A DNA stretch of 64,000 bases from Streptomyces marinisediminis (GTDB lineage: Bacteria > Actinomycetota > Actinomycetes > Streptomycetales > Streptomycetaceae). The number at the start of each line of letters is the position of its first letter. The first letter of the stretch is position 1. Below the pieces are notes generated by a model. The model was not told the DNA's origin, searched no databases, and was given only the letters and a program-made list of their open reading frames with translations. The stretch is from positions 1 to 64,000 of the forward strand of contig NZ_JAPKFL010000003.1 of NCBI RefSeq assembly GCF_026262575.1. The letters are read 5' to 3'. This document shows, piece after piece, positions 1 to 64,000 of the stretch. The position numbers were made by a program, and so were the translations under genes.

Positions 1-116
1 CACTTCTTGCAAATCCTCCGCTCCTTCTCCTTGGCTTCCTTCTCCATGCGCTGGGCCACAACGTACGTGGAATACGACCTCTGATGAACAAGCACCGGGA
101 GGTGCTGGTTCGTCAT
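1..116 (-). CDS. Possible 5' end of a truncated leftward gene
   Basis: The minus strand reads without a stop from an ATG at 116 to the window edge, giving about 38 residues that begin MTNQHLPVLV and continue into a Lys/Glu-rich stretch ending RRICKK. The charged helix followed by a Cys suggests the start of a small DNA- or metal-binding protein, but the rest lies outside the window. The ribosome-binding site is weak (GGAAG directly before the ATG). I do not recognise a family. A rightward frame over 84-353 is less convincing. Confidence 0.3.
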   Translation of the reverse strand, partial: MTNQHLPVLVHQRSYSTYVVAQRMEKEAKEKERRICKK

Positions 117-339
117 CTTCCGCTGGCACCGTCCCCCGAGTCTTGGTCGGAGCGCCAGACTCGCCACGTCGCTTCTCTCCGTCAGTCGAGTCACGCAATA
201 CGTGAAGCTGTAGGCACCGCGGTTCGGTCCCTGCCGGCAGGGAAGGCGCACGTTGGATCTGCCAGGTGCACGCGGGCGGACTGCGGTGTCATCGACTTGA
301 GAGGCTTTGGCAATGTTCGGCGCTGCCCCAAGCGTCGAT

Positions 340-1194
340 TCATAGACACGTAAGCAACGCTCTACCGTGAAACTCCCCCCACTTTTCGATAGCTGAAAAC
401 AATGAGGATTCTTTTACGTCTGAGCAACTGAAGGCGCCCCTGACTGCGCGAGCTATGGCGTCACTCGACGCCTTGGAACCACATTTGCGATGCAGGATTG
501 TGGCGAGAGCCGAGAGAAGGTCATGGCCCGAGCAATAACGCTCTATTTCTGACATGGCGACCCTCTCTTGCCGATAAAGGCGCACAACCTCTTCTTTGCA
601 TTCTAATTCTTTTCCGGATCTCCGCAAAGAAACATCGAGTAGCCGGTCAAAATCGATACCAGTTCCGCTGTCGTTGAGGGCGACGGAGATTGGAAAATCA
701 CGCAGATTTAGCTGAAGTCGATGCTTCTCTGACGTGAACCTCAGGGCGCCTACTGGAAAGGCTATATGAGTTACTAGTTCATGCAGAGTCGAATGTGGGC
801 AGTTAGCGATATGAGATCTAAGCTGCGATCTATTTGCGAAGCTACCTGCCACCCTGAGAACGTTCTGCTCCTGGAAGAAGACGGTGGCGTCAATGTCGTA
901 GTAATCCGTGTAGAAAACGCCCTCCTCTTCGTCCTTTGGATACAGCAGATCGACCCAATCGAGATCGATTACCGCGGCGAGCCGATTGAATCCCTCTTCA
1001 CGTGCCATGCGAATGGCGCCGAGAACTACCGTTTTCCCGCCGCCCGGCAGAGTGTCGCATAGCGTCATGTCGATATGCGGATCAATCACGCTGCAGTCCG
1101 TGTCGCCCTCTACCAGCAAATACAGCAGATCGTTGGTATCTGCGAGCATCATGACGTGCGACAAGACGTCGTCGGCCGTTAAAAGATCAAGCAT
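340..1194 (-). CDS. ariB: DUF4435 (TOPRIM-like) effector, PARIS AriB-like
   Basis: A 284-residue protein, probably the toxic nuclease half of an AAA ATPase/DUF4435 defence pair. The N-terminus has a TOPRIM-like acidic layout: a glutamate in LVEGDTD (E29) and an aspartate pair in VIDLDW (D77, D79), followed by YDIDAT (100-104) as in DUF4435 proteins. In PARIS, AriB is held inactive by the AriA ATPase and released by phage anti-restriction proteins, after which it cleaves host tRNA (family knowledge). Here it starts 24 nt after the ATPase stop, with a G-rich ribosome-binding site before the ATG at 1194, so the two are co-transcribed. Base composition is far lower in GC than the rest of the window, implying transfer. 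Codon 5 is a rare TTA, read by bldA tRNA in Streptomyces. Length fits known AriB proteins (about 300 aa). Confidence 0.72.
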   Translation of the reverse strand: MLDLLTADDVLSHVMMLADTNDLLYLLVEGDTDCSVIDPHIDMTLCDTLPGGGKTVVLGAIRMAREEGFNRLAAVIDLDWVDLLYPKDEEEGVFYTDYYDIDATVFFQEQNVLRVAGSFANRSQLRSHIANCPHSTLHELVTHIAFPVGALRFTSEKHRLQLNLRDFPISVALNDSGTGIDFDRLLDVSLRRSGKELECKEEVVRLYRQERVAMSEIERYCSGHDLLSALATILHRKCGSKASSDAIARAVRGAFSCSDVKESSLFSAIEKWGEFHGRALLTCL

Positions 1195-1218
1195 TTTTGC
1201 CCCCCCCAGTCAGGATTT

Positions 1219-2568
1219 TCAGTTATCGACCCCGAGCGACACGGCGCGATTTCGCCACTTGTGGATAACTTGCGGCGAGTGGGTTGCAACAATAAATCTC
1301 AGTGAGGCCGTGTTTGCAATGTTTGCGATGTCATTGAGGAATTCTTGTTGCCAAGCGACATGGAGTGAAATCTCGGGCTCATCAATTAGTACCAGGCTAT
1401 TCTCCGCGACGTTGAACAAAAGATCGTAGGCTAGCACGAGCTCGTGCTGCTCCCCCGAGGAAAGGCTTTCGGCTGGGATCTCTTGTCCCAAATCCGTGAC
1501 GAAGCTGAAGCCGCCTCTGTTCAAGCGAAGTTGTTTGAATTGGAAGCGCGAATTGACGATATCTCGAAAAAGCTGTACGCGCCTAAGCAGATCTTCGAAT
1601 GTAGCAAGTTTTCTTTCGGAGTCATCTAGGTAAGTCCACAAGACAAGTCGCTGGGATGAGTCCAACTTCTTGTCTGGTAGCGGAAGATCCGACGAACCCT
1701 GGAGGAGTGAAACTTCCGCAAGCCGATCCCTGAGTTCACTCTGCTCGTTGTAGCGAGCTCGAATAGCTTCTTCAGTGGCAGCGGCAGGTGGGTAGCCCGC
1801 GGAAAGGAGGCGTCGAGGGAACGTCCTGTCAAGCTCTTGGGAGGTTCGAGAGTTCTGGGCGAGGGCCTCGTGCATTCTGCGCGAAAAGTCCTCAGAGAAT
1901 TCACGAACTGTAATTCGATCTGTGGGTTCGCCACGCGACTGATCCCGGGATGGATTTACGCGGGTGAGAAGCCGCTGCGTCTCAATCAGATGAACGTCTG
2001 CGCTCTGTAGAAATTCTCTGATTTTTTCAGGCACCTGTGGGAACGGGGCCAACTCGGAGGGAATCAGGTATGCATATTTCTCAATCACCTCAGCCCGATT
2101 CAAATTTTGCCCTGTTTCAGGATCAAGCCACTTGCCGCCACCCCTATAGTGGGCGGGTGTATACCTATCAATGAGACGCATCCATCGACTCATGGGAACG
2201 TCTCGTAGATCGTTTTGATCTTTAGTGTTAACCCAATCGATACTGTCGCCACCGGTTTCTTCGAACAGTAAGCGAAGTGTGTAGTCGTACTCGCTTTGCT
2301 CTTCATTTGCCGGGGCTGCGAGATTTTCGACAGTGAGGCGCGTTCCGCCGTCAAAGGTGAAGAGTACTTGATTGAAAGGAGTGCGTGAAACTCGCCCAAG
2401 CTTGAGCTGGAAAGTGTTACTGATTAGTTCTAGAAACCTAGTCTTCCCGATGCCATTCGGGCCATAAATGATTACGAACTCTTGTTCTGGGGGGAACTTG
2501 ATGGTGTGATTGAACCGCCCAAGAAGTCCTTGGACTGAGACCTCGATCAACTTTGGCGCAGTGGGCAC
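1219..2568 (-). CDS. ariA: AAA/ABC-type ATPase, PARIS AriA-like
   Basis: A 449-residue SMC/ABC-like ATPase. Visible motifs are Walker A GPNGIGKT (36-43), signature LSSGEQ (369-374), Walker B SLVLIDEPE (391-399) and an H-loop ATHSPQV near 428-434. Between Walker A and the signature is a long helical insert, as in AAA15/OLD-like ATPases. The gene precedes a DUF4435 gene, and this pairing is the definition of the PARIS defence system, where AriA forms the ATPase scaffold that senses phage proteins and sequesters AriB. Start: GTG at 2568, with a GAGGGGG ribosome-binding site about 5 nt upstream. About half the bases are GC, against roughly 70% or more nearby, so it is horizontally acquired. Alternatives are other OLD-like ATPase defence pairs, but the DUF4435 partner favours PARIS. 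Confidence 0.75.
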   Translation of the reverse strand: MPTAPKLIEVSVQGLLGRFNHTIKFPPEQEFVIIYGPNGIGKTRFLELISNTFQLKLGRVSRTPFNQVLFTFDGGTRLTVENLAAPANEEQSEYDYTLRLLFEETGGDSIDWVNTKDQNDLRDVPMSRWMRLIDRYTPAHYRGGGKWLDPETGQNLNRAEVIEKYAYLIPSELAPFPQVPEKIREFLQSADVHLIETQRLLTRVNPSRDQSRGEPTDRITVREFSEDFSRRMHEALAQNSRTSQELDRTFPRRLLSAGYPPAAATEEAIRARYNEQSELRDRLAEVSLLQGSSDLPLPDKKLDSSQRLVLWTYLDDSERKLATFEDLLRRVQLFRDIVNSRFQFKQLRLNRGGFSFVTDLGQEIPAESLSSGEQHELVLAYDLLFNVAENSLVLIDEPEISLHVAWQQEFLNDIANIANTASLRFIVATHSPQVIHKWRNRAVSLGVDN

Positions 2569-3060
2569 TGGTCCCCCTCGATGGGCGTATGAGATCCAAA
2601 ATATTGTCGCCAGGAAGGCTGTGCGTGTCTACCTACTCGCGAAGTGCCGCTTGTGCGCGCGGGAACCAGAACCGTCCGTGATCGATCCGCTGAAGCGGTT
2701 TCGCTACGAGGTCGGCGGAGCGGGTTTGGCCGGTGGCCTGCCCGGTCTGGGGTCGGGCATGATCAGGGGGCCGTACGCTGGTTGGCAACTCGGGCAGGCT
2801 TTGGGCCTGACCGCAATGTGCACGAGTGGCCCCCTGGTCTTGCTCGACGCGGGACCCGGACCGGGGAGGTGACTAAAGCCGTGGAGCCGACCGCCCCAGC
2901 CACGACGTACGTCTTCTCTGGCATCAGGCGGCTGACTGCTGTGCGCGGCACGGGCGCTGGCCGGGCTGGAGCGGGGCGGAGACAGGAGCGCAGGCCCGGC
3001 CGGGGGCCGGGCCGCGCGCGGTGAGCGGAGCGAGCCGCCTTGAAGACGTAGAGAAAGTTG
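2569..3060. other. Gene-free stretch between the defence pair and the AICE operon
   Basis: No convincing gene. Open frames on the plus strand (for example 2510-2872) overlap the ATPase start and have no recognisable protein character. Composition changes from AT-rich to GC-rich near 2690, so a junction between two acquired segments may lie here. The right part contains the hairpin at 2993-3013. Confidence 0.5.
2993..3013 (-). terminator. Hairpin terminator of the three-gene AICE operon
   Basis: Perfect 9-bp inverted repeat (GGCCCGGCC / GGCCGGGCC) with a 3-nt loop, about 47 nt past the stop of the leftward gene ending at 3061. There is no U-run, which is usual for Streptomyces terminators. 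Confidence 0.5.
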
Positions 3061-3459
3061 TTACTCGGCCTTCGTGTTGAGGTCGGTGTGGGTGAGGAGT
3101 TCGGCGCAGGGTGGTAGGGCGCTGGTGGTCCGGTGGGCGAGGGTGAGGAAGGTGACCGGGCGGGCTGTCCAGGTGATCCGCGTGGCGCCTTGGGTGATGG
3201 TGAGGGTGTGGGGCTCGCCGAAGTTGAGGTCACGTTGGGCGTCGGTGTGTTCGGCTTCGAGCCAGTGCCATGCCTCGGTACGCGCACTGCTGTGGAGGGC
3301 CAGCGCGATGGCTCGCAAGGCCACGCGGATCCAGCGGGTGGCCTGACCGGGTGTCGTGGCGTCGAAGGTGGCCACGGTGCGGGGTTCGCCGCTTGCCGGA
3401 TCACGGGTAAGACATTCGCACCAGATGCCGGGGGTCGTGAGCGCTCCGGGGCGGGTCAT
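3061..3459 (-). CDS. Small hypothetical protein, third gene of the RsbW-like operon
   Basis: A 132-residue cytoplasmic protein with no family I can name. The ATG at 3459 overlaps the upstream stop in an ATGA, so translation is coupled and a longer upstream start is unlikely. The first part contains a WCECLTRD segment; the middle has a helix rich in Arg/Ala and a Trp-containing HWLEAEH stretch. The HWLEAEHTDAQ / HWLTDEAEHEHA similarity with the preceding 97-residue protein suggests the two are distant relatives or share a fold. It is the last gene before a hairpin. Genes like these commonly sit beside RsbW-like ATPases in actinomycete mobile elements; the role is unknown. Confidence 0.7.
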   Translation of the reverse strand: MTRPGALTTPGIWCECLTRDPASGEPRTVATFDATTPGQATRWIRVALRAIALALHSSARTEAWHWLEAEHTDAQRDLNFGEPHTLTITQGATRITWTARPVTFLTLAHRTTSALPPCAELLTHTDLNTKAE

Positions 3460-3749
3460 CGGGTGGCCTCCGCGTAGAGGACGTAGCGGGCTTCGTCGTC
3501 GTAGGCAGTGAGGGTGTACGGGTGCCCGTGTACGAGGAGGTGGAGGGCGTGTTCGTGTTCGGCTTCGTCGGTGAGCCAGTGACGTAAGGGCTGTGCGTAC
3601 GGGGGGTCGAGTTGGGTTGCGATGTGGTGGGTTCGGGTGCGGAGCCATCGCAGGGCCAGGCGGGGGTTTCGGGTGAGGTCTGCGGCCAGTAGAAATCGGC
3701 GTTGCCCGGTGTGCGCGGTGGCGTGGCAGTGGATGGGGCAGGTCAGCAT
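3456..3749 (-). CDS. Small hypothetical protein, second gene of the RsbW-like operon
   Basis: A 97-residue protein that starts with an ATG at 3749 lying inside the last codons of the upstream ATPase gene (ATGCTGA overlap) and ends in an ATGA overlap with the next gene, so all three are translationally coupled. It has Cys5 and several His near the N-terminus, and a C-terminal half (HGHPYTLTAYDDEARYVLY) that looks like a small beta-rich domain. No signal peptide or membrane segment. Function unknown; it resembles the 132-residue protein downstream in its central HWL-x-EAEH region. Confidence 0.7.
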   Translation of the reverse strand: MLTCPIHCHATAHTGQRRFLLAADLTRNPRLALRWLRTRTHHIATQLDPPYAQPLRHWLTDEAEHEHALHLLVHGHPYTLTAYDDEARYVLYAEATR

Positions 3750-4171
3750 GAGCGGGCCAGGGCATGGGGTCGGTGGGCTGCCTCGGTGGGCAGGTGAGCG
3801 GTGACGGTGTGGCCCTGGGGTGTGGGCGTCACGGTGAGCTGCGCTGCGAGGGTGGCGACGATGCTGAGGCCGCGGCCGTGGATGGAATGGTCGTCGGCCT
3901 GGTGGATACGTGGGCTGGTGTTGCTCCTCCCCGTGTCGGTGACGGCGATCGTGACGCCCTCGGTGGCGACCGTGATCGTGATGCGCAAGGTCCGGCTGGT
4001 GGTGTGGGTGATGGCGTTGGCGCCCAGCTCGGTGACGATGAGGGCGGCGTCGTCGGCGCAGGGGGTGTCGTGGAGGAGGTCACGGGTCCAGCGGCGGGCG
4101 CGGCTGACCTCTTCGGGGAGTCCTGGCAGGAGGAGTTCCCAGACGCGGCATGTGCTCGTATACTCGTGCAT
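3743..4171 (-). CDS. RsbW-like HATPase (anti-sigma/regulatory kinase family)
   Basis: A 142-residue GHKL-fold ATPase of the Streptomyces RsbW/SpoIIAB-like class. The N-box is TELGANAITH, the G1 box TDTGRS and the G2 box GRGLSIV. Family members are serine kinases or ATP-binding switches for sigma or anti-sigma partners, but most Streptomyces single-domain copies have no proven target. The ATG at 4171 follows AGGAGA by 7 nt. The start codon itself lies in an operator-like inverted repeat (4163-4176), so expression is probably repressed by the element's GntR regulator. It leads a three-gene coupled operon with two small unknown proteins, which are candidates for partners or targets. Confidence 0.8.
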   Translation of the reverse strand: MHEYTSTCRVWELLLPGLPEEVSRARRWTRDLLHDTPCADDAALIVTELGANAITHTTSRTLRITITVATEGVTIAVTDTGRSNTSPRIHQADDHSIHGRGLSIVATLAAQLTVTPTPQGHTVTAHLPTEAAHRPHALARSC

Positions 4172-4176
4172 ACAAG
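4155..4176. promoter_or_regulatory. Operator-like repeat over the RsbW-like gene start
   Basis: CTCGTGCATACAAG (4163-4176) has half-sites CTYGT and ACRAG separated by 4 nt and covers the ATG of the ATPase gene. An adjacent CTCGTATA (4155-4162) repeats the left half. It matches the sites at 4715, 5608 and 5682. A half-site also lies at 4221-4225 in the Nudix stop region. Confidence 0.5.
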
Positions 4177-4216
4177 TTCTCCTGTGCTGGTGGCCGCTGT
4201 GGACCGTGGGTGTGTG

Positions 4217-4651
4217 CTAGACGAGTTTGACCCCGTCGTGAGCGCGGATGGCGGGCGGCGACGTGGCGTCCAGTGCGTCAAGGACGCGGATCGCGTACGC
4301 CTCGTCGGCCAGCTCGGAGACCTCTTCGCGCGTGGCCCAGCGCAGGGCCTTGGTCTCGTCGCCGGTGGTGGGCTGACCGTCGATGGCCTCGCAACGGAAG
4401 ACCAGGGAGACGATCAGGCCCTTCATGTTCTTGTAGACGCCGGTCAGGGCCGCCGGAGTGGCGATCTTGATGCCGGTCTCTTCGAGGACCTCGCGCTGGA
4501 GGGCGTCGGGTAGGGTTTCGCCGGCCTCGACGACGCCGCCGGGCGGTTCCCAGTGGCCGTTGTCGCGTCGCTTGATGAGCAGGGCGCGACCGTGGTCGTC
4601 CACGATCACCCCGGCGACGCTCACGGAGTGGGGGCGCTCGGCAGTGCTCAC
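4217..4651 (-). CDS. Nudix hydrolase, Pif-like transfer-immunity candidate
   Basis: A 144-residue protein with a complete Nudix box: G-x5-E-x7-REVLEETGI, starting at GVVEAGE near residue 39. Nudix enzymes hydrolyse nucleoside diphosphates linked to another group. In the AICE pSAM2 a Nudix-motif protein, Pif, prevents redundant transfer between element-bearing cells. The location between the KorSA-like regulator and other element genes makes a Pif-like role plausible (inference). Start: GTG at 4651 gives a normal N-terminus (VSTAERPHSV); an open frame continues upstream to 5596 but runs opposite to the GntR gene and is a shadow. It is divergent from the GntR gene across 90 bp. Confidence 0.75.
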   Translation of the reverse strand: MSTAERPHSVSVAGVIVDDHGRALLIKRRDNGHWEPPGGVVEAGETLPDALQREVLEETGIKIATPAALTGVYKNMKGLIVSLVFRCEAIDGQPTTGDETKALRWATREEVSELADEAYAIRVLDALDATSPPAIRAHDGVKLV

Positions 4652-4714
4652 GTTCGGCGGCTCTCGTTCCGTCGGCTGGCTAGGCTCTCTCACCGTAGCA
4701 ACAGCACTCAGCCT

Positions 4715-4728
4715 CTCGTCTAGATATC
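4715..4728. promoter_or_regulatory. Operator-like repeat before the GntR gene
   Basis: CTCGTCTAGATATC matches the CTYGT-N4-ACRAG consensus in its left half and TAG core, less well in its right half. It sits immediately before the GntR ribosome-binding site (AAAGGAG), as expected for autoregulation, and could also affect the divergent Nudix gene. Confidence 0.45.
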
Positions 4729-4741
4729 CAAAGGAGTACAC

Positions 4742-5530
4742 ATGGCCGCTCTTCCTTCCGGCCTGCTCGGCTCGCTGGACCCGACCAGTGATCGCGCCGT
4801 GTTCCGACAGATCGCTGATCAACTGCGGGAGGCCATCGACAGGGGCCGCTTCGCGGAAGGGGCCAAGCTGCCCTCGGAAGCCGAGCTCGTGGACCACTTC
4901 GGGGTATCCCGGATGACCGTCCGCAACGCGCTGTCGATGCTCCAGAGCGAGGGGCTGGTCTCCTCGGAGCACGGCAAGGGTGTCTTCGTCCGACCGCGTC
5001 CGCCGGTCCGTCGGCTGGCCTCCGACCGGTTCGCCCGGCGGCATCGGGAACAGGGCAAGTCGGCTTTCACCGTGGAGGCCGAAGCGGCGGGGAGCCGGCC
5101 CGAGGTGGACAACCTGGAGGTCAAGGAGGAACGGCCGTCGGCTGACGTCTCCGCCCGGCTTGGTGCGCCCCGGCGGGTGCTCACCCGGCGTCGGCGGTAC
5201 CTGCTCGACGGGCGGCCCGTGGAGTTCGCCACGTCGTACCTGCCGCTGGACCTGGCCCGCGATACGCCGATCGCCCAGCCGAACCCCGGCCCCGGCGGCA
5301 TCTATGCCCGGCTGGAGGAGCTGGGGCACAAGCTCGACCGCTTCGAGGAGGAGATCCGCGCCCGGATGCCCTCCCCACAGGAGATCAAGACGCTGCGTCT
5401 GGCCGCCGGTGTGCCGGTCATCCACCTCGTGCGGACGGCCTACGACACCAAGGGGCGAGCCGTGGAGGTGTGCGACACGGTGATGGCCGCAGACGCCTAC
5501 GTCCTGTCCTACCAACTGCCTGCCACGTAG
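4742..5530 (+). CDS. GntR/HutC-family regulator with UTRA domain (KorSA-like)
   Basis: A 262-residue repressor: winged helix at about 20-88 (KLPSEAELVDHFGVSRMTVRNAL is the helix-turn-helix region, seen here over about 43-65) and a UTRA ligand-binding domain at about 95-255. AICEs such as pSAM2 use a GntR-type protein (KorSA) to keep transfer and replication genes silent. Start: ATG at 4742 with AAAGGAG 8 nt upstream. Copies of CTYGT-N4-ACRAG precede this gene, the RsbW-like operon and the transfer genes, and are its probable operators. The effector is unknown. Confidence 0.85.
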   Translation: MAALPSGLLGSLDPTSDRAVFRQIADQLREAIDRGRFAEGAKLPSEAELVDHFGVSRMTVRNALSMLQSEGLVSSEHGKGVFVRPRPPVRRLASDRFARRHREQGKSAFTVEAEAAGSRPEVDNLEVKEERPSADVSARLGAPRRVLTRRRRYLLDGRPVEFATSYLPLDLARDTPIAQPNPGPGGIYARLEELGHKLDRFEEEIRARMPSPQEIKTLRLAAGVPVIHLVRTAYDTKGRAVEVCDTVMAADAYVLSYQLPAT

Positions 5531-5607
5531 GGAGCGGGTGTCGCTAGGGAGTTGACGATGCCTCGGGAGGTTCGCCGCCGCCGAACTCGTACACACCGAG
5601 AGGCATA

Positions 5608-5621
5608 CTCGTATAGACGAG
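5608..5621. promoter_or_regulatory. Perfect operator-like inverted repeat upstream of transfer genes
   Basis: CTCGTATAGACGAG is the best copy: 5-bp arms CTCGT/ACGAG around a 4-nt core, extended to ACTCGT...ACGAGT by one flanking base on each side. A degenerate neighbour starts at 5586. It lies 117 nt before the start at 5738. Confidence 0.55.
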
Positions 5622-5681
5622 TGGGCAAGCCTTGTGCCACAGTGGTTCGCGTTCCCGGCTGAACCTCTCGGCCTGGCGCAT

Positions 5682-5695
5682 CTTGTCTAGACGAC
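5682..5695. promoter_or_regulatory. Second operator-like repeat upstream of transfer genes
   Basis: CTTGTCTAGACGAC shares the CTYGT-NTAG-ACGA pattern. With the site at 5608 (74 bp spacing) it forms a pair that could allow cooperative or looping repression of the downstream transfer genes. Confidence 0.5.
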
Positions 5696-5737
5696 TAGGC
5701 GTTAATGGCTGAGGCTGACACGAAGGAGACACATCCC

Positions 5738-6094
5738 GTGCGTTCCATCCGAGTTGAGACCTCCACCGCGACGATCCTTCTGACCGAAGCTCCCCAGCCG
5801 AAGGTGCGGGACCGCCAGACGGGAGAGATCGCGAAGGACGCCGTGAGCGGTGAGGCGCTGATGAAGGTCGGCGTGGTCTACATCGACGAAGGGGAGTCCT
5901 CGCTCATCCATGTCACCGTTCCCGAGAGCGGTGTCGTGGAGGGGCTGGTCCTCGGCTCGCCGGTCGCGCTGCCTGGCCTGGTCGCCCGGCCGTGGGAGTC
6001 GGTGTTCAACGGCCAGCAGCGGCACGGCATCGCCTACCGGGCCGCCGCCGTCACCGCTGGCGCCGTCCCCGCTGCGGCCGGTGCGGGGGTCTGA
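5738..6094 (+). CDS. Small conserved AICE protein of unknown function
   Basis: A 118-residue protein, probably beta-rich and cytoplasmic, with no signal peptide or membrane segment. The start is GTG at 5738 because AAGGAGA lies 8 nt upstream; an ATG at 5705 is in frame but lacks such a site. It sits between the operator pair and the FtsK-like translocase gene, whose start follows the stop by 1 nt, so they are one operon. Small proteins of this type regularly precede the translocase gene in Streptomyces AICEs, which suggests a role in transfer or its control, but no motif shows this. Confidence 0.7.
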   Translation: MRSIRVETSTATILLTEAPQPKVRDRQTGEIAKDAVSGEALMKVGVVYIDEGESSLIHVTVPESGVVEGLVLGSPVALPGLVARPWESVFNGQQRHGIAYRAAAVTAGAVPAAAGAGV

Positions 6095-6095
6095 G

Positions 6096-7472
6096 GTGTC
6101 CGAGCTGCTGCACCTCCTGGAGCTGGGTGGCCCCCTCGTCGCGCTCGGCGGCGGGGCCGCCTGGGCCCGAGTCCGTCACCCGGCTCTCTACTGGAACACC
6201 GTCGGCCTGCCGCTGTCGGTCGGGCGGCTGCTGGCCTCGTACGGGTCGGTGATGGAGTCCTGTGGGCTGACGGTGGCCCCGACCCGGCTGCGGGCTCTCG
6301 CCGTGCACGCCACGACTCGGCGTGAGGTGCGGCCGGTTCCGCCTCGGCGGGGCCTCATGCGGCCGACGTCCACCGGGCTGCGGCTCCGGCTGCGGCTGGC
6401 ACCGGGACAGGAGCCCGCCGACTTCGCCGCCTCGGCCGAACGGCTGCGTCACGCCTGGGGCGTACACGCCGTCCACGTGACGCCGGTCAAGCCGGGTGTG
6501 GTGGAACTGCGGCTCGTCGGCTTCGACGTCCTCACCCGGGTGCGGATGCCGAAGTCGGCACCGGCCGAGCTGCTGAAGGTGCCGGTCGCACTGCGGGAAG
6601 ATGCCACGCCGTTCGTTCGCGACTACCTGACCGTGCCGCATCAGCTCACCCTCGGGGCGACGCTGTCGGGTAAGTCCATGTACCTGCGGAACCTGGTGGC
6701 CGGGCTCGCCCGTCAGCCGGTCGCCCTCGCTGGGATCGACTGCAAGCGCGGGGTGGAGCTGGCGCCGTTCTCAGCACGTCTGTCCGCCCTGGCCACCGAG
6801 CCGGATGAAGCCGCTGACCTGCTGTCGGCCCTCGTCAATGAGATGGAAGACCGCTACGACGTGGTCAAGGCACGGCAGGGCATCGCGCCCGACACCCCGG
6901 ACGAAGAGATCACTTCCGACGTCTGGGGCCTACCCGAAGCCGACCGTCCGGTGCCCGTCGTGCTGTTCATCGACGAGGTGGCCGAACTGTTCCTCACCGC
7001 GACGAAGAAGGACGAGGAACGCCGGGACGCGATGGTCACCCAGCTCATCCGCCTTGCCCAGCTCGGCCGCGCGGCGGGCATCCACCTGGAAGTCTGCGGC
7101 CAGCGGTTCGGCGCCGAGCTGGGCAAGGGCGCGACCATGCTCCGGGCCCAGCTCACCGGCCGCGTCTGCCACCGCGTCAACGACGAAGCCTCCGCCAAGA
7201 TGGCCCTCGGCGATATCGCCCCCGACGCCGTCGGCGCGGCCTGCGCCATCGCCCCGGAAAGGCCCGGCCTCGCCGTGGCCGGTGACACCTCCGGCGGCTG
7301 GTCCCGCATCCGCACCCCGTACCTCTCCCTGGGTGACGCCGCCGCCGTCTGCCAGGAGACCGCCGAACTGGTCCCCGACGTCCCGGCCCTCGCTCCGTAC
7401 CGGCCCGCTACCGCTGTGCCCGGCTGTGGCCCGCCCATGCCGCTGACCAAGCCCCGGCCCGTCACCGGCTGA
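6096..7472 (+). CDS. FtsK/SpoIIIE-type conjugal DNA translocase (TraSA-like)
   Basis: A 458-residue single-polypeptide DNA pump. It has an N-terminal region with a possible short hydrophobic segment (about 8-20), a Walker A GATLSGKS, a Walker B VVLFIDEVAELF and the FtsK-type IHLEVCGQRF segment. Actinomycete AICEs move as double-stranded DNA through one FtsK-like hexamer (Tra), and length and motifs fit that class. Start: GTG at 6096, one nt after the upstream stop TGA; a longer frame from 5910 overlaps the preceding gene and is less likely. The gene looks intact although the downstream element genes are deleted. Confidence 0.85.
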   Translation: MSELLHLLELGGPLVALGGGAAWARVRHPALYWNTVGLPLSVGRLLASYGSVMESCGLTVAPTRLRALAVHATTRREVRPVPPRRGLMRPTSTGLRLRLRLAPGQEPADFAASAERLRHAWGVHAVHVTPVKPGVVELRLVGFDVLTRVRMPKSAPAELLKVPVALREDATPFVRDYLTVPHQLTLGATLSGKSMYLRNLVAGLARQPVALAGIDCKRGVELAPFSARLSALATEPDEAADLLSALVNEMEDRYDVVKARQGIAPDTPDEEITSDVWGLPEADRPVPVVLFIDEVAELFLTATKKDEERRDAMVTQLIRLAQLGRAAGIHLEVCGQRFGAELGKGATMLRAQLTGRVCHRVNDEASAKMALGDIAPDAVGAACAIAPERPGLAVAGDTSGGWSRIRTPYLSLGDAAAVCQETAELVPDVPALAPYRPATAVPGCGPPMPLTKPRPVTG

Positions 7473-7555
7473 TCTCCCGTTCCGCCCCGGCCGGCGCGGC
7501 CTCCTCGCACCACGTCCCTACCCCGCCATGCCCGAAACCGAAAGGAGGTCCCGCG

Positions 7556-7737
7556 ATGCGCCGCTCGCTGGCCCGGCTCGACGCCGTACTGATCCAAGCG
7601 GTGATCGCCGGTGCCCTGTCCTTCGCCCACCTCCACGACCTGGCCGAAGCCGCCGGACAGCACGGCTGGATGGCCTGGGCCTACCCCGTCTCCGTCGACC
7701 TGCTCCTGGTCGCCGCCTGGCGACGCCTGCGAACCCG
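7556..7737 (+). pseudogene. Truncated DUF2637 (Spd-like spread) gene
   Basis: AAAGGAGG precedes an ATG and about 60 codons encode the N-terminus of a DUF2637 membrane protein (LDAVLIQAVIAGALSFAH, then WAYPVSVDLLLVAAWRRLR). Such Spd proteins act in plasmid spreading inside the mycelium. Family similarity stops near 7737: the frame then runs through the integrase tail and the tRNA to 8128, which is not a natural C-terminus. The gene is fused to other DNA by a deletion. The breakpoint is placed by eye and may be off by about 10 bp. Confidence 0.7.
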
Positions 7738-7821
7738 ATGGAGGTCTACGCCGAGGCGAGCGAGGAGGAGGTGCGCGACGCGATCGGCAAGCTGTCGACC
7801 GCTATGGGCGGCAGCGGCTGA
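7738..7821 (+). pseudogene. 3' remnant of an AICE tyrosine integrase
   Basis: In a different frame from the truncated DUF2637 gene, the last 27 codons read MEVYAEASEEEVRDAIGKL followed by STAMGGSG and a stop. This matches the very end of tyrosine integrases: the active-site Tyr within M-x-VY and the trailing helix. All upstream parts, including the catalytic Arg and His, are missing. It ends 79 nt before the 3' end of tRNA-Arg, exactly where AICE integrase genes abut their attachment site. Confidence 0.65.
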
Positions 7822-7856
7822 CGCGGTTGCTGTACTTTCCTGCTTGCAGGCACGAA

Positions 7857-7890
7857 AAAGCCCCCTCTGGGGTGATCCCGAGGGGGCTTT
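7857..7890. terminator. Bidirectional terminator between integrase tail and tRNA-Arg
   Basis: Perfect inverted repeat with arms AAAGCCCCCTC (7857-7867) and GAGGGGGCTTT (7880-7890). An A-run on one side and T-run on the other make it a plausible terminator in both directions: for rightward element transcripts and for the leftward tRNA-Arg transcript. Confidence 0.8.
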
Positions 7891-7899
7891 GACCTGCTG

Positions 7900-7972
7900 C
7901 GCGCTCGGCAGGATTCGAACCTGCAACCTTCTGATCCGTAGTCAGATGCTCTATCCGTTAAGCTACGAGCGC
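7900..7972 (-). tRNA. tRNA-Arg(ACG)
   Basis: A 73-nt cloverleaf. The acceptor GCGCTCG (7972-7966) pairs with CGAGCGC, the anticodon loop CTACGGA puts ACG at 7939-7937, and the T loop is GGTTCGAATCC. CCA is not encoded. Its 3' half faces the integrase remnant, so it is the likely attB of the decayed AICE; the intact gene is the element-restored copy. Confidence 0.95.
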
Positions 7973-8096
7973 TTGTCCGGTCCCGGTGGTTTCGTCCGGG
8001 GCGGCGTTGCGGGAACAACATTACATGACCTGCGGCCACGGGCGAAATCCATTGGTCGCACCCGGCCTGACCTGCGGAAACGTCGGAGGAACGCGA

Positions 8097-8122
8097 AAGC
8101 CCCCGCCGGGTGGCGAGGGCCT
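8097..8122. terminator. Hairpin between the two tRNA genes
   Basis: Arms GCCCCCGCC (8099-8107) and GGCGAGGGC (8112-8120) with one mismatch and a 4-nt loop, flanked by A/T bases. It follows the tRNA-Ser on the minus strand and is its likely terminator. Confidence 0.6.
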
Positions 8123-8143
8123 TGGTGATCGTGAACGATCGAG

Positions 8144-8233
8144 CGGAGGCTCCGGGATTTGAACCCGGGATGGGGGGTAACCCCAAACCGCATTAGCAGT
8201 GCGGCGCCATAGACCAGACTAGGCGAAGCCTCC
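8144..8233 (-). tRNA. tRNA-Ser(GCT)
   Basis: A 90-nt class II tRNA. Acceptor GGAGGCT pairs with AGCCTCC, the anticodon stem CCGCA/TGCGG holds loop CTGCTAA with anticodon GCT (8197-8195), the long variable arm is GGGGTTACCCC-like, and the T loop is GGTTCAAATCC. CCA is not encoded. Confidence 0.95.
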
Positions 8234-8481
8234 TCACACCCCGCGGCGAAGCGGTGTGTGCGCAGAGATGATGGCACAGCCGGTGGGGCCGCTGCCAATC
8301 GTCGCCCAGAGTACCCGGCGGGCGGGGCGGCGGGCAAAGCCCTTGCGGCGCGGCGAGTGCGCCGCGGGGCGGGACCGCGGTAGTCCCTTCGGGTTGTCCG
8401 CGGCCGGGTTGCGCGACTCCGGGCGGGGTGGAGCGTTAGGGGTGTGGGGTCGACCGGACCCCTCGCGTTAGGGAGCGTTCC

Positions 8482-8898
8482 ATGTTGCGTCGTACCGCCA
8501 CCACCGTGGGTCTCACCGCCGCGCTCGTCGCCCTGGGCGGGCCCGCACTGGCCTGCCCGCCGCCGGCGAAGGCGGACCGGCTCGTGATCACGTACCAGGA
8601 GGGGGGGATGTCGGCCGCCGAGCGGTTTGTGCTGGAGTGCCACCCGGTCGGCGGCGACCACCCGCAGGCCCGGGAGGCGTGCGCCGCGGTGGAGCGGGCC
8701 ACGCAGGGCCGGGCGCCGAGCGTGTGGGAGCCGGTGGACGAGAACCAGATGTGCACCCAGATCTACGGCGGTCCGCAGACGGCGCGGATCACCGGCGAGT
8801 GGGGCGGGCGCGAGGTGGACGCCCGGTTCAGCCGCGAGAACGGGTGCGAGATCCACCGGTGGGACCGGCTGACGCCGGCGCTGCCCGCGGTGGCCTGA
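8482..8898 (+). CDS. Secreted subtilisin inhibitor-like protein (SSI family)
   Basis: A 138-residue secreted protease inhibitor. It has a signal peptide of about 24 residues (LRR then a hydrophobic core ending PALA) and an SSI domain with the four conserved cysteines at 53, 67, 91 and 122. The C-terminus carries the conserved FSRENGCEIHRWDR region. The reactive loop is MCTQIYGG; aligned with SSI (MCP-M-VY) the P1 residue is Gln93, whereas relatives usually have Met, Lys or Arg. SSI proteins block extracellular subtilisin- or trypsin-like proteases that process the mycelium. Start: ATG at 8482 with AGGGAG upstream. It appears monocistronic. Confidence 0.9.
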   Translation: MLRRTATTVGLTAALVALGGPALACPPPAKADRLVITYQEGGMSAAERFVLECHPVGGDHPQAREACAAVERATQGRAPSVWEPVDENQMCTQIYGGPQTARITGEWGGREVDARFSRENGCEIHRWDRLTPALPAVA

Positions 8899-9457
8899 CG
8901 CGCACGGGCGCGGACGCCGGGGCCCGGGTGCGGATGTCGGGACGCCGGGCGCGGACGCCGGGGCCTGACCCTGGGCACGGACGCCCGGCCCTGCCCCCCG
9001 GCGCGGGCACACGGTGCTCGGCTCCGTCCGCTCGGCAGCCGGGCTCCTGGGCCGTGCGCGGGCGCTCGGGTCGTACGGGGTCGGTCGGGTCGGCGCCGTG
9101 CTTCGCGCCTGCACGCGCTGCGCGGGCGTACGGGCCTGACCGCGTGCTCGGATGCCCGGGCCCCGGCCCGGTGCGGGCGCGGGTGCGGGGGGGGGCCGCG
9201 CCGGGCACGGCAAGGCCGGTGTGCGTGCCGTGCCCTCCGGGCCCGGCACGGAGCGCGGGGCGCGGTGGTTTGGGGCGGCCTGGGCGGGCTGCGGTGGCTT
9301 CACGCAGGCTGTCCCGAAGACGCCGCGGCGGAATCCGCAGCCGCCACGTCCGCTCCCGCGCGCGCTGCGCGTCCCCGTAGACTCCCTGTGGTGACACGCC
9401 CGGTAACACGACCAGCCGACCCGGGCCCCCACGTGCTCAGCAGGGAGGAAAGCCGAC
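8899..9457. other. Gene-free GC-rich stretch
   Basis: No gene is supported. The sequence is extremely GC-rich with many short self-complementary runs (for example around 9160-9260) and recurring GGGC-CGG words. Open frames on both strands are long only because stops are rare at this composition. Confidence 0.5.
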
Positions 9458-12400
9458 GTGAGCAGCAGGCCGTCCCGAGGCGCTGCTCGCCTCGCCGCCA
9501 TACTCGACGCACTGCCGGACGCGCTGCTGCTCGTCAACGCCAACGGCACCGTCGTGAACGCCAACAGCATCGCCCTGGAGGTCTTCGAGACCCCGGGTAC
9601 CGCGCTCGTCGGGCGCGGGCTGCTCGACCTGCTGCCCGCGTTCGACTCCAAGCGCATCCCCGGGTCGATGCGCCGGCCCGACGAACAGGTGGAGGGGCGG
9701 CAGCCGCCCACGCGCATGATCGCGCGCCGTACCGACGGCGGTGAGTTCCCCGTCGAGGTGACGAGCGCGAACCTGGCGGACGGGCGGACGCCGTACGAGT
9801 CGTCGTTCGAGGCGGCCTACGCCGACCACGGCAACGCCTACACCGGCGACGAGCTGCTGATGCTCGTCGTGCGCGACCTGACCGGCACGCTGGACACCGA
9901 GGCGGAGCTGGCGCGCCAGCAGCGGCAGACGGAGATGATCCTGCGCGCGGCGGCCGAGGGCGTCATCGGGACGGACACCGAGGGCCGGGTCGTGCTGGTC
10001 AACCCGGCGGCGGCGACGCTGCTGGGCTACCGCGCGAGCGATCTGGGCGGGCAGGCGCTGCACCCGCTGGTGCACCACTCGCGCGCGGACGGCTCGCCGC
10101 TGCCGTACGAGGAGACGCCGCTGGCCGACACGCTGCGTTCCGGGCGCAAGCACCGGGTGCGCAGCCAGGTGCTGTGGGCCAAGGACGGGCGCGCGGTGCC
10201 GGTGGACATCACGACCGCTCCGGTGCGCGACGGCGACCAGCTCGTCGGCGCCGTCCTCACCTTCACCGACCGGCGTCCGCTGGACTCGCTTCAGGCCCGG
10301 CACGACCAGTTGCTGGCCGTCTGCACCGACGCCCTGCGCGGTCCGCTGGACGAGCTGCGCCGCGAGCTGGGCGGGCTGGCCGCCGATCCGGCGGGGCAGC
10401 TCTGGCCGGAGGCGAACCAGGTCCTGCACTACCTGTCGGCCGGGTACACCCGGATGACGACGCTCATGGACAACGTTCTGGGCTACCAGCGGCTGGAGAC
10501 GGGCCGCGACAAGCTGGAGCCGCGCCAGGTGGCTCTGGACGCGGTGGTCTCGGCCGGCGTCGAGGGGGCGATCGAGCTGATCGGGCCGGGCCGGGCCCAG
10601 TTCGCCGTGCACGCGCCGCCGGTGCACGCGGTGGTGGACCCGGGCCGCCTGTCGCTGGCGCTCGCGCACCTGATCGCGGACGTCGCCGGGGTGGACGCCA
10701 CCGGCAACGCCGTCGCGCCGGGCGGGTCCGGGGACTCCACGATCGTCGTCGCGGCGGCCAAGCGCGGCGGGGACGAGCCGGTCGCCCGCATCGAGGTGCG
10801 CGGTCCGCACGCGGGCGGCGACCCGGTGCACGAGCCGATCGTGCGCGGCATCGTGCGGCTGCACGGCGGCGTGCTCCAGACGCACGAGGTGCCCGGCGCG
10901 GCGGCCGGCAGCGCGTTCGTGCTGGAGGTGCCGCTGGGCGACGTCGACGAGAGCCTGGTGCCGAAGCCCGCGCCCCGAGCGAAGCCCGACGCGTCCGGGG
11001 AGCAGCCGCCCGCCGCGGACGCCGGGGAGGCGCCGGAGGCCGGGGCCGGGCACGCGCGGCCTGACCTCGTCCCGGCGACGCCCACCGGACGGCGCGCCCG
11101 CCGCCCGCTGCAACCGCCCGTGCGCGAGCGTGCCGAGGGCGACGCCGGCACCGGGGGCGACGCCGAGGCCGCGCCACCGGGCGCCTCGGCCGCGGGGCTG
11201 ATCCCCGAGCAGGTCGCCCCCGGCACGGGTCGGCGCGGACGCCGGGCGAAACCCGCGCCGGAGCCGAGCGGCACGCCGGACGCCCCGCCGCGGCGCACCC
11301 CGTTCGCGCTGCCGCCCGCCGAGGCCGACCGGAGCCCCGCGCCGCAGACCCCCGCGGAGCCCCACCCCGGCTACCCCGCGCCCGGCGCGCAGCCGCCGCC
11401 GGTGGACCGGCCCACCGGGCGACGCCGCAAGCCCTCACCCCCGGACGGCGCGGCCCCGCAGGCCCCGCGACCCGGCGCCCCGGCGCCCGCGCCCGCCCCC
11501 GCGCCGGAACCGCCGGGCGGGCAGCACCCCGGTCGGCGGGGGCCGGGTGGGCAGGCACCGGTGCCGGAGCCGCACGCTCCGGAGCCGCCGCGGGCGCCGA
11601 CCCCGGGCGCCCCGCCGCCCGGGGCTCCGGAGCCGCCGGAGCCGGGGCCGTCCCAGCACGCCCCGTCGGCACCGCAGGCCCCCGGCCAGCATGCCCCCGC
11701 GCCGCAGGTCCCCGGCCGGCAGCTCCCCGCGCCGCGGCCGGGCGCGCGGCCCGAGCCCGGGCAGCCGCGGCCGGACTCGGCCGCGGAGGAACCGGGTGCG
11801 CCGCGGGAGCCCGGGGGGAGCGCGGTCGCGCACAGCCCGATCCTGGGCGGTCCGGCGCCGCGCCCACCCGTCCAGCCGACGCCGCCGTCGCTGCCCCGGC
11901 CCGGGGCCGAGCCGTCCGCCGAGGGCTCCCACGGGCACGGCATCAGCGTGCGCACGCTCGGGCAGGGCGTGCCGTACGCCCGCCCGGGCGGCGAACCGCC
12001 CGCGTCCGCGCCCGGCGACCCGGGCACGCCCCCCGAGGGCACGCCGCGCCCCGGCACCCCGGCCGGAGGCACCCCGCACCCCGGCGCCCCCGCTGGAGGC
12101 ACCCCGGCCGCCGGAACGCCGGCCACGCCGCCCGGAGGGACGGGGCGGCGCCGCAAGCTCGGCACGCCGCCCGCGGAGGGCGAGCGGCCCGCCACGCCGC
12201 CGCGCGCCGCCGCGCCCGAGCGGCAGTCCGCCGAGCCGCTCGTCGGGCCCCAGCCGCCGCACGGGGGCCGTCAGTTCGCCATCGGGGCGCCGAAGGCCGG
12301 TGCGGACGAGGGGCCGGAGCCGCTGGACGGCCCGAACGGCGCGGTGGAGGTGCACGACCGGCACGCCGACGCGCCGCCGCGCCCGATCGACGTGGACGAC

Positions 12401-13129
12401 GAGTTGCCGCCCGAGCCCCTGGACAACCCGCGCCGCCTGCTGGTGTGGCCGGAACCGGACGTCTCGACGCAGCAGGCGCTCACCGAGCGCGGGTACCGGC
12501 CGGTGCTCGTGCACTCGCGCGAGGAGGTCGACGCGCAGATGGCGGCCTACCCGGCCGCGCTGTTCGTCGACCCGCTGACCGGACCGATCACCCGCACGGC
12601 GCTCCAGTCGCTGCGCCAGGCGGCCGTGGCCGCCGAGGTGCCGGTGCTGGTCACGGCCGGGCTCGGGCAGGCGAGCCGGGAGGCCGCCTACGGCGCCGAT
12701 CCGGCCGTGCTGCTCAAGGCGCTCGCTCCGCGCGACAGCGAGCAGCACCCGCCGCGCGTCCTGCTGGTGGAGGAGCACGCGGTGATCGCGGAGGCGTTCA
12801 CCGCGTCGCTGGAGCGGCGCGGCATGCAGGTCTTCCACGCGCCGACGGACAGCGAGGCCGCCACGCTCGCGTCCCAGGTCCGGCCGAACCTGGTGGTCAT
12901 GGACCTGCGGCAGATCCGCCGCCGCCGCGCGGGGGTCATCGACTGGCTGCGGGTCAACGGCCTGCTGAACCGGACGCCGTTCGTCGTCTACACCTCGGCG
13001 GCGATGGACGCGGCCGAGCAGGCGCTCCTGACCTCCGGCGAGACGGTGCTGTTCCTGGCCGAACGCTCCACGAGCGCCGAGGTGCAGCAGCGGATCGTCG
13101 ACCTGCTGTCGAAGATCGGCGCGGCCTGA
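9458..13129 (+). CDS. PAS-PAS-pseudokinase-receiver signalling protein with giant Pro-rich linker
   Basis: A 1223-residue cytoplasmic protein. Residues about 10-130 and 145-275 are PAS domains; about 285-490 form a histidine-kinase-like module; about 490-960 are a Pro/Gly/Ala-rich linker; the C-terminus has a receiver-like domain (about 990-1090) and a second receiver (about 1100-1220) with VVMDLRQ as phospho-acceptor region. The kinase core is degenerate: the position of the phospho-accepting His reads LLAVCTDALRGPLDELR, with no SHELRTPL-type His, and the ATP-binding N-box (LAHLIADVAG) lacks Asn. The receiver acidic pocket is VEE. It probably works as a scaffold or sensor. Start: GTG at 9458 after GGGAGGAAAG. 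No response regulator is adjacent. Confidence 0.7.
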   Translation: MSSRPSRGAARLAAILDALPDALLLVNANGTVVNANSIALEVFETPGTALVGRGLLDLLPAFDSKRIPGSMRRPDEQVEGRQPPTRMIARRTDGGEFPVEVTSANLADGRTPYESSFEAAYADHGNAYTGDELLMLVVRDLTGTLDTEAELARQQRQTEMILRAAAEGVIGTDTEGRVVLVNPAAATLLGYRASDLGGQALHPLVHHSRADGSPLPYEETPLADTLRSGRKHRVRSQVLWAKDGRAVPVDITTAPVRDGDQLVGAVLTFTDRRPLDSLQARHDQLLAVCTDALRGPLDELRRELGGLAADPAGQLWPEANQVLHYLSAGYTRMTTLMDNVLGYQRLETGRDKLEPRQVALDAVVSAGVEGAIELIGPGRAQFAVHAPPVHAVVDPGRLSLALAHLIADVAGVDATGNAVAPGGSGDSTIVVAAAKRGGDEPVARIEVRGPHAGGDPVHEPIVRGIVRLHGGVLQTHEVPGAAAGSAFVLEVPLGDVDESLVPKPAPRAKPDASGEQPPAADAGEAPEAGAGHARPDLVPATPTGRRARRPLQPPVRERAEGDAGTGGDAEAAPPGASAAGLIPEQVAPGTGRRGRRAKPAPEPSGTPDAPPRRTPFALPPAEADRSPAPQTPAEPHPGYPAPGAQPPPVDRPTGRRRKPSPPDGAAPQAPRPGAPAPAPAPAPEPPGGQHPGRRGPGGQAPVPEPHAPEPPRAPTPGAPPPGAPEPPEPGPSQHAPSAPQAPGQHAPAPQVPGRQLPAPRPGARPEPGQPRPDSAAEEPGAPREPGGSAVAHSPILGGPAPRPPVQPTPPSLPRPGAEPSAEGSHGHGISVRTLGQGVPYARPGGEPPASAPGDPGTPPEGTPRPGTPAGGTPHPGAPAGGTPAAGTPATPPGGTGRRRKLGTPPAEGERPATPPRAAAPERQSAEPLVGPQPPHGGRQFAIGAPKAGADEGPEPLDGPNGAVEVHDRHADAPPRPIDVDDELPPEPLDNPRRLLVWPEPDVSTQQALTERGYRPVLVHSREEVDAQMAAYPAALFVDPLTGPITRTALQSLRQAAVAAEVPVLVTAGLGQASREAAYGADPAVLLKALAPRDSEQHPPRVLLVEEHAVIAEAFTASLERRGMQVFHAPTDSEAATLASQVRPNLVVMDLRQIRRRRAGVIDWLRVNGLLNRTPFVVYTSAAMDAAEQALLTSGETVLFLAERSTSAEVQQRIVDLLSKIGAA

Positions 13130-13360
13130 CCGACGCGGGCCGAGCCCACGCGCGCCGGGGCCCACGCGCGCCGAGCCGACGCGCGCCGGGGCCCATCGGT
13201 GCGGGTGGGCGCCGCGCCGCCCCGGCCCGCCCGGGGACCGCAGGCCGCGGGGCGGGCCGGGGCCGCCGGAGGCTGCGGTCGGCCGGAGACGCGGCCCGAG
13301 GCGGCCGTCGTCGCAGGGCCGCCCGGGCCGAGGCCGCCGGGCGGCCCACGCGGGCGCGCC

Positions 13361-13399
13361 GGGGCCGGGGCGGGGCGGGGCGGGGCGGGGCGGGGCGGG
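13361..13399. repeat. (GGGGC)n tract
   Basis: Seven near-consecutive G-runs (GGGGC units) end one base before the stop of the leftward acyl-CoA ligase gene. On the plus strand this can form a G-quadruplex; on the leftward transcript it is C-rich. It may act in 3'-end formation or be a replication-slippage product. Confidence 0.6.
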
Positions 13400-15064
<1,665 letters not shown>

Positions 15065-15706
15065 GGGGCCTCCCGGGTGAGATGGCGGGGCGGGTTTCCC
15101 GCGATTCTCACGGCGTACCACGCGGTATGTCACTAGGCGGGAGCTGTGTCGTTGACTTTTCGTCTCACACGGACGAGGCCCGGCCCCGCCCACCGGACCG
15201 AACGCCGACATCCGGAGGGCCGACACCGCGCGCACGGACGCGGACGCCCCGGGCGCGCGGGCCGTCCGGACAGCCCGGAGCGCGCGCGTACGGGCGGCCG
15301 GAGCGCGAGCCCGCGCGCGGGGGGAGCAGGTGCGCGGGCGGCCCGGGCCCGCGGGGGCGCAGGCGGTCGACGCACACCGGGCACGCACGGCCGGGCACGC
15401 ACGGCCGGGCACGCACGGCCGGGCGCGCGTCGGCCCGGACGCCCGAGGGGCGGTGAGCACGGGCGCTCGAAGAACACGGGGAAGCAGGCGGCCGAGGCGC
15501 GCAGGTACGCAGGGTGCCGGGCGTGCCGCGGCCGAGGCGCGCGGGGCGGTGGACGACCGCAGCGCACCCGACCGCCGTCCCGGCGACCGGGGCGGCACGT
15601 CGACCACCTCGCCCGGCCCCAGCCGGTGCCCGACCACCCCGACCGGCCTCGCCCGACGACAGCCGACGCGCCGCCCCCGGTCCGCGGGTGCCCCGCCCCG
15701 GCCGAC
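15065..15706. other. Gene-free repetitive stretch upstream of the acyl-CoA ligase
   Basis: No gene seen. Short direct repeats occur, notably three copies of GCACGGCCGGGCAC around 15387-15425. The part next to 15064 should hold the acyl-CoA ligase promoter; an AT-richer stretch (15105-15165) is the best candidate. Confidence 0.45.
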
Positions 15707-15802
15707 GTCAGGCGGCGTCGGCGTCAGGCGGCGTCGGCGTCAGGCGGTGTCGGCGTCAGGCGGTGTCGGCGTCGGGCGGTGTCGGCGTCAGGCGGCGTCG
15801 CG
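15707..15802. repeat. Six tandem 16-bp repeats over the sigma factor 3' end
   Basis: Six head-to-tail copies of GTCAGGCGGYGTCGGC (units start at 15707, 15723, 15739, 15755, 15771, 15787). Only single-base differences separate copies. The last unit contains the stop and final Ala codons of the sigma factor gene, so the array grew outward from the gene end. Confidence 0.85.
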
Positions 15803-16393
15803 GGTGTCGCTCGCCAGTTCCGGGTCCTCGCGGAGCTTGGCCAGGGCCCGGGAGACGGCGCTCTTCACCGTGCCGATCGACACCCCCATCACCGCGGCCG
15901 TCTGCGCCTCGCTCAGATCCTCGTAGTACCGCAGCACCACCATCGCCCGTTGCCGCGGCGGCAGCTTCCGCACCGCCCGCCACATGGCGTCGCGCACCGC
16001 CTGCTGCTCGGCCGGGTCCGGGCCCGGGAGCGGCTCCGGCTCGGGCAGCTCCTCGCAGGCGTACTCGTCCACCCGCCGCTTGCGCCACTGCGAGGTGCGC
16101 GTGTTGACCAGGGCGCGGCGGACGTAGCCGTCCAGCGCGCGGTGGTCCTCGATGCGGTCCCAGGCCTGGTACGTCTTGGTCAGCGCGGTCTGCAGCAGGT
16201 CCTCGGCGTCGCACGGGTTGGCCGTGAGCGAGCGCGCCGTGCGCAGCAGCACGGGGCCGCGCTGCCGCACGTAGGAGGTGAACGACGGCGGCGTCCCCGG
16301 GGCGGCCGTGGCGCGGCGCTGCTTGGGGACGAGGGGCGTGACGGTGGCGACGGGGACGGCGGGGCCGCGGTCGGAAGTCCCAGGCGTGGTCAT
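15788..16393 (-). CDS. SigE-family RNA polymerase sigma factor
   Basis: A 201-residue group IV (ECF-like) sigma factor. Region 2 covers about residues 40-105 (AEDLLQTALTKTYQAWDRI, then a basic YVRRALVNTRTSQWRKRR promoter-melting segment), and region 4 covers about 135-190 with an HTH (LSEAQTAAVMGVSIGTVKSAV). The N-terminal 35 residues are an unstructured Ala/Pro extension. No anti-sigma gene is adjacent, unlike many ECF loci. It is transcribed leftward, as is the small secreted protein gene upstream (16648-16956); a strong hairpin separates them. Target promoters cannot be deduced. Its stop codon lies inside a tandem repeat array. Confidence 0.88.
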   Translation of the reverse strand: MTTPGTSDRGPAVPVATVTPLVPKQRRATAAPGTPPSFTSYVRQRGPVLLRTARSLTANPCDAEDLLQTALTKTYQAWDRIEDHRALDGYVRRALVNTRTSQWRKRRVDEYACEELPEPEPLPGPDPAEQQAVRDAMWRAVRKLPPRQRAMVVLRYYEDLSEAQTAAVMGVSIGTVKSAVSRALAKLREDPELASDTRDAA

Positions 16394-16559
16394 GGCTCCA
16401 CGCTAGAAGCGCCCGGAGCCCACTCGTATCGCCCGCAAGTGCACAACCCCCTCCCCCGGAAGTCGTAGGACGCCCCCGGCCCGCACCTCCCAGGGGTGGA
16501 GGGGAGCCGCCGACGCCTCAGGGCCGCCCCTGAGGCCGTCCCGGACCGAGGCGCGAGCG

Positions 16560-16596
16560 GGGCCGTGCGGCCGCACCGAGTGCGGCCGCACGGCCC
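16560..16596 (-). terminator. Strong hairpin after the small secreted protein gene
   Basis: Perfect 16-bp inverted repeat (16560-16575 / 16581-16596) with a 5-nt loop, 52 nt past the stop at 16648. A weaker repeat (CCTCAGGG/CCCTGAGG) lies at about 16515-16535, nearer the sigma factor promoter. Confidence 0.7.
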
Positions 16597-16647
16597 GAAC
16601 CTCGCGACTCCTCGACGCCGCCCTTCCCCAAGGTGGCGCCCGGTGGC

Positions 16648-16956
16648 TCAGCCGTTCAGATCGTAGAAGTTGATGTTGACGGTGTCCTGGTCGATCGCCG
16701 TGGGGGCCGACCCGTTGACGCTCGCGCTGTTGGTCTGACTCGTGGCACCCCACCCGGTAGCGGCCTGCTGGTTGGTCGTCGAGGTGCCCAGGTTGTCCCC
16801 CAGCACACCGCTTCCGACGCTGCTGGCGACGCCCGCGTTGGCACCGAGGTCGGCGAAGGCCCCGTTGTCAGCCTGCGCCACACCACCGAGCGCGGTCACC
16901 GCGAGCGGCAGGGCGGCGACGGCAGCGACGAGACGGGCGGTACGGACACGTGCCAT
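16648..16956 (-). CDS. Small secreted protein of unknown function
   Basis: A 102-residue protein with a typical signal peptide (MARVRTARL then a hydrophobic core, cleavage after AQA at about 29). The mature part of about 73 residues is acidic, Gly/Ser/Thr/Asn/Gln-rich, lacks cysteines and ends NINFYDLNG. This composition recalls surface-assembling chaplins and rodlins, but no chaplin or rodlin motif is present. Start: ATG at 16956 with GGAGG 6 nt upstream, a strong site. It is followed by a strong terminator and then the SigE-type sigma factor gene. Confidence 0.8.
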   Translation of the reverse strand: MARVRTARLVAAVAALPLAVTALGGVAQADNGAFADLGANAGVASSVGSGVLGDNLGTSTTNQQAATGWGATSQTNSASVNGSAPTAIDQDTVNINFYDLNG

Positions 16957-17354
16957 GTGATTCCTCCAGAAACGGAACTCGTGTTTCCGCGCCGAGCAGT
17001 TGGCCGGCCTCCAGCGCGGTGCGACGTCGCCCACCGAAACTGCCCGACAGGCCACCCACGAACCACCCGACCCCCCTGTTTCCCCCGCAAGAATGACGAC
17101 ATACAGATAAACCCCCCATGCCGCCGTGCGCCGTGCACCCGGTCGCACGGCGCCCCCCTGCGCCGCCGCCGCACCGGTTGGCCGGAAGGGTGGGTTTCTC
17201 GTCGTTGCGGCCCCCAGGCCCCCGCCGAAGAATCGAATCGCCCGCCTCCCACCGCGCCCACGAGGGCGGCGCGGGAGCCCGCGAGTCACGCGAGAAGCAG
17301 TCGGGAGCGGCCGGCACCGGCCGGGAAGCCGAACAGCGGCACGAGGAGAGCTGA
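16957..17354. other. Divergent intergenic region
   Basis: No gene seen. It should hold the leftward promoter of the secreted protein gene and the rightward promoter of the DJ-1 gene. A short inverted repeat CGGAA-N6-TTCCG-like lies near 16973-16990, and an AT-richer pocket (about 17090-17120) could hold a promoter. Confidence 0.4.
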
Positions 17355-18101
17355 GTGAAACGCAGAGACGTCATCCGCACTTCCGCGGGCATCGGCATCA
17401 CCGGCGCTGCCTTGGGCGGCCTCGGCACGGCCTCCGCCACCGCCCGCGAGCAGCCCCCGAACGCGCCCCGGGGGCCCCTGCGCGTCCACGTCGTCCTGTT
17501 CGACGGCGCGGAGGAGCTGGACTTCGCCGCGCCCTACGACGTCCTCTCCGCCGCCGGGTTCTTCACCGACCGCGCGGTGGACGTCCGCTACGTCGGAGTG
17601 ACCGGCCCCGGAATGGTCGAGGCCGCCTACGGCACCCGGATCCGGGTGCCGCACGGCTGGGCGCCGCACCGCGCGGACGTGCTCCTCGTCCCCGGCGGCG
17701 GCTACACCCGGCGGGACGGCCCCGGGGTGTGGGCCGAGATCGAGCGCGGCACGCTCCCACGCGCCCTCGCGGCGGCGGCCCGCCCCGGCCTCACCCTGGC
17801 CTCCGTCTGCACCGGCGCGATCCTGCTCTCCGCCGCCGGACTGACGCGGGGACGCCCCTGCACCACGCACCACAAGGCGCGTCCGTACCTGGAGGAGCAG
17901 GGCGGCGTGCTGAAGAACGCCCGCGTCGTCGACGACGGCGACCTGGTCACCGCCGGCGGCGTCACCTCCGGCCTGGACCTCGCCCTGTGGCTGGCCCGCC
18001 GCGAACTCGGCCCCGACGCGGCCCTCGGCCTTGAGGCGATGCTCGAGTACGAGGTCCGCGGCACGGTGTGGACGCCCCCACACCGTGCCGACCACAGCTG
18101 A
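17355..18101 (+). CDS. Tat-exported DJ-1/PfpI family protein (isonitrile hydratase-like)
   Basis: A 248-residue protein with a twin-arginine signal (KRRDVIRTS, hydrophobic to about 29) and a DJ-1/PfpI domain at about 42-235. The nucleophile elbow is ASVCTGA with Cys152, and TTHH at about 170-173 matches isonitrile hydratase-like members. DJ-1 family members include hydratases, glyoxalases and chaperones; an extracytoplasmic location is unusual for the group. Start: GTG at 17355 with GAGGAGAG upstream; a Lys-Arg-Arg directly after supports it. It is single-gene and convergent with the next gene. Confidence 0.82.
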   Translation: MKRRDVIRTSAGIGITGAALGGLGTASATAREQPPNAPRGPLRVHVVLFDGAEELDFAAPYDVLSAAGFFTDRAVDVRYVGVTGPGMVEAAYGTRIRVPHGWAPHRADVLLVPGGGYTRRDGPGVWAEIERGTLPRALAAAARPGLTLASVCTGAILLSAAGLTRGRPCTTHHKARPYLEEQGGVLKNARVVDDGDLVTAGGVTSGLDLALWLARRELGPDAALGLEAMLEYEVRGTVWTPPHRADHS

Positions 18102-18288
18102 CCGTCCCCCCACGCCCCCACGCCGATGGTCCGCGCGACTTCGCCGCACGCGGCCGAGTGACCCCACGGGCCGCCCGCGTGGGGGGACGCGGGGCCCCGG
18201 AAGACCCGAGTCACACGCCCACCCCGGGTGGGGCGCCCTCAGCCCGCTCCAGCGCCCCGCCCGCCAGACCGCGCCCGCAGCGGAGAAG

Positions 18289-18768
18289 CTACGACGAGGA
18301 ACCTATGGCGAGGTCCGTGCGGGCCCTCTGGTGCAGGCCGTTCAGCGCGTCGACGACCCCGGGGCCCAGCTCCGTGCGATGGGCGGCGGGCACGTCGGCT
18401 GGGTCCCGCGCACACCTCAGCAGAGCCCAGAGCCGCTCGTTGACCGTCGCCGCCGTCTGCACCGCCGCCTCGTCCGCCAGCAGGACGAGGTTTTCGAACA
18501 GCACGGAGCGCCGGGACTCCGCCGCCTCCATCTCCGTCAGCGCCCCGGTCGGGTCTTCTCCCCGGTCCCGGGCATCGAGCGCCTGCCGGGCAGCCCGGGC
18601 CGCCTCCTTGACGGAGGTGACGTACTCCACGTACGTGTCGAGTTTGCGCTCGTCCCACCGGGTGGCCAACGCCTGCCGGAAGCGGGCTCGTTCGACCAGG
18701 GTGGTCGCGGCGAAGGAGGTGACCGCGCCCAACAGAACCCCGACCAGGGTGATGATCTGACTCGCCAT
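18289..18768 (-). CDS. Membrane-anchored small hypothetical protein
   Basis: A 159-residue protein with one N-terminal membrane helix (about 4-24, IITLVGVLLGAVTSFAAT) followed by a cytoplasmic, mostly helical domain with likely coiled coil (residues about 30-110, rich in Ala, Arg, Glu). No enzymatic motif is visible. Similar Streptomyces proteins are annotated only as hypothetical. Start: ATG at 18768; a GTG three codons upstream is equally possible and neither has a strong ribosome-binding site. It is convergent with the DJ-1 gene. Confidence 0.65.
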   Translation of the reverse strand: MASQIITLVGVLLGAVTSFAATTLVERARFRQALATRWDERKLDTYVEYVTSVKEAARAARQALDARDRGEDPTGALTEMEAAESRRSVLFENLVLLADEAAVQTAATVNERLWALLRCARDPADVPAAHRTELGPGVVDALNGLHQRARTDLAIGSSS

Positions 18769-19279
18769 GCTGCTCACGTTAGCGACACCCCCGCGTCCCC
18801 TGGTGCGGAGTGCTGAGAAGGGTGAGCGGACGCGGAGAAGGGTGAGCGGAGCCCGCGACCACAGCCCAGCGACCAGCGGCCGCCGAGCGCCGACCGCGGA
18901 CGGCGTACCGCTCAAGACCAGGAGCCGCCGGACGGCAGACCCCGGTGGAAGAACGCCATCGGCTGCCCGGGGCCGTTGAGTCGTCGACGATCCGCGAGTC
19001 GAAGCCGAGGCTGCGGTGGAAGGCGAGCAAGCCGGTGTTCGGGGCCTCTGAGGCATCTCGCGGACGGTCCGGAGGAACGGCGCGACGGTGAGCGAGGGGA
19101 CGGTGGGCGGTCGGAGCTCGCGGCGCGGAAAGGACGTGCAGCACCAGCCCGACGAGTGGACCACGTCGTCGCGCGCCCGCAGCGGGAAGCCCTGGAAGCC
19201 ACCTCTCGGGACGGACACCGGAGGGGGCGCTCCTCCGATGAGGGGCACCCCTCCGGGACCGCTGGCTCTACGAGTTGGG
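18769..19279. other. Gene-poor stretch with a duplicated 16-bp word and a GNAT relic
   Basis: No intact gene. GAGAAGGGTGAGCGGA occurs twice in tandem (about 18815-18850). A GNAT acetyltransferase relic is visible on the minus strand at 18912-19059. The remainder shows no recognisable feature. Confidence 0.5.
18912..19059 (-). pseudogene. GNAT acetyltransferase fragment (frameshifted)
   Basis: One frame reads NTGLLAFHRSLGF, the canonical acetyl-CoA-side helix and strand of GNAT proteins, then loses similarity. In another frame the expected C-terminal strand appears as GPGQPMAFFHRGLP before a stop at 18912-18914. The two halves joined by a frameshift give a GNAT C-terminus of about 50 residues; the N-terminal domain is absent. 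Only a relic remains. Confidence 0.5.
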
Positions 19280-19366
19280 CGGAGGCGGTGGGATTTGAAC
19301 CCACGGTGACATCGCTGCCACGACGGTTTTCAAGACCGGTCCCTTCGGCCGCTCGGGCACGCCTCC
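19280..19366 (-). tRNA. tRNA-Ser(TGA)
   Basis: An 87-nt class II tRNA. Acceptor GGAGGCG pairs with CGCCTCC, the anticodon loop CTTGAAA holds TGA (19332-19330), a long variable arm follows, and the T loop is GGTTCAAATCC. CCA is not encoded. Confidence 0.95.
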
Positions 19367-19411
19367 CTGCGCGGCACCGGGTGCTGCGCAGGGACAGCGT
19401 AACGGGTGGCG

Positions 19412-21007
19412 TCAGTCGTCGCCCACGCGCTGGTCGAGGGTGAGTTGCGTCTGCCGGGACTGGCCGTCGCGCTCGTAGGTGAGGGTGACGCGGTCGCCCG
19501 GGGCGTGGGTCCAGATCTCGCTGATCAGGGTGGGGCCGCTGTCGATGACGGTGCCGTCGAACTTGGTGATGACGTCGCCCGGGCGCAGGCCCGCATCGTC
19601 GGCCGGGCCGCCCGGGGTGATGGCCTCGCTGCCTCCGGCGCCCCCGTCGGCGATGACGGCCCCGTCGGTGCCCTGGCTCATCTCGACGGTGGCCCCGATG
19701 ATCGGGTACACCGGCTCGCCCGTCTCGATCAGGGTCTTGGCCACGCGTTCGGCCTGGTCGACGGGAATGGCGAAGCCGAGGCCGACGCTGCCCGCCTGCT
19801 CCATCGGGCCGCTACCGGGCGACTGGATGGCGGAGTTGACGCCGATGACCTCGCCGTCGGCGTTGAGCAGCGGCCCGCCGGAGTTGCCCGGGTTGATGGA
19901 GGCGTCCGTCTGGAGGGCGCTCATGTAGGACGCCGCGGAGCCCTGGGCGTCGCTGGAGGCGACGGGGCGGTTGAGCGCGCTGACGATGCCCGTGGTGACG
20001 GTGCCGGAGAGGCCGAAGGGGGCGCCGATGGCGATGGTGGAGTCGCCGACGGCCACCTCGTCGGAGTCGCCGAGCGGGAGCGGGGTGAGGTCGGCGCCCT
20101 CGGGGTCGGTGAGCTTGATGACGGCGACGTCGTAGCCCTCGGCGCGGCCGACCACCTCGGCGTCGTACTGCTTGCCGTCGGAGAACACCGTGGTGATCTC
20201 GGCGCCGCGGGCCGCGCTGGCGACGACGTGGTTGTTGGTGAGGATGTGGCCCTGCTTGTCGAAGACGAACCCGGTGCCGGTGCCGCCGCCGGGGCCGGTG
20301 CCGCTGCCGCCGTTGACCTCGATCGTGACGACGCTGGGCAGCGCGTCGGCGGCGATGCCGGCGACGGAGTCGGGGGCGCGCTGCACGGTCTGCTCGCCGG
20401 AGGTGCCGCCGTGGACCGTCTCGGAGGCCGCGGAGTCTGACCGCTCGGCGGCGAAGAAGCCCACGCCGCCGCCGACGCCGCCCGCGAGGAGGGCTCCCGC
20501 CGCCAGCGCGGCGATGAGCCCGCCGCGGCGCTTCTTCGGAGCGGGCGGGGGCGGCGGGGCGCCCCAGGGCTGCGCCGGGCCGCCGCCGGGGGCCTGGCCG
20601 CCGTAGCCACCGGCGCCGTAGCCCCCCGTGCCGTGGCCGCCGGTCTCGTGGGCGCCCGTGCCGTAGCCGCCACCGCCCTGGCCGCCGGCCGGGCCGCCGG
20701 GGCCGCCGACGCCGTAGTCGGCGCCGTGGCCGGGGCCGTCCGGGTCGTGGGCGGGGTGGGCGGGAGCGGCGGTGGGGTGCGGGGGCGGCTGCCGGGGCGT
20801 GGGGGGTGGTTCGGCGGGCGGGGGGCCGGCCGGGTGGGCGGTGGGGGCCGGGGCGGCCGGGGGCGGCGGGGCCGTCGCGTGGTCGCCCGGGGCGCGCTCA
20901 GACGTGCCGGGCGACGCCACCGGGGGCACGCGGTCGCCGGGCGCCGTCGGGTCGGCGTCGCGGCGCTCCTCAGGCGACCGGTCGACGCCCTCGTGCTCGG
21001 TGCTCAC
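19412..21007 (-). CDS. HtrA/DegP-like membrane-anchored serine protease with PDZ domain
   Basis: A 531-residue protease. Residues 1-160 are a cytoplasmic Pro/Gly/Tyr-rich low-complexity region, 163-185 a membrane helix, about 215-415 a trypsin-like domain and about 430-525 a PDZ domain ([13 protein letters not shown]). The catalytic triad is His260 (TNNHVV), Asp293 (YDVAVIKL) and Ser376 (NPGNSGGPL). HtrA proteins degrade or refold damaged proteins outside the membrane; actinomycete copies typically carry such a cytoplasmic tail. Start: GTG at 21007 with GGAG upstream. It is transcribed alone, divergent from the RsbW-like gene. Confidence 0.92.
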
Positions 21008-21392
21008 AGCAGTCTCCTCAGGGATGCAGAGTCGTCACGCGGTGCAGGGGGGAGGAGGGGAGGGGCGGTTCGCCCTTCCTCCCGTGTGCCATCAGCTTGT
21101 CCCATGGAACGTCAGGGCGGCGTAAGCCATGCGGCTGCCCTCCCCCGTCGCCCTTACACCCGGCACATACGCCCCGGTTGCCGGGGCCGTCGCGACGAGC
21201 GGGTGTGACGCGGGACGCGGCGCGCGTCCGCCGCCCGTGCCGTCGCGCGGCGGCGCCGCTCACCCGGCGTGCACCGGCGCACGCGCCGCGTACCGATGTG
21301 GCGACCGTGCGTCAACAGGGGCGGGTGGGGCGGTTTCCAGCCTGGGTGTGAAGGGCATCCATCACGTGCGTGGGGCAGAGGAGGTTCCGGGG
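21008..21392. other. Divergent intergenic region
   Basis: No gene seen. The plus-strand frame extends into this region, but its codons are not gene-like. Promoters of the HtrA-like gene and the RsbW-like gene should lie here; no clear -35/-10 pair stands out. Confidence 0.4.
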
Positions 21393-21941
21393 GTGGCGTT
21401 GGTGGTGGCACAGGAAGTGCCGACTTCTTCGACGATGGCCGTCCCCCATGGGCCCATCGGTGTCGGCCTGGCACGGCGGCGGATGCGCGGCGAGCTGCGC
21501 GCGTCCGGGGCGCCGGACGCGGTGGTCGACGACGCCGTCCTCATCCTCTCCGAACTGCTGTCGAACGCCTACCGCCACGCGCGTCCGCTGCCGCCGGACG
21601 ACTCCGTCCGGGCGGGCTGGCACCGGGGCGCCGACGGCGAGGTCACCATCGCGGTGACGGACGGCGGCGGGCCCACCCGGCCCCTGCCGTCGACGCCTTC
21701 GGTGACGGCGCGTGGCGGCCGCGGCCTGTCCATCATCACCTCGCTCGCCGCCGCCTGGGGCGTGCGCGAGGACGTCGACGAGGACGCCGTCACGGTGTGG
21801 GCGGTACTCGTCGCCGAGGGAGGCGGCGAGGTCGGCGGGCGGGCGGGGGGCGTCGGCCCCCGGTCCGCCGAGGAGCGCTACCGGGTCGGCGGGCTGGAGG
21901 AGTTGGAGGGCCTGGGCAGCCTGGGCGGGTTCGGCGTCTGA
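21393..21941 (+). CDS. RsbW-like HATPase with acidic C-terminal tail
   Basis: A 182-residue single-domain GHKL ATPase. The N-box is SELLSNAYRHARPL, the G1 box TDGGGPT and the G2 box GRGLSIIT. It belongs to the expanded Streptomyces RsbW-like family of potential sigma/anti-sigma regulators. After the domain (about 145 residues) comes a Gly-rich tail ending with ELEGLGSLGGFGV. Start: GTG at 21393, chosen because GAGGAGG lies 8 nt upstream; an in-frame GTG at 21348 gives a longer, also plausible N-terminus. No partner gene is adjacent. Confidence 0.8.
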   Translation: MALVVAQEVPTSSTMAVPHGPIGVGLARRRMRGELRASGAPDAVVDDAVLILSELLSNAYRHARPLPPDDSVRAGWHRGADGEVTIAVTDGGGPTRPLPSTPSVTARGGRGLSIITSLAAAWGVREDVDEDAVTVWAVLVAEGGGEVGGRAGGVGPRSAEERYRVGGLEELEGLGSLGGFGV

Positions 21942-22329
21942 GGCCGTGCCCGTGTGCACGCCGCGCGCGCTGTGCCCCGGTCGGCGACCCTGGCGGACGC
22001 GGCCGGGCGCTCGTGCACCCCGCGCGCGCTGTGCGCTCCGCGCGCCCCTGTGCGCCCAGCACCCCGCGCCCCGCACGTCCGGCACCCCGCCTCCCGCCTC
22101 CCGCGGACGGACGCCGGGGCGAGGTGCGGGGGAGCGGCGCGGGCGGCGTGCGGTCAGCGGGTGGGGCCGCCGGTGGCCTAAGCTCGCGCGCGGTGGCGCG
22201 TACGGCGTCCCGCGCTCGCGCGCTGCCGCGTGTCGGGGGGTGAGACGCACGGCGGGCCGCCGGCCCAGCAGTCGTCCGCACTCGGCGGCCCCGCGCGGGG
22301 TGCCGGGTCGTCCTCACGGAGATCCATCC
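21942..22329. other. Gene-free stretch before the SEC-C gene
   Basis: Nothing recognisable. Very GC-rich, with a repeated CCCCGCGCGCGCTGTGC word (about 21974-21991 and 22017-22034). Confidence 0.4.
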
Positions 22330-23298
22330 ATGGCCAAGAAGCGTCGCCCCCAGCCCCAGGCCGCGAAGCCGCAGCGTGTCGACGGAGAGGTTCCGGTCGT
22401 CGGCGCCCGCGAACCCTGCCCGTGCGGCTCGGGCCGACGCTACAAGGCGTGCCACGGGCGGGCGGCCGCGCAGGCGGCGGCCGAACTGGTGCGGCGGCCG
22501 TTCGAGGGCCTGCCCGGCGAGTGCGACTGGGTGGCCCTGCGCGAACTGGTGCCGGCCGCCACCGCGCCGCTGGCGCTCCGGGAGGGCCTCCCCGCGGACG
22601 TGCCCTCGGTCACCCTGGCCACGGTGCTGCCGATGGCCTGGCCCGCGCTGCGGCGCGACGACGGCTCGGTGATGATCGGGCTGCAGAACGACACCGCCTC
22701 CGGCGACCTCAGCCGCGACCTGGCCGACGTGCTGCGCCGCGCGCTGACCGCCGAGCTCGGGCAGCCGGTGGGCGCCGGGCGGGCGGAGACCGAAGGACCG
22801 CGCCTCCAGGACGTGCTGGACCTCGCCGCGCCGTTCGTGCCGGAGGTGCACGAGGGGTTCGAGTTCTGGCTGTCGGACGCCGAGAACGCCACCGGTGAGG
22901 TAGCCGCCTCCCTGGAGCGGGCGAACGCCGCCGCGCTGCCGACGAGTCGGCTGACCGGGGTGGAGGCGGCGTACTGGTGCCGCACGCCGGAGAAGAACCA
23001 CCTGCGCTGGGTCATGCCGCACGCGGAGGAGCGGCTGATGAACGCGCTCGCCCGCCTGCACGCCGCCGGGGCCTCCGGGCTCGGCGAGGGCACGCGGCTG
23101 GTGGGCTCCTTCCGGGCGCACGGCCTGATGGTGCCGGTGTGGGACCTGCCGAGCGCGATGGGCGCCGAGGACTGCGAGAAGCCCGCCGCGGCCTTCGCCG
23201 AGCGGCTGGGCGAGGCGTTGGCCGACGAGGCGCCGCTGACCGCCGACGAGCGCCGGGCGCGCAGCGGGCTGACCAACCGCCAGATCACGCTGAGCTGA
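22330..23298 (+). CDS. DUF5926 protein with N-terminal SEC-C zinc-binding motif
   Basis: A 322-residue cytoplasmic protein. Residues about 30-45 form a SEC-C zinc site (EPCPCGSGRRYKACHG, ligands Cys-x-Cys and Cys-His), as found at the SecA C-terminus. The rest matches the actinobacterial DUF5926 family by overall layout (VPSVTLATVLPMAWPAL, then a C-terminal LTADERRARSGLTNRQITLS). The N-terminus is basic (MAKKRRPQPQ). Function is unknown; SEC-C motifs usually bind proteins or nucleic acids. Start: ATG at 22330; GGAGA lies about 10 nt upstream. Confidence 0.82.
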   Translation: MAKKRRPQPQAAKPQRVDGEVPVVGAREPCPCGSGRRYKACHGRAAAQAAAELVRRPFEGLPGECDWVALRELVPAATAPLALREGLPADVPSVTLATVLPMAWPALRRDDGSVMIGLQNDTASGDLSRDLADVLRRALTAELGQPVGAGRAETEGPRLQDVLDLAAPFVPEVHEGFEFWLSDAENATGEVAASLERANAAALPTSRLTGVEAAYWCRTPEKNHLRWVMPHAEERLMNALARLHAAGASGLGEGTRLVGSFRAHGLMVPVWDLPSAMGAEDCEKPAAAFAERLGEALADEAPLTADERRARSGLTNRQITLS

Positions 23299-24114
23299 CG
23301 CCGCGGATGCCGGCCGCCCGCCGACCGGCGGGGCACGCGCCGTCCGGTCGGCCTCCGGCGCCCGGCCGGGCACGACCCGCTGGCGCGGCCCCTCGGCGGC
23401 CGGTGGGCCTGGCGCCGTCGGGCACCGACCGGTCGGCGGGAAGCCGCCGGACACCGAGCCGCGCCGGGGGCGGGCGGGCCCGCCCTCACGCGCGCCCGGA
23501 CGCCGCCCCGGCCGACGGCACGGGAGCGCCCACCGGGCCGCCGCCGCGCCCCGGGCGGCGGCGACTCGCCGGGTTCCGCACCGGCCCCCGAGCGCACGGG
23601 GCGGGGCCCGGGGCGTCCGGGGCCGGAGTCGCCCCGGCGGCTGCCGACGGTGCCGCGGCGGCGGGGTCCGGCCACCGGTTCTCCGCCCCACGCCGCCGAC
23701 CGTGGTCGTCGGCGACCGTCCGACCACGGTGCTCGCCGCCCGGACGCCGGCCGCCCCGACGCCACCCTCACCGCGCGCCGTGCCACGGCCGTCCGCGCCC
23801 GGGGCCGGCGGCCCGCGGCACAGCCGCGCCCGTGCGGCGCCGGGAGTTAATGCGCGCCCCGGGGGAGCGGAATGGCGGGAAACTGAGTTACGTGGGGTAA
23901 TGCGTGTTGGGCGGAGAGCTAATTGAATGCTCAAGAAGTAGTGACGCTCGTCACAACTCCCCGTTTGAGCAGGGGAATCGGTACATCGAACGGCGCAACG
24001 GGATGTGCGGACGGCGTTTTTCTTGTTACCTTTTCCGTGAGCCCGGTCGCTGGTGCATCCCCCGTCGCCAGCGACCGGGCTTTTCTATGCCCCGAATCGC
24101 CCCGGCCGCCCGCC
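23299..24114. other. Gene-free stretch with a possible small RNA locus
   Basis: 23299-23840 is extremely GC-rich and empty. From about 23845 the base composition shifts sharply toward AT (23845-24040), with promoter-like words such as TAATG and a T-rich run before the terminator at 24040-24081. The nearest rightward gene ends 740 bp earlier, so the terminator probably serves a separate rightward transcript, a candidate small RNA. Confidence 0.45.
24040..24081 (+). terminator. Strong intrinsic terminator
   Basis: Perfect 14-bp stem AGCCCGGTCGCTGG (24040-24053) / CCAGCGACCGGGCT (24068-24081), with a 14-nt loop and then TTTTCT. The T-run is on the plus strand, so it ends a rightward transcript. 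Confidence 0.85.
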
Positions 24115-24813
24115 TCAGTGCGCCAGGCGGTTCCCGGTGTCGGGCGCCGCGCTGCCGGCGTCGATGAGGGCGTCCAGGAGTTCCGCCGCGGACGGCAGGT
24201 ACGGTTCCGGGCCCCGCGGAGCGCGAATCCAGCACACCGGGCCGGCCGGGGTCTGGGTGGGCGGCAGCGGGACGTAGCCGCCCTGGCCGTGGAAGCGCAG
24301 CGAGGTCGGCACGTAGTCGCGGGCGTGCAGCAGCTCGCCGAGTTCGGCCAGGTCGTAGGGGCGCACGAGCAGGATGGCCCGGGTGGGCGTGGTGAGGACG
24401 GGACCGGTGCGCAGGCCGCGCTCGTCGAGGTCGGCCAGGGCCAGGGTGGCGGCCGGTGCGGGAAGGCTGAGCGCGCACGGCGCCCGGCCCCCGGTGGCCA
24501 GGATCACGGAGGCGCCGGGCCGCTGCGTCCACCACCAGCGCACCATGCGCGCGTCGGTGGTGGCGGCGAGCAGGTCAGGGTCGAGCGGGTGGGCGCCGGG
24601 CACCGGGCAGTCCGGGAGCGGGCAGGCGCAGGTGGCGTCCGCGCGGGGGTCCGCGCGGCGGGCGCGACCCGGGGCGCGGCGGCGCCCGGCGCGCCGGGGT
24701 TCCCGTAGCTCGGCGCCCGGCACCACGGGCCACTGCCACGCGGTGGCGCAGGTCAGGGCGGCACTGCGCCGCGCCCATCGGGTCACGCTTCGCCTTCCGA
24801 GGATCTCGCGCAT
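24115..24813 (-). CDS. Bifunctional primase/polymerase (Prim-Pol) N-terminal domain protein
   Basis: A 232-residue protein. The central part (CACPLPDCPVPGAHPLDPDL, seen around 60-82; then WWWTQRPGASVILATGG) matches the Prim-Pol domain found in replication proteins of actinobacteria and their mobile elements. Here it stands alone without a helicase, as a conserved Streptomyces chromosomal gene; the role is unproven. A Cys-x-Cys...Cys...His group near 62-72 may bind zinc. Start: ATG at 24813; AAGGA lies 10 nt upstream, and no better start is visible. It is transcribed leftward, toward the strong terminator. Confidence 0.72.
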   Translation of the reverse strand: MREILGRRSVTRWARRSAALTCATAWQWPVVPGAELREPRRAGRRRAPGRARRADPRADATCACPLPDCPVPGAHPLDPDLLAATTDARMVRWWWTQRPGASVILATGGRAPCALSLPAPAATLALADLDERGLRTGPVLTTPTRAILLVRPYDLAELGELLHARDYVPTSLRFHGQGGYVPLPPTQTPAGPVCWIRAPRGPEPYLPSAAELLDALIDAGSAAPDTGNRLAH

Positions 24814-25576
24814 GAGCGCTCGTTCCTTTCCGTTACGTCCGTAAACACCGACAGCTCGGCGGCCTGGGGTGGCGCACCGCACGGTGCTCGTACTGCGCGG
24901 GTACTGGTCGTCGTGCTGCCGGTACTGCTCGTACTGCCTGTGCGGAGCGGCGCGTTCGTGCCGTAAGCCGAGCGTGGAACGTGGCGGGGGGTGGCGCGGC
25001 CAGGGGCGCTCGTGGTCTCTGTCGTACTACGTACTGCTGCGTACTTCCACGTACCGCCGCGTACTCGTGTGCACCGGGGCGCGTACTCGTCCGTACCGGG
25101 AACGGTCCGTGCCGGCTGTGCCTGCTCGACGTGCCTGTGCGTGCTGCCTGCTAGCGCGTACCCGGGCCTTGAGCATCTCACCCTCGGGGGCGGCCCCGCG
25201 TGTCGCGAACCACCGGACGTCCGAGGGGCGAGCCTCACCGAGTACGACGCGCGACCCCGCCAGCGGGTTCCGGCCCGAACGCGCGGTGTGCGAGCCCCAG
25301 CATCCCACGTGCGAGGGCGTGCCGCGTGTCCTCCGCTGACACCCGCCATCCGACCGTGATCACGCGTGCCCAGGGTGCTTTTCGCGCCATTTCACGGAGT
25401 GGGGCACGCGGCGCCTCAGGGCCGAGGGTGCCGTGGACACCAGCACTCCCGAGCAGGGCAGTGCTGGACACGTGGTCGTCACGCCGTGTAGATCTGGACA
25501 CATCTGAGCAGAGCAGCACGACATGGGGGTATGCGATGCGTTTGCGGGAGATCACCCCTGGCGGGAGCTGCTCGTC
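24814..25576. other. Gene-free stretch with GTAC-rich repeat
   Basis: No gene seen. The left half (24885-25165) contains about a dozen GTAC tetramers, many as CGTACT or CGTACC. The right half shows nothing specific except the presumed promoter of the phosphatase gene. Confidence 0.5.
24885..25165. repeat. GTAC-rich degenerate repeat region
   Basis: Roughly twelve GTAC words in 280 bp, commonly in CGTACT, CGTACC or GGTACTG contexts with 8-15 bp spacing in the denser parts. Spacing is irregular, so this is not a CRISPR or a simple tandem array. It lies upstream of the leftward Prim-Pol gene. Confidence 0.6.
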
Positions 25577-27196
25577 ATGAGCGCACACCAACAGTCGAAA
25601 GTGGCCGGAATCAATCCGCCCTCCACCTCGCCCGAGGACACTGGCCCGCCCGCGGGCGCGACGCGGTCGATGCTGGGGCGTCCGGCCGAAGGGCGGGTAC
25701 GCTCCGGCCTGACGGCCACCGGGCGGGTGATGCACCGGGCGCTGCCCGGCGCGCCGGAGTCCTGCCCTCGTCCCGTCGCGCAACCCGCCGCCGTGCGGGA
25801 CCGCCTCGCGGGGTGGATCTCCGACCTCACCACGCTGCACCACCTCACCGAGCGGCTCGCCCGCACCGACACGCTCGACGCCGCCCTGCGCGAGACCCTG
25901 CGCGGTGGCGCCGCCCTCGTCGGCGCCCGGCGCGGCGTCCTCGCGCTGGACCCGGCGGACGGGCTCGGTCCGCGCCGCACCGTGGGCCTCGGCCTGGGCC
26001 ACGCCGACCTGGGCCAGATCGAGACGGTTCCCGCGGCGGCGAACTTCGGCCCCCTGCTCGACGGCCGCCCCGCATCGGCGGGCGGCCGGGGCCCCTCCCC
26101 CGCGGGCGCCGCCTCCGCCGCGGGCGCCGCCTCCGCCGCGAGCGCCACCCCCGGCGCGGGCGGCGCGGGCGGGGGCGCGCCGGGCGGGTGGGCGCCGGGC
26201 GCGGCGGAGGTCGCGCACCCGGACATCGCCCGTGAGGAGGGGCTGGACCCCCGGCACCGCGAGGTGGCCGCCCGGCTCGGGTACGCCGCCAGCTACGCCG
26301 TCCCCCTGGCCACCGCACCGCGCCCCGAGGCGGGCGGCGCGCGCACGCCCCGGCTCGGGGCGGCGGTGTGGCTGTACGACGAGCCCACCGCACCGTCGGA
26401 GCGGCAGCGGCACCTGCTCGGCCTGTACCTCGGCTGCGCCACCGAGCACGTCGCCCGCCGCCTGGAGCTCAGCCGCGCCCGCACCGCTCTCGACGCCGTG
26501 CGCGAGGAGCTCCTGCCCAGTCGGCTGCCGCGCGTGCCCGGCGTGCGGATCGCCGTGCGGCACCGCACCGGCCCGCGCGGCGGTGGCGACTGGTACGACG
26601 TGCTGCCGCTGCCCGAGGGCGCGCTCGGTCTCTCCGTGGGCGGCGTCAGCGGCACGGGGCCGGGGGTGCCCGCCGCCGCCGGGCGGCTGCGCGCGGCGCT
26701 GCGGGCCTACGCCGTCATGGAGGGCGAGGACCCGGTCGCCGTCCTGTCCGACCTGGAACTCCTGCTGCGGCTGACGGAGCCGGCGCGGCCGGCCACCGCG
26801 CTGTTCGGCTACGCGGAACCCGCCGTGCGGCGCGTCACCGTCGCCGGGGCCGGGCACTGCCCGCCGCTGATCGTGGGGCCGTCCCGCTGCGAGTTCGCCG
26901 AGACGACGCTCTCCGCGCCCCTCACCATGCTCGCCTGCTGGGAGGCGCCCAGTCTGGAGCTGGACCTCGCGCCTGGTGAAACGCTCCTGCTGTACAGCGA
27001 CGGGCTCGTGCAGCGCACCGGCGAGCCCACGGACCGGGCCTTCGCCCGGCTGCACGCCGCCGCGCTCGCCGCCGCGCCGTCGGTGCGCGACGACCCCGAG
27101 GCGCTGGCCGACCACGTCCTGCACACCGTGCTCCCCGACGGGCTGGCGGACGCGGACAGCGAGGAGGACGTCGTGCTCCTGGCCGTCCGCTTCTGA
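25577..27196 (+). CDS. GAF/SpoIIE-type (PP2C) phosphatase, active site partly degenerate
   Basis: A 539-residue protein: GAF-like sensor at about 80-290 with an Ala/Gly-rich insert (165-210), and a SpoIIE/PP2C domain at about 310-539. Such proteins dephosphorylate anti-anti-sigma factors. The first metal motif is present (GGDWYD, Asp338), as are LLLYSDGLVQ and EEDVVLLAVRF near the end. However, the second metal-binding Asp of the usual GD-V-x-GHG motif is replaced by Gly (VGGVSGTG, Gly356), so activity may be altered. Start: ATG at 25577, following GGGAG at longer than usual spacing; a GTG/ATG at 25523 is possible. It is single-gene, rightward. Confidence 0.8.
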   Translation: MSAHQQSKVAGINPPSTSPEDTGPPAGATRSMLGRPAEGRVRSGLTATGRVMHRALPGAPESCPRPVAQPAAVRDRLAGWISDLTTLHHLTERLARTDTLDAALRETLRGGAALVGARRGVLALDPADGLGPRRTVGLGLGHADLGQIETVPAAANFGPLLDGRPASAGGRGPSPAGAASAAGAASAASATPGAGGAGGGAPGGWAPGAAEVAHPDIAREEGLDPRHREVAARLGYAASYAVPLATAPRPEAGGARTPRLGAAVWLYDEPTAPSERQRHLLGLYLGCATEHVARRLELSRARTALDAVREELLPSRLPRVPGVRIAVRHRTGPRGGGDWYDVLPLPEGALGLSVGGVSGTGPGVPAAAGRLRAALRAYAVMEGEDPVAVLSDLELLLRLTEPARPATALFGYAEPAVRRVTVAGAGHCPPLIVGPSRCEFAETTLSAPLTMLACWEAPSLELDLAPGETLLLYSDGLVQRTGEPTDRAFARLHAAALAAAPSVRDDPEALADHVLHTVLPDGLADADSEEDVVLLAVRF

Positions 27197-27386
27197 GCAG
27201 GCGAGCCGTCCGCTGCCGAAGCGGGAAGCGCCGCCCCGGCCCCGCCCCGGCCCGCCCCCGCCCGCTCCGCGCGCCGTCCGGGCGCCGGGCCCGGCGCCCG
27301 CGTCACGGCGCACGCCCTGGGGTCACCCCTCGCGCGGACATACGATGGGCACTGGCCCCCCGTGACGTACGCAAGGAGGCAGCGAC

Positions 27387-28841
27387 GTGGCCGAGCAGCA
27401 GTCGCCGGAGACCCCGGAAGACGAGCAGCCCATCAAGCAGCGGAAGAACGGTCTGTACCCAGGCGTGTCCGACGAGCTGGCCGAGAACATGAAGGGCGGT
27501 TGGGCCGACACCGAGCGGCGCGACCTGGAGCCGATCGCCCAGGCCGGGCACACCGCGCGGCGGCGCGCGGCGCTCTCGGAGCGCTTCCCCGGCGAGCGCC
27601 TGGTCATTCCCGCGGGCAACCTCAAAACGCGCTCGAACGACACCGAGTACAGCTTCCGCGCGTCCGTGGAGTACGCCTACCTCACGGGCAACCAGACCGA
27701 GGACGGCGTCCTGGTCATGGAGCCGCGCGCCGGCGGCCACGACGCGACGCTGTACCTGCTGCCGCGCTCGGACCGGGAGAACGGCGAGTTCTGGCTCGAC
27801 GGCCAGGGCGAGCTGTGGGTCGGCCGCCGCAACAGCCTCACCGAAGGCGAGCAGCTCTACGGCCTGCCCTGCGCCGACGTGCGCACGGTCACCGACACGC
27901 TCGCGGAGGCCACCGGACCGGTGCGCGTCGTGCGCGGTTACGACGCCCGCGTGGAGGCCGCGCTCGCCGACAAGGTGACCGCCGAGCGGGACGAGGAACT
28001 GCGCGTCTACCTGTCCGAGAGCCGGCTGGTCAAGGACGAGTTCGAGATCGGCGAACTGCAGAAGGCGGTGGACTCCACCGTCCGCGGCTTCGAGGACGTC
28101 GTCCGCGTGCTGGACAAGGCGGAGGCCACCTCGGAGCGGTACATCGAGGGGACGTTCTTCCTGCGCGCACGGGTGGAGGGCAACGACATCGGGTACGGCT
28201 CGATCTGCGCCGCGGGCCCGCACGCCACCACCCTGCACTGGGTGCGCAACGACGGCCCGGTGCGCTCGGGCGAGCTGCTGCTCCTGGACGCGGGGGTGGA
28301 GACGCACACGCTCTACACCGCCGACGTCACGCGCACCATGCCGGTCAACGGCACCTTCAGCGAGCTCCAGCGCAAGATCTACGACGCGGTGTACGACGCC
28401 CAGGAGGCGGGTATCGCCGCCGTCAGGCCGGGCGCGAAGTACCTGGACTTCCACCACGCCGCCCAGCGCGTGCTCGCCGAGCGCCTCGTGGAGTGGGGCC
28501 TGCTGGACGGGCCGGTGGAGAAGGTGCTCGAACTGGGCCTCCAGCGGCGCTGGACCCTGCACGGCACCGGCCACATGCTCGGCCTGGACGTGCACGACTG
28601 CGCCTCCGCCCGCCGCGAGGCGTACGCGGAAGGCACCCTGGAGCCCGGCATGTGCCTGACCGTCGAGCCGGGCCTGTACTTCCAGTCCGACGACCTCACG
28701 GTGCCGGAGGAGTACCGGGGCATCGGCGTGCGCATCGAGGACGACATCCTCGTCACCGAGGACGGCAACCGGAACCTGTCGGACGCGCTGCCGCGCACCT
28801 CGGCGGACGTCGAGGCGTGGATGGCCTCGCTCCGGGGCTGA
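27387..28841 (+). CDS. pepP: Xaa-Pro aminopeptidase (M24B, PepP)
   Basis: A 484-residue cytoplasmic metallopeptidase removing N-terminal residues before proline. It has an N-terminal AMP_N domain (about 60-190) and a C-terminal creatinase-fold domain (about 235-475). Metal ligands are seen in LLLDAGVETHTLYTADVTRT (the two Asp), HGTGHMLGLDVHD (His), LTVEPGLY (Glu) and GVRIEDDILVTE (Glu). Start: GTG at 27387, with AAGGAGG 7 nt upstream. Length is normal for Streptomyces PepP. It is followed by a long perfect terminator hairpin. Confidence 0.93.
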   Translation: MAEQQSPETPEDEQPIKQRKNGLYPGVSDELAENMKGGWADTERRDLEPIAQAGHTARRRAALSERFPGERLVIPAGNLKTRSNDTEYSFRASVEYAYLTGNQTEDGVLVMEPRAGGHDATLYLLPRSDRENGEFWLDGQGELWVGRRNSLTEGEQLYGLPCADVRTVTDTLAEATGPVRVVRGYDARVEAALADKVTAERDEELRVYLSESRLVKDEFEIGELQKAVDSTVRGFEDVVRVLDKAEATSERYIEGTFFLRARVEGNDIGYGSICAAGPHATTLHWVRNDGPVRSGELLLLDAGVETHTLYTADVTRTMPVNGTFSELQRKIYDAVYDAQEAGIAAVRPGAKYLDFHHAAQRVLAERLVEWGLLDGPVEKVLELGLQRRWTLHGTGHMLGLDVHDCASARREAYAEGTLEPGMCLTVEPGLYFQSDDLTVPEEYRGIGVRIEDDILVTEDGNRNLSDALPRTSADVEAWMASLRG

Positions 28842-28960
28842 GGCCGGGCGCGTCGGCGCCGGCGGGCCCGCCGGCCGGACGGGCCCGCCGTCCGGGTGGC
28901 CCCCGGCCGCCGCACGGCCGTCCACCGCACGGCGGCTGCCCGCCACCGCGGTCTGACGCA

Positions 28961-29009
28961 CCACGACGGCGGCCCGGACCGGTCCACCCGGTCCGGGCCG
29001 CCGTCGTGG
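28961..29009. terminator. 20-bp perfect hairpin between convergent genes
   Basis: Arms 28961-28980 and 28990-29009 pair perfectly over 20 bp with a 9-nt loop. It lies between the rightward aminopeptidase and the leftward DUF1206 gene and can terminate both. Confidence 0.85.
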
Positions 29010-29076
29010 GCCGTCGTGGTACCGGGCGCCCCTGCGTCACCCCGCCGCTCGCCCGGCGCCCCGCCGCCCGGCGGCG

Positions 29077-29907
29077 TCAGACCCTGCGCCAGCGGGCCAG
29101 GGCGAGCGAGAAGGCGCCGAACAGGGCCAGGCCGACGGCTATCGCGGCCAGCAGCCAGGGCCCGGCGGGGGTGTCCGCGAAGCCGCGCAGGGTCTGGTCG
29201 ATGCCCTTGGCCTCGTCCGGGTCGGCGGTCCAGGCGGCCTGGAGGACGAAGACCCCGGCGGCGGCGAAGACCACGCCGCGGCAGACGCCGCCGACCACGC
29301 CGAGGACGTCCACCACCTTGCGCTGCCGCCGCGACATGGCGGACAGCTTCAGCTCCTCCCGGAACTTCCTGCGCAGCCCCTTGACGGCGATGTACAGCCC
29401 GGCGGCCAGGACGGCGAGGCCGGCGGCGCCCACCAGCCAGCGCCCGGCGGGCAGCTCCAGCGCGCGGGCGGTGAAGTCCTGCGAGCGGGCGTCGCTGGAG
29501 CCGCTGCCGCCGCCGGTGGCGAAGCGCAGCACCGAGTAGGCCAGGAAGGCGTAGACGACGAACCGGGCACCGGAGACGGCGCGGTGCGAGGCGCGGTGCC
29601 CGTCCGGCCCCGACGCCCCGAACAGCGCCTCGGACAGCCGCCACAGGGCCAGGCCGGCCAGGCCGATCCCGACCGCCCAGACCACCGCCGCGCCGAACGG
29701 CTCCTGCGACACCTCCTGGATCGCGCCCGCCTGGTCCGCCTGCGCGGCGCCGTCGCCGAAGGCGATCTGGAGCGCCAGCAGCCCGATGAGCACGTAGAGC
29801 ACGCCGCGGGCGGCCAGCCCCCAGCGCGCCGCGGCGTCCATGGCGGAGCTGTGTGCCGCCTGCCGGGCGACGCGGCGTCCCTTGCCCACTGACAAGCCCG
29901 CACTCAT
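29077..29907 (-). CDS. DUF1206 integral membrane protein
   Basis: A 276-residue protein with about six membrane helices arranged as three helix pairs. Each pair begins with a similar motif (ARWGLAARGVLYVLIG, then HRAVSGARFVVYAFLA, then VVGGVCRGVVFAAAG), as in DUF1206 proteins with their internal triplication. Function is unknown. Start: ATG at 29907 with GGGAGG upstream; a longer frame to 30408 has no gene character. The C-terminus ends in LALARWRRV, cytosolic by the positive-inside rule. Confidence 0.85.
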   Translation of the reverse strand: MSAGLSVGKGRRVARQAAHSSAMDAAARWGLAARGVLYVLIGLLALQIAFGDGAAQADQAGAIQEVSQEPFGAAVVWAVGIGLAGLALWRLSEALFGASGPDGHRASHRAVSGARFVVYAFLAYSVLRFATGGGSGSSDARSQDFTARALELPAGRWLVGAAGLAVLAAGLYIAVKGLRRKFREELKLSAMSRRQRKVVDVLGVVGGVCRGVVFAAAGVFVLQAAWTADPDEAKGIDQTLRGFADTPAGPWLLAAIAVGLALFGAFSLALARWRRV

Positions 29908-30127
29908 GTCACTGGCCTCCCCGAGCTGTTGACGTGCTCCTGCCTTGCGCTCCCGCCTGCCCCGGCGACGCACCCGGAAACGGGGGCGCGGGCGGGCGGC
30001 TCGCCCGTTCGGCGCACGCCGGGTGGTCGGCGGGCGCGCGCCGGGGTGCGATGGGCGGGCGGCGCGCGCCCGGCGCTCGCCGCGTCGAGGAGACCGACGG
30101 AGATCCGAGGAGCCCCAGGAGTGCAGC

Positions 30128-30730
30128 ATGCCCGGACCGAGGCCCCCGGCGCCCCTCGCCGCCGCCTGCGCGGTGGCCGTCGTCGCCGTCGCGGGACCGT
30201 CGGCCGGTGCCGCCGCGGCGGCCGAGGCCGACCCGGGGCGCGGGGTGATCGTCCAGCCCACGCGCGTCGCGCCGGGGCAGGAGTTCTCCGTCCTGGACGG
30301 CGGCGCCTGCGCGGCGGCCACCGGCACCGCGAGCTTCGTGCCGCCGCCGGACGGTGAGCGCTTCCCCGACCTGCGCCTGGGCCCGCTGCGCGACATGGTC
30401 GGCGGCACCGGGGTCGTCCCCGAGGACGCGGCGCCCGGCTACTACCGGGTGAACGTGGTGTGCGGGGGCGAGGGCCCGTTCAGCGCCAGCTTCACCGTCG
30501 CGGGCGGCCCCGGGAGCGCGGGGAGCACCGGGCACGCCGGCGGGGGCGACGGGGTGCGTGACGCGGGTGGTGACGCCCACCGGGCCCCGCCCGGCGCGCC
30601 GCCCCGGAAGGTCGCGGAGACCGACGCCGGGGGCGGCGCCACCGTGACCGCCGGATGGGCGCTCGGCGGTGCGGGCGTGCTGGCGCTGCTCGGCGGCGCC
30701 CTGTGGCTCGGGCGGCGGGGCGGGACGTAG
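30128..30730 (+). CDS. Secreted protein with C-terminal membrane anchor
   Basis: A 200-residue protein: signal peptide about 1-32 (ending GAAAAAEA), a compact extracellular domain at about 35-125 with two cysteines (CAAATG and NVVCGG) and a likely Ig-like beta fold, a Gly/Ala/Pro-rich linker, then a C-terminal helix (WALGGAGVLALLGGALWL) and RRGG. No LPxTG is present, so it is a membrane-anchored, not sortase-linked, surface protein. Start: ATG at 30128 with AGGAG 7 nt upstream. It is followed 61 bp later by the ZIP-like transporter gene; the two may be co-transcribed. Function unknown. Confidence 0.72.
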   Translation: MPGPRPPAPLAAACAVAVVAVAGPSAGAAAAAEADPGRGVIVQPTRVAPGQEFSVLDGGACAAATGTASFVPPPDGERFPDLRLGPLRDMVGGTGVVPEDAAPGYYRVNVVCGGEGPFSASFTVAGGPGSAGSTGHAGGGDGVRDAGGDAHRAPPGAPPRKVAETDAGGGATVTAGWALGGAGVLALLGGALWLGRRGGT

Positions 30731-30791
30731 CGCCGACGCGGCCGGAGTACTCCGGTCGGCCGGATCGCGGGGCGACGGACGGAGGTGGGCG

Positions 30792-31541
30792 GTGCTGGAC
30801 GCGCTGGTCGCGGGTGGCTGGGGGCTGCTGGCCGGGGCCGCGCTGGTCCTGGGCGCGCTGCTCGGCTACGCGCTGCGGGTGCCGCCGCGGTGGGTGGCGC
30901 TGGTCATGGCGTTCGGCAGCGGCGTACTGCTGTCCGCGGTGTCGTTCGAGCTGATCGACGACGCGCACGAGCGCGGTGGGCTGGCGCCGACCGCGCTGGG
31001 CGCGGCGCTCGGCGCGGCCCTCTACACCGGGGCCGACGCCGTGCTCGCGCGACGGGGTGCGCGGCACCGCAAGCGGTCCGGCGGGCAGCAGCCCTCGGAG
31101 GGCGAGCGGCCGGGGTCGGGCAGCGCGATCGCGCTCGGCGCGCTGCTGGACGGGGTGCCGGAGTCGGTGGTCATCGGTGCCAGCCTGATCGGTGGCGGCG
31201 CGGTGAGCGCGGCGACGGTGGGCGCGGTGTTCGTCAGCAACGTGCCGGAGGGGCTCTCCAGCGCGTCGGGCATGCGGCGGGCGGGGCGGAGCCCGCGCTA
31301 CGTGTTCGGCCTGTGGTCCGGCATCGCGCTGGTCAGCGGCGTCTCGGCGCTGCTGGGGCGCACGGTGCTGGCCGGGATGCCGGACGCGGCGCTGGCCGGG
31401 GTCACGGCGCTGGCGGCGGGGGCGATCCTGGCGATGATCGCCGACACCATGATCCCGGAGGCGTTCGCGCAGGCGCACCTGCTGACGGGCCTGGTCACGG
31501 TCGCCGGCTTCCTCGCCGCCTTCGCGCTGTCCCAGGCGTGA
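30792..31541 (+). CDS. ZIP-family-like metal permease
   Basis: A 249-residue membrane protein with about seven to eight helices. LLDGVPESVVIG and VFVSNVPEGLSS match the ZIP transmembrane IV/V metal sites (usually HNxPEG), although the His is replaced by Ser in the second motif and absent in the first, which may alter metal choice. A hydrophilic loop with Arg/Lys/Gly (about 88-112) follows the third helix. Bacterial relatives import zinc or other divalent metals. Start: GTG at 30792 with GGAGG 6 nt upstream. Convergent with the TerB gene. Confidence 0.8.
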   Translation: MLDALVAGGWGLLAGAALVLGALLGYALRVPPRWVALVMAFGSGVLLSAVSFELIDDAHERGGLAPTALGAALGAALYTGADAVLARRGARHRKRSGGQQPSEGERPGSGSAIALGALLDGVPESVVIGASLIGGGAVSAATVGAVFVSNVPEGLSSASGMRRAGRSPRYVFGLWSGIALVSGVSALLGRTVLAGMPDAALAGVTALAAGAILAMIADTMIPEAFAQAHLLTGLVTVAGFLAAFALSQA

Positions 31542-31628
31542 GCGCCCCGCTCCCGCGCGACCCCGTCCGGCCGGCGCGGGCGGGCCGGGGCCGCGCGACG
31601 CCCGCGCGGGGCGCCGCGCGGGGCGGTG

Positions 31629-32084
31629 TCACACGTCGAACTCGTGCGGGGGCAGGTCGAGGGCGTAGCACGCCTCGCGGACCATGGCGCGCTCGTCGGA
31701 GTCGAAGTGCCCGTCCGCACCGCCGATCACGATGCCGATCTGGATCACGGCGCGGGCCTCCACCGGCTTCTTCTTCGCCTTGGCGACCTCCTGGAGCACG
31801 TTCACCTTGCCGAAGGCGAAGTCGCGGGTGAGCTGGTCGACGTAGCCGTTGAAGCGCTGCTCCAGGTCCTGCGGCGGGAAGTTCTGCAGGGTGGTGTTGG
31901 AGGTGATGAGCTGGCTGACGCGCTGCCGCTCGGCCGGGTCGACGGAGCCGTCGGCCGCCGCGACGAGGGCGCACATCGCCATGCTCGCGTCGCGGAAGCC
32001 CGCCCCCTTGAGCTCGCCCTTGCGCTGCTCGAGCTGGCCCTGCATCTGCTGAGCGGCTTCCTTGAGGCGGTCCCAGAGTGCCAT
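31629..32084 (-). CDS. TerB-like tellurite-resistance domain protein
   Basis: A 151-residue acidic, mostly helical cytoplasmic protein of the TerB family. Two Asp-rich metal-binding segments are visible: AAADGSVDPAE (about 43-53) and GGADGHFDSDE (about 121-131). TerB proteins of tellurite/stress operons bind calcium-like ions and sit near membrane TerC complexes. No other ter genes are adjacent. Start: ATG at 32084 with GAGGAGA upstream. Single-gene, leftward. Confidence 0.88.
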   Translation of the reverse strand: MALWDRLKEAAQQMQGQLEQRKGELKGAGFRDASMAMCALVAAADGSVDPAERQRVSQLITSNTTLQNFPPQDLEQRFNGYVDQLTRDFAFGKVNVLQEVAKAKKKPVEARAVIQIGIVIGGADGHFDSDERAMVREACYALDLPPHEFDV

Positions 32085-32448
32085 GCGTGTTCTCCTCGTG
32101 GTGCGGGTTTCCGGTGGTCGTTCCGTCGGGGCCCTGCCCGCGGACGTCGCCCCGCCGCGCCGTCCTCCCGGAATGGCGTGACGGAGCAGGGCGGGCGCGT
32201 GCGTCCGTGCGCTCCGGCCCCCGTACGCCCGTACCTGCCCAACTTCGGGCCCGGTAAAGAAGTTCCCCCGTCGCGCGGAGCGGCGAGGGGGCGCGCGGGG
32301 GTGACGCGGAAACGGCGCGGGGAGGGCCCGGGACGGCGCGCGGGCACGGCGCGGGGGCACGGCGCGCGGGCACGGCGCGGGTGCACGGCGCGGCCGGGCC
32401 GGGCGGCCACGGGAGCCGCCCGGCCCGGCCGGGTTCCGCCGCCCGGTG
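32085..32448. other. Gene-free stretch with short repeats and a terminator
   Basis: No gene. A tandem GCACGGCGCGGG-like array lies at about 32335-32392, followed by the terminator hairpin of the CNNM/CorC operon at 32391-32431. The right edge of 32085 should hold the terB promoter. Confidence 0.55.
32391..32431 (-). terminator. Terminator of the CNNM/CorC operon
   Basis: Perfect 17-bp inverted repeat (32391-32407 / 32415-32431) with a 7-nt loop, 18 nt past the stop at 32449. Confidence 0.75.
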
Positions 32449-33468
32449 TCAGCCGACCCCGGGGGTGGAGCCGACGAGCTCCTCCAGGACGTCGCCCATC
32501 GTGACGAAGCCGAGCACCACGCCCTTGTCTCCGGTGACGGCGGCGAGGTGCGTGCCGCCCGCGCGCATGGCGGTGAGCGCGTCGTCCAGCGGGGTGTCGA
32601 TGCGCACCCGGATCACCTTGTGCAGCGTGGCGCGCGGGAACGGCCTGTCCCGGGCGACGCCGAGCGCGTCCTTGATGTGCAGGTAGCCCAGCACCGTGCC
32701 GCCGGGCCCGGTGACCGGGAAGCGGGAGTACCCGGAGGCGGTGGCGGCCCGCTCCAGTTGCGCCGGGGTGACGCCCTGGCCGACGGTGACCATGCGGCCG
32801 AGCGGCACGACCACGGTGCCGACCGGGCGGCGACCCAGTTCCAGCGCGTCCCGCAGGCGCTCGCTGTCGCCCTCTTCCAGCAGGCCCGCCGCGCGGGAGT
32901 CCTCCACCAGCCGGGCGAGCTCGTCGTCGGTGAAGACGGAGGCGACCTCGTCCTTGGGCTCGACCTTCAGCAGCCGCAGCAGCACGTTGGCCAGCTTGTT
33001 GATGCCGAACACCACCGGACGCACCACCCGGGTGACGCCGACCAGCGCCGGGCCGAGGACGAGCGCGGTGCGCTCGGGCGCCGCCAGGGCGATGTTCTTG
33101 GGCACCATCTCGCCGATCAGCATGTGCAGGTACGTCGCCAGCGTCAGCGCGATGGCGAACGCGATCGGGTGCACCAGCGCGTGCGGGACGTGGAGGGCCT
33201 CGAACGGCGGCTCCAGCAGGTGCGCCATGGCCGGCTCGGCCACCATGCCGAGGACCAGCGAGGAGACGGTGATGCCGAGCTGGGCGGTGGCCATCAGCAC
33301 CGAGACGTGCTCCAGGCCCCACAGCACCGTGCGGGCGCGCTTGTCGCCCTCCTTGGCCAGCGGTTCGATCTGGCTGCGGCGCACCGAGATCAGGGCGAAC
33401 TCGGCGCCCACGAAGAACGCGTTCGTGAACAGGGTGAGGGCGCCGATGGTGAGTTGCAGCGCGGTCAT
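32449..33468 (-). CDS. CNNM/CorC-family transporter, second gene
   Basis: A 339-residue protein with a DUF21 membrane domain (about 1-190, four helices) and a CBS pair (about 205-335). It lacks the C-terminal CorC_HlyC domain carried by its partner. The family is linked to Mg2+/Co2+ efflux. Start: ATG at 33468 overlaps the stop of the upstream paralogue (ATGA), so translation is coupled and the two are a functional pair, likely a heteromer. A terminator follows. Confidence 0.88.
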   Translation of the reverse strand: MTALQLTIGALTLFTNAFFVGAEFALISVRRSQIEPLAKEGDKRARTVLWGLEHVSVLMATAQLGITVSSLVLGMVAEPAMAHLLEPPFEALHVPHALVHPIAFAIALTLATYLHMLIGEMVPKNIALAAPERTALVLGPALVGVTRVVRPVVFGINKLANVLLRLLKVEPKDEVASVFTDDELARLVEDSRAAGLLEEGDSERLRDALELGRRPVGTVVVPLGRMVTVGQGVTPAQLERAATASGYSRFPVTGPGGTVLGYLHIKDALGVARDRPFPRATLHKVIRVRIDTPLDDALTAMRAGGTHLAAVTGDKGVVLGFVTMGDVLEELVGSTPGVG

Positions 33469-34958
33469 CGCACGTCCTCCATCGCGCGGCGGGCGTCGTC
33501 GGCCGGGCCGTCTGGGCCGCCGCGCGCGTCGTCGAGCGGGCCGCCGCGCGCGTCGTCGGCCGCGCGGCCGCGGGCGGCGCGGGGCACGGTGCGCTCCCGC
33601 CCGCCGTCCGCCGTGCGCTCCGCGGTGCCGCGCGGGGCGGCGCTGTCCGTGGCGCCGACCGGGCCGGTGATGCGGACGCGGTCGGCGCGGTGGTGGTCGG
33701 TCTCCAGCACCGCGAGCTCCCAGCCGTCCAGCGCCACCCGGTCGCCCTTGGCGGGGATGCGCTCCAGGCGGGCGGCGATGAGCCCGGCCAGCGTCTCGTA
33801 GGGGCCCTCGGGGGCGAGCAGGCCGATCGCGGCCAGCTCGTCCATGCGGACGCTGCCCTCGGCGTCCCAGACGGGCGCGCCCGAGCCGGTGCCCTCGGTG
33901 GGCAGCAGGCCGGGGTGCTCCTCCGGGTCGTGCTCGTCGCGGACCTCGCCCACGACCTCCTCCACGATGTCCTCCAGCGTCGCGACGCCGGCCGTGCCGC
34001 CGTACTCGTCGACGACGACGGCCATGGTGCGGTGGCCGCGCAGCCGGTCCAGCAGCCGGTCCACCGGCAGGGTGTCGGGGACGAACAGCGGCTCGGCGGC
34101 CAGCTCCCCGACGGGGGTGAACCCGCGCCGCGCTTCCTCCAGGGCGAGCACGTCGCGGACGTGGACGATGCCGATGACCTCGTCCAGCGTCCCCCGGTAC
34201 ACGGGGAAGCGGGAGAGGCCGGTGGCGAGCGTCAGGTTGGCCGCGTCGGCGGCGGTGGCGTGCACCTCCAGCGCCTTGACGTCCACCCGCGGGGTCATGA
34301 CGTTCTCGGCCGTCAGCTCGCCCAGGTGCAGCGTGCGCACGAACAGCTCCGCGGAGTCGGCCTCGATAGCGCCCTCGGCGGCGGAGTGCTGGGCGAGCGC
34401 GATCAGCTCGCCGGGGGTGCGCGCGGAGGCGAGTTCCTCGGCGGGCTCCAGGCCCATGCGCCGCACCAGCCGGTTGGCCGTCTCGTTCAGGTGGTGGATG
34501 AGGGGCGAGAAGACGGCGGTGAAGCCCCGTTGCGGCCCGGCGACCACCTTGGCGACGGCCAGGGGGCGGGAGATCGCCCAGTTCTTGGGCACGAGCTCGC
34601 CCACGACCATGAGGACGACGGTCGAGACGACCACGCCCAAGGCGAGCGCCACCGTCGAGGCGACCGTCTGCGACATGCCGAGCGCGCCCAGCGGACCGCG
34701 CAGCAGCACGGCGAGCGAGGGCTCGGCGAGCATGCCGATGACCAGGGAGGTCACGGTGATGCCGAGCTGGGCGCCGGAGAGCTGGAAGGTCAGCCGCCGC
34801 ACGGCGCGCAGGGCGCCCTCGGCGCCGCGTTCACCGGACTCGGCGGCGCGCTCCAGCGCGCTGCGTTCCACGGTGGTCAGCGAGAACTCGGCCGCGACGA
34901 AGACCGCGCACGCCAGGCAGAGCAGCAGGGCGAGCAGTAGAAGCAGCACTTCGGTCAC
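33465..34958 (-). CDS. CNNM/CorC-family transporter, first gene
   Basis: A 497-residue protein: DUF21 membrane domain (about 1-195), CBS pair (about 205-335), CorC_HlyC domain (about 345-430) and a low-complexity tail with repeated DDARGG/ADDARR words (about 455-497). Members take part in divalent cation (Mg2+, Co2+) transport or tolerance. Start: GTG at 34958, preceded by a G-rich site (GGGGGT). The Asp/Arg tail repeats are coded by CGTCGTC-type direct repeats at about 33480-33560. First gene of a two-gene operon with a promoter candidate at 35120-35147. Confidence 0.88.
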   Translation of the reverse strand: MTEVLLLLLALLLCLACAVFVAAEFSLTTVERSALERAAESGERGAEGALRAVRRLTFQLSGAQLGITVTSLVIGMLAEPSLAVLLRGPLGALGMSQTVASTVALALGVVVSTVVLMVVGELVPKNWAISRPLAVAKVVAGPQRGFTAVFSPLIHHLNETANRLVRRMGLEPAEELASARTPGELIALAQHSAAEGAIEADSAELFVRTLHLGELTAENVMTPRVDVKALEVHATAADAANLTLATGLSRFPVYRGTLDEVIGIVHVRDVLALEEARRGFTPVGELAAEPLFVPDTLPVDRLLDRLRGHRTMAVVVDEYGGTAGVATLEDIVEEVVGEVRDEHDPEEHPGLLPTEGTGSGAPVWDAEGSVRMDELAAIGLLAPEGPYETLAGLIAARLERIPAKGDRVALDGWELAVLETDHHRADRVRITGPVGATDSAAPRGTAERTADGGRERTVPRAARGRAADDARGGPLDDARGGPDGPADDARRAMEDVR

Positions 34959-35654
34959 CGTGCCACCCCCACTTCCGGCTGCTTCGGTCGGAAGGGCAGG
35001 GCACGGCTGGTACTGGGAGGTTCGCCCATGACGGGACTAGGGCTCCTTTCGGTTCGGGCGCGGACGACCCGACGTACGGGACGACAGGAAGACTGATATG
35101 CCCGCTGCCGTCGAGTTCTCTAATAGGGCATAGTAAAGGAAACGCAAATATTCACACGTGGCGGAAACCACAACCCTTCGCGGCCACTTCGGGGCACCGC
35201 CCTCCCTGGTCCTCCCGGTCGGTCCTTCCGTCGGTCATTTCCCGGGGTCCCCCGGCGGTCGGCTCACCGTCCGCGCCGGGCCGTGCTCCGACCGTCACGG
35301 CACCGGCCGTCCCGGGCGGCGGTGCCGCAAGATCACGGCCCTGCCCGCGACGGCCGCCTGTTGGTACTGTCGGCAGCCGCGCGCCGTCCCGCAACCGCGG
35401 CGGCGCCCTGTCCGGCGGCCGGTGCCCGGCCCCGCCGGGCCCCACACCACCGGAGCGGAGGCGCCCGGCCCGGAACCCGGGGCGGCGTCGTCCCGTCTCT
35501 CCGCGCGACGGCCCGGCCCGCCCGCTCCGGCCGCGGGGCGGCGGTACGACGGCCGGGCACGGCGAGCGAGGCACGGCAAGCGGCACAGCAGACGCGGGCA
35601 CGAACCCGTCCGGAACCCGGGCGGCTCCACCCGCGCCACGGGAAAGGCGTCAGC
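34959..35654. other. Divergent intergenic region with AT-rich pocket
   Basis: No gene seen. An AT-rich pocket (35095-35160) stands out and contains a promoter-like sequence for the leftward CNNM/CorC operon. The rest (35160-35654) is GC-rich, without recognisable features apart from the presumed lcp promoter and leader. Confidence 0.5.
35120..35147 (-). promoter_or_regulatory. Candidate sigma-HrdB-like promoter for the CNNM/CorC operon
   Basis: On the minus strand TTGCGT (35147-35142) and TATTAG (35125-35120) are separated by 16 nt, close to vegetative -35/-10 elements. It is the only such pair in an AT-rich pocket, 162 nt upstream of the GTG start at 34958. Confidence 0.35.
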
Positions 35655-37121
35655 GTGGGCGGTATACACAGCGCTTCCCGGGCCGCCGGGGATTCCCCGG
35701 CCCCGGGCGACGGGGCCCGCACGGGCGGCGGACGGCGCCGCGCCGGCGGCTCGCGCGGCCGCAGGGCCCCGCGTTCGACGCGCCGCAGGGTGCTGCTGTG
35801 GAGCACGGCGGTGCTCTCCGGCCTGGTGCTCGCCGCCGCCGGCACGGGCGCCTGGCTGTACCAGAGCCTCGACGGCAACATCACCGGGGCCGACATCGAC
35901 ACGGGCCTGGGCGACAACCGGCCGGCCAACCTGAGCCCGGGCGCCAAGAACATCCTCGTCGTCGGCTCCGACAGCCGCGAGGGCACGGACGGCGAGTACG
36001 GCTCGGGCTACGAGACGATGCAGTCCGACACGATCATGATCGTGCACATCGCCGCGAGCCGGGAGTGGGCCACGGTCGTCTCGCTGCCGCGCGACTCGTG
36101 GGTGCAGATCCCCTCCTGCGACCAGGGCGACGGCACGCAGTCCAAGCCGCACCACTTCAAGCTGAACTCCTCGTTCGCCATCGGCGGGCTGAACGGCGAC
36201 GTCTCCAGCGCGGCGACCTGCGCCGTCAAGACCGTCGAGCAGAACACCGGGCTGCGCCTGGACCACTTCATGTCGATCGACTTCAACGGCTTCAAGGGCA
36301 TGGTCGACGCGGTCGACGGCGTCGAGGTGTGCCCCGAGGAGCCGATCCGCGACCGGAAGGCCAACCTGGACCTGGCCGCGGGCTGCCAGACGCTCGGGGG
36401 CGAGGACGCCCTCGGCTACGTGCGCACGCGCTACGCCGTGGGCAACGGCAGCGACCTCGGGCGCATCGAGCGGCAGCAGGAGTTCCTGGAGACGCTGGCC
36501 GTCAAGGCGCAGTCGAAGCTCGCCGACCCGCAGGCCATGTACGGCTTCCTGGACTCCTTCACCTCCTCGCTCACCACGGACGCGGACCTGGCCGGGATCA
36601 AGCCCCTGTACGACCTCGCGCGCAGCGTGCAGGGCATCCCCACCGACCGGCTGACGTTCCTCACCGTGCCCAACTACCCGCGCGAGCTGGACGTCCCCAG
36701 CGACACCGCGAACGTGGTGTGGCAGTACCCGCAGGCGGAGACGCTGTTCACCCGGTTGGCCGAGGACCAGGAGGTGGACAAGGCGGAGCTGGAGGCCAGC
36801 GCGGAGGAGAGCGCGGGCGTGACGCCGTCCCAGGTACGCGTCCAGGTGCTCAACGGCACCGGGGAGCCGGGGCGCGCCGGCGAGGTGGCCCAGGAGCTGC
36901 GCAGCGCGGGGTTCCAGGTCGTCGGCACGGGCAACGCGCCCGGGGGCGCGCCGCGGACCACGATCACCTACCCCGCCGAGCACCGGGTGCACGCCAGCGT
37001 GCTGTCCGGACGGGTGCCGGACGCGGAGGTCGAGGCGGCGGACGCGGGCGGCGGCGCGACGGCCCCCACGGGCGTGCTGACCCTGGTCATCGGCGACGAC
37101 TTCCGCGACCTGCGCGGCTGA
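35655..37121 (+). CDS. LytR-CpsA-Psr (LCP) family cell-wall glycopolymer ligase
   Basis: A 488-residue membrane-anchored enzyme. It has a basic cytoplasmic N-terminus, a membrane helix at 46-69, an LCP domain at about 95-330 (VVGSDSREGTD, SDTIMIVHI, SLPRDSWVQIP, RTRYAVGNGSDLGRIERQQ) and a LytR_C domain at about 380-488. LCP enzymes transfer teichoic acids or other glycopolymers from lipid carriers to peptidoglycan; the conserved Arg and Asp residues bind the pyrophosphate. Start: GTG at 35655 with AAAGG upstream; longer frames are possible. Several paralogues usually exist in Streptomyces. Confidence 0.9.
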   Translation: MGGIHSASRAAGDSPAPGDGARTGGGRRRAGGSRGRRAPRSTRRRVLLWSTAVLSGLVLAAAGTGAWLYQSLDGNITGADIDTGLGDNRPANLSPGAKNILVVGSDSREGTDGEYGSGYETMQSDTIMIVHIAASREWATVVSLPRDSWVQIPSCDQGDGTQSKPHHFKLNSSFAIGGLNGDVSSAATCAVKTVEQNTGLRLDHFMSIDFNGFKGMVDAVDGVEVCPEEPIRDRKANLDLAAGCQTLGGEDALGYVRTRYAVGNGSDLGRIERQQEFLETLAVKAQSKLADPQAMYGFLDSFTSSLTTDADLAGIKPLYDLARSVQGIPTDRLTFLTVPNYPRELDVPSDTANVVWQYPQAETLFTRLAEDQEVDKAELEASAEESAGVTPSQVRVQVLNGTGEPGRAGEVAQELRSAGFQVVGTGNAPGGAPRTTITYPAEHRVHASVLSGRVPDAEVEAADAGGGATAPTGVLTLVIGDDFRDLRG

Positions 37122-37217
37122 CCCGCCCGCGCCGCACCCCCGCGGGCCGCGGTGCGGCGCGCACCCCGAGGGCGGCGCGTGCCGCCAGGCGGCCCGTGCC
37201 CCCGAGGCGGCGCGGTG

Positions 37218-37847
37218 TCACGCCTCGCGGACGAGCGGGGTGGGGACCGCGCCCGGGACCGGGGCGGCCTTGAGCGCCCGCGAGTACTCCGCCGCCTGCG
37301 GTTCCGCGAGGTAGGGGGACAGGCGCAGCAGCACGCGACCGGCGAGGTAGCCGCGTTCGGCGCGCGAGGGTACCCCCAGCGCGTCGCGCTGGAGCTGGTG
37401 CGCGCGCCGGCGGGCGGAGGCGGCGTCGGCGAACACCTCGATGACACCGCCGAGCGCGACGGACCCGGGGTCGTTGCCGAGCACCAGGCCGCCGTTGACC
37501 CGGCGGTCCTCGAAGGAGAGCTTGCTGCGGTAGCCGTCGGCGTGGCCGAGCAGCCGGTCGGGGTCGCTGCGCGGCGTCACCGTCCGGACGTGCTCGACCG
37601 GCAGCCCGGCACGCTCCAACCGGTGCAGCGCCTCCTCGGCCTCCGCCGTCACCGGCAGGGCCTGGCGCATGCGCGGCTCCCCGGCGTCGCCGCCGAACCC
37701 TCCGTGCGGGCCGAGCAGGTGCGCGCCCAGCGCCACGACGGCGACCGCGGCCACCAGGGCCGTCGCCACCGCCACGGCCCGCTCGGCCCGGCGGGCCGCC
37801 CCGGTGGACGGGCCCGTTCGCACTGCCTTTCTGGTCCGGCGCAGCAC
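37218..37847 (-). CDS. Membrane-anchored hypothetical protein
   Basis: A 209-residue protein with a basic N-terminus, one membrane helix (about 23-43, AVAVATALVAAVAVVALGAHL) and an extracytoplasmic domain of about 160 residues with no cysteines or recognised motif. Similar genes near LCP proteins are common in Streptomyces, but no function is assigned. Start: GTG at 37847; the ribosome-binding site is weak (GGTGAG at 9 nt). Convergent with the LCP gene. Confidence 0.7.
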   Translation of the reverse strand: MLRRTRKAVRTGPSTGAARRAERAVAVATALVAAVAVVALGAHLLGPHGGFGGDAGEPRMRQALPVTAEAEEALHRLERAGLPVEHVRTVTPRSDPDRLLGHADGYRSKLSFEDRRVNGGLVLGNDPGSVALGGVIEVFADAASARRRAHQLQRDALGVPSRAERGYLAGRVLLRLSPYLAEPQAAEYSRALKAAPVPGAVPTPLVREA

Positions 37848-37971
37848 GCTCGCTCACCGCCCTCCGCCCTCGCGTCCCGCTCCGGTCAACTTTCGCAGAG
37901 TAGTGCGCGTCGCCGCCGCGCCACCGCCGCGCCGGGGTGACGCGCGGCCCCGGGCGGCGGATGATCGCCGT

Positions 37972-39561
37972 ATGAGCGACTCACCGCGGACGGCGGCGTT
38001 GCGGCTCGGCGAGCGCCGGGGGCGGTGGGTGCTGTTCACCACCGTGCTGGGCTCGGGCATGGCGCTGCTGGACAGCACCGTCGTCAACGTCGCGCTGCCG
38101 CACATCGGGACCGACCTCGACGCCGACCTCGGCGCGCTCCAGTGGACCGTCAACGCCTACATGCTGACCCTGGCCGGGCTGATCCTGCTCGGCGGCACGC
38201 TCGGCGACCGGTACGGGCGGCGGCGGGTGTTCCTCGTGGGCATCGTGTGGTTCGCGCTGGCCTCGCTGCTGTGCGGGCTGGCGTGGAACGCCGGGGTGCT
38301 GGTCGCGGCGCGGGCGCTGCAGGGGGTGGGCGGCGCGCTGCTCACCCCCGGCTCGCTGGCGCTGATCCAGGCCACCTTCCACCCCGACGACCGGGCCCGC
38401 GCGGTGGGCGCCTGGTCGGGCCTGGGCGGAGTGGCCGCGGCCGTCGGCCCGTTCCTGGGCGGCTGGCTGGTGGACGGGCCCGGCTGGCGGTGGGTGTTCT
38501 GGCTGAACGTGCCGCTGGCGCTGGTGTGCGTGCCGGTGGCGCTGCGGCACGTCCCCGAGACGCGTGACCCGGACGCCTCCGGCCGGTTCGACGTGTCCGG
38601 CGCCGTGCTGGCCGCGCTCGCGCTGGGCGGCGTCACCTACGCGCTGATCGCCGCTCCCGAGCAGGGCGCGTCGCCCGTCGTGCTGGGCACGGCGGTGGGC
38701 GGGGCGGTGTGCGGGGCCGCGTTCGTGGCGCTGGAGCGGCGGCTGCGGCACCCGATGGTGCCGCCGTCGGTGTTCGCCTCGCGCCAGTTCACCGCCGTCA
38801 ACGCGGTGACGCTCGGGGTGTACGCGGCGTTCGGCGGGTTCTTCTTCCTGTCCGTGGTGCAGTTGCAGGTGGTGCTGGGCTGGTCGGCGCTGGCGGCGGG
38901 CACCGCGCTCCTGCCGACGACGGTGCTGATGCTGCTGCTGTCCGCGCGCTCCGGTGCGCTCGGTCAGCGCATCGGGCCCCGGCTGCCGCTCACCGTGGGA
39001 CCGCTGCTGTGCGCGGGCGGGATGCTGCTGATGACGCGGGTCGGCCCCGACGCCTCCTACGGGGTCGACGTGCTGCCCGCGCTGCTGGTGCTCGGGGCGG
39101 GCATGGTGCTGCTGGTGGCACCGCTGACGGCCACGGTGCTGGCGTCGGTGGACGTCGCGCGGGCCGGGCTGGCGAGCGGGGTGAACAACGCCGTGGCCCG
39201 GGCGGCGGGCCTGCTGGCGGTGGCCGCGCTGCCGCTGCTGGCCGGGATGGGCCCGGAGGCGTACCGCGAGCCCGCCGCGTTCGACGCCGCGTTCCGCACG
39301 GCGATGGTGTGGTGCGCGGGGCTACTGGTGGCGGCGGCCGCGGTGGCGTGGCTGACGGTGCGCCGCGACGTGCTGGCGGAGCCGGAAGCGGAACGCCCGA
39401 CTCCGCCTGCGGACCGCGCGCGCCCGGAGCACGGCCGGCCGCGGGGCGCGGAGGGCGGTCGGGCGCCGGAGCCCCACTGCACCACCGAGTGCCACCTGCA
39501 CTGCGGCGTCGCCTCCCCGCCGCTGGACCCGGGGCGGCCGCCGGGGGACGGCGGGCGGTGA
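37972..39561 (+). CDS. DHA2-family MFS exporter with Cys/His-rich tail
   Basis: A 529-residue transporter of the 14-helix EmrB/QacA group. Motif A is GDRYGRRRVF, and motif C-like GVAAAVGPFLGGWL lies in helix 5; DSTVVNVALPHI in helix 1 is typical of drug:H+ antiporters. The last about 60 residues are an unusual hydrophilic tail containing HCTTECHLHC, a likely soft-metal-binding cluster of Cys and His. Start: ATG at 37972. It ends 10 bp before the convergent RsbW-like gene. Substrate unknown. Confidence 0.87.
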   Translation: MSDSPRTAALRLGERRGRWVLFTTVLGSGMALLDSTVVNVALPHIGTDLDADLGALQWTVNAYMLTLAGLILLGGTLGDRYGRRRVFLVGIVWFALASLLCGLAWNAGVLVAARALQGVGGALLTPGSLALIQATFHPDDRARAVGAWSGLGGVAAAVGPFLGGWLVDGPGWRWVFWLNVPLALVCVPVALRHVPETRDPDASGRFDVSGAVLAALALGGVTYALIAAPEQGASPVVLGTAVGGAVCGAAFVALERRLRHPMVPPSVFASRQFTAVNAVTLGVYAAFGGFFFLSVVQLQVVLGWSALAAGTALLPTTVLMLLLSARSGALGQRIGPRLPLTVGPLLCAGGMLLMTRVGPDASYGVDVLPALLVLGAGMVLLVAPLTATVLASVDVARAGLASGVNNAVARAAGLLAVAALPLLAGMGPEAYREPAAFDAAFRTAMVWCAGLLVAAAAVAWLTVRRDVLAEPEAERPTPPADRARPEHGRPRGAEGGRAPEPHCTTECHLHCGVASPPLDPGRPPGDGGR

Positions 39562-39571
39562 GGCGGCCGGC

Positions 39572-40021
39572 TCAGGAGACCTTGAGCAGCGCGTCCGACC
39601 GCCACTTGAGCGTCTTGTCGAAGGTGACGACCGCGCCGTCGGTGACGCCGTTGTGGACCCGGACGTGGTCGGTGAGCGCGCTGATGAGGTAGAGGCCGCG
39701 GCCGTTCTCGGTTTCGGTGGGACCGGCACCGGCACCGGCACCGGCGGCCTGGGCGGGCGGCGTGAAGCCGGGGCCGTGGTCGGTGACCTCGATGCGGCAC
39801 ACGTCGCCGACCAGGTACGCCGTGACGCGGTAGCCCCCGGTGTGCTCCGGGCCACCGCCGTGCTCGACGGCGTTGGCGCACGCCTCGGAGAGCGCGACGG
39901 AGAGCTCGTAGGCGACGTCCGGCTCCACCCCGGCCGTCTCCATCGCACCGAGCAGCAGACGCCGGGCGAGCGGAACGCTCGCCGCCTCACGCCGCAAGTG
40001 CAGAGACCACCAGATGCTCAT
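39572..40021 (-). CDS. RsbW-like HATPase
   Basis: A 149-residue single-domain GHKL ATPase. Conserved boxes are SEACANAVEH (N-box), VTDHGPGF (G1) and NGRGLYLI (G2). An insert of Ala/Gly repeats (AGAGAGAG) lies between G1 and G2 and is coded by a GGCACC repeat. Family members regulate sigma factors or their antagonists by serine phosphorylation. Start: ATG at 40021 with AGGAGG 7 nt upstream, a strong site. No partner gene is adjacent. Third such gene in the window. Confidence 0.85.
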   Translation of the reverse strand: MSIWWSLHLRREAASVPLARRLLLGAMETAGVEPDVAYELSVALSEACANAVEHGGGPEHTGGYRVTAYLVGDVCRIEVTDHGPGFTPPAQAAGAGAGAGPTETENGRGLYLISALTDHVRVHNGVTDGAVVTFDKTLKWRSDALLKVS

Positions 40022-40198
40022 GCTCCAGCCTCCTGGCTGCGGCTCGACGAACCGGGGCCTGACATACCGATACGTATTGCCCCGGTAAGCGGACAGTAAG
40101 CACGTGGTTCCCGGCACACCGCTCATTCGGCCGATCTTGCGCCGGAGTGGTTCTTTCGGACCCTGCCGGGGTAGCCGCGCGGGTCCCGGTGAGATGAT

Positions 40199-41026
40199 GT
40201 GGCCGCTATGGACGTGCCCGTCGTGCGCGCGAGCGCCGATCTGCGACTGCTGCGGGCCGCGGTCTTCACCGCGGCCTGCGTCGCGCTGTCCGCCGCGGGG
40301 CACGTCTTCGCGGCCGGGGCGGGCGTCCCCCTCTGGGCCTTCGGCGCGGCCGCCGCCCTGGTCTTCGTGCTCGTCCTGCCGCTGGCCGGGCGGGAGCGCT
40401 CACCACTGGGCATCGTCGCCGCGCTGGCCGTCGGCCAGGCGGGCCTGCACGTGCTGTTCGCCTCGGCGCAGAGCCGCGCGGCGGCCGCGCCCGCGCGCTC
40501 CGGCGCGCCGGCGGAGGACGGCGGCGCGGTGCTGGCGCTCGCGCGCGGGCTGCTGTGCGCCGGCGGCTCCGCGGAGCACATCTCCCCGGCCCGGGCGCGC
40601 CGCGTGGTGGCCGACGCCGGGCTCGGCGGCTCCGCGACCGCGGTCGATCCCGGCGCCGGCCCCGGCGCCGCGGGCCACGCCGCGCACGCCGCGCCGGACG
40701 GCCTGGGCGCGGTGCTGGAACTGGCGTCCCCCGCCATGCTGCTGGGCCACCTGCTGGCCGCCGTCCTCGCCGGCTGGCTGCTGCGCTGCGGGGACGCCGC
40801 GCTGTGGCGCCTGGTACGCCCGGCCGTGACGGCCGTGGACGGGCTGCTGCGGGCCCTGCGGTCGGCCCTGGCCTGCCTGGGCCCGCTGGCCGGTGGGCGC
40901 GCCGCGTGCGGACCCCGCGCCACCGTGCGCCCGGTCGACGAGGACGGGCCGCCCGAGCCGCGGTCCCTGCGGCACAGCGTCGTCCGACGCGGCCCGCCCG
41001 CGTCGGCCTGCGCGCTCGCGGCCTGA
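40199..41026 (+). CDS. Integral membrane protein upstream of the copper cluster
   Basis: A 275-residue protein with about five helices: three at the N-terminus (residues about 18-85), a hydrophilic region, and one or two at about 175-225, followed by an Arg-rich cytoplasmic tail. Its position before the YcnI-like and Sco genes, on the same strand, suggests a role in copper handling, but no metal-binding motif is clear. Start: GTG at 40199 with GGTGAG 5 nt upstream; an ATG three codons later is possible. It is not recognised as a named family. Confidence 0.72.
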   Translation: MAAMDVPVVRASADLRLLRAAVFTAACVALSAAGHVFAAGAGVPLWAFGAAAALVFVLVLPLAGRERSPLGIVAALAVGQAGLHVLFASAQSRAAAAPARSGAPAEDGGAVLALARGLLCAGGSAEHISPARARRVVADAGLGGSATAVDPGAGPGAAGHAAHAAPDGLGAVLELASPAMLLGHLLAAVLAGWLLRCGDAALWRLVRPAVTAVDGLLRALRSALACLGPLAGGRAACGPRATVRPVDEDGPPEPRSLRHSVVRRGPPASACALAA

Positions 41027-41176
41027 CGCCCCCGCCCGCCCCCACGGTCCCGCCCGGCCCCCGACGGCCGCGCGGCGCTCCGTCCGGAGTCCGGGACCGG
41101 GGTGACGGAGACCGCCGCGCGCCCCTCCGTCCCGACCCCGTGTTCCCTCTCCGACGTTCGAGGAGTGCCTCGTCCC

Positions 41177-41932
41177 ATGATGTCTGCCTCGCGGCGGTTC
41201 GCCGCTGCCGCCTGCCTGGGTGCCGCCGCCGTCTTCACCGCGGCGGCCCCCGCCCTCGCCCACGTGACCGTCGACCCCGCCACCGTGCCGGGCGGCGGCT
41301 ACGCGACGGTCAACTTCAAGGTCCCCAACGAGCGGGACACCGCCGCCACCGTGAAGCTGGAGGTCACCCTCCCCACCGACCACCCGCTGGCCTCGGCGCA
41401 GCCCGAGCCCGTCCCCGGCTGGGACGTGGCCGTGGAGCGGGGCACGCTGGAGGAGCCCGTCGAGCTGCACGGCGAGCAGATCGACGAGGTCCCGAGCAAG
41501 ATCACCTGGACGGCGCAGGACGCCGGGATCGAGCCGGGCACGTTCCAGCGCTTCCCGGTCTCGGTGGGCCGGCTCCCCGAGGACGCCGACCGGCTGGTCT
41601 TCAAGGCCGTACAGACCTACGACAACGACGAGGTCGTGCGCTGGATCGAGGTGCCGGAGGAGGGCGGTGAGGAGCCGCAGCACCCGGCGCCGGTGCTGGA
41701 CCTGGGCGCGGCCGGGGACGGCGGCCACGGCTCCCACGGGGGCGACGGCGCCGACGCGTCGGGCGGCGACCAGGACGCCGGCGGGGACGCCGACCCGGCC
41801 GCCGACACCGCGGCCGACGCCGACGGGGACGCCACGGACACCACGGCACGTGTGCTCGCCGTGGTCGGCATCGCCGTCGGCCTCGGCGGCATCGGCTACG
41901 GCGTGCTCGCCGGACGCCGCCGCTCCGCCTGA
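41177..41932 (+). CDS. YcnI-like (DUF1775) copper-binding protein
   Basis: A 251-residue exported protein: signal peptide 1-28 ending PALA, so the mature protein starts with His29 (HVTVDPATV), the N-terminal His being the copper brace ligand in YcnI. The YcnI domain spans about 29-175; then comes a Gly/Asp/His-rich linker (GGHGSHGGDGADAS) and a C-terminal helix (about 225-245). YcnI proteins are copper chaperones found with CopCD. Start: ATG at 41177 after GGAG. It precedes the sco-ecuC-copCD-dyp genes, separated by a terminator hairpin at 41945-41977. Confidence 0.87.
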   Translation: MMSASRRFAAAACLGAAAVFTAAAPALAHVTVDPATVPGGGYATVNFKVPNERDTAATVKLEVTLPTDHPLASAQPEPVPGWDVAVERGTLEEPVELHGEQIDEVPSKITWTAQDAGIEPGTFQRFPVSVGRLPEDADRLVFKAVQTYDNDEVVRWIEVPEEGGEEPQHPAPVLDLGAAGDGGHGSHGGDGADASGGDQDAGGDADPAADTAADADGDATDTTARVLAVVGIAVGLGGIGYGVLAGRRRSA

Positions 41933-41944
41933 CCGGGCGGCGGC

Positions 41945-41977
41945 GCCGTGGGCCCGGTGACCCACCGGGCCCACGGC
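41945..41977 (+). terminator. Hairpin after the YcnI-like gene
   Basis: Perfect 15-bp stem (41945-41959 / 41963-41977) with a 3-nt loop, 13 nt past the stop at 41932. It separates the YcnI gene from the sco operon, at least in part. Confidence 0.7.
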
Positions 41978-42108
41978 CCCGGCCGGCGCGCCCGCGTCCG
42001 CGCCACGTCCGCCCGCCGCCCCGCGCCTGCCGCCGCGCGCCGTCCCCGGCGCCGCGCCCCGCTCCCCTACCGTCCCCGTCACCGCCTTCGACGACCCGAG
42101 GAAGCCCC

Positions 42109-42795
42109 ATGCACCCCGTCCCGAAGCTTCGGCGCGCCCGCCGCGCCGGGGCCGCCCTGACCCTGACCGCCGCGCTCGCCGCCGGCGTCGCCGCCTGCGG
42201 CGGCCCGGCCGACCCGGCCGCCGAGGGCGAGCGGCCCGCCGCCGAGGTCTCCGGCGGCAGCGAGCCCGCCCGCGCCACCGTCCTGGACACCCCCTTCCCC
42301 AAGCCCGACCTCGTGCTCACCGACACCACCGGGGAGACGTACGAGTTCGTCGAGGAGACCCGGGGCAAGCCGACGCTCATCTACTTCGGCTACACCAACT
42401 GCCCGGACGTCTGCCCGACGACGGTGAGCAACATCGCCTACGCCGAGTCCACGCTGAGCGAGGCGGAGCAGGAGGAGCTCCAGGTCGTCTTCGTCACCAC
42501 CGACCCCGAGCGCGACACCCCCGAGTCGCTGGGCGAGTGGCTGCGCGGCGCGGCCCCCGGCGCGACGGGTCTGACCGGCGACTTCGCCACCATCCAGGCC
42601 GGTGCCCGCACCCTGGGCATCAGCATCGAGCCGTCGGTGAAGAAGGAGAACGGCGAGATCGAGTCCATGCACGGCTCGCAGGTGCTCTACTTCTCGCCCG
42701 AGGACGACAAGGCGCACGTGCTCTACACCGAGGACACCAACGCCGACACCTACGCGGAGGACCTGCCGAAGCTGGTGAAGGGGGAGCTGCCGTGA
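42109..42795 (+). CDS. sco: Sco/SenC copper chaperone lipoprotein
   Basis: A 228-residue lipoprotein: lipobox ending VAAC (Cys30), then a thioredoxin-fold Sco domain. Copper ligands are Cys98 and Cys102 (NCPDVCPTT) and His188 (SMHGSQ). Sco proteins deliver Cu to the CuA site of cytochrome oxidase and, in S. lividans, to the developmental GlxA copper oxidase. Start: ATG at 42109. The stop overlaps the start of the PCuAC gene (GTGA), so they are coupled. Matches the order sco-ecuC-(copCD)-dtpA known from S. lividans. Confidence 0.93.
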   Translation: MHPVPKLRRARRAGAALTLTAALAAGVAACGGPADPAAEGERPAAEVSGGSEPARATVLDTPFPKPDLVLTDTTGETYEFVEETRGKPTLIYFGYTNCPDVCPTTVSNIAYAESTLSEAEQEELQVVFVTTDPERDTPESLGEWLRGAAPGATGLTGDFATIQAGARTLGISIEPSVKKENGEIESMHGSQVLYFSPEDDKAHVLYTEDTNADTYAEDLPKLVKGELP

Positions 42796-43307
42796 CCCCC
42801 CGCCGCCTCGCCGCGGCCGCCGCGCTCGCCCTCGCCGGGGCGTTCGCGCTGAGCGCGTGCGGCGACCAGGGCCCGCGCCCCGCCGCCGTCGAGGGCAGCG
42901 CCTACATGCCCGAGCCGGTGACCGAGAAGGTGGCCGCCGGGTACTTCACCCTCACCAACGAGGGCGACGAGGCGGACGCGCTCACCTCCGTGACCAGCGA
43001 GCTGTCCGACGACGTCCAGCTCCACCGCACCGTCGACAACACGATGAAGCGGGTGGAGTCCTTCGAGGTACCGGCGGGCGGCGAGCTGACGCTGCGCAGC
43101 GGCGGCAACCACCTGATGCTCCTGGACCTGGCCCGCAAGCCGAGCGAGGGCGACACCGTGACGCTGCGGCTGCACTTCGAGAAGTCCGACCCGCTCACCC
43201 TCCAGGTGCCGGTGCGGGCGAAGACCTACCGGCCGGGCGAGGACGGCTCCGCCGACGGAGCCGCGCACACGCGCGAGGAGCACGGTGCGCACGGGGACCA
43301 CGGGTGA
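42792..43307 (+). CDS. ecuC: PCuAC-family copper chaperone lipoprotein (ECuC)
   Basis: A 171-residue lipoprotein: lipobox LSAC (Cys23) and a PCuA(C) domain with the copper ligands His78, Met85, His107 and Met109 (H-x28-H-x-M). The C-terminal tail is His-rich (HTREEHGAHGDHG) and could bind further copper. ECuC passes Cu(I) to Sco. Start: GTG at 42792, overlapping the sco stop. The next gene follows within 23 nt or overlaps its end. Confidence 0.92.
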   Translation: MTPRRLAAAAALALAGAFALSACGDQGPRPAAVEGSAYMPEPVTEKVAAGYFTLTNEGDEADALTSVTSELSDDVQLHRTVDNTMKRVESFEVPAGGELTLRSGGNHLMLLDLARKPSEGDTVTLRLHFEKSDPLTLQVPVRAKTYRPGEDGSADGAAHTREEHGAHGDHG

Positions 43308-43329
43308 CCCCCGCCGGACGGGCCCGCAG

Positions 43330-45297
43330 GTGAGCGCCGCCGCGGTGCCGCCCGCCCCGGCGCGGCCGGCCGCCGGAGGCGCCGGGCGGGCGGCGGCGCG
43401 CACGCTGCTGGCGCTCCTGCTCGCCGTCGCCGCGCTGGGCGCCGGGCTCGCCGCCGCCCCGCCCGCGGCCGCACACGCCACGCTGACGAGCACGGCCCCG
43501 GCCGAGGGCGCCGTCGTCGACCGGGCGCCCGAGGAGGTGACCCTCACCTTCTCCGAGGAGGTCGGCCTCTCCGGCGCCGACGCCGTGCGCGTGCTGGACC
43601 CGAACGGCGACCGGGTGGACGACGGCGGGCCCACCGAGTCCGCGCCGCGCACCTTCTCGGTGCGGCTGACCCCCGGCATCCCGGACGGCACCTACACCGT
43701 GGCGTGGCAGGCCGTCTCGGCGGACAGCCACCCCATCGCCGGCGCCTTCACCTTCTCCGTCGGCGCCCCCTCGCGAACGAGCGTGGACCTGGCCGCGGAG
43801 GCCCCGGCGGTCGGGGGCGGCCCGGTCGGGTTCGCCTACGACGCGGCCCGCTACGCCGGGTACGCCGGGTTCCTGCTCCTGGTGGGCGGCGCGGCGTTCG
43901 TGCTGGCCTGCTGGCGGGAGGGCGCCGGCGTGCGGGTGGTGCGCCGGGTGGTGGTCGTCGGCTGGGTGACGGTGACCGCCGCCACGCTGGCGCTGCTGGC
44001 GCTGCGCCACCCCTACGTCGTCGGCGGCTCCTTCGCCGACGCGCTCGACCTCGCCGGGCTGAGCGCCGTGCTCGCCTCGAAGACCGGCACCGCGCTCGTC
44101 TCCCGGCTGTTGCTCCTCGCCACCGCCGCGCTGTTCGTCACCGTGCTCTTCGGCACGTTCACCCGGCCGCGCCCCGAGCCCGACCGGCGGGACCTGCTGG
44201 CGGGGCTGGCTCTGGGCGGCGGGGTGGTCGCGGCCGGCCTCGCGGCGACCTGGGCGCTGTCCGAGCACGCCTCGACCGGCCTCCAGACGGGCGTGGCCGT
44301 CCCGGTGGACGTGGTGCACCTGCTCGCCATGGCCGCGTGGCTCGGCGGGCTCGCGGCCCTGGCCGCCGTGCTGCGCTGGGGCCCACCGGTGCCCCGCCCG
44401 GCGCTGGCCCGCTTCTCACGGCTGGCCCTCGTCAGCGTGCTGGTGCTGGTGGTGACCGGGCTGTACCAGTCGTGGCGCCAGGTCGGCTCCCTCGCGGCGC
44501 TGACGTCCACGGGGTACGGGCGGCTGCTGATCGCCAAGGTGCTGCTCGTCGCGGCGCTCGTCGGGGTCGCGGCGCTGTCGCGGCGCTGGGTGGCCCGGGT
44601 GGCCGACGCCGGGGCCGACGCCGGGGCCGAGCCGGTCGGTGCGGTCGCCGGTGGGGGCGCCGCCGGTGGGGGCGTTGCCGGTGCCGAGCCGGAGCCGGGG
44701 CCCGCGCCCGCCGAGCCGGAGCCAGCCGGTGCCGTCGGCGGCGGCGTCGGCCCGGAGCGGGCGGCGCAGCTCGCGCGGCAGCGGGCCGCCGTGGCCACCG
44801 CGCGGCGACGGCGCGCGCGGGAGGCGGACGTGCCCCGGTCGGCGCTGCGCCGGTCGGTGCTGGCCGAGGCGGGCGTCGCCGTGGTCCTGCTCGCCGTCAC
44901 CACGGCGCTGACCGGCACCGAGCCCGCCCGCACCCAGGCGGCCGAGACCTCGGAGCGGGCACCGGCCGGACCCGTCGCGCTCAGCGTGCCGTTCGACACC
45001 GGCGGGCCGGACGGCCGGGGCACGGCCGACGTCGAGCTGGCGCCGGGCCGCCCGGGCGAGAACGAGGTGCACGTCTACACCGACGTGGCCGCCGAGGAGG
45101 TCCGCGTCGCGCTGACGCTGCCCGCCCGGGACCTCGGGCCGATCTCCGTCACACCGGCACCGGCCGACGCCACCGGCCGCCACTGGTCCGCCTCCGGGGT
45201 GAACCTGCCGCTGCCGGGCGAGTGGGAGCTCGCGCTCACCGTCCGCACCTCGGACGTCGACCAGGTGACCGAGACCCGCCCCGTCACGCTGGAGTGA
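43330..45297 (+). CDS. CopC-CopD fusion copper resistance protein with C-terminal YtkA-like domain
   Basis: A 655-residue protein: signal peptide ending AAA with mature N-terminal His (HATLTST), a CopC domain (about 35-150, ending DSHPIAGAFTFSVG), a CopD membrane domain with about eight helices (about 165-430), a Gly/Ala/Glu/Pro linker (about 430-500), a further helix, and a YtkA-like beta domain (about 545-655). It imports or handles periplasmic copper. Start: GTG at 43330, weak ribosome-binding site; a GTG at 43285 follows GAGGAG and is possible, overlapping ecuC by 23 nt. The dyp gene follows 64 bp later. Confidence 0.88.
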   Translation: MSAAAVPPAPARPAAGGAGRAAARTLLALLLAVAALGAGLAAAPPAAAHATLTSTAPAEGAVVDRAPEEVTLTFSEEVGLSGADAVRVLDPNGDRVDDGGPTESAPRTFSVRLTPGIPDGTYTVAWQAVSADSHPIAGAFTFSVGAPSRTSVDLAAEAPAVGGGPVGFAYDAARYAGYAGFLLLVGGAAFVLACWREGAGVRVVRRVVVVGWVTVTAATLALLALRHPYVVGGSFADALDLAGLSAVLASKTGTALVSRLLLLATAALFVTVLFGTFTRPRPEPDRRDLLAGLALGGGVVAAGLAATWALSEHASTGLQTGVAVPVDVVHLLAMAAWLGGLAALAAVLRWGPPVPRPALARFSRLALVSVLVLVVTGLYQSWRQVGSLAALTSTGYGRLLIAKVLLVAALVGVAALSRRWVARVADAGADAGAEPVGAVAGGGAAGGGVAGAEPEPGPAPAEPEPAGAVGGGVGPERAAQLARQRAAVATARRRRAREADVPRSALRRSVLAEAGVAVVLLAVTTALTGTEPARTQAAETSERAPAGPVALSVPFDTGGPDGRGTADVELAPGRPGENEVHVYTDVAAEEVRVALTLPARDLGPISVTPAPADATGRHWSASGVNLPLPGEWELALTVRTSDVDQVTETRPVTLE

Positions 45298-45361
45298 CCC
45301 CCGCCGCCCCCACCCGCACCGACCCCGCCACGACCCAACGCCGACCAGCACGGGACACACG

Positions 45362-46618
45362 ATGAACGACCACCCCACCCCGCCCCCCGTCTCCCGTCGC
45401 CGCCTGCTGGGCACCGCCGGGGCGGCGGGCGCGGCCTCCCTCGCCGTGGGCGGCGCGGGCGGCGCGCTCGGGTACGCCGCCACGCGCCCGGAGCCGCCGA
45501 CGCCGCTGCACAGCGTCGGGGAGAGCGCGTACGCCTTCCACGGGGACCGGCAGCCCGGCATCGTCCAGCCCGTCCAGGCCCACGGCCACCTGCTCGCCTT
45601 CGATCTGGCCCCCGGTGCCGGGCGCAAGGAGGCCGCGGGGCTCCTGCGCCGCTGGTCCCGCGCGGCCGCGGCGCTCATGGCGGGCCGGGCCCCGGACGGG
45701 GGCGGCACCGGCAGCGCGCTGGACGCCGGGCCCGCCGCGCTGACCGTCACCTTCGGCTTCGGCGCCGCCTTCTTCGACCGCACCGGGCTCACCGGGCAGC
45801 GCCCCGCCGCGCTGGCCCCGCTGCCGGACTTCTCCGCGGACGCGCTGGACCGGCGCCGCTCGGACGGCGACCTGTGGGTCCAGGTCGGCGCCGACGACGC
45901 CCTCGTCGCGTTCGACGCCGTGCGCGTCCTGACCCGCCAGGCCGCCGACGCGGCGCGGGTGCGCTGGCGGATGAGCGGGTTCAACCGCACCCCGGGGGCG
46001 ACCGCGCGCCCCCGTTCGCAGCGCAACCTCATGGGCCAGGTGGACGGCACGAACAACCCCAGGCCCACGGACGGCGACTTCGAGCGGCACGTCTTCGTCC
46101 CCGCCTCCGGCGCGGACGGCGCGCACCCGGCGTGGATGGCGGGCGGCTCCTACGCCGTCGTGCGCCGCATCCGCATGCTGCTGGCGGACTGGGACGGCCT
46201 CTCGCTCGCGGAGCAGGAGCGGGTCATGGGGCGCCGCAAGTCCGACGGGGCGCCGCTGTCCGGCGGCACGGAGACGACGCCGGTCGACCTCGCGGCGCGC
46301 ACGGCCGACGGCGAACCGGCCGTCGCCGCCGACGCCCACGTCCGCGTGTCGGCGCCGGAGACCAACGGCGGCGCCACCATGCTCCGCCGCTCGTACTCCT
46401 ACGACGACGGTCTCCTCGACGACGGCGCCCCGGACGCCGGGCTGCTGTTCGTCGCCTGGCAGGCCGACCCGCGGCGCGCCTTCGTCCCCGTGCAGCGCAA
46501 GCTGGACCGCGGTGACGCGCTGTCCGGCTTCGTGCGGCACGAGGCGAGCGCGCTCTTCGCCGTCCCGGCGGGGGCGCGCGAGGGCGAGTACGTCGGCCAG
46601 CGCCTCCTGGAGTCCTGA
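45362..46618 (+). CDS. dtpA: Tat-exported dye-decolourising peroxidase (DtpA/EfeB class)
   Basis: A 418-residue haem peroxidase with a twin-arginine signal (SRRRLLGTAG, hydrophobic to about 40). Haem-site residues are the GxxDG motif GQVDG (Asp228), proximal His326 (DAHVRVS) and distal Arg near 342. In S. lividans the homologue DtpA helps mature the copper oxidase GlxA and depends on Sco/ECuC copper handling. It is the last gene of the copper operon. Start: ATG at 45362; the upstream ribosome-binding site is weak, though the Tat motif position supports it. Confidence 0.92.
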   Translation: MNDHPTPPPVSRRRLLGTAGAAGAASLAVGGAGGALGYAATRPEPPTPLHSVGESAYAFHGDRQPGIVQPVQAHGHLLAFDLAPGAGRKEAAGLLRRWSRAAAALMAGRAPDGGGTGSALDAGPAALTVTFGFGAAFFDRTGLTGQRPAALAPLPDFSADALDRRRSDGDLWVQVGADDALVAFDAVRVLTRQAADAARVRWRMSGFNRTPGATARPRSQRNLMGQVDGTNNPRPTDGDFERHVFVPASGADGAHPAWMAGGSYAVVRRIRMLLADWDGLSLAEQERVMGRRKSDGAPLSGGTETTPVDLAARTADGEPAVAADAHVRVSAPETNGGATMLRRSYSYDDGLLDDGAPDAGLLFVAWQADPRRAFVPVQRKLDRGDALSGFVRHEASALFAVPAGAREGEYVGQRLLES

Positions 46619-47007
46619 GCCACGGGACGGGCACGGGGCGGGCCGAAGCGGGACGGAGCCGGGGGCGGTCAGGCCCGCGCCGCCGGGGCGGGCCGTGCCG
46701 GGGCGTCCGCGCCTGGCAGGCGAGGGCCGGCGTCGCGGGCGGGACGTGCACCGCGGCGCGGCAGCCGGCAGGGCGTGCCGGCCACGGCGGACAGGTACCG
46801 GCCGGGCCCGCCGGAGCGCCCGCCCGGCCAGCCACCGGGGACGCTAGGGCGCACGGCCGCACGGCGGGAGGGTCGAGATGGGGGCCGCGAACGCAGCGGT
46901 GACGGCACAACACCCGGGCGGGGGCCGGGTGGGACCGGCGGCCGTGCCGTGTTCGCCCAGCGGGACGGCGGGGTGGCGCGGGCCCCGCACGGATTAGGGT
47001 GAGTCGC
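46619..47007. other. Gene-free stretch before pheA
   Basis: No gene seen. GC-rich, with an AT-poor run of CGG/CCG words and no obvious terminator for dtpA except weak stems near 46690-46760. The pheA promoter should lie at the right end. Confidence 0.4.
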
Positions 47008-47937
47008 ATGTCACCTGCCAGCCGATACACCTTCCTCGGGCCCGAGGGCACCTTCACCGAGGCCGCGCTGCGGACGCTGCCGGAGGCCGCCACCCGCGAG
47101 CTGGTCCCGATGGTCTCCGTGGCGGCCGCGCTGGACGCCGTGCGGGCGGGAGAGGCGGCGGGGGCCCTCGTGCCGATCGAGAACTCCGTGGAGGGCGGCG
47201 TCACCGCGACGCTCGACGAGCTGGCGGCCGGCGAACCGCTGATGATCTACCGCGAGGTGCTGCTGCCCATCGCGTTCGCGCTGCTGGTGCGCCCGGGGAC
47301 GCGGCTGGACGAGGTGAAGACGGTGACCGGACACCCCGTCGCGCAGCCGCAGGTGCGCAAGTGGCTGGCGCGGGAACTGCCGAACGCGCAGTGGGAGTCG
47401 GCCGCCTCCAACGCGGACGGCGCCCGCCTGGTGCGCGAGGGCCGCTACGACGCCGCGTTCGCCGGGGAGTTCGCGGCGTCGACGTACGGGCTCGACGTGC
47501 TGGTCGGTGACATCCACGACGCCGAGAACGCGATGACCCGCTTCGTCCTGGCCGGTCGTCCGGCGCGGCCGCCGGCACCGACCGGCGCGGACAAGACCTC
47601 CGTCGTGATGTGGCTGCGCGAGGACCACCCGGGCGCGCTGCTGGAGCTGCTCCAGGAGTACGCCTCGCGCGGGGTGAGCATGATGCGCATCGAGTCGCGC
47701 CCGACGGGCGAGGGCATCGGCCGGTACTGCTTCTCGGTGGACTGCGAGGGGCACATCCAGGACCGGCGCATCGCGGACGTGCTGACGGGGCTGAAGCGGG
47801 CGTGCCGGACGGTGCGGTTCCTCGGCTCCTACCCGCGGGCGGACGAGGTCCGTCCGACGCTGCGGCCGGGCACCGCCGACGAGGACTTCACGGCGGCGAC
47901 GGACTGGGTGCTGCGCTGCATGGACGGCCGGGGCTGA
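47008..47937 (+). CDS. pheA: Prephenate dehydratase with ACT domain
   Basis: A 309-residue enzyme converting prephenate to phenylpyruvate in phenylalanine synthesis. The PDT domain covers about 5-185 (FLGPEGTFTEAAL, PIENSVEGGV, TVTGHPVAQPQV and the catalytic Thr in NAMTRFVL), and the ACT regulatory domain about 200-280 (HPGALLELL, ESRPTGEGIGRYCF for Phe binding). Start: ATG at 47008 with AGGGTGAG just upstream; a GTG at 46999 is in frame. A GAAA-tetraloop terminator follows. The monofunctional form is standard in actinomycetes. Confidence 0.95.
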   Translation: MSPASRYTFLGPEGTFTEAALRTLPEAATRELVPMVSVAAALDAVRAGEAAGALVPIENSVEGGVTATLDELAAGEPLMIYREVLLPIAFALLVRPGTRLDEVKTVTGHPVAQPQVRKWLARELPNAQWESAASNADGARLVREGRYDAAFAGEFAASTYGLDVLVGDIHDAENAMTRFVLAGRPARPPAPTGADKTSVVMWLREDHPGALLELLQEYASRGVSMMRIESRPTGEGIGRYCFSVDCEGHIQDRRIADVLTGLKRACRTVRFLGSYPRADEVRPTLRPGTADEDFTAATDWVLRCMDGRG

Positions 47938-47961
47938 ACGAGCCGGGCTCGCGGGCCGGGG

Positions 47962-47981
47962 CCGGGGCCGAAAGGCCCCGG
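47962..47981 (+). terminator. Terminator after pheA
   Basis: CCGGGGCC - GAAA - GGCCCCGG: 8-bp stem with a stable GNRA-type tetraloop, 24 nt past the pheA stop. Confidence 0.65.
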
Positions 47982-48009
47982 AGGCGTGTCCGGGAGGGGG
48001 TGTGCGGCG

Positions 48010-48325
48010 TTGTCCACGGAAGGGCCCGAAGTTATCCACAGGCCGGAGACTTCACCTGTGCACAAGTCGACATGGGCGGCGTCGGCGCGCGATGCCGGGG
48101 TACGGGCGTCTTACGAGACCGTCAACAGCAGGCGCCGTTGATCCACTCGGACGTGGGGAGCGTCACAAACAATCCGCTCTTTCGAGGAAGCCTCCCGGGT
48201 TTGCGTGACGAAATGCCCGTATTGCCCCCGCCGCGTCACCCGACCCTCCGCTGACCAGGCATTTTCCACAGCCCTGTCCAGCACCCTGTGGATATTTCCG
48301 AGGACCCGCCGTGAGTTGTGGATAA
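48010..48325. promoter_or_regulatory. Cluster of DnaA-box-like sites upstream of serS
   Basis: Six 9-mers close to the DnaA box TTRTCCACA in 316 bp: TTGTCCACG (48010-48018, +), TTATCCACA (48032-48040, +), TTGTGCACA (48057-48065, -), TTTTCCACA (48262-48270, +), ATATCCACA (48288-48296, -) and TTATCCACA (48317-48325, -). Two are perfect. The stretch is AT-richer than its surroundings and carries no gene. Confidence 0.6.
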
Positions 48326-48468
48326 ACCACTGCTCCGCCTTCACGCATTACCCACCGCCCATGCGCCGCAAAACCACCAAAAACAACAAAGGTCTCTAAA
48401 AGGTGCAAAGGAGATGCAAGGGCGAAATCAGCGGGAGGCCGGGTCCGTGGCACCGGTAGCCTGGGGGG

Positions 48469-49746
48469 GTGATTGACCTTCGTCTGCTTCGTGAGGACCC
48501 CGACCGTGTGCGCGCCTCCCAGCGCGCCCGAGGAGAGGACGTCGACGTCGTCGACGCCCTCCTGGCCGCCGACGAGCGGCGCAGGTCGTCCGGCGTCCGC
48601 TTCGACGAGCTGCGCTCCGAGCAGAAGCAGCTCGGCAAGCTCATCCCCCGGGCCGAGGGCGAGGAGAAGGCCGAACTGCTGCGGAAGGCCGGAGAGCTGT
48701 CGGCCGCCGTCAAGGCCGCCAACGCCGAGCAGGACGAGGCCGCCGCCGAGGCGCAGCGCCTGCTCCTACGGCTCGGCAACCTGGTGCACCCGGACGTCCC
48801 CGTGGGCGGCGAGGACGACTTCGCCGTCCGCGAGACGCTCGGCACCGTGCGGGACTTCGCCGCCGAGGGCTTCGAGCCGAAGGACCACCTGCGGCTCGGG
48901 CAGGCGCTGGGCGCGATCGACGTCGAGCGGGGCGCGAAGGTCTCCGGCTCGCGCTTCTACTACCTCACCGGCAACGGCGCCCTGCTGGAGCTGGCCCTGG
49001 TCAACGCCGCCATCGCGCAGGCCACCGCGGCCGGTTTCACCCCCATGCTGACCCCGGCCCTGGTCAAGCCGCGCGCGATGGAGGGCACCGGCTTTCTGGG
49101 CCAGGCCGCCGAGGACGTCTACCACTTGGAGAAGGACGACTACTACCTCGTCGGCACCTCCGAGGTCCCGCTCGCCGCCTACCACATGGACGAGATCGTG
49201 GAGGCCGACCGGCTGCCGCTGCGCTACGCCGGCTTCTCGCCCTGCTTCCGCCGCGAGGCCGGGTCCTACGGCAAGGACACCCGCGGCATCTTCCGCGTCC
49301 ACCAGTTCGACAAGGTGGAGATGTTCTGCTTCGTCGCGCCCGAGGAGTCCGAGGCGGAGCACGCCCGGCTGCTGGAGTGGGAGAAGCAGTGGCTCACCTC
49401 GCTGGAGCTGCCGTTCCGCGTCATCGACGTGGCCAGCGGTGACCTGGGCATGTCCGCCTCGCGCAAGTTCGACTGCGAGGCATGGATCCCCACCCAGGGC
49501 AGGTACCGCGAGCTGACGTCCGCGTCCAACTGCGACGAGTTCCAGGCCCGCCGCCTGTCCGTCCGCGCCCGGGACGGCAAGCGCGTGCGCCCGCTGGCCA
49601 CGCTGAACGGCACCCTGTGCGCCGTGCCGCGCACCATCGTCGCGCTGCTGGAGAACCACCAGCAGGCCGACGGCTCGGTGCGCGTGCCACCGGTGCTGCG
49701 GCCCTACCTCGGGGGCCGCGAGGTGCTCGAGCCGGTCGCCCCGTGA
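48469..49746 (+). CDS. serS: Seryl-tRNA synthetase
   Basis: A 425-residue class II aminoacyl-tRNA synthetase. The N-terminal coiled-coil arm (about 1-105) binds tRNA-Ser; the catalytic domain shows motif 2 ([18 protein letters not shown], around 245-262) and motif 3 (near the end, ending in [10 protein letters not shown]). The serine-binding TxE loop is [10 protein letters not shown]. Start: GTG at 48469. The stop overlaps the next gene's GTG start (GTGA). Length is standard. Confidence 0.97.
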
Positions 49747-50549
49747 GCGCGCCCCGCTTCCCCTACGGCCTGGTCGCGACGGACCTGGACGGCACGCTGC
49801 TGCGCACCGACGACTCGGTATCCCCGCGCACCCGCGACGCGCTCACCGCGACCACCGAGGCGGGCGCCGCCCACCTCGTCGTCACCGGCCGCCCCGTCTC
49901 CCGCACCCGGCACGTGCTGGACGCCCTGGAGTACCGCGGGCTCGCCGTGTGCGGCCAGGGCGGGCAGGTCTACCACGCGGGCGAGCACCGGCTGCTGACC
50001 TCGGTCACGCTGGACCGGCGGGTGGCCGAGCTGGCGGTCGGCCACATCGAGCGGGAGGCCGGCCCGCTGGCGCTGGCCGCCGCCCGGGACGGGCTGGAGG
50101 GCGACGTCCTGGTCGGCCCCGGCTACCGGATGCGCGGCGTCCTGCCCTTCCGGGAGTTCACCGACCGGTCGGAGATCTGGGCCGAGCCGCTGAGCAAGGT
50201 GTTCGTCCAGCATCCGGTGCTCTCCGACGACGCGCTGGCCAAGGCGGCGCGCGCGGCGGCCGGCGGCCTGGTGGACGTGGTGGTGGCCGGACACGGGATC
50301 GTGGAGCTGCTGCCGCCCGGGCTGACGAAGGCCACCGGGCTCTCCCTGGCCGCCCGCCGCCTGGGCGTCAAGGCCGCCGAGACGCTCGCCTTCGGTGACA
50401 TGCCCAACGACGCCCCGATGTTCGCCTGGGCCGGGCGCGGCGTGGCGATGGCCAACGCGCACCCGGAGCTGCTGACCGTGGCCGACGAGGTGACGGCGTC
50501 CAACGACGAGGACGGCATCGCGGTCGTCCTCGAACGCCTGCTCGGCTGA
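49743..50549 (+). CDS. HAD-superfamily (Cof-type) hydrolase
   Basis: A 268-residue phosphatase of the HAD IIB/Cof type. Motif I is [11 protein letters not shown] (nucleophile Asp), motif II VVTGRP, motif III Lys in [12 protein letters not shown], motif [12 protein letters not shown]. Substrate unknown; relatives dephosphorylate sugar phosphates or flavins. Start: GTG at 49743 overlaps the serS stop by 4 nt, so expression is tied to serS. This serS-HAD pairing is widespread in Streptomyces. Confidence 0.92.
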
Positions 50550-50805
50550 CCGGGAGGCGAGGCGGACAGGCCGCCGTGCGCACGGCGGCTCACGCACGGC
50601 GGCTCCGCGCGGCGGGACGGCGCGCGGTGGTACCGAACCCGGTGCGCCGCGCGCGGTGCGCCGCGCACGACGGCTCGCGCGGCCTCGGGCCGCGCGGGAC
50701 GGGAGCGCGGGGCAGCACACCGAGCCGGCGCCCCGCGACAGGGCCGCGCAGCAGTGCCGCGATGCGGCGTCGCTCGGCCGTCCGTCGGGGCGTACGCTGC
50801 CGTCC

Positions 50806-51561
50806 ATGACGCGCACAGTGGTCATCAGCGGTGGCGGCAGCGGGATCGGCCGGGCGACGGCGCGCTGCTTCGCCGCCGACGGCGCCCGGGTCGTCCTGGT
50901 CGGCCGCCGCCCGGACGCTCTCGCCCGGGCGGCCGCCGAGCTGCCCGACGCGGTGACGGTCCCCGCCGACCTGGCCACGGCCGCCGGAGCCCGGCAGGTC
51001 GCCCGCACCGTGGCGGAGGAGTGCGGCGCGGTGGACGTCCTGGTGCACGGCGCGGGCGGCAACGGCGGCCTGGAGCCGGAACCGGCGGACGTGGACCGCG
51101 AGGACCCGCTGGCCGTCGCGGAGCACGACTGGGCGCTGAACTTCCGCCTCAACACCCTGACGGCCGTGCTGCTCACCGAGGCCCTGCGCCCGCGGCTCGC
51201 CTCCCCGGGCGGCCGCGTGCTCTTCCTCAGCTCCCTCGCGGCCCTGCGCGGCTCCGGGTCGGCGGCGTACGCGGCGAGCAAGGCGGCGCTGCACCCGTAC
51301 GCGTTCGACCTGGCCCGGGAGCTGGGGCCGCGCGGCGTCACCGTGAACGTGGTGGCGCCGGGGTACGTGGAGGCGACGGAGTTCTTCGGCTCCGGACTGC
51401 CCGCCGAGCGACGCGAGCGGCTGGTCGGAGAGACGTTCACCGGACGCGCGGGCGCCCCGGGCGACGTCGCCGAGACGCTGCGCTGGCTCGCCTCGCACGC
51501 GGCGGGCCACATCACCGGCCAGGTGATCCAGGTGAACGGCGGGGCGCACCTCGGCCGGTGA
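50806..51561 (+). CDS. Short-chain dehydrogenase/reductase
   Basis: A 251-residue classical SDR: cofactor motif GGGSGIGR (9-16), NAG replaced by GAG (VHGAGGNG, about 85-92), active-site Ser in LFLSSLAAL and Y-x3-K in YAASK. C-terminal VIQVNGGAHL closes the fold. Such enzymes reduce ketones or oxidise alcohols with NADP(H). Start: ATG at 50806; the ribosome-binding site is weak. Convergent with the disulfide oxidoreductase gene, 12 bp apart. Confidence 0.9.
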   Translation: MTRTVVISGGGSGIGRATARCFAADGARVVLVGRRPDALARAAAELPDAVTVPADLATAAGARQVARTVAEECGAVDVLVHGAGGNGGLEPEPADVDREDPLAVAEHDWALNFRLNTLTAVLLTEALRPRLASPGGRVLFLSSLAALRGSGSAAYAASKAALHPYAFDLARELGPRGVTVNVVAPGYVEATEFFGSGLPAERRERLVGETFTGRAGAPGDVAETLRWLASHAAGHITGQVIQVNGGAHLGR

Positions 51562-51573
51562 CACGGCGCCGGC

Positions 51574-53010
51574 TCAGCCCCGGTACTCCTCCAGCAGCCG
51601 CAGCCAGATCTCGCTCATCGTCGGGAACGCGGGGACGGCGTGCCAGAGCCGTTCGATCGGCACCTCAGCGGCCACCGCGATCGTCGCCGCGTGCAGCAGC
51701 TCGCTGACGCCGGGCCCGACGAACGCCGCGCCGACGACGGTCTGCCGCTCCTCGTCCACCACCAGGCGCGCACGGCCCCGGTAGTCGTCGGCGTGGAGCG
51801 CGGCGCCGGCGACCGCGCCGAGGTCGTGGTCGACCGCCCGCACCCGCAGGCCGCGCTCCCGCGCCTGCGCGTGGGTCAGACCGACGGCGGCGGCCTCGGG
51901 GTGGGAGAAGACGACCTGCGGGACGGCGGCGGAGTCGGCGGTCGCGGCGTGCGCGCCCCAGCGGTCGGTCTCCAGCAAGGGGACCCCGGCCGCGCGGGCG
52001 GCGATCGCGGCTCCGGCGACGCGGGCCTGGTACTTGCCCTGGTGCGTCAGCAGCGCGCGGTGGTTGACGTCCCCCACGGCGTAGAGCCAGCCGCCCTTGA
52101 CCCCGCGCACCCGGCAGGAGTCGTCCACCTCCAGCCAGTCCCCGGGGGCGAGGCCGACGGTGTCCAGGCCGATGTCCTCGGTGCGCGGCGCGCGTCCGGT
52201 GGCGAACAGCACCTCGTCGGCCGTCACCTCCCCGCCGTCCTGCAGCGGCAGGGTCAGCGGCTCCCCGGGGCGCGGGCGGCGCACCTCCCGGGCCTCGGTG
52301 TTCGTCCGCACGTCCACGCCGGCGCGGCGCAGCCCGTCCAGGACGTACTCCCCGACGAAGGGCTCCATGCGGTCGAGCACCGACTCACCGCGGACGAGCA
52401 GGGTGACGGCGGAGCCGAGCGCCTGCCAGGCGGTGGCCAGCTCGACGGCGACCGGGCCGCCGCCCACCACGGCCAGTCGCCCCGGCACCTCCCGCGCGGC
52501 GGTGCCCTGCCGACTGGTCCACGGCTCGACGCCGTCCGGTCCGCCCAACCCCGGCAGTGGCGGCACCGTGGCCCGGGTACCGGTGCAGACGGCGACGGCG
52601 TGCGTGGCGGTGAGGGTGCGGCGCTCCCCGCCGGGGGTCTCCACGATCACACGCCGGGGGCCGTCGATCCGGCCGTGGCCCCGGATGAACTCCGCACCCG
52701 TGGAGTCGATCCAGCGCACCTGCCCGGCGTCGTCCCAGTGCGCGGCGAAGGTGTCGCGCCGCTCCAGCACGGCGCGCGCGTCCAACCGGCCGTCGGCGGC
52801 TTCCCGGGCGCCGGCCACCGCCCGGGCGTCGGCGAGCGCGGCGGGCGGCCGCAGCAGCGCCTTGCTGGGGATGCAGGCCCAGTACGAGCACTCGCCCCCG
52901 GCGAGCTCGCCCTCGACGACGGCCGCCGACAGCCCGGCGGCGCGGGCCCGGTCGGCGACGTTCTCGCCGACCGGGCCCGCGCCGAGCACGATCACATCAA
53001 AGAGGTCCAT
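51574..53010 (-). CDS. FAD-dependent pyridine nucleotide-disulfide oxidoreductase
   Basis: A 478-residue member of the dihydrolipoamide dehydrogenase/mercuric reductase family. FAD site GAGPVG near 10; redox Cys41 and Cys46 in GGECSYWACIPSK; NAD(P) motif VVGGGPVAVELA; dimerisation domain from about 345. The catalytic C-terminal His-x4-Glu is changed to PAFPTMSE, with Phe in place of the usual His, a property of a distinct actinomycete subgroup, so the electron acceptor is unclear. Start: ATG at 53010. Leftward, single gene. Confidence 0.9.
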   Translation of the reverse strand: MDLFDVIVLGAGPVGENVADRARAAGLSAAVVEGELAGGECSYWACIPSKALLRPPAALADARAVAGAREAADGRLDARAVLERRDTFAAHWDDAGQVRWIDSTGAEFIRGHGRIDGPRRVIVETPGGERRTLTATHAVAVCTGTRATVPPLPGLGGPDGVEPWTSRQGTAAREVPGRLAVVGGGPVAVELATAWQALGSAVTLLVRGESVLDRMEPFVGEYVLDGLRRAGVDVRTNTEAREVRRPRPGEPLTLPLQDGGEVTADEVLFATGRAPRTEDIGLDTVGLAPGDWLEVDDSCRVRGVKGGWLYAVGDVNHRALLTHQGKYQARVAGAAIAARAAGVPLLETDRWGAHAATADSAAVPQVVFSHPEAAAVGLTHAQARERGLRVRAVDHDLGAVAGAALHADDYRGRARLVVDEERQTVVGAAFVGPGVSELLHAATIAVAAEVPIERLWHAVPAFPTMSEIWLRLLEEYRG

Positions 53011-53258
53011 CCCGCCATGATGCGCGGCACGGGGCCGCAGCGCCCGTTACTCCGCCCCGCACGTCCCGCCCCGTCGCGCCCCGTCGCGCCCGATCGCGCC
53101 TCGGCGGCGCCGCGACCCGGCACCGGCGCGCTGCCCGGCTCGCGACGGCGCCCACGCCACCGTGGCACGCGTTCCCGGACCGCCGCGCGTCCGGGCGCCG
53201 CCGCGCGTCCGCCGCACGGTACCGGTGCGCGTCGCCCGCCGCACGGCACCGGCGGGCG

Positions 53259-54203
53259 TCACCGTTGTGCGGCGAGCGGTACCCGGGCCGGGCGGGTGGG
53301 CACCGGCGCCGTCAGCTCCCGCGCCCCCGCCGGGACGGGCACCGCGGCGAAGATCCGGCCCTGCTGCTCGGCCAGTTCCGCCTTGCGCTCGGGCGAGGTG
53401 CTCGGCAACCGCTGCTCCTCGTAGAGCGGGTGGGTGGCCAGCGCCGCCTCCCGGCTGGCCGGGGTGTGGAACTGGATCTCGTAGGCGTGGGCGTACATCG
53501 GGTCGCGCCACGCCGTGTTGATCGCCTTGTAACCGGTGTGGTTCTTCCAGGTGTTGGCCCAGCGGACGTTCTCGTGGTCCCAGGCGGCGAGCATGGATGC
53601 GGCCGCCTCGACGCCCTCGGTGTACTCGGCGTCGTCCCACTGGAGGGTGTAGCGCACGGAGTCGTTGAGGTCGGCCAGCGCCTCGTGGACGGTCTGGTCC
53701 GGGTCCTCGGTGAGCCAGGTGGCGATCTTGCGCTTCAGCGAGTCCTCGGACTTCATCCGCTGGTCGAAGCCGACGACCTCCGCCCCCGTCCAGGACGCGA
53801 CGGTGCGGATCTGGGGACTGATGGTCCGTTCGGCCTTGCGCGCCTGGTCCATGAAAGCGTTGACGGCGGCGTTGTCGGAGGCGTCCAGCCGCAGGTCGCC
53901 GTGGGCCCAGCCGGCGTCCTCGGCGGGCAGGGGCTGGGCCCGCCCGGGGTCCGCCGCGGCCTCCCGCTCCGCCTGGACGCTGATGTGACCCGTCGGCGGC
54001 CCGACGGGCAGCGGCTTGGTGATGCCCTTGCCGAGCACCGCACCGGCGGCGAGGGGGGCGCGGTCCGGGGCGGCGGCGGTGGCGGACGGAGCCGCGGTCA
54101 GGCCGAGAGCGGCGGCCAGCGCCACTCCCGTGACGGTCCGACCGGCCCGACCGGCGACCCAGCGGTGCGGGCGGGGCGGGGTGGACGTGGGCAGAGGAGT
54201 CAT
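53259..54203 (-). CDS. Secreted RelA/SpoT-fold nucleotide 3'-pyrophosphokinase
   Basis: A 314-residue exported protein: signal peptide about 1-44 (basic start, hydrophobic core, ending ATAAA) and a RelA/SpoT synthetase domain at about 95-265. The ATP-binding loop is R149-M-K151-S-E-D-S155-L-K-R-K159, D178/R184 correspond to the D-x-x-R-Y segment, GYKAIN (224-229) to the substrate Tyr loop, and E242-I-Q-F-H (242-246) to the catalytic EIQ. This is the class of the Streptomyces extracellular ATP nucleotide 3'-pyrophosphokinase, which makes (p)ppApp-type nucleotides outside the cell. Start: ATG at 54203; a longer TTG start at 54218 is unlikely. Confidence 0.87.
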   Translation of the reverse strand: MTPLPTSTPPRPHRWVAGRAGRTVTGVALAAALGLTAAPSATAAAPDRAPLAAGAVLGKGITKPLPVGPPTGHISVQAEREAAADPGRAQPLPAEDAGWAHGDLRLDASDNAAVNAFMDQARKAERTISPQIRTVASWTGAEVVGFDQRMKSEDSLKRKIATWLTEDPDQTVHEALADLNDSVRYTLQWDDAEYTEGVEAAASMLAAWDHENVRWANTWKNHTGYKAINTAWRDPMYAHAYEIQFHTPASREAALATHPLYEEQRLPSTSPERKAELAEQQGRIFAAVPVPAGARELTAPVPTRPARVPLAAQR

Positions 54204-54306
54204 CGGCGTACTTCCCAACGCTGGACGAGCACGTGCGCCGCGTATAACGGCGCACGTGCTCGACGCGTCACGGACGGTAGGCCGGACGGAGCTGGCGGCG
54301 GGTCAC

Positions 54307-54337
54307 GTTTCACGTGAAACGACGTTTCACGTGAAAC
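54307..54337. promoter_or_regulatory. Tandem pair of parS centromere sites
   Basis: GTTTCACGTGAAAC occurs at 54307-54320 and again at 54324-54337, both perfect 14-bp palindromes (centres 17 bp apart). This is the Streptomyces/B. subtilis-type parS sequence bound by ParB for chromosome segregation. Both sit in the gap between the pyrophosphokinase gene and the ABC operon end. Confidence 0.93.
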
Positions 54338-54358
54338 GGTGGCGACCCGGTGATGCGG

Positions 54359-55081
54359 TCACTCCTCGCCGGTCAGCGCCAGCCTCTTCAGCCGCTGGCC
54401 GGCGTACCAGGTGCCGGCCACGGTCACCACCGCGAGCAGGATGGCCGCGGTGGTCAGTCCGACCGCCGAGGTGACGTCCACGCCGTCACCGACGACGCGT
54501 TCGGCCACCGCGAGGCCCCACTGCTGCACGCTGAGCGTGCGGGCGCCGTCGACGAAGGAGCCGAACAGCGCCTCCCACAGCAGCGCGTAGACCAGGCCGA
54601 ACACCACCGCGTGCCGGGTGACCGTGCCCAGGAGCAGGAACAGCGCACTGTAGGCGATCGAGGCGACGATGGCCGCGATGGCGAAGGCCGCCGCGATCTG
54701 CTGACTGCCGCCGACCAGGATGAACCCCGCCACCAGGATCGGCAGTCCGGAGAAGGCCATGGTGACGGCGACGGCCACGAACAGCTTCGTCACGATGATG
54801 GTGGGCCGCTTCAGCGGCTTGGACAGCAGGTAGACGATCGAGCCGTCATCGATCTCGGGGCCGATCGCCCCCGTCCCGGCGATGACGCCGATGATCGGCA
54901 CCATGGTGGCCAGCGCGAAGCTGCTCAGCAGTTGCACGGCCACCGCGTCGTCGGCGGCGTCCAGCAGGCGCACGGCGATCGCGATGACCAGCAGCAGCGC
55001 GGGCAGCGCCGACAGGATCAGGGCCCTGCGGCGGCCCAGGAGCGCCCGGTAAGTGAGCCGGGCGACGGTGGGGTCGTACAT
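54359..55081 (-). CDS. ABC-2 type transporter permease, distal gene
   Basis: A 240-residue membrane protein with six helices (about 20-40, 52-72, 94-118, 128-152, 158-180, 205-228). The segment AGTGAIGPEIDDGSIVYLLSKPLKR (about 67-91) is the ABC-2 coupling region. Start: ATG at 55081, 17 bp after the upstream ATPase stop. Last of four genes in an operon with two ATPases and two permeases; substrate unknown. Confidence 0.87.
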   Translation of the reverse strand: MYDPTVARLTYRALLGRRRALILSALPALLLVIAIAVRLLDAADDAVAVQLLSSFALATMVPIIGVIAGTGAIGPEIDDGSIVYLLSKPLKRPTIIVTKLFVAVAVTMAFSGLPILVAGFILVGGSQQIAAAFAIAAIVASIAYSALFLLLGTVTRHAVVFGLVYALLWEALFGSFVDGARTLSVQQWGLAVAERVVGDGVDVTSAVGLTTAAILLAVVTVAGTWYAGQRLKRLALTGEE

Positions 55082-55098
55082 ATCGCGGGCTCCTTGGC

Positions 55099-56016
55099 TT
55101 AGGCCGAGACGAGGTAGGAGAAGACGGACTCCAGGGACTCGTCCGAGGGGGAGACGGTCAGGAGCCGGATGTGGTGCTCACGGGCGACGCGCGGCAGTTC
55201 GCGGGTGAAGCGCTCGAAGTCGATCGCCTGGATGCGCAGGGCGCGCTCGTTCCAGTCCAGCTCGATGCCCGCGGTGGAGGGGTCGGCGATGAGCGCCGCG
55301 GCCAGCGCACGGTCGTTGCTGGAGCGCACCAGGTAGCGGTGCGGCCGGTCGGTCATCAGCCGGCGGATGCGGCGGAAGTCGCCGCTGGCGGCGTGCCGCC
55401 CGGCGACGATGACCTCGATGTGCGCGGCGAGTTGCTCGACTTCTTCCAGAATGTGCGAGGAGAACAGCACGGTGCGGCCCTCGGCGCCCATGCGGCGCAG
55501 CAGCTCCATGAGGTGCATGCGCTGACGCGGGTCCATACCGTTGAACGGCTCGTCCAGCAGAAGCACGGACGGCTCGTGCACCAGGGCGGAGGCCATCTTC
55601 ACGCGCTGCCGCATGCCCTTGCTGTAGGTGTCGATGCGCCGGTCCTGGGCGTGCTCCATCTCCACGGTGGCCAGGGCGCGTGCCGCGGCGGCACCGGGGT
55701 CGGGCAGTCCGTGCAGCTCGGCGTTGGCGACGACGAACTCGCGGCCGGTGAGGAAGTCGTACATCGCCTCGCGCTCGGGCACGATGCCGATCTCCCGGTA
55801 GGCCTGCTCGTTGCGCCACACCTGCGCCCCGTCGAGGGTGACGGTGCCCACCGAGGGGGCGAGGAAGCCGCCCATCATGGCGATGAGGGTCGACTTGCCC
55901 GCACCGTTCGGCCCGAGCAGGCCGGTGACGCCGGGCCCGACGTCCATCGTCACGTCGTTGACGGCGACGACGTTGCCGTACCAGCGTGAGACGTGGGAGA
56001 TGCTGATCGTGCTCAC
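55099..56016 (-). CDS. ABC transporter ATP-binding protein, second ATPase
   Basis: A 305-residue ABC ATPase. Walker A GPNGAGKS (about 37-44), signature YSKGMRQRV, Walker B LLLDEPF, H-loop SSHILEE. Start: GTG at 56016 overlaps the end of the preceding permease (4 nt). A longer frame to 56727 lies antisense to nothing but within the permease gene and is not used. The C-terminal about 90 residues form an extra domain. Confidence 0.92.
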   Translation of the reverse strand: MSTISISHVSRWYGNVVAVNDVTMDVGPGVTGLLGPNGAGKSTLIAMMGGFLAPSVGTVTLDGAQVWRNEQAYREIGIVPEREAMYDFLTGREFVVANAELHGLPDPGAAAARALATVEMEHAQDRRIDTYSKGMRQRVKMASALVHEPSVLLLDEPFNGMDPRQRMHLMELLRRMGAEGRTVLFSSHILEEVEQLAAHIEVIVAGRHAASGDFRRIRRLMTDRPHRYLVRSSNDRALAAALIADPSTAGIELDWNERALRIQAIDFERFTRELPRVAREHHIRLLTVSPSDESLESVFSYLVSA

Positions 56017-57077
56017 AGTCCGGCCTTCCGGTAGCGGGCCATCAGGACGGCGTAGGAGCCGGCCACGAGGGCGAGGACGACGACGAGGTAGACGAAGCCG
56101 ACACCGGTGCTCGGCTCGATCCCGTCCACGAAGCTGGAGGGCCCGTCGAGGAACGCGCTGGTGAAGCCGGCGACCAGGCTCGTCGGCGAGGCCAGGCCCA
56201 GCCAGCCGACGGCCTCGGTCGCGCCCTGGTCCCAGGCAATGACCTGCACCGTGTTGACGGCGAAGTAGGGGATGGTCAGCACGGCGATGATCGCGGCGAC
56301 GCCGAAGCCGCGGCGCGGCGTGAGCGCGGCGACGACGAGTCCGACGCCGGCGTAGACCAGGGACAGCACGGCGACGGAGACCAGGCCGAGGGCGAAGGCG
56401 GCCGTCTGCTCGGCGAAGTCCAGCTCGGCCAGGAGCGCACCGGCGTAGAGCACGAGCAGCGGCACGGCGGTGAAGACGAACAGGGCCGAGGCCATGCCCG
56501 CGTACTTGGCGAGCACGTAGTCCACGCGTTCGATGGGCCGGGAGAAGTAGAGCGGCACGGTGTGGAAACGCAGGTCGCGGGAGACGGACTGCGGGGCCAT
56601 GGCCGCCAGGTACAGGCCGATGACCGGGGCCAGGAACGTCGCGTACTCGCGGTAGTCCATCGACAGTTCGCGGACGATGTCGGAGGTGGCGATGGCCACG
56701 GCGACGACGATCAGCGCGGGCACGCACATCACGGCCGCGAGGATCATCGGCATGACCTTGGACTTGGCGGAGCGGCCGAGGCCGTAACCGCCGCGCAGGG
56801 ACTGGGCGAACAGCGATCGCCGGGCGTAGCCGCGGCCGAGACGGGTGCCCTCGTAGCTGCGGTAGCCGATGTTGTGGATGCTGGCGCCGCCCCCCTGCGC
56901 GCCGCCCTCGGTGGGGGCGGAGACGGGGGCCTGCCGGTACTGCTGGTCCCGCTGGCCCCGCGAGTCGGGCCCGTCTTGCGGGTCCCGGCCTTGCGGGCCC
57001 GGCTGGTTCGGCGGCGGGGTCGGCTCGGTGGTCGGCGGGGGCGTGGGCCCGTCCGGACGCTGGTGCTCAGGCTGCAT
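56013..57077 (-). CDS. ABC-2 type transporter permease, proximal gene
   Basis: A 354-residue membrane protein with a long cytoplasmic Pro/Gln/Gly-rich N-terminus (about 1-75) and six helices from about 105 to 350. SVSRDLRFHTVPLYFSRPI (about 164-182) is the ABC-2 coupling region. Start: ATG at 57077 overlaps the end of the first ATPase gene by 11 nt. Part of the four-gene ABC export operon. Confidence 0.88.
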   Translation of the reverse strand: MQPEHQRPDGPTPPPTTEPTPPPNQPGPQGRDPQDGPDSRGQRDQQYRQAPVSAPTEGGAQGGGASIHNIGYRSYEGTRLGRGYARRSLFAQSLRGGYGLGRSAKSKVMPMILAAVMCVPALIVVAVAIATSDIVRELSMDYREYATFLAPVIGLYLAAMAPQSVSRDLRFHTVPLYFSRPIERVDYVLAKYAGMASALFVFTAVPLLVLYAGALLAELDFAEQTAAFALGLVSVAVLSLVYAGVGLVVAALTPRRGFGVAAIIAVLTIPYFAVNTVQVIAWDQGATEAVGWLGLASPTSLVAGFTSAFLDGPSSFVDGIEPSTGVGFVYLVVVLALVAGSYAVLMARYRKAGL

Positions 57078-58068
57078 GGCCGCTGCCTCCCTTCTGCGGC
57101 TGCGCGGCGGGAACGGGGGCGGGTGCGGACGGCTGCTGGAAGACCTCGGCGATGCGGTGGCGGCGCTGCTCCATGCGGACCAGGCCCAGGCCGAGTTCGG
57201 CGATGGCGTCGCGGACCGCGTCGTGGGTGGCCTCGTCGGCGACGTCCACCAGCAGCAGGTGTCCCGCGCCCGGCAGGCCGCCCTCGGCGCCCGCGAACTC
57301 GGCGGTCAGCCCGTCCGCCACCAGCCGGTCGCGCAGCACGGCGGTGCCGTGCGGGTGCTCGTCGGTGTCGGTGACCTCCACGGCGAGGGCCGCGGTGGCC
57401 TGGGTGAAGTCCGCCGTGCTGGAGGCCCGCAGCAGGTTGCCGCCGTCGATGACGACGACGTGGTCGCAGGTGCGCTCCAGCTCGCCCAGCAGGTGGGAGG
57501 TGACCAGGACCGAGATGCCGAAGTCGGTGTGGACCCGGCGGATCAGGCCCAGCATCTCGTCGCGGCCCGCCGGGTCCAGCCCGTTGGTGGGCTCGTCGAG
57601 GAAGACGAGCTGCGGGTCGTGCACCAGCGCCTGCGCCAGCTTGACGCGCTGCTTCATGCCCGTCGAGTAGCCGCCCATCGGACGGTACCGCTCTTCGTAG
57701 AGGCCGACGTGGCGCAGCGTGTCCGCCGTGCGCTCCCGGGCCGCGGTGGGCGGCAGTCCCGACATGCGGGCCAGGTGGACGACGAACTCCGTCGCCGAGA
57801 CGTCGGGCGGCAGGCAGTCGTGCTCGGGCATGTAGCCGACGCGTTCCCTGATGGCGGGGCCCTCGGTGCGCACGTCGAGCCCCAGCACCCGGGCCCGGCC
57901 CTCGGTGGCGGGGGCGAGGCCGAGCAGGATCTTGATCAGGGTGGATTTCCCGGCGCCGTTGGCGCCCACCAGGCCGGTGACGCCCGGTGTGATGTCGACG
58001 GTCAGCCGGTCGAGCGCGGTCACCCGGGGATACCGCTTGGTGAGTCCTTCGGTCGCGATCACAGTCAC
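57067..58068 (-). CDS. ABC transporter ATP-binding protein, first ATPase
   Basis: A 333-residue ABC ATPase. Walker A GANGAGKS (about 36-43), signature YSTGMKQRV, Walker B LVFLDEPTNGLD, H-loop TSHLLGE. Start: GTG at 58068 (VTVIATEG); GTG two codons later is possible. It is the first gene of the operon (ATPase-permease-ATPase-permease), so each ATPase probably drives a neighbouring permease. The C-terminal about 110 residues form an extra domain. Confidence 0.92.
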   Translation of the reverse strand: MTVIATEGLTKRYPRVTALDRLTVDITPGVTGLVGANGAGKSTLIKILLGLAPATEGRARVLGLDVRTEGPAIRERVGYMPEHDCLPPDVSATEFVVHLARMSGLPPTAARERTADTLRHVGLYEERYRPMGGYSTGMKQRVKLAQALVHDPQLVFLDEPTNGLDPAGRDEMLGLIRRVHTDFGISVLVTSHLLGELERTCDHVVVIDGGNLLRASSTADFTQATAALAVEVTDTDEHPHGTAVLRDRLVADGLTAEFAGAEGGLPGAGHLLLVDVADEATHDAVRDAIAELGLGLVRMEQRRHRIAEVFQQPSAPAPVPAAQPQKGGSGHAA

Positions 58069-58297
58069 ACCGCAGACGGTACTGGGGCCCCCGGGCCGTC
58101 GGCGTCCTTCCGAGCGGCTGTATCGCGGTCACCCTCAGGTCGTACGAACCCGTAGGGGCCCTCCCCCGGAGGGCGTCCGCACCCTGTGTTACCTCGGGTA
58201 TCCACAGGCTGGTCCCGCGTCTTGACGCCGCCACGGACCGTTGTCACATTGATCGGTGTCATGGTGCGGGTGGGAGTGCGGACGTGCGAGGAGAGCC

Positions 58298-60133
58298 ATG
58301 GGAAGCGGGACGGGAAGCGCGGCGAGCAGCGGACCGGGGAGCGAACGGCCCGCGGAGCGGGACGGGCGGGGGCGCGAGCGGTGGGTGAACACCGCCGAGG
58401 GGGTGCGCCTGTGCGTCGTGGAGTACGGGGACCGGCAGCGGCCCACGGTGGTGCTGCTCCACGGCTACCCGGACTCCAAGGAGGTGTGGTCCCGGGTCGC
58501 CGAGCGCCTGCGTGAGCGCTTCCACGTGGTGCTGTACGACGTGCGCGGGTGCGGCCGGTCCACCGCACCGAAGCCGCTGCGCGGCGGCTTCACGCTGGAG
58601 AAGCTGACGGATGACTTCCTGGCCGTGGCCGACGCGGTGAGCCCCCGGCGCCCGGTGCACCTCGTCGGGCACGACTGGGGCTCGGTGCAGGGCTGGGAGT
58701 TCGCCACCGCGCGCCGCACCGAGGGCCGCGTGGCCACCTTCACCTCGATCTCGGGCCCCTCGCTCGACCACTTCGGGCACTGGATCAAGCAGCGCGTCTC
58801 CCGCCCCACTCCGCGCCGGGCGACGCAGTTGCTGGGCCAGGGCGCCAAGTCCTGGTACGTGTACGCGCTCCACACGCCGGCGGTGCCCGAGCTGCTGTGG
58901 AAGGGCCCGCTGGGGAAGCGGTGGCCGGGGATGCTGCGCCGCCTGGAGCGCGTGCCGGACGACGGCTACCCCACCGCGTCCCTGCCCACCGACGCCGCAC
59001 ACGGCGCCTGGCTCTACCGGGACAACGTGCGCCCCCGGCTCCGCCGTCCCCGCACCGACGCCTACGCGCACGCGCCCGTGCAGCTCGTGGTGCCCACCGG
59101 GGACGCCTTCCTCTCCCCGCACCTGTACGACGAACTACCGCTGTGGGTCCCGGAGCTGACACGCCGCACCCTGCCGGCGAAGCACTGGGTACCGCGCACC
59201 CGGCCCGACCAGTTGTCCGAGTGGATCGGCTCGTTCGTCACCGCGCACGAGGGCGGGGGCGCCGCGTCAGGGGCCGCGCGTCCGGCGGCCGTCCCGCAGA
59301 GTGCGCACGCGGACCGCTTCGCGGGACGGCTGGTGCTGGTGACGGGCGCGGCGAGCGGCATCGGCCGCGCGGTCACGCTGAGGTTCGCCGAGGCCGGCGC
59401 CCGGGTCGTCGCGGTGGACCGGGACGGCGAGGGCGCCGCGGCCACCGCCCGCACGGCACGCCTGATGGGCGCCGGGCAGGCCTGGTCGGAGACGGTGGAC
59501 GTGGCGGACGAGGAGGCGATGGAGAAGCTCGGCGCCAAGGTCCTCGACGAGTACGGGGTCGTGGACGTGCTGGTGAACAACGCGGGCGTCGGTCTGGCCG
59601 GGTCCTTCCTGGACACCACCGCGGACGACTGGCGCCGCGTGCTCGACGTCAACCTGTGGGGCGTCGTCCACGGCTGCCGGATCTTCGGGCGCCACATGGC
59701 CGAGCGCGGGCAGGGCGGCCACATCGTCAACACGGCGTCGGCCGCCGCGTTCCTGCCCTCCACCACGCTGCCCGCCTACAGCACGTCGAAGGCGGCCGTG
59801 CTGATGCTGAGCGAGTCCCTGCGCGGCGAGCTGGCCGGGCGCGGCATCGGCGTCACCGCCGTCTGCCCCGGCATCGTCGACACCAACATCACCGCCACCG
59901 CCCGCTTCGCCGGGGTCGACGCGGCGGAGGAGAAGCGCCGCCGACGCAGCGCCGCACGCTGGTACCGGCGGCGCAACTACCCGCCGGAGAAGGTGGCCGA
60001 CGCGGTGCTGGAGGCCGTCGTTCGCAACCGCGCCGTCGTCCCCGTGACGCCGGAGGCCCACCTCGTCCGCGCCCTGTCCCGGCTCGCGCCCGGCCTGCTG
60101 CGGGCCGCTGCCCGCGTCACCCCCCGCCTGTGA
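58298..60133 (+). CDS. Alpha/beta-hydrolase - SDR fusion protein
   Basis: A 611-residue bifunctional protein. Residues about 25-325 are an alpha/beta hydrolase of the epoxide-hydrolase type (HGYPDSKEVW oxyanion region, nucleophile Asp in GHDWGS), and about 345-611 an SDR (GAASGIGR, NNAGVG, active Ser in TASAAAFL, YSTSK). Such fusions occur in actinobacteria; linked steps on one substrate are likely but unknown. Start: ATG at 58298 with GAGGAG 5 nt upstream. Its stop overlaps the following MerR gene start (GTGA), so both are co-translated. Confidence 0.9.
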   Translation: MGSGTGSAASSGPGSERPAERDGRGRERWVNTAEGVRLCVVEYGDRQRPTVVLLHGYPDSKEVWSRVAERLRERFHVVLYDVRGCGRSTAPKPLRGGFTLEKLTDDFLAVADAVSPRRPVHLVGHDWGSVQGWEFATARRTEGRVATFTSISGPSLDHFGHWIKQRVSRPTPRRATQLLGQGAKSWYVYALHTPAVPELLWKGPLGKRWPGMLRRLERVPDDGYPTASLPTDAAHGAWLYRDNVRPRLRRPRTDAYAHAPVQLVVPTGDAFLSPHLYDELPLWVPELTRRTLPAKHWVPRTRPDQLSEWIGSFVTAHEGGGAASGAARPAAVPQSAHADRFAGRLVLVTGAASGIGRAVTLRFAEAGARVVAVDRDGEGAAATARTARLMGAGQAWSETVDVADEEAMEKLGAKVLDEYGVVDVLVNNAGVGLAGSFLDTTADDWRRVLDVNLWGVVHGCRIFGRHMAERGQGGHIVNTASAAAFLPSTTLPAYSTSKAAVLMLSESLRGELAGRGIGVTAVCPGIVDTNITATARFAGVDAAEEKRRRRSAARWYRRRNYPPEKVADAVLEAVVRNRAVVPVTPEAHLVRALSRLAPGLLRAAARVTPRL

Positions 60134-61539
60134 CCGTGTCCCGCTCCCCCGAGTACCGCATCGAGGACCTGGCGCATCACAGCGGCGCCAGCGTCCGCAC
60201 CGTCCGCGCGTACCAGGACCGCGGTCTGCTCCCGCGCCCCCGGCGGCGCGGGCGGGCCAACGTGTACGACGACGGGCACCTGGCCAGGCTGCGCCAGATC
60301 GCGGCCCTGCTGGAGCGGGGCTACACCCTGGCCAGCATCAAGGAGCTGCTGGAGGCGTGGGACTCGGGACGCGGCCTCGCCGGGGTGCTGGGCCTCGTCG
60401 CGGAGGTGGAGGGCCCGTGGACGGACGAGTCCCCGGAGCACGTCACCCGCGCGGAGCTCTCCCGCCGCTTCGGCCGGCCGCAGCCCCCGAACGCCACCCC
60501 GCGCGCTCCGGCCCCGGGGGGCGCCGGCACCGGACGCCACCCCGGGGCCGAGGCCGAGGACGGCGCCGGAGCCGGAGCCGATGCCGGTAGCGCCACGAAC
60601 GCCGGGGCCGGGGTCCCCTCCCGGCGCGGCGGGGAGCCAGGGGGCCAGCCCGGACAGGGTGTGCCGCCCGGGCACCCCGGCGCCGAGGACGGCACGGCAC
60701 GCGGACGCCACCCCGGGGCCGGGCGGAGCGCCGAGCCGTCGAGTTGCGCGGAGGCCGGGGCCGCCGGCGGAGCCGGAGGCGGCAGCGGTTCGGTGGGCGG
60801 GGCCGCCGGCGGAGCCGAAGGCGGCAGCGGTTCGGTGGGCGGCGCGGAGGCCGGGAACAGCGCCGGGGACGCGGCGGACCAGGGTGTCGAGGAGGCCATC
60901 GCGGAGGCGGTCGCCCTCGGCGTGCTCGTCCCCGTCGCCGGTGACGCGGACACCTACCTCGTACCCAGCCCGCAGGAGCTGGCCGTGGCCGCCGAGCTGC
61001 ACGCGGCGGGCGTACCGCTCCCAGCCATCACCGGCCACCTGCGGGAGCTGCGGGGCCGCGTCGAGCAGATAGCCACCCGCTTTCTGGACTTCACCACCGA
61101 ACACGTCTTCGCCCGCTACCTCGGGCACCCGCCGACGGAGGCGGAGGCGAGCGAGGCGGCGGAGTTGGTGCGCCGCCTGCGCCCGCTGGCCCAGCAGTCC
61201 GTGGACGCGGAACTCGCCCGGGCCATGCGGACGCTGGCCGCCCGCCACCTGCGCCACCACCTGAGCGCCACGACCCCGGCCGCCCCCACTGGGGCTCCGG
61301 TGGCCCCCGCGGCCTCCGCGCGCACCGGGCCCGGACCCCGGGTGGGCCCGGACGAGCGCGGACCGGTGCCGGTGCCGCTCCCGTCCGACACCGTCCGCGC
61401 CGTCACCGCGCTGGTGGGCGCGGACGCGGTGGCCGCGTTCATCACCGCCGCCACGAACCGGGAGGTCGCCGCCCGAAGCATGGACCGCCTGGCGGCCCAC
61501 TGCCCCGACGGCCCGGACGCCTCCCGCCCACGCTTCTGA
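60130..61539 (+). CDS. MerR-family regulator with long low-complexity insert
   Basis: A 469-residue regulator. An N-terminal MerR winged helix (about 8-80; SGASVRTVRAYQDRGLLPRP) is followed by a Gly/Ala/Glu-rich insert (about 120-250) and a helical C-terminal effector domain (about 255-400). The insert carries a 42-bp tandem duplication (60761-60802 and 60803-60844). Start: GTG at 60130 overlapping the fusion-gene stop. Translational coupling suggests it controls the hydrolase-SDR gene or responds to its product. Confidence 0.8.
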   Translation: MTVSRSPEYRIEDLAHHSGASVRTVRAYQDRGLLPRPRRRGRANVYDDGHLARLRQIAALLERGYTLASIKELLEAWDSGRGLAGVLGLVAEVEGPWTDESPEHVTRAELSRRFGRPQPPNATPRAPAPGGAGTGRHPGAEAEDGAGAGADAGSATNAGAGVPSRRGGEPGGQPGQGVPPGHPGAEDGTARGRHPGAGRSAEPSSCAEAGAAGGAGGGSGSVGGAAGGAEGGSGSVGGAEAGNSAGDAADQGVEEAIAEAVALGVLVPVAGDADTYLVPSPQELAVAAELHAAGVPLPAITGHLRELRGRVEQIATRFLDFTTEHVFARYLGHPPTEAEASEAAELVRRLRPLAQQSVDAELARAMRTLAARHLRHHLSATTPAAPTGAPVAPAASARTGPGPRVGPDERGPVPVPLPSDTVRAVTALVGADAVAAFITAATNREVAARSMDRLAAHCPDGPDASRPRF

Positions 61540-62057
61540 ACACCACCCGCCCCAGAGCCGCAGCCGTAGCGAGGGGCCGAGCCGGACCCCGAGCCGAGGT
61601 CCGTACCCGAGCGGGAGTGGGCGCCGCCTTCGGCACCGAAGCCGTAGCCCAGATCCGAGGCAGGGCCGGTATGTCGACGCCCGGCACGCCACCCCCGTCC
61701 CCCAAGCGCTCCCCCACCCTGAAGCCGGGGCCGGGGCCGGGGCCGAGGCCGAGGCCAGGACCGGGGCGGAACAGGGGCTGCCCCCGGCGGCCGGGAGCGC
61801 ACCTGGCCATCCGACGGAGCGCGCACCCGGCGCCGGGCCGCGACCGTCCCGCCAGGCGCTCATCCGGCCTCGGGACCGGAGCCGGGGCCGGGGGCGGGAG
61901 CCGATCTGGCGGGCGGGTGTGTGTGGGGGGTGGGCGGCATGAGGGGCGGGGGCGCGCTCAGGTCACGCCACTCGTGCCGCATGGCCGCGGGGACCGTCGC
62001 CGCCCAGTACACCGTCCCGCCGCCCGGGCCCGCGCACCGGCCGAGCCCCGTCCGCCG
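61540..62057. other. Gene-free repetitive stretch
   Basis: No gene. GGGGCC/GAGGCC-type short repeats (61727-61765), reminiscent of the insert in the preceding MerR gene, suggest the same slippage-prone sequence type. No feature is recognised. Confidence 0.45.
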
Positions 62058-62783
62058 TCACTTGGCCCCCGACACACCCGACGAGCCCGACGCCCCCGGC
62101 GCGTCCGGCTCCTCCGCGGCGGGGCCGTCGCCGGGGGGAGGCACGTCGAGTTCGGGGAGGATCTGGGTGATGACGCTGACGCGTGCGGCGCCCTGCGGAA
62201 CGTCGGAGCGCTCCTCGGCCCGGTCCCAGCGGTAGCGGGGGAGGACGGCCCACAGTTCCTCGCGCAGCCGCCGGGCCTCCTCAGGGGTGAGGCGCAGCGC
62301 CCAGTCGCTCATGTCGGCGGACTCGCGCCACCGCATCGGCAGCGTCTCGAACTCCGCCACGGCCCGTTGCACGCGTTGCGCGTAGCTCGCGGCGACCGAG
62401 TGGAGGTAGGTGAGCGTCGCCTCGGGTTCCTGGGCGAGCGACTCGTCGCTGCGCACCCTCGTCGTCTCGTGGACCGCTCGCCACCAGCGTTCACGGGCAT
62501 TGCCCCGGTCGACGTCCTCGGTGACGAAGCCGGCGGCAGCCAGTTGCCGCAGGTGGTAGCTGGTGGAGCCGGAGGTCAGCCCCATGCGTTCGGCGAGCCG
62601 GGTCGCGGTGAGCGGCCCGTAGCTGCGCAGCAGGCCGACGAGCCGGACGCGCACGGGGTGGGCCATGGCGCGCAGGCCCTTGGCGTCGAGCGCGGCGTCC
62701 CGGGCCGGGCCGGGCTCCCTCGTGCGCCCCCGGTCGCGGTCTCGTGCGCCGGGGTTCTGCCGGGTGGGTTCCTCCTCCGTCAT
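62058..62783 (-). CDS. ArsR-family transcriptional regulator
   Basis: A 241-residue regulator with a winged-helix domain (about 33-110; AHPVRVRLVGLLRSYGPLTA, RLAERMGLTSGSTSYHLRQL as two stretches) and a helical C-terminal half without Cys metal site, i.e. not a classical metal sensor. Start: ATG at 62783; GGTGAG lies 5 nt upstream. An inverted repeat just upstream (62801-62843) is a probable operator. Divergent from the CorA-like gene; either could be its target. Confidence 0.82.
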   Translation of the reverse strand: MTEEEPTRQNPGARDRDRGRTREPGPARDAALDAKGLRAMAHPVRVRLVGLLRSYGPLTATRLAERMGLTSGSTSYHLRQLAAAGFVTEDVDRGNARERWWRAVHETTRVRSDESLAQEPEATLTYLHSVAASYAQRVQRAVAEFETLPMRWRESADMSDWALRLTPEEARRLREELWAVLPRYRWDRAEERSDVPQGAARVSVITQILPELDVPPPGDGPAAEEPDAPGASGSSGVSGAK

Positions 62784-62800
62784 GGCGCTCACCGTAAACC

Positions 62801-62843
62801 GCCCATGGTCCTTTGCGAACACTCTTTGCAAAGGACCATGGGC
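62801..62843. promoter_or_regulatory. Perfect 16-bp inverted repeat, probable ArsR operator
   Basis: GCCCATGGTCCTTTGC (62801-62816) and its exact reverse complement (62828-62843), 11-nt loop. It begins 17 bp upstream of the ArsR start and includes the TTTGC...GCAAA core. Confidence 0.65.
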
Positions 62844-63003
62844 GATTATTCGGCCGCACGACGGGAAGACGTGCGTCACTCAGCGTGCGGCGACGCGGGC
62901 CCCCAGCCGTCTCCGTCCCGCCGGACCCGCGGCCGCCCACGACGCACCTCCTCCATCCCGTCATCCCGTCCCTCCCCCACCGCCTTCGACCAGGAAGGAC
63001 GCC

Positions 63004-64000
63004 ATGCAGGGCTTCCTCTCGCTCCCCGGCTCCGACCCAGACGGCACCGGGGACGCACCCGCCCCGACCCTGGAGCCCGTCGCCGCCGAGGTGGCGCTCG
63101 CGCACGCGCGCGAACTGCCGGAGGGCGCCCTCGCCTGGGTCCACCTGGACGAGCCGTCCCCCGAGGACCTGCTGCCGGTGGCCGAGGCGCTGGGCCTGCC
63201 GCCGCTGGCCGTGGAGGACGCCCTGCACGCCCACCAGCGGGCGAAGCGCGAGCGCTACGGGGACCTGGTGTTCTTCGTACTGCGCACGCTGCGCTACACC
63301 GAGGAGACCAGTGCCATCGACACCGGTGAGCTGATGGTGTTCGGCCACCGGCAGTGGCTGGTCACCGTGCAGCACGGCCCGAGCGACGCGCCGCAGACCG
63401 CGTGCGAGCACGTGGCCGACAACCCGGAGCTGCTCCGGCACGGCGCGTACGGCCTGCTGTACGCGCTGGCGGACGCGGTGGTCGACACCTACGGGACGGT
63501 CGTGCGCCAGGTGGCGGAGGACATCCAGGAGCTGGAGCTGACGGTCTTCACCCCGGAGCGGGTGGACCTCACCCGGCAGATCTACTCGCTCAAGCGCGAG
63601 GTGCTGGAGTTCCGGGGCGCGGTCCACCCGCTCGTGCCGGTGGCGCAGGAACTCGTCTCGCCCGTACAGCACCGCTATCCCGAGGCGCTGGCGCCGTACT
63701 TCCGCGACGTGGCCGACCACGTGCTGCGGGTCGCGGGCGAGGTGTCCTCCTGCGACGAGCTGACGGACTCGATGCTCAACGCGCACAGCACGCAGGCCGG
63801 CATCTGGCAGAACGAGGACATGCGCAAGATCTCGTCCTGGGCGGCGATCATCGCCGCGCCGACGATGATCGCCGGGATCTACGGCATGAACTTCACCCAC
63901 ATGCCGGAGCTGGACACGGTGTGGGGCTACCCCGCCGTGCTCACGCTGATGGGGCTGACCAGCTTCCTGCTGTACCGCGCGTTCCGCCGCAACGGCTGGC
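63004..64000 (+). CDS. CorA-like magnesium/cobalt transporter (3' end outside window)
   Basis: 332 codons are visible to the window edge, the stop lying outside. The N-terminal cytoplasmic domain spans about 1-260, followed by transmembrane segments; the signature YGMNF (about 298-302) is the CorA GMN filter motif at the end of TM1, after the IIAAPTMIAGIYG helix. CorA pentamers take up Mg2+ or Co2+. Start: ATG at 63004 with AAGGA upstream. At the edge the second membrane helix is followed by RAFRRNGW, so only a few residues are likely missing. Confidence 0.92.
   Translation, partial: MQGFLSLPGSDPDGTGDAPAPTLEPVAAEVALAHARELPEGALAWVHLDEPSPEDLLPVAEALGLPPLAVEDALHAHQRAKRERYGDLVFFVLRTLRYTEETSAIDTGELMVFGHRQWLVTVQHGPSDAPQTACEHVADNPELLRHGAYGLLYALADAVVDTYGTVVRQVAEDIQELELTVFTPERVDLTRQIYSLKREVLEFRGAVHPLVPVAQELVSPVQHRYPEALAPYFRDVADHVLRVAGEVSSCDELTDSMLNAHSTQAGIWQNEDMRKISSWAAIIAAPTMIAGIYGMNFTHMPELDTVWGYPAVLTLMGLTSFLLYRAFRRNGW

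Follow-up and report, generated by a model that had tools for sequence, protein, structure and literature searches.

The reading frame at 53259-54203 of the window (the whole stretch of 64,000 nucleotides of Streptomyces marinisediminis DNA that was analysed) raises the question of what a synthetase of the RelA fold would do outside the cell, and of how its gene came to stand where it does. Exported alarmone synthetases (EAS) are a family described in 2025 (mBio 2025, PMC12691689), where SaEAS was shown to be a secreted alarmone synthetase of S. albidoflavus. Here, we propose that the gene very probably encodes an EAS of the SaEAS type, which would make both (p)ppGpp and (p)ppApp outside the cell.

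A synthetase with a signal-like N terminus

The gene and the parts of its product are listed below.

53259..54203, minus strand: EAS gene, stop codon included (ATG start, open reading frame of 314 aa)
54075..54203, minus strand: signal-peptide-like N terminus, residues 1 to about 43 (from the sequence and a heuristic; putative cleavage near ATA-AA, residues 41-45)
53298..53912, minus strand: SYNTH (RelA/SpoT synthetase) domain, residues 98-302 (8VX3 match, alignment, and model pLDDT mostly above 90)

The ATG is preceded by GGGAAG, and a search of the host genome showed that the gene is single-copy, the sole other match covering 52 residues of the N-terminal region at an E-value of 0.54. The N terminus has a basic n-region, a hydrophobic stretch at residues of about 23-38 and the sequence ATA-AA at residues 41-45, with no RR pair in residues 1-45. 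A home-made signal-peptide heuristic was positive for this protein, but it was also positive for three of 17 control reading frames of the window; the positive controls include one membrane permease, and several of the 17 frames are probably non-coding shadow frames. We regard the heuristic result as weak evidence for a signal peptide.

We also compared the protein with PDB sequences using phmmer, which gave one match, 8VX3 (E 5.7e-72, residues 98-302); this entry is named SaSAS in the PDB and corresponds to the SaEAS of Streptomyces albidoflavus. The Pfam RelA_SpoT model scored 12.5 bits against a cut-off of 27, so that the gathering threshold for canonical RSH proteins was not reached, and the C-terminal part of the NCBIfam XopAD model matched at E 3.2e-30, far under that model's whole-protein cut-off. 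Given the low Pfam score, the family assignment rests on 8VX3, the XopAD C-terminal match and the predicted fold. An AlphaFold2 model built from a 35-row alignment showed pLDDT values mostly above 90 in the domain and low confidence in residues 1 to about 90. This model matched 8VX3 with a Z-score of 27.7 and a deviation of 1.5 Å over 206 residues at 55% identity, and the TM-score against 8VX3_B, normalised to target length, was 0.95. The structures that followed were RelP/SAS2 (Z 14.4) and then RelQ, Tas1 (Z 12.6), CapRel and Rel, all with Z-scores of 14.4 or below.

Catalytic residues

The catalytic residues of the SYNTH domain are R149, K151, S155, K159, D181, R184, Y225, N229, E242 and Q244. 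The sequence-only reading had named seven of these (R149, K151, S155, K159, R184, Y225 and E242), and translation places all seven at the positions named. D181, which was absent from that list, aligns with D121 of SaEAS, the mutation of which inactivates the enzyme (PMC12691689). Adding 60 to the SaEAS number gives the number in the window protein throughout the alignment: D121/D181, R124/R184, K154/R214, N169/N229, E182/E242 and Q184/Q244. K154 is one of the five ATP-contact residues given for SaEAS (PMC12691689), and position 214 carries Lys in 40 rows and Arg in the other 32, out of 72 Streptomyces-type domain rows that come from the tree set and include the window protein. In the same 72 rows, the residues are kept as follows: R149 in 72, K151 in 69, S155 in 69, K159 in 67, D181 in 71, R184 in 70, Y225 in 70 and E242 in 72; N229 and Q244 also vary hardly at all. 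The relatives were picked by patterns with EVQFHT-like and LYEE-like motifs, and E242 sits inside one of these two patterns; therefore, its conservation is partly forced, and the same applies to those motifs generally.

Most departures from this set fall in a few rows. Two relatives, L092 (S. griseocarneus 132) and L097 (S. sp. UNOC14_S4), have lost S155, K159, R184, Y225 and N229, and a third, L099 (S. rimosus NRRL WC-3904), has lost K151, K159, D181 and N229 (all in window numbering). These three secreted-type homologues are probably inactive, and the window protein is not among them. Membership of the family alone is thus no guarantee of activity.

Features that the window protein shares with SaEAS are homology of the SYNTH domain, the catalytic residues, an 8VX3-like fold in the predicted model and no immunity gene found next to its gene. 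The delivery domain and cognate immunity gene that characterise the Tas1/Apk1 type were not found: a SYNTH domain behind a signal-like N terminus makes up the whole protein, and its annotated neighbours are unrelated. The earlier description of a secreted RelA-fold pyrophosphokinase is thus backed by the sequence, by the predicted fold and by an experimentally studied relative, SaEAS. The gene is real and was correctly described, with "secreted" the most likely reading, and it is of a kind already known.

Relatives and their distribution

A homologue at an E-value of 1e-10 or better is present in 13 of 150 genomes of the genus (the window's own counted), one of which, G080, has a distant 33% match only. 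A scan of genome contigs with an alignment as the query found 177 relatives, of which 80 were kept; with the window protein alone as the query, no relative was confirmed. The majority of the 80 carry the name Streptomyces, with S. albidoflavus and S. morookaense among them, and nine kept rows, mostly longer proteins from Mycobacterium talmoniae, Saccharopolyspora and some Streptomyces, form a separate branch. For comparison, 152 Streptomyces homologues have been reported (PMC12691689). Of 81 relatives (the 80 loci and G089), the heuristic marked 70 as having a signal-like N terminus, a count that contains errors visible by eye: L059 and L096 were missed, and L104, L105 and L109 were wrongly marked (hydrophobic stretches, long non-Sec proteins). 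In the divergent secreted-type homologues L012 and L013, a long linker rich in Lys and Pro joins the signal-like N terminus to the SYNTH domain, and three others (L095, L096 and L099) are of similar length.

S. morookaensis is one of three species named for earlier reports of extracellular activity (PMC12691689). The locus L081 of Streptomyces morookaense DSM 40503 (positions 6848-7624) encodes a protein with 61% identity over residues 104-300 and a signal-like N terminus, and we infer that it is the likely gene behind the classical ATP nucleotide 3'-pyrophosphokinase activity of that species. In a plasmid collection, 26 records matched, and the best of them was a Streptomyces plasmid gene with 55.8% identity, annotated "ATP nucleotide 3'-pyrophosphokinase".

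PADLOC gave no match, and a reading as a defence system was dropped on this ground. A phage origin was also dropped, as PHROGs and viral contigs gave distant relatives only, the best with 43% identity among the 80 rows listed. Two ordinary RSH proteins are encoded elsewhere in the host genome and could do the cytoplasmic work; across the whole genome, HD_4 matches are confined to the two frames that also gave the RSH synthetase matches.

A shared chromosomal position behind a permease gene

The EAS gene is flanked by the following genes.

54359..55081, minus strand: ABC-2 permease gene, upstream of the EAS gene on the same strand, marking the slot (Pfam, tblastn)
51574..53010, minus strand: pyridine nucleotide-disulphide oxidoreductase gene with a CSYWAC motif, downstream of the EAS gene on the same strand (Pfam, tblastn)

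We compared this slot by searching the fetched loci with 18 window frames (tblastn). The EAS gene directly follows a widely conserved ABC-permease gene in six genomes, and the oxidoreductase gene comes next in four of the six. In S. chumphonensis (L032), as in S. sp. 549 (L033), the gene order of the window is kept on both sides, out to serS, and G089 (L018) has the same block of permease, EAS and oxidoreductase genes, but turned round with respect to serS and the far flank. In S. sp. XM4193 (L034) and S. tardus (L078), agreement with the window is limited to the permease side, and the 7 kb downstream yielded no match to the oxidoreductase or to the serS-side genes. No EAS gene was detected between the permease and the serS-side genes at E 1e-3 in any of eight comparison genomes that carry both of these flanks (L112-L119; the L119 sequence starts inside the permease gene), and the oxidoreductase was also missing at the slot in these eight, with the exception of L116, which has a distant relative (29% identity). 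The relatives search covered 25 genus genomes (the window's own counted), of which all 25 have the permease and 23 have the oxidoreductase; in the complete genomes compared by coordinates (e.g. G005, G007, G009, G012 and G013), a distance of about a million bases or more separates the two genes.

A tree was built from 81 rows, namely the window, G089 and all of the 80 loci but one dropped fragment (79 loci). In this tree, the six same-site rows make up one side of a branch with an SH-aLRT value of 92, obtained by a quick method and not starred. The simplest reading is a single capture of the EAS gene behind the permease gene, followed by descent. Genes of the Sec type have been described as keeping no conserved position (PMC12691689); the six-genome clade would be an exception to this scattering, and it goes beyond what the available text of that report describes.

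The gap between the EAS and oxidoreductase genes is 248 nt in the window, about 60 nt in L032 and about 78 nt in L033, and in G089 the genes slightly overlap. The 248-nt gap of the window holds an 85-aa open reading frame (52992-53249). Two direct 27-nt repeats, 85% alike, lie in the same gap at 53206-53259, just 3' of the EAS stop codon. The Pfam matches of ten neighbouring reading frames (four of them without a match) included no immunity gene or alarmone hydrolase.

The region upstream of the gene

Three features lie between the EAS and permease genes.

54307-54320 and 54324-54337, no strand assigned: two tandem parS-type sites, GTTTCACGTGAAAC (motif scan)
54244..54272, minus strand: promoter-like pair CGTGAC-N18-GTTAT upstream of the EAS gene (pattern search)
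54226..54262, no strand assigned: perfect inverted repeat with 15-bp arms and a 7-nt loop, between the EAS start codon and the permease gene

The two copies of GTTTCACGTGAAAC compare with a chance expectation of 0.03 per window at up to two mismatches. This motif is tabulated for Mycobacterium smegmatis in PMC7022226, and the same table gives 21 sites for S. coelicolor, with a printed motif that differs by one base. The host genome has 16 exact sites, 15 of which are on the window's contig at 54-150 kb; therefore, the EAS gene lies at one edge of a parS cluster, which is presumably near oriC, and only the first part of this cluster falls within the window. At the other same-site loci, one exact site was found in L032, between the permease and EAS genes, and none in the fetched stretches of G089, L033, L034 and L078. 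Given that four of these five loci have no exact site, and that L112, which has no EAS gene at the slot, has two, we rejected a link between parS and the EAS gene. This distribution suggests that parS is tied to the region and not to the gene.

The pattern CGT[GT]AC, 17-18 nt, GTT[AG][TA] starts 67-71 nt upstream of the start codon in all six same-site genes, and it occurs within 100 nt upstream of two of 65 other genes. It was composed from these very sequences, and thus its absence from shuffles is no independent test. A sigma-70 consensus scan found nothing. We therefore speak of the promoter-like pair as only a footprint. The inverted repeat overlaps this pair; a regulatory role for it was dropped, as G089 keeps only its core and the remaining four same-site loci do not preserve its arms.

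Proposed activity and alternative explanations

For SaEAS, secretion, both products and the kinetics have been shown experimentally, and the enzyme favours guanylate acceptors but makes (p)ppApp as well (PMC12691689). The proposal that the window enzyme makes (p)ppApp therefore holds in part; it was too narrow, because guanylates are preferred and the expected products are (p)ppGpp and (p)ppApp. Since the window protein is 56% identical to the crystallised region of SaEAS, we infer that its catalysis and secretion are alike. Export would most likely be via the Sec pathway, with processing near residue 43-45. Once outside the cell, the mature SYNTH domain would use ATP as pyrophosphate donor and the 3'-OH of purine nucleotides as acceptor, taking guanylates (GMP, GDP and GTP) first and adenylates (AMP, ADP and ATP) once guanylates are scarce. 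The (p)ppGpp and (p)ppApp would thus be formed from nucleotides freed by lysing neighbours or old mycelium. Candidate roles are a lysis signal, a nucleotide drain on predators or competitors, and self-signalling; PMC12691689 leaves the biological role open. Beyond that report, the literature searched contained no second account of secreted alarmone synthetases.

One alternative is a diffusible antibacterial toxin, in which the secreted enzyme would enter neighbouring cells and drain their ATP and GTP, in the manner of the type VI-delivered Tas1/Apk1. The comparison with Tas1 had been made from the sequence, and it is sound as regards the fold (6OX6, Z 12.6, 18% identity), but no immunity gene next door and no delivery domain were found. 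SaEAS without its signal peptide is lethal to E. coli from inside (PMC12691689). Our searches found relatives of the domain in XopAD and phage head proteins, and links to XopAD, MuF, T6SS, T7SS and other exported proteins have been reported (PMC12691689). However, overproduced SaEAS had no effect on B. subtilis in co-culture, and it did not alter how S. venezuelae or S. coelicolor grew (PMC12691689). A role in competition, which had also been suggested for the window gene, is therefore unproven and is not supported for SaEAS under the conditions tried. In addition, the window protein has no uptake domain, and the short gaps before the oxidoreductase gene in relatives (about 60 nt in L032 and 78 nt in L033, with an overlap in G089) leave no space for an immunity gene. 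We consider such a toxin unlikely.

CapRel and FaRel2 act on tRNA (for CapRel, also according to the PDB title), and the fold is shared with both (7ZTB, Z 12.3, and 8PU3, Z 7.4), so that the 3'-CCA end of tRNA, or some other acceptor, might take the place of free nucleotides. Yet the window protein is far nearer to SaEAS, a free-nucleotide enzyme (55-56% identity against 13-14%), which makes this very improbable. A last alternative is a SYNTH protein that is degenerate or stays in the cytoplasm, its N terminus not working as a signal peptide. This would be in keeping with the Pfam score under the cut-off, the crude heuristic behind the signal peptide and the three secreted-type relatives with lost catalytic residues, but it can hardly be reconciled with the intact catalytic set, with the demonstrated export of SaEAS and with the toxicity that an active enzyme would have in the cytoplasm (PMC12691689).

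In the six-genome clade, the EAS gene is often placed ahead of a flavoprotein oxidoreductase gene, with a kept promoter-like footprint and, in the window's genome, in a parS-rich region. It is conceivable, although we give it little weight, that one Streptomyces lineage captured the synthetase as a resident gene behind the permease gene, where it would serve the producer itself as a lysis or developmental signal to its own mycelium and would not be a scattered weapon. Unlike the scattered copies (PMC12691689), a lineage with a constant upstream neighbour and a promoter-like footprint is a natural place to study EAS regulation. Apart from the shared slot, the published family simply gains one more member, with 56% identity to the construct crystallised for SaEAS. 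The sequence-only reading is correct in outline, yet what it described was already known from SaEAS.

Comparison with known systems

RelP and RelQ (6EWZ and 5DED) share the SYNTH fold (Z 14.4 and 13.2) but have 13-18% identity to the window protein, and these small alarmone synthetases are cytoplasmic and use guanylates. The XopAD C-terminal domain and the domains linked to phage head proteins are homologous to the SYNTH domain, but they occur within large proteins that are associated with type III secretion or with phage heads. Tas1/Apk1 (6OX6), a type VI effector of Pseudomonas aeruginosa, is also a pyrophosphokinase with the SYNTH fold; it differs in its 18% identity, in being adenylate-specific and T6SS-delivered, and in having an immunity protein (PMC12691689). 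The classical S. morookaensis enzyme is known from its activity, with no link to a gene found in the literature searched, as far as the available texts go. SaEAS (8VX3; PMC12691689) is closest: the domain is 56% identical, the catalytic residues are the same save for the Arg in place of K154, the predicted fold lies within 1.5 Å, and both proteins have a signal-like N terminus and no adjacent immunity gene found. The two differ in that SaEAS is on another branch of the tree (S. albidoflavus, row L071), and the window protein has a longer linker at its N terminus and is encoded behind an ABC-permease gene, as in five other genomes, with the oxidoreductase gene next.
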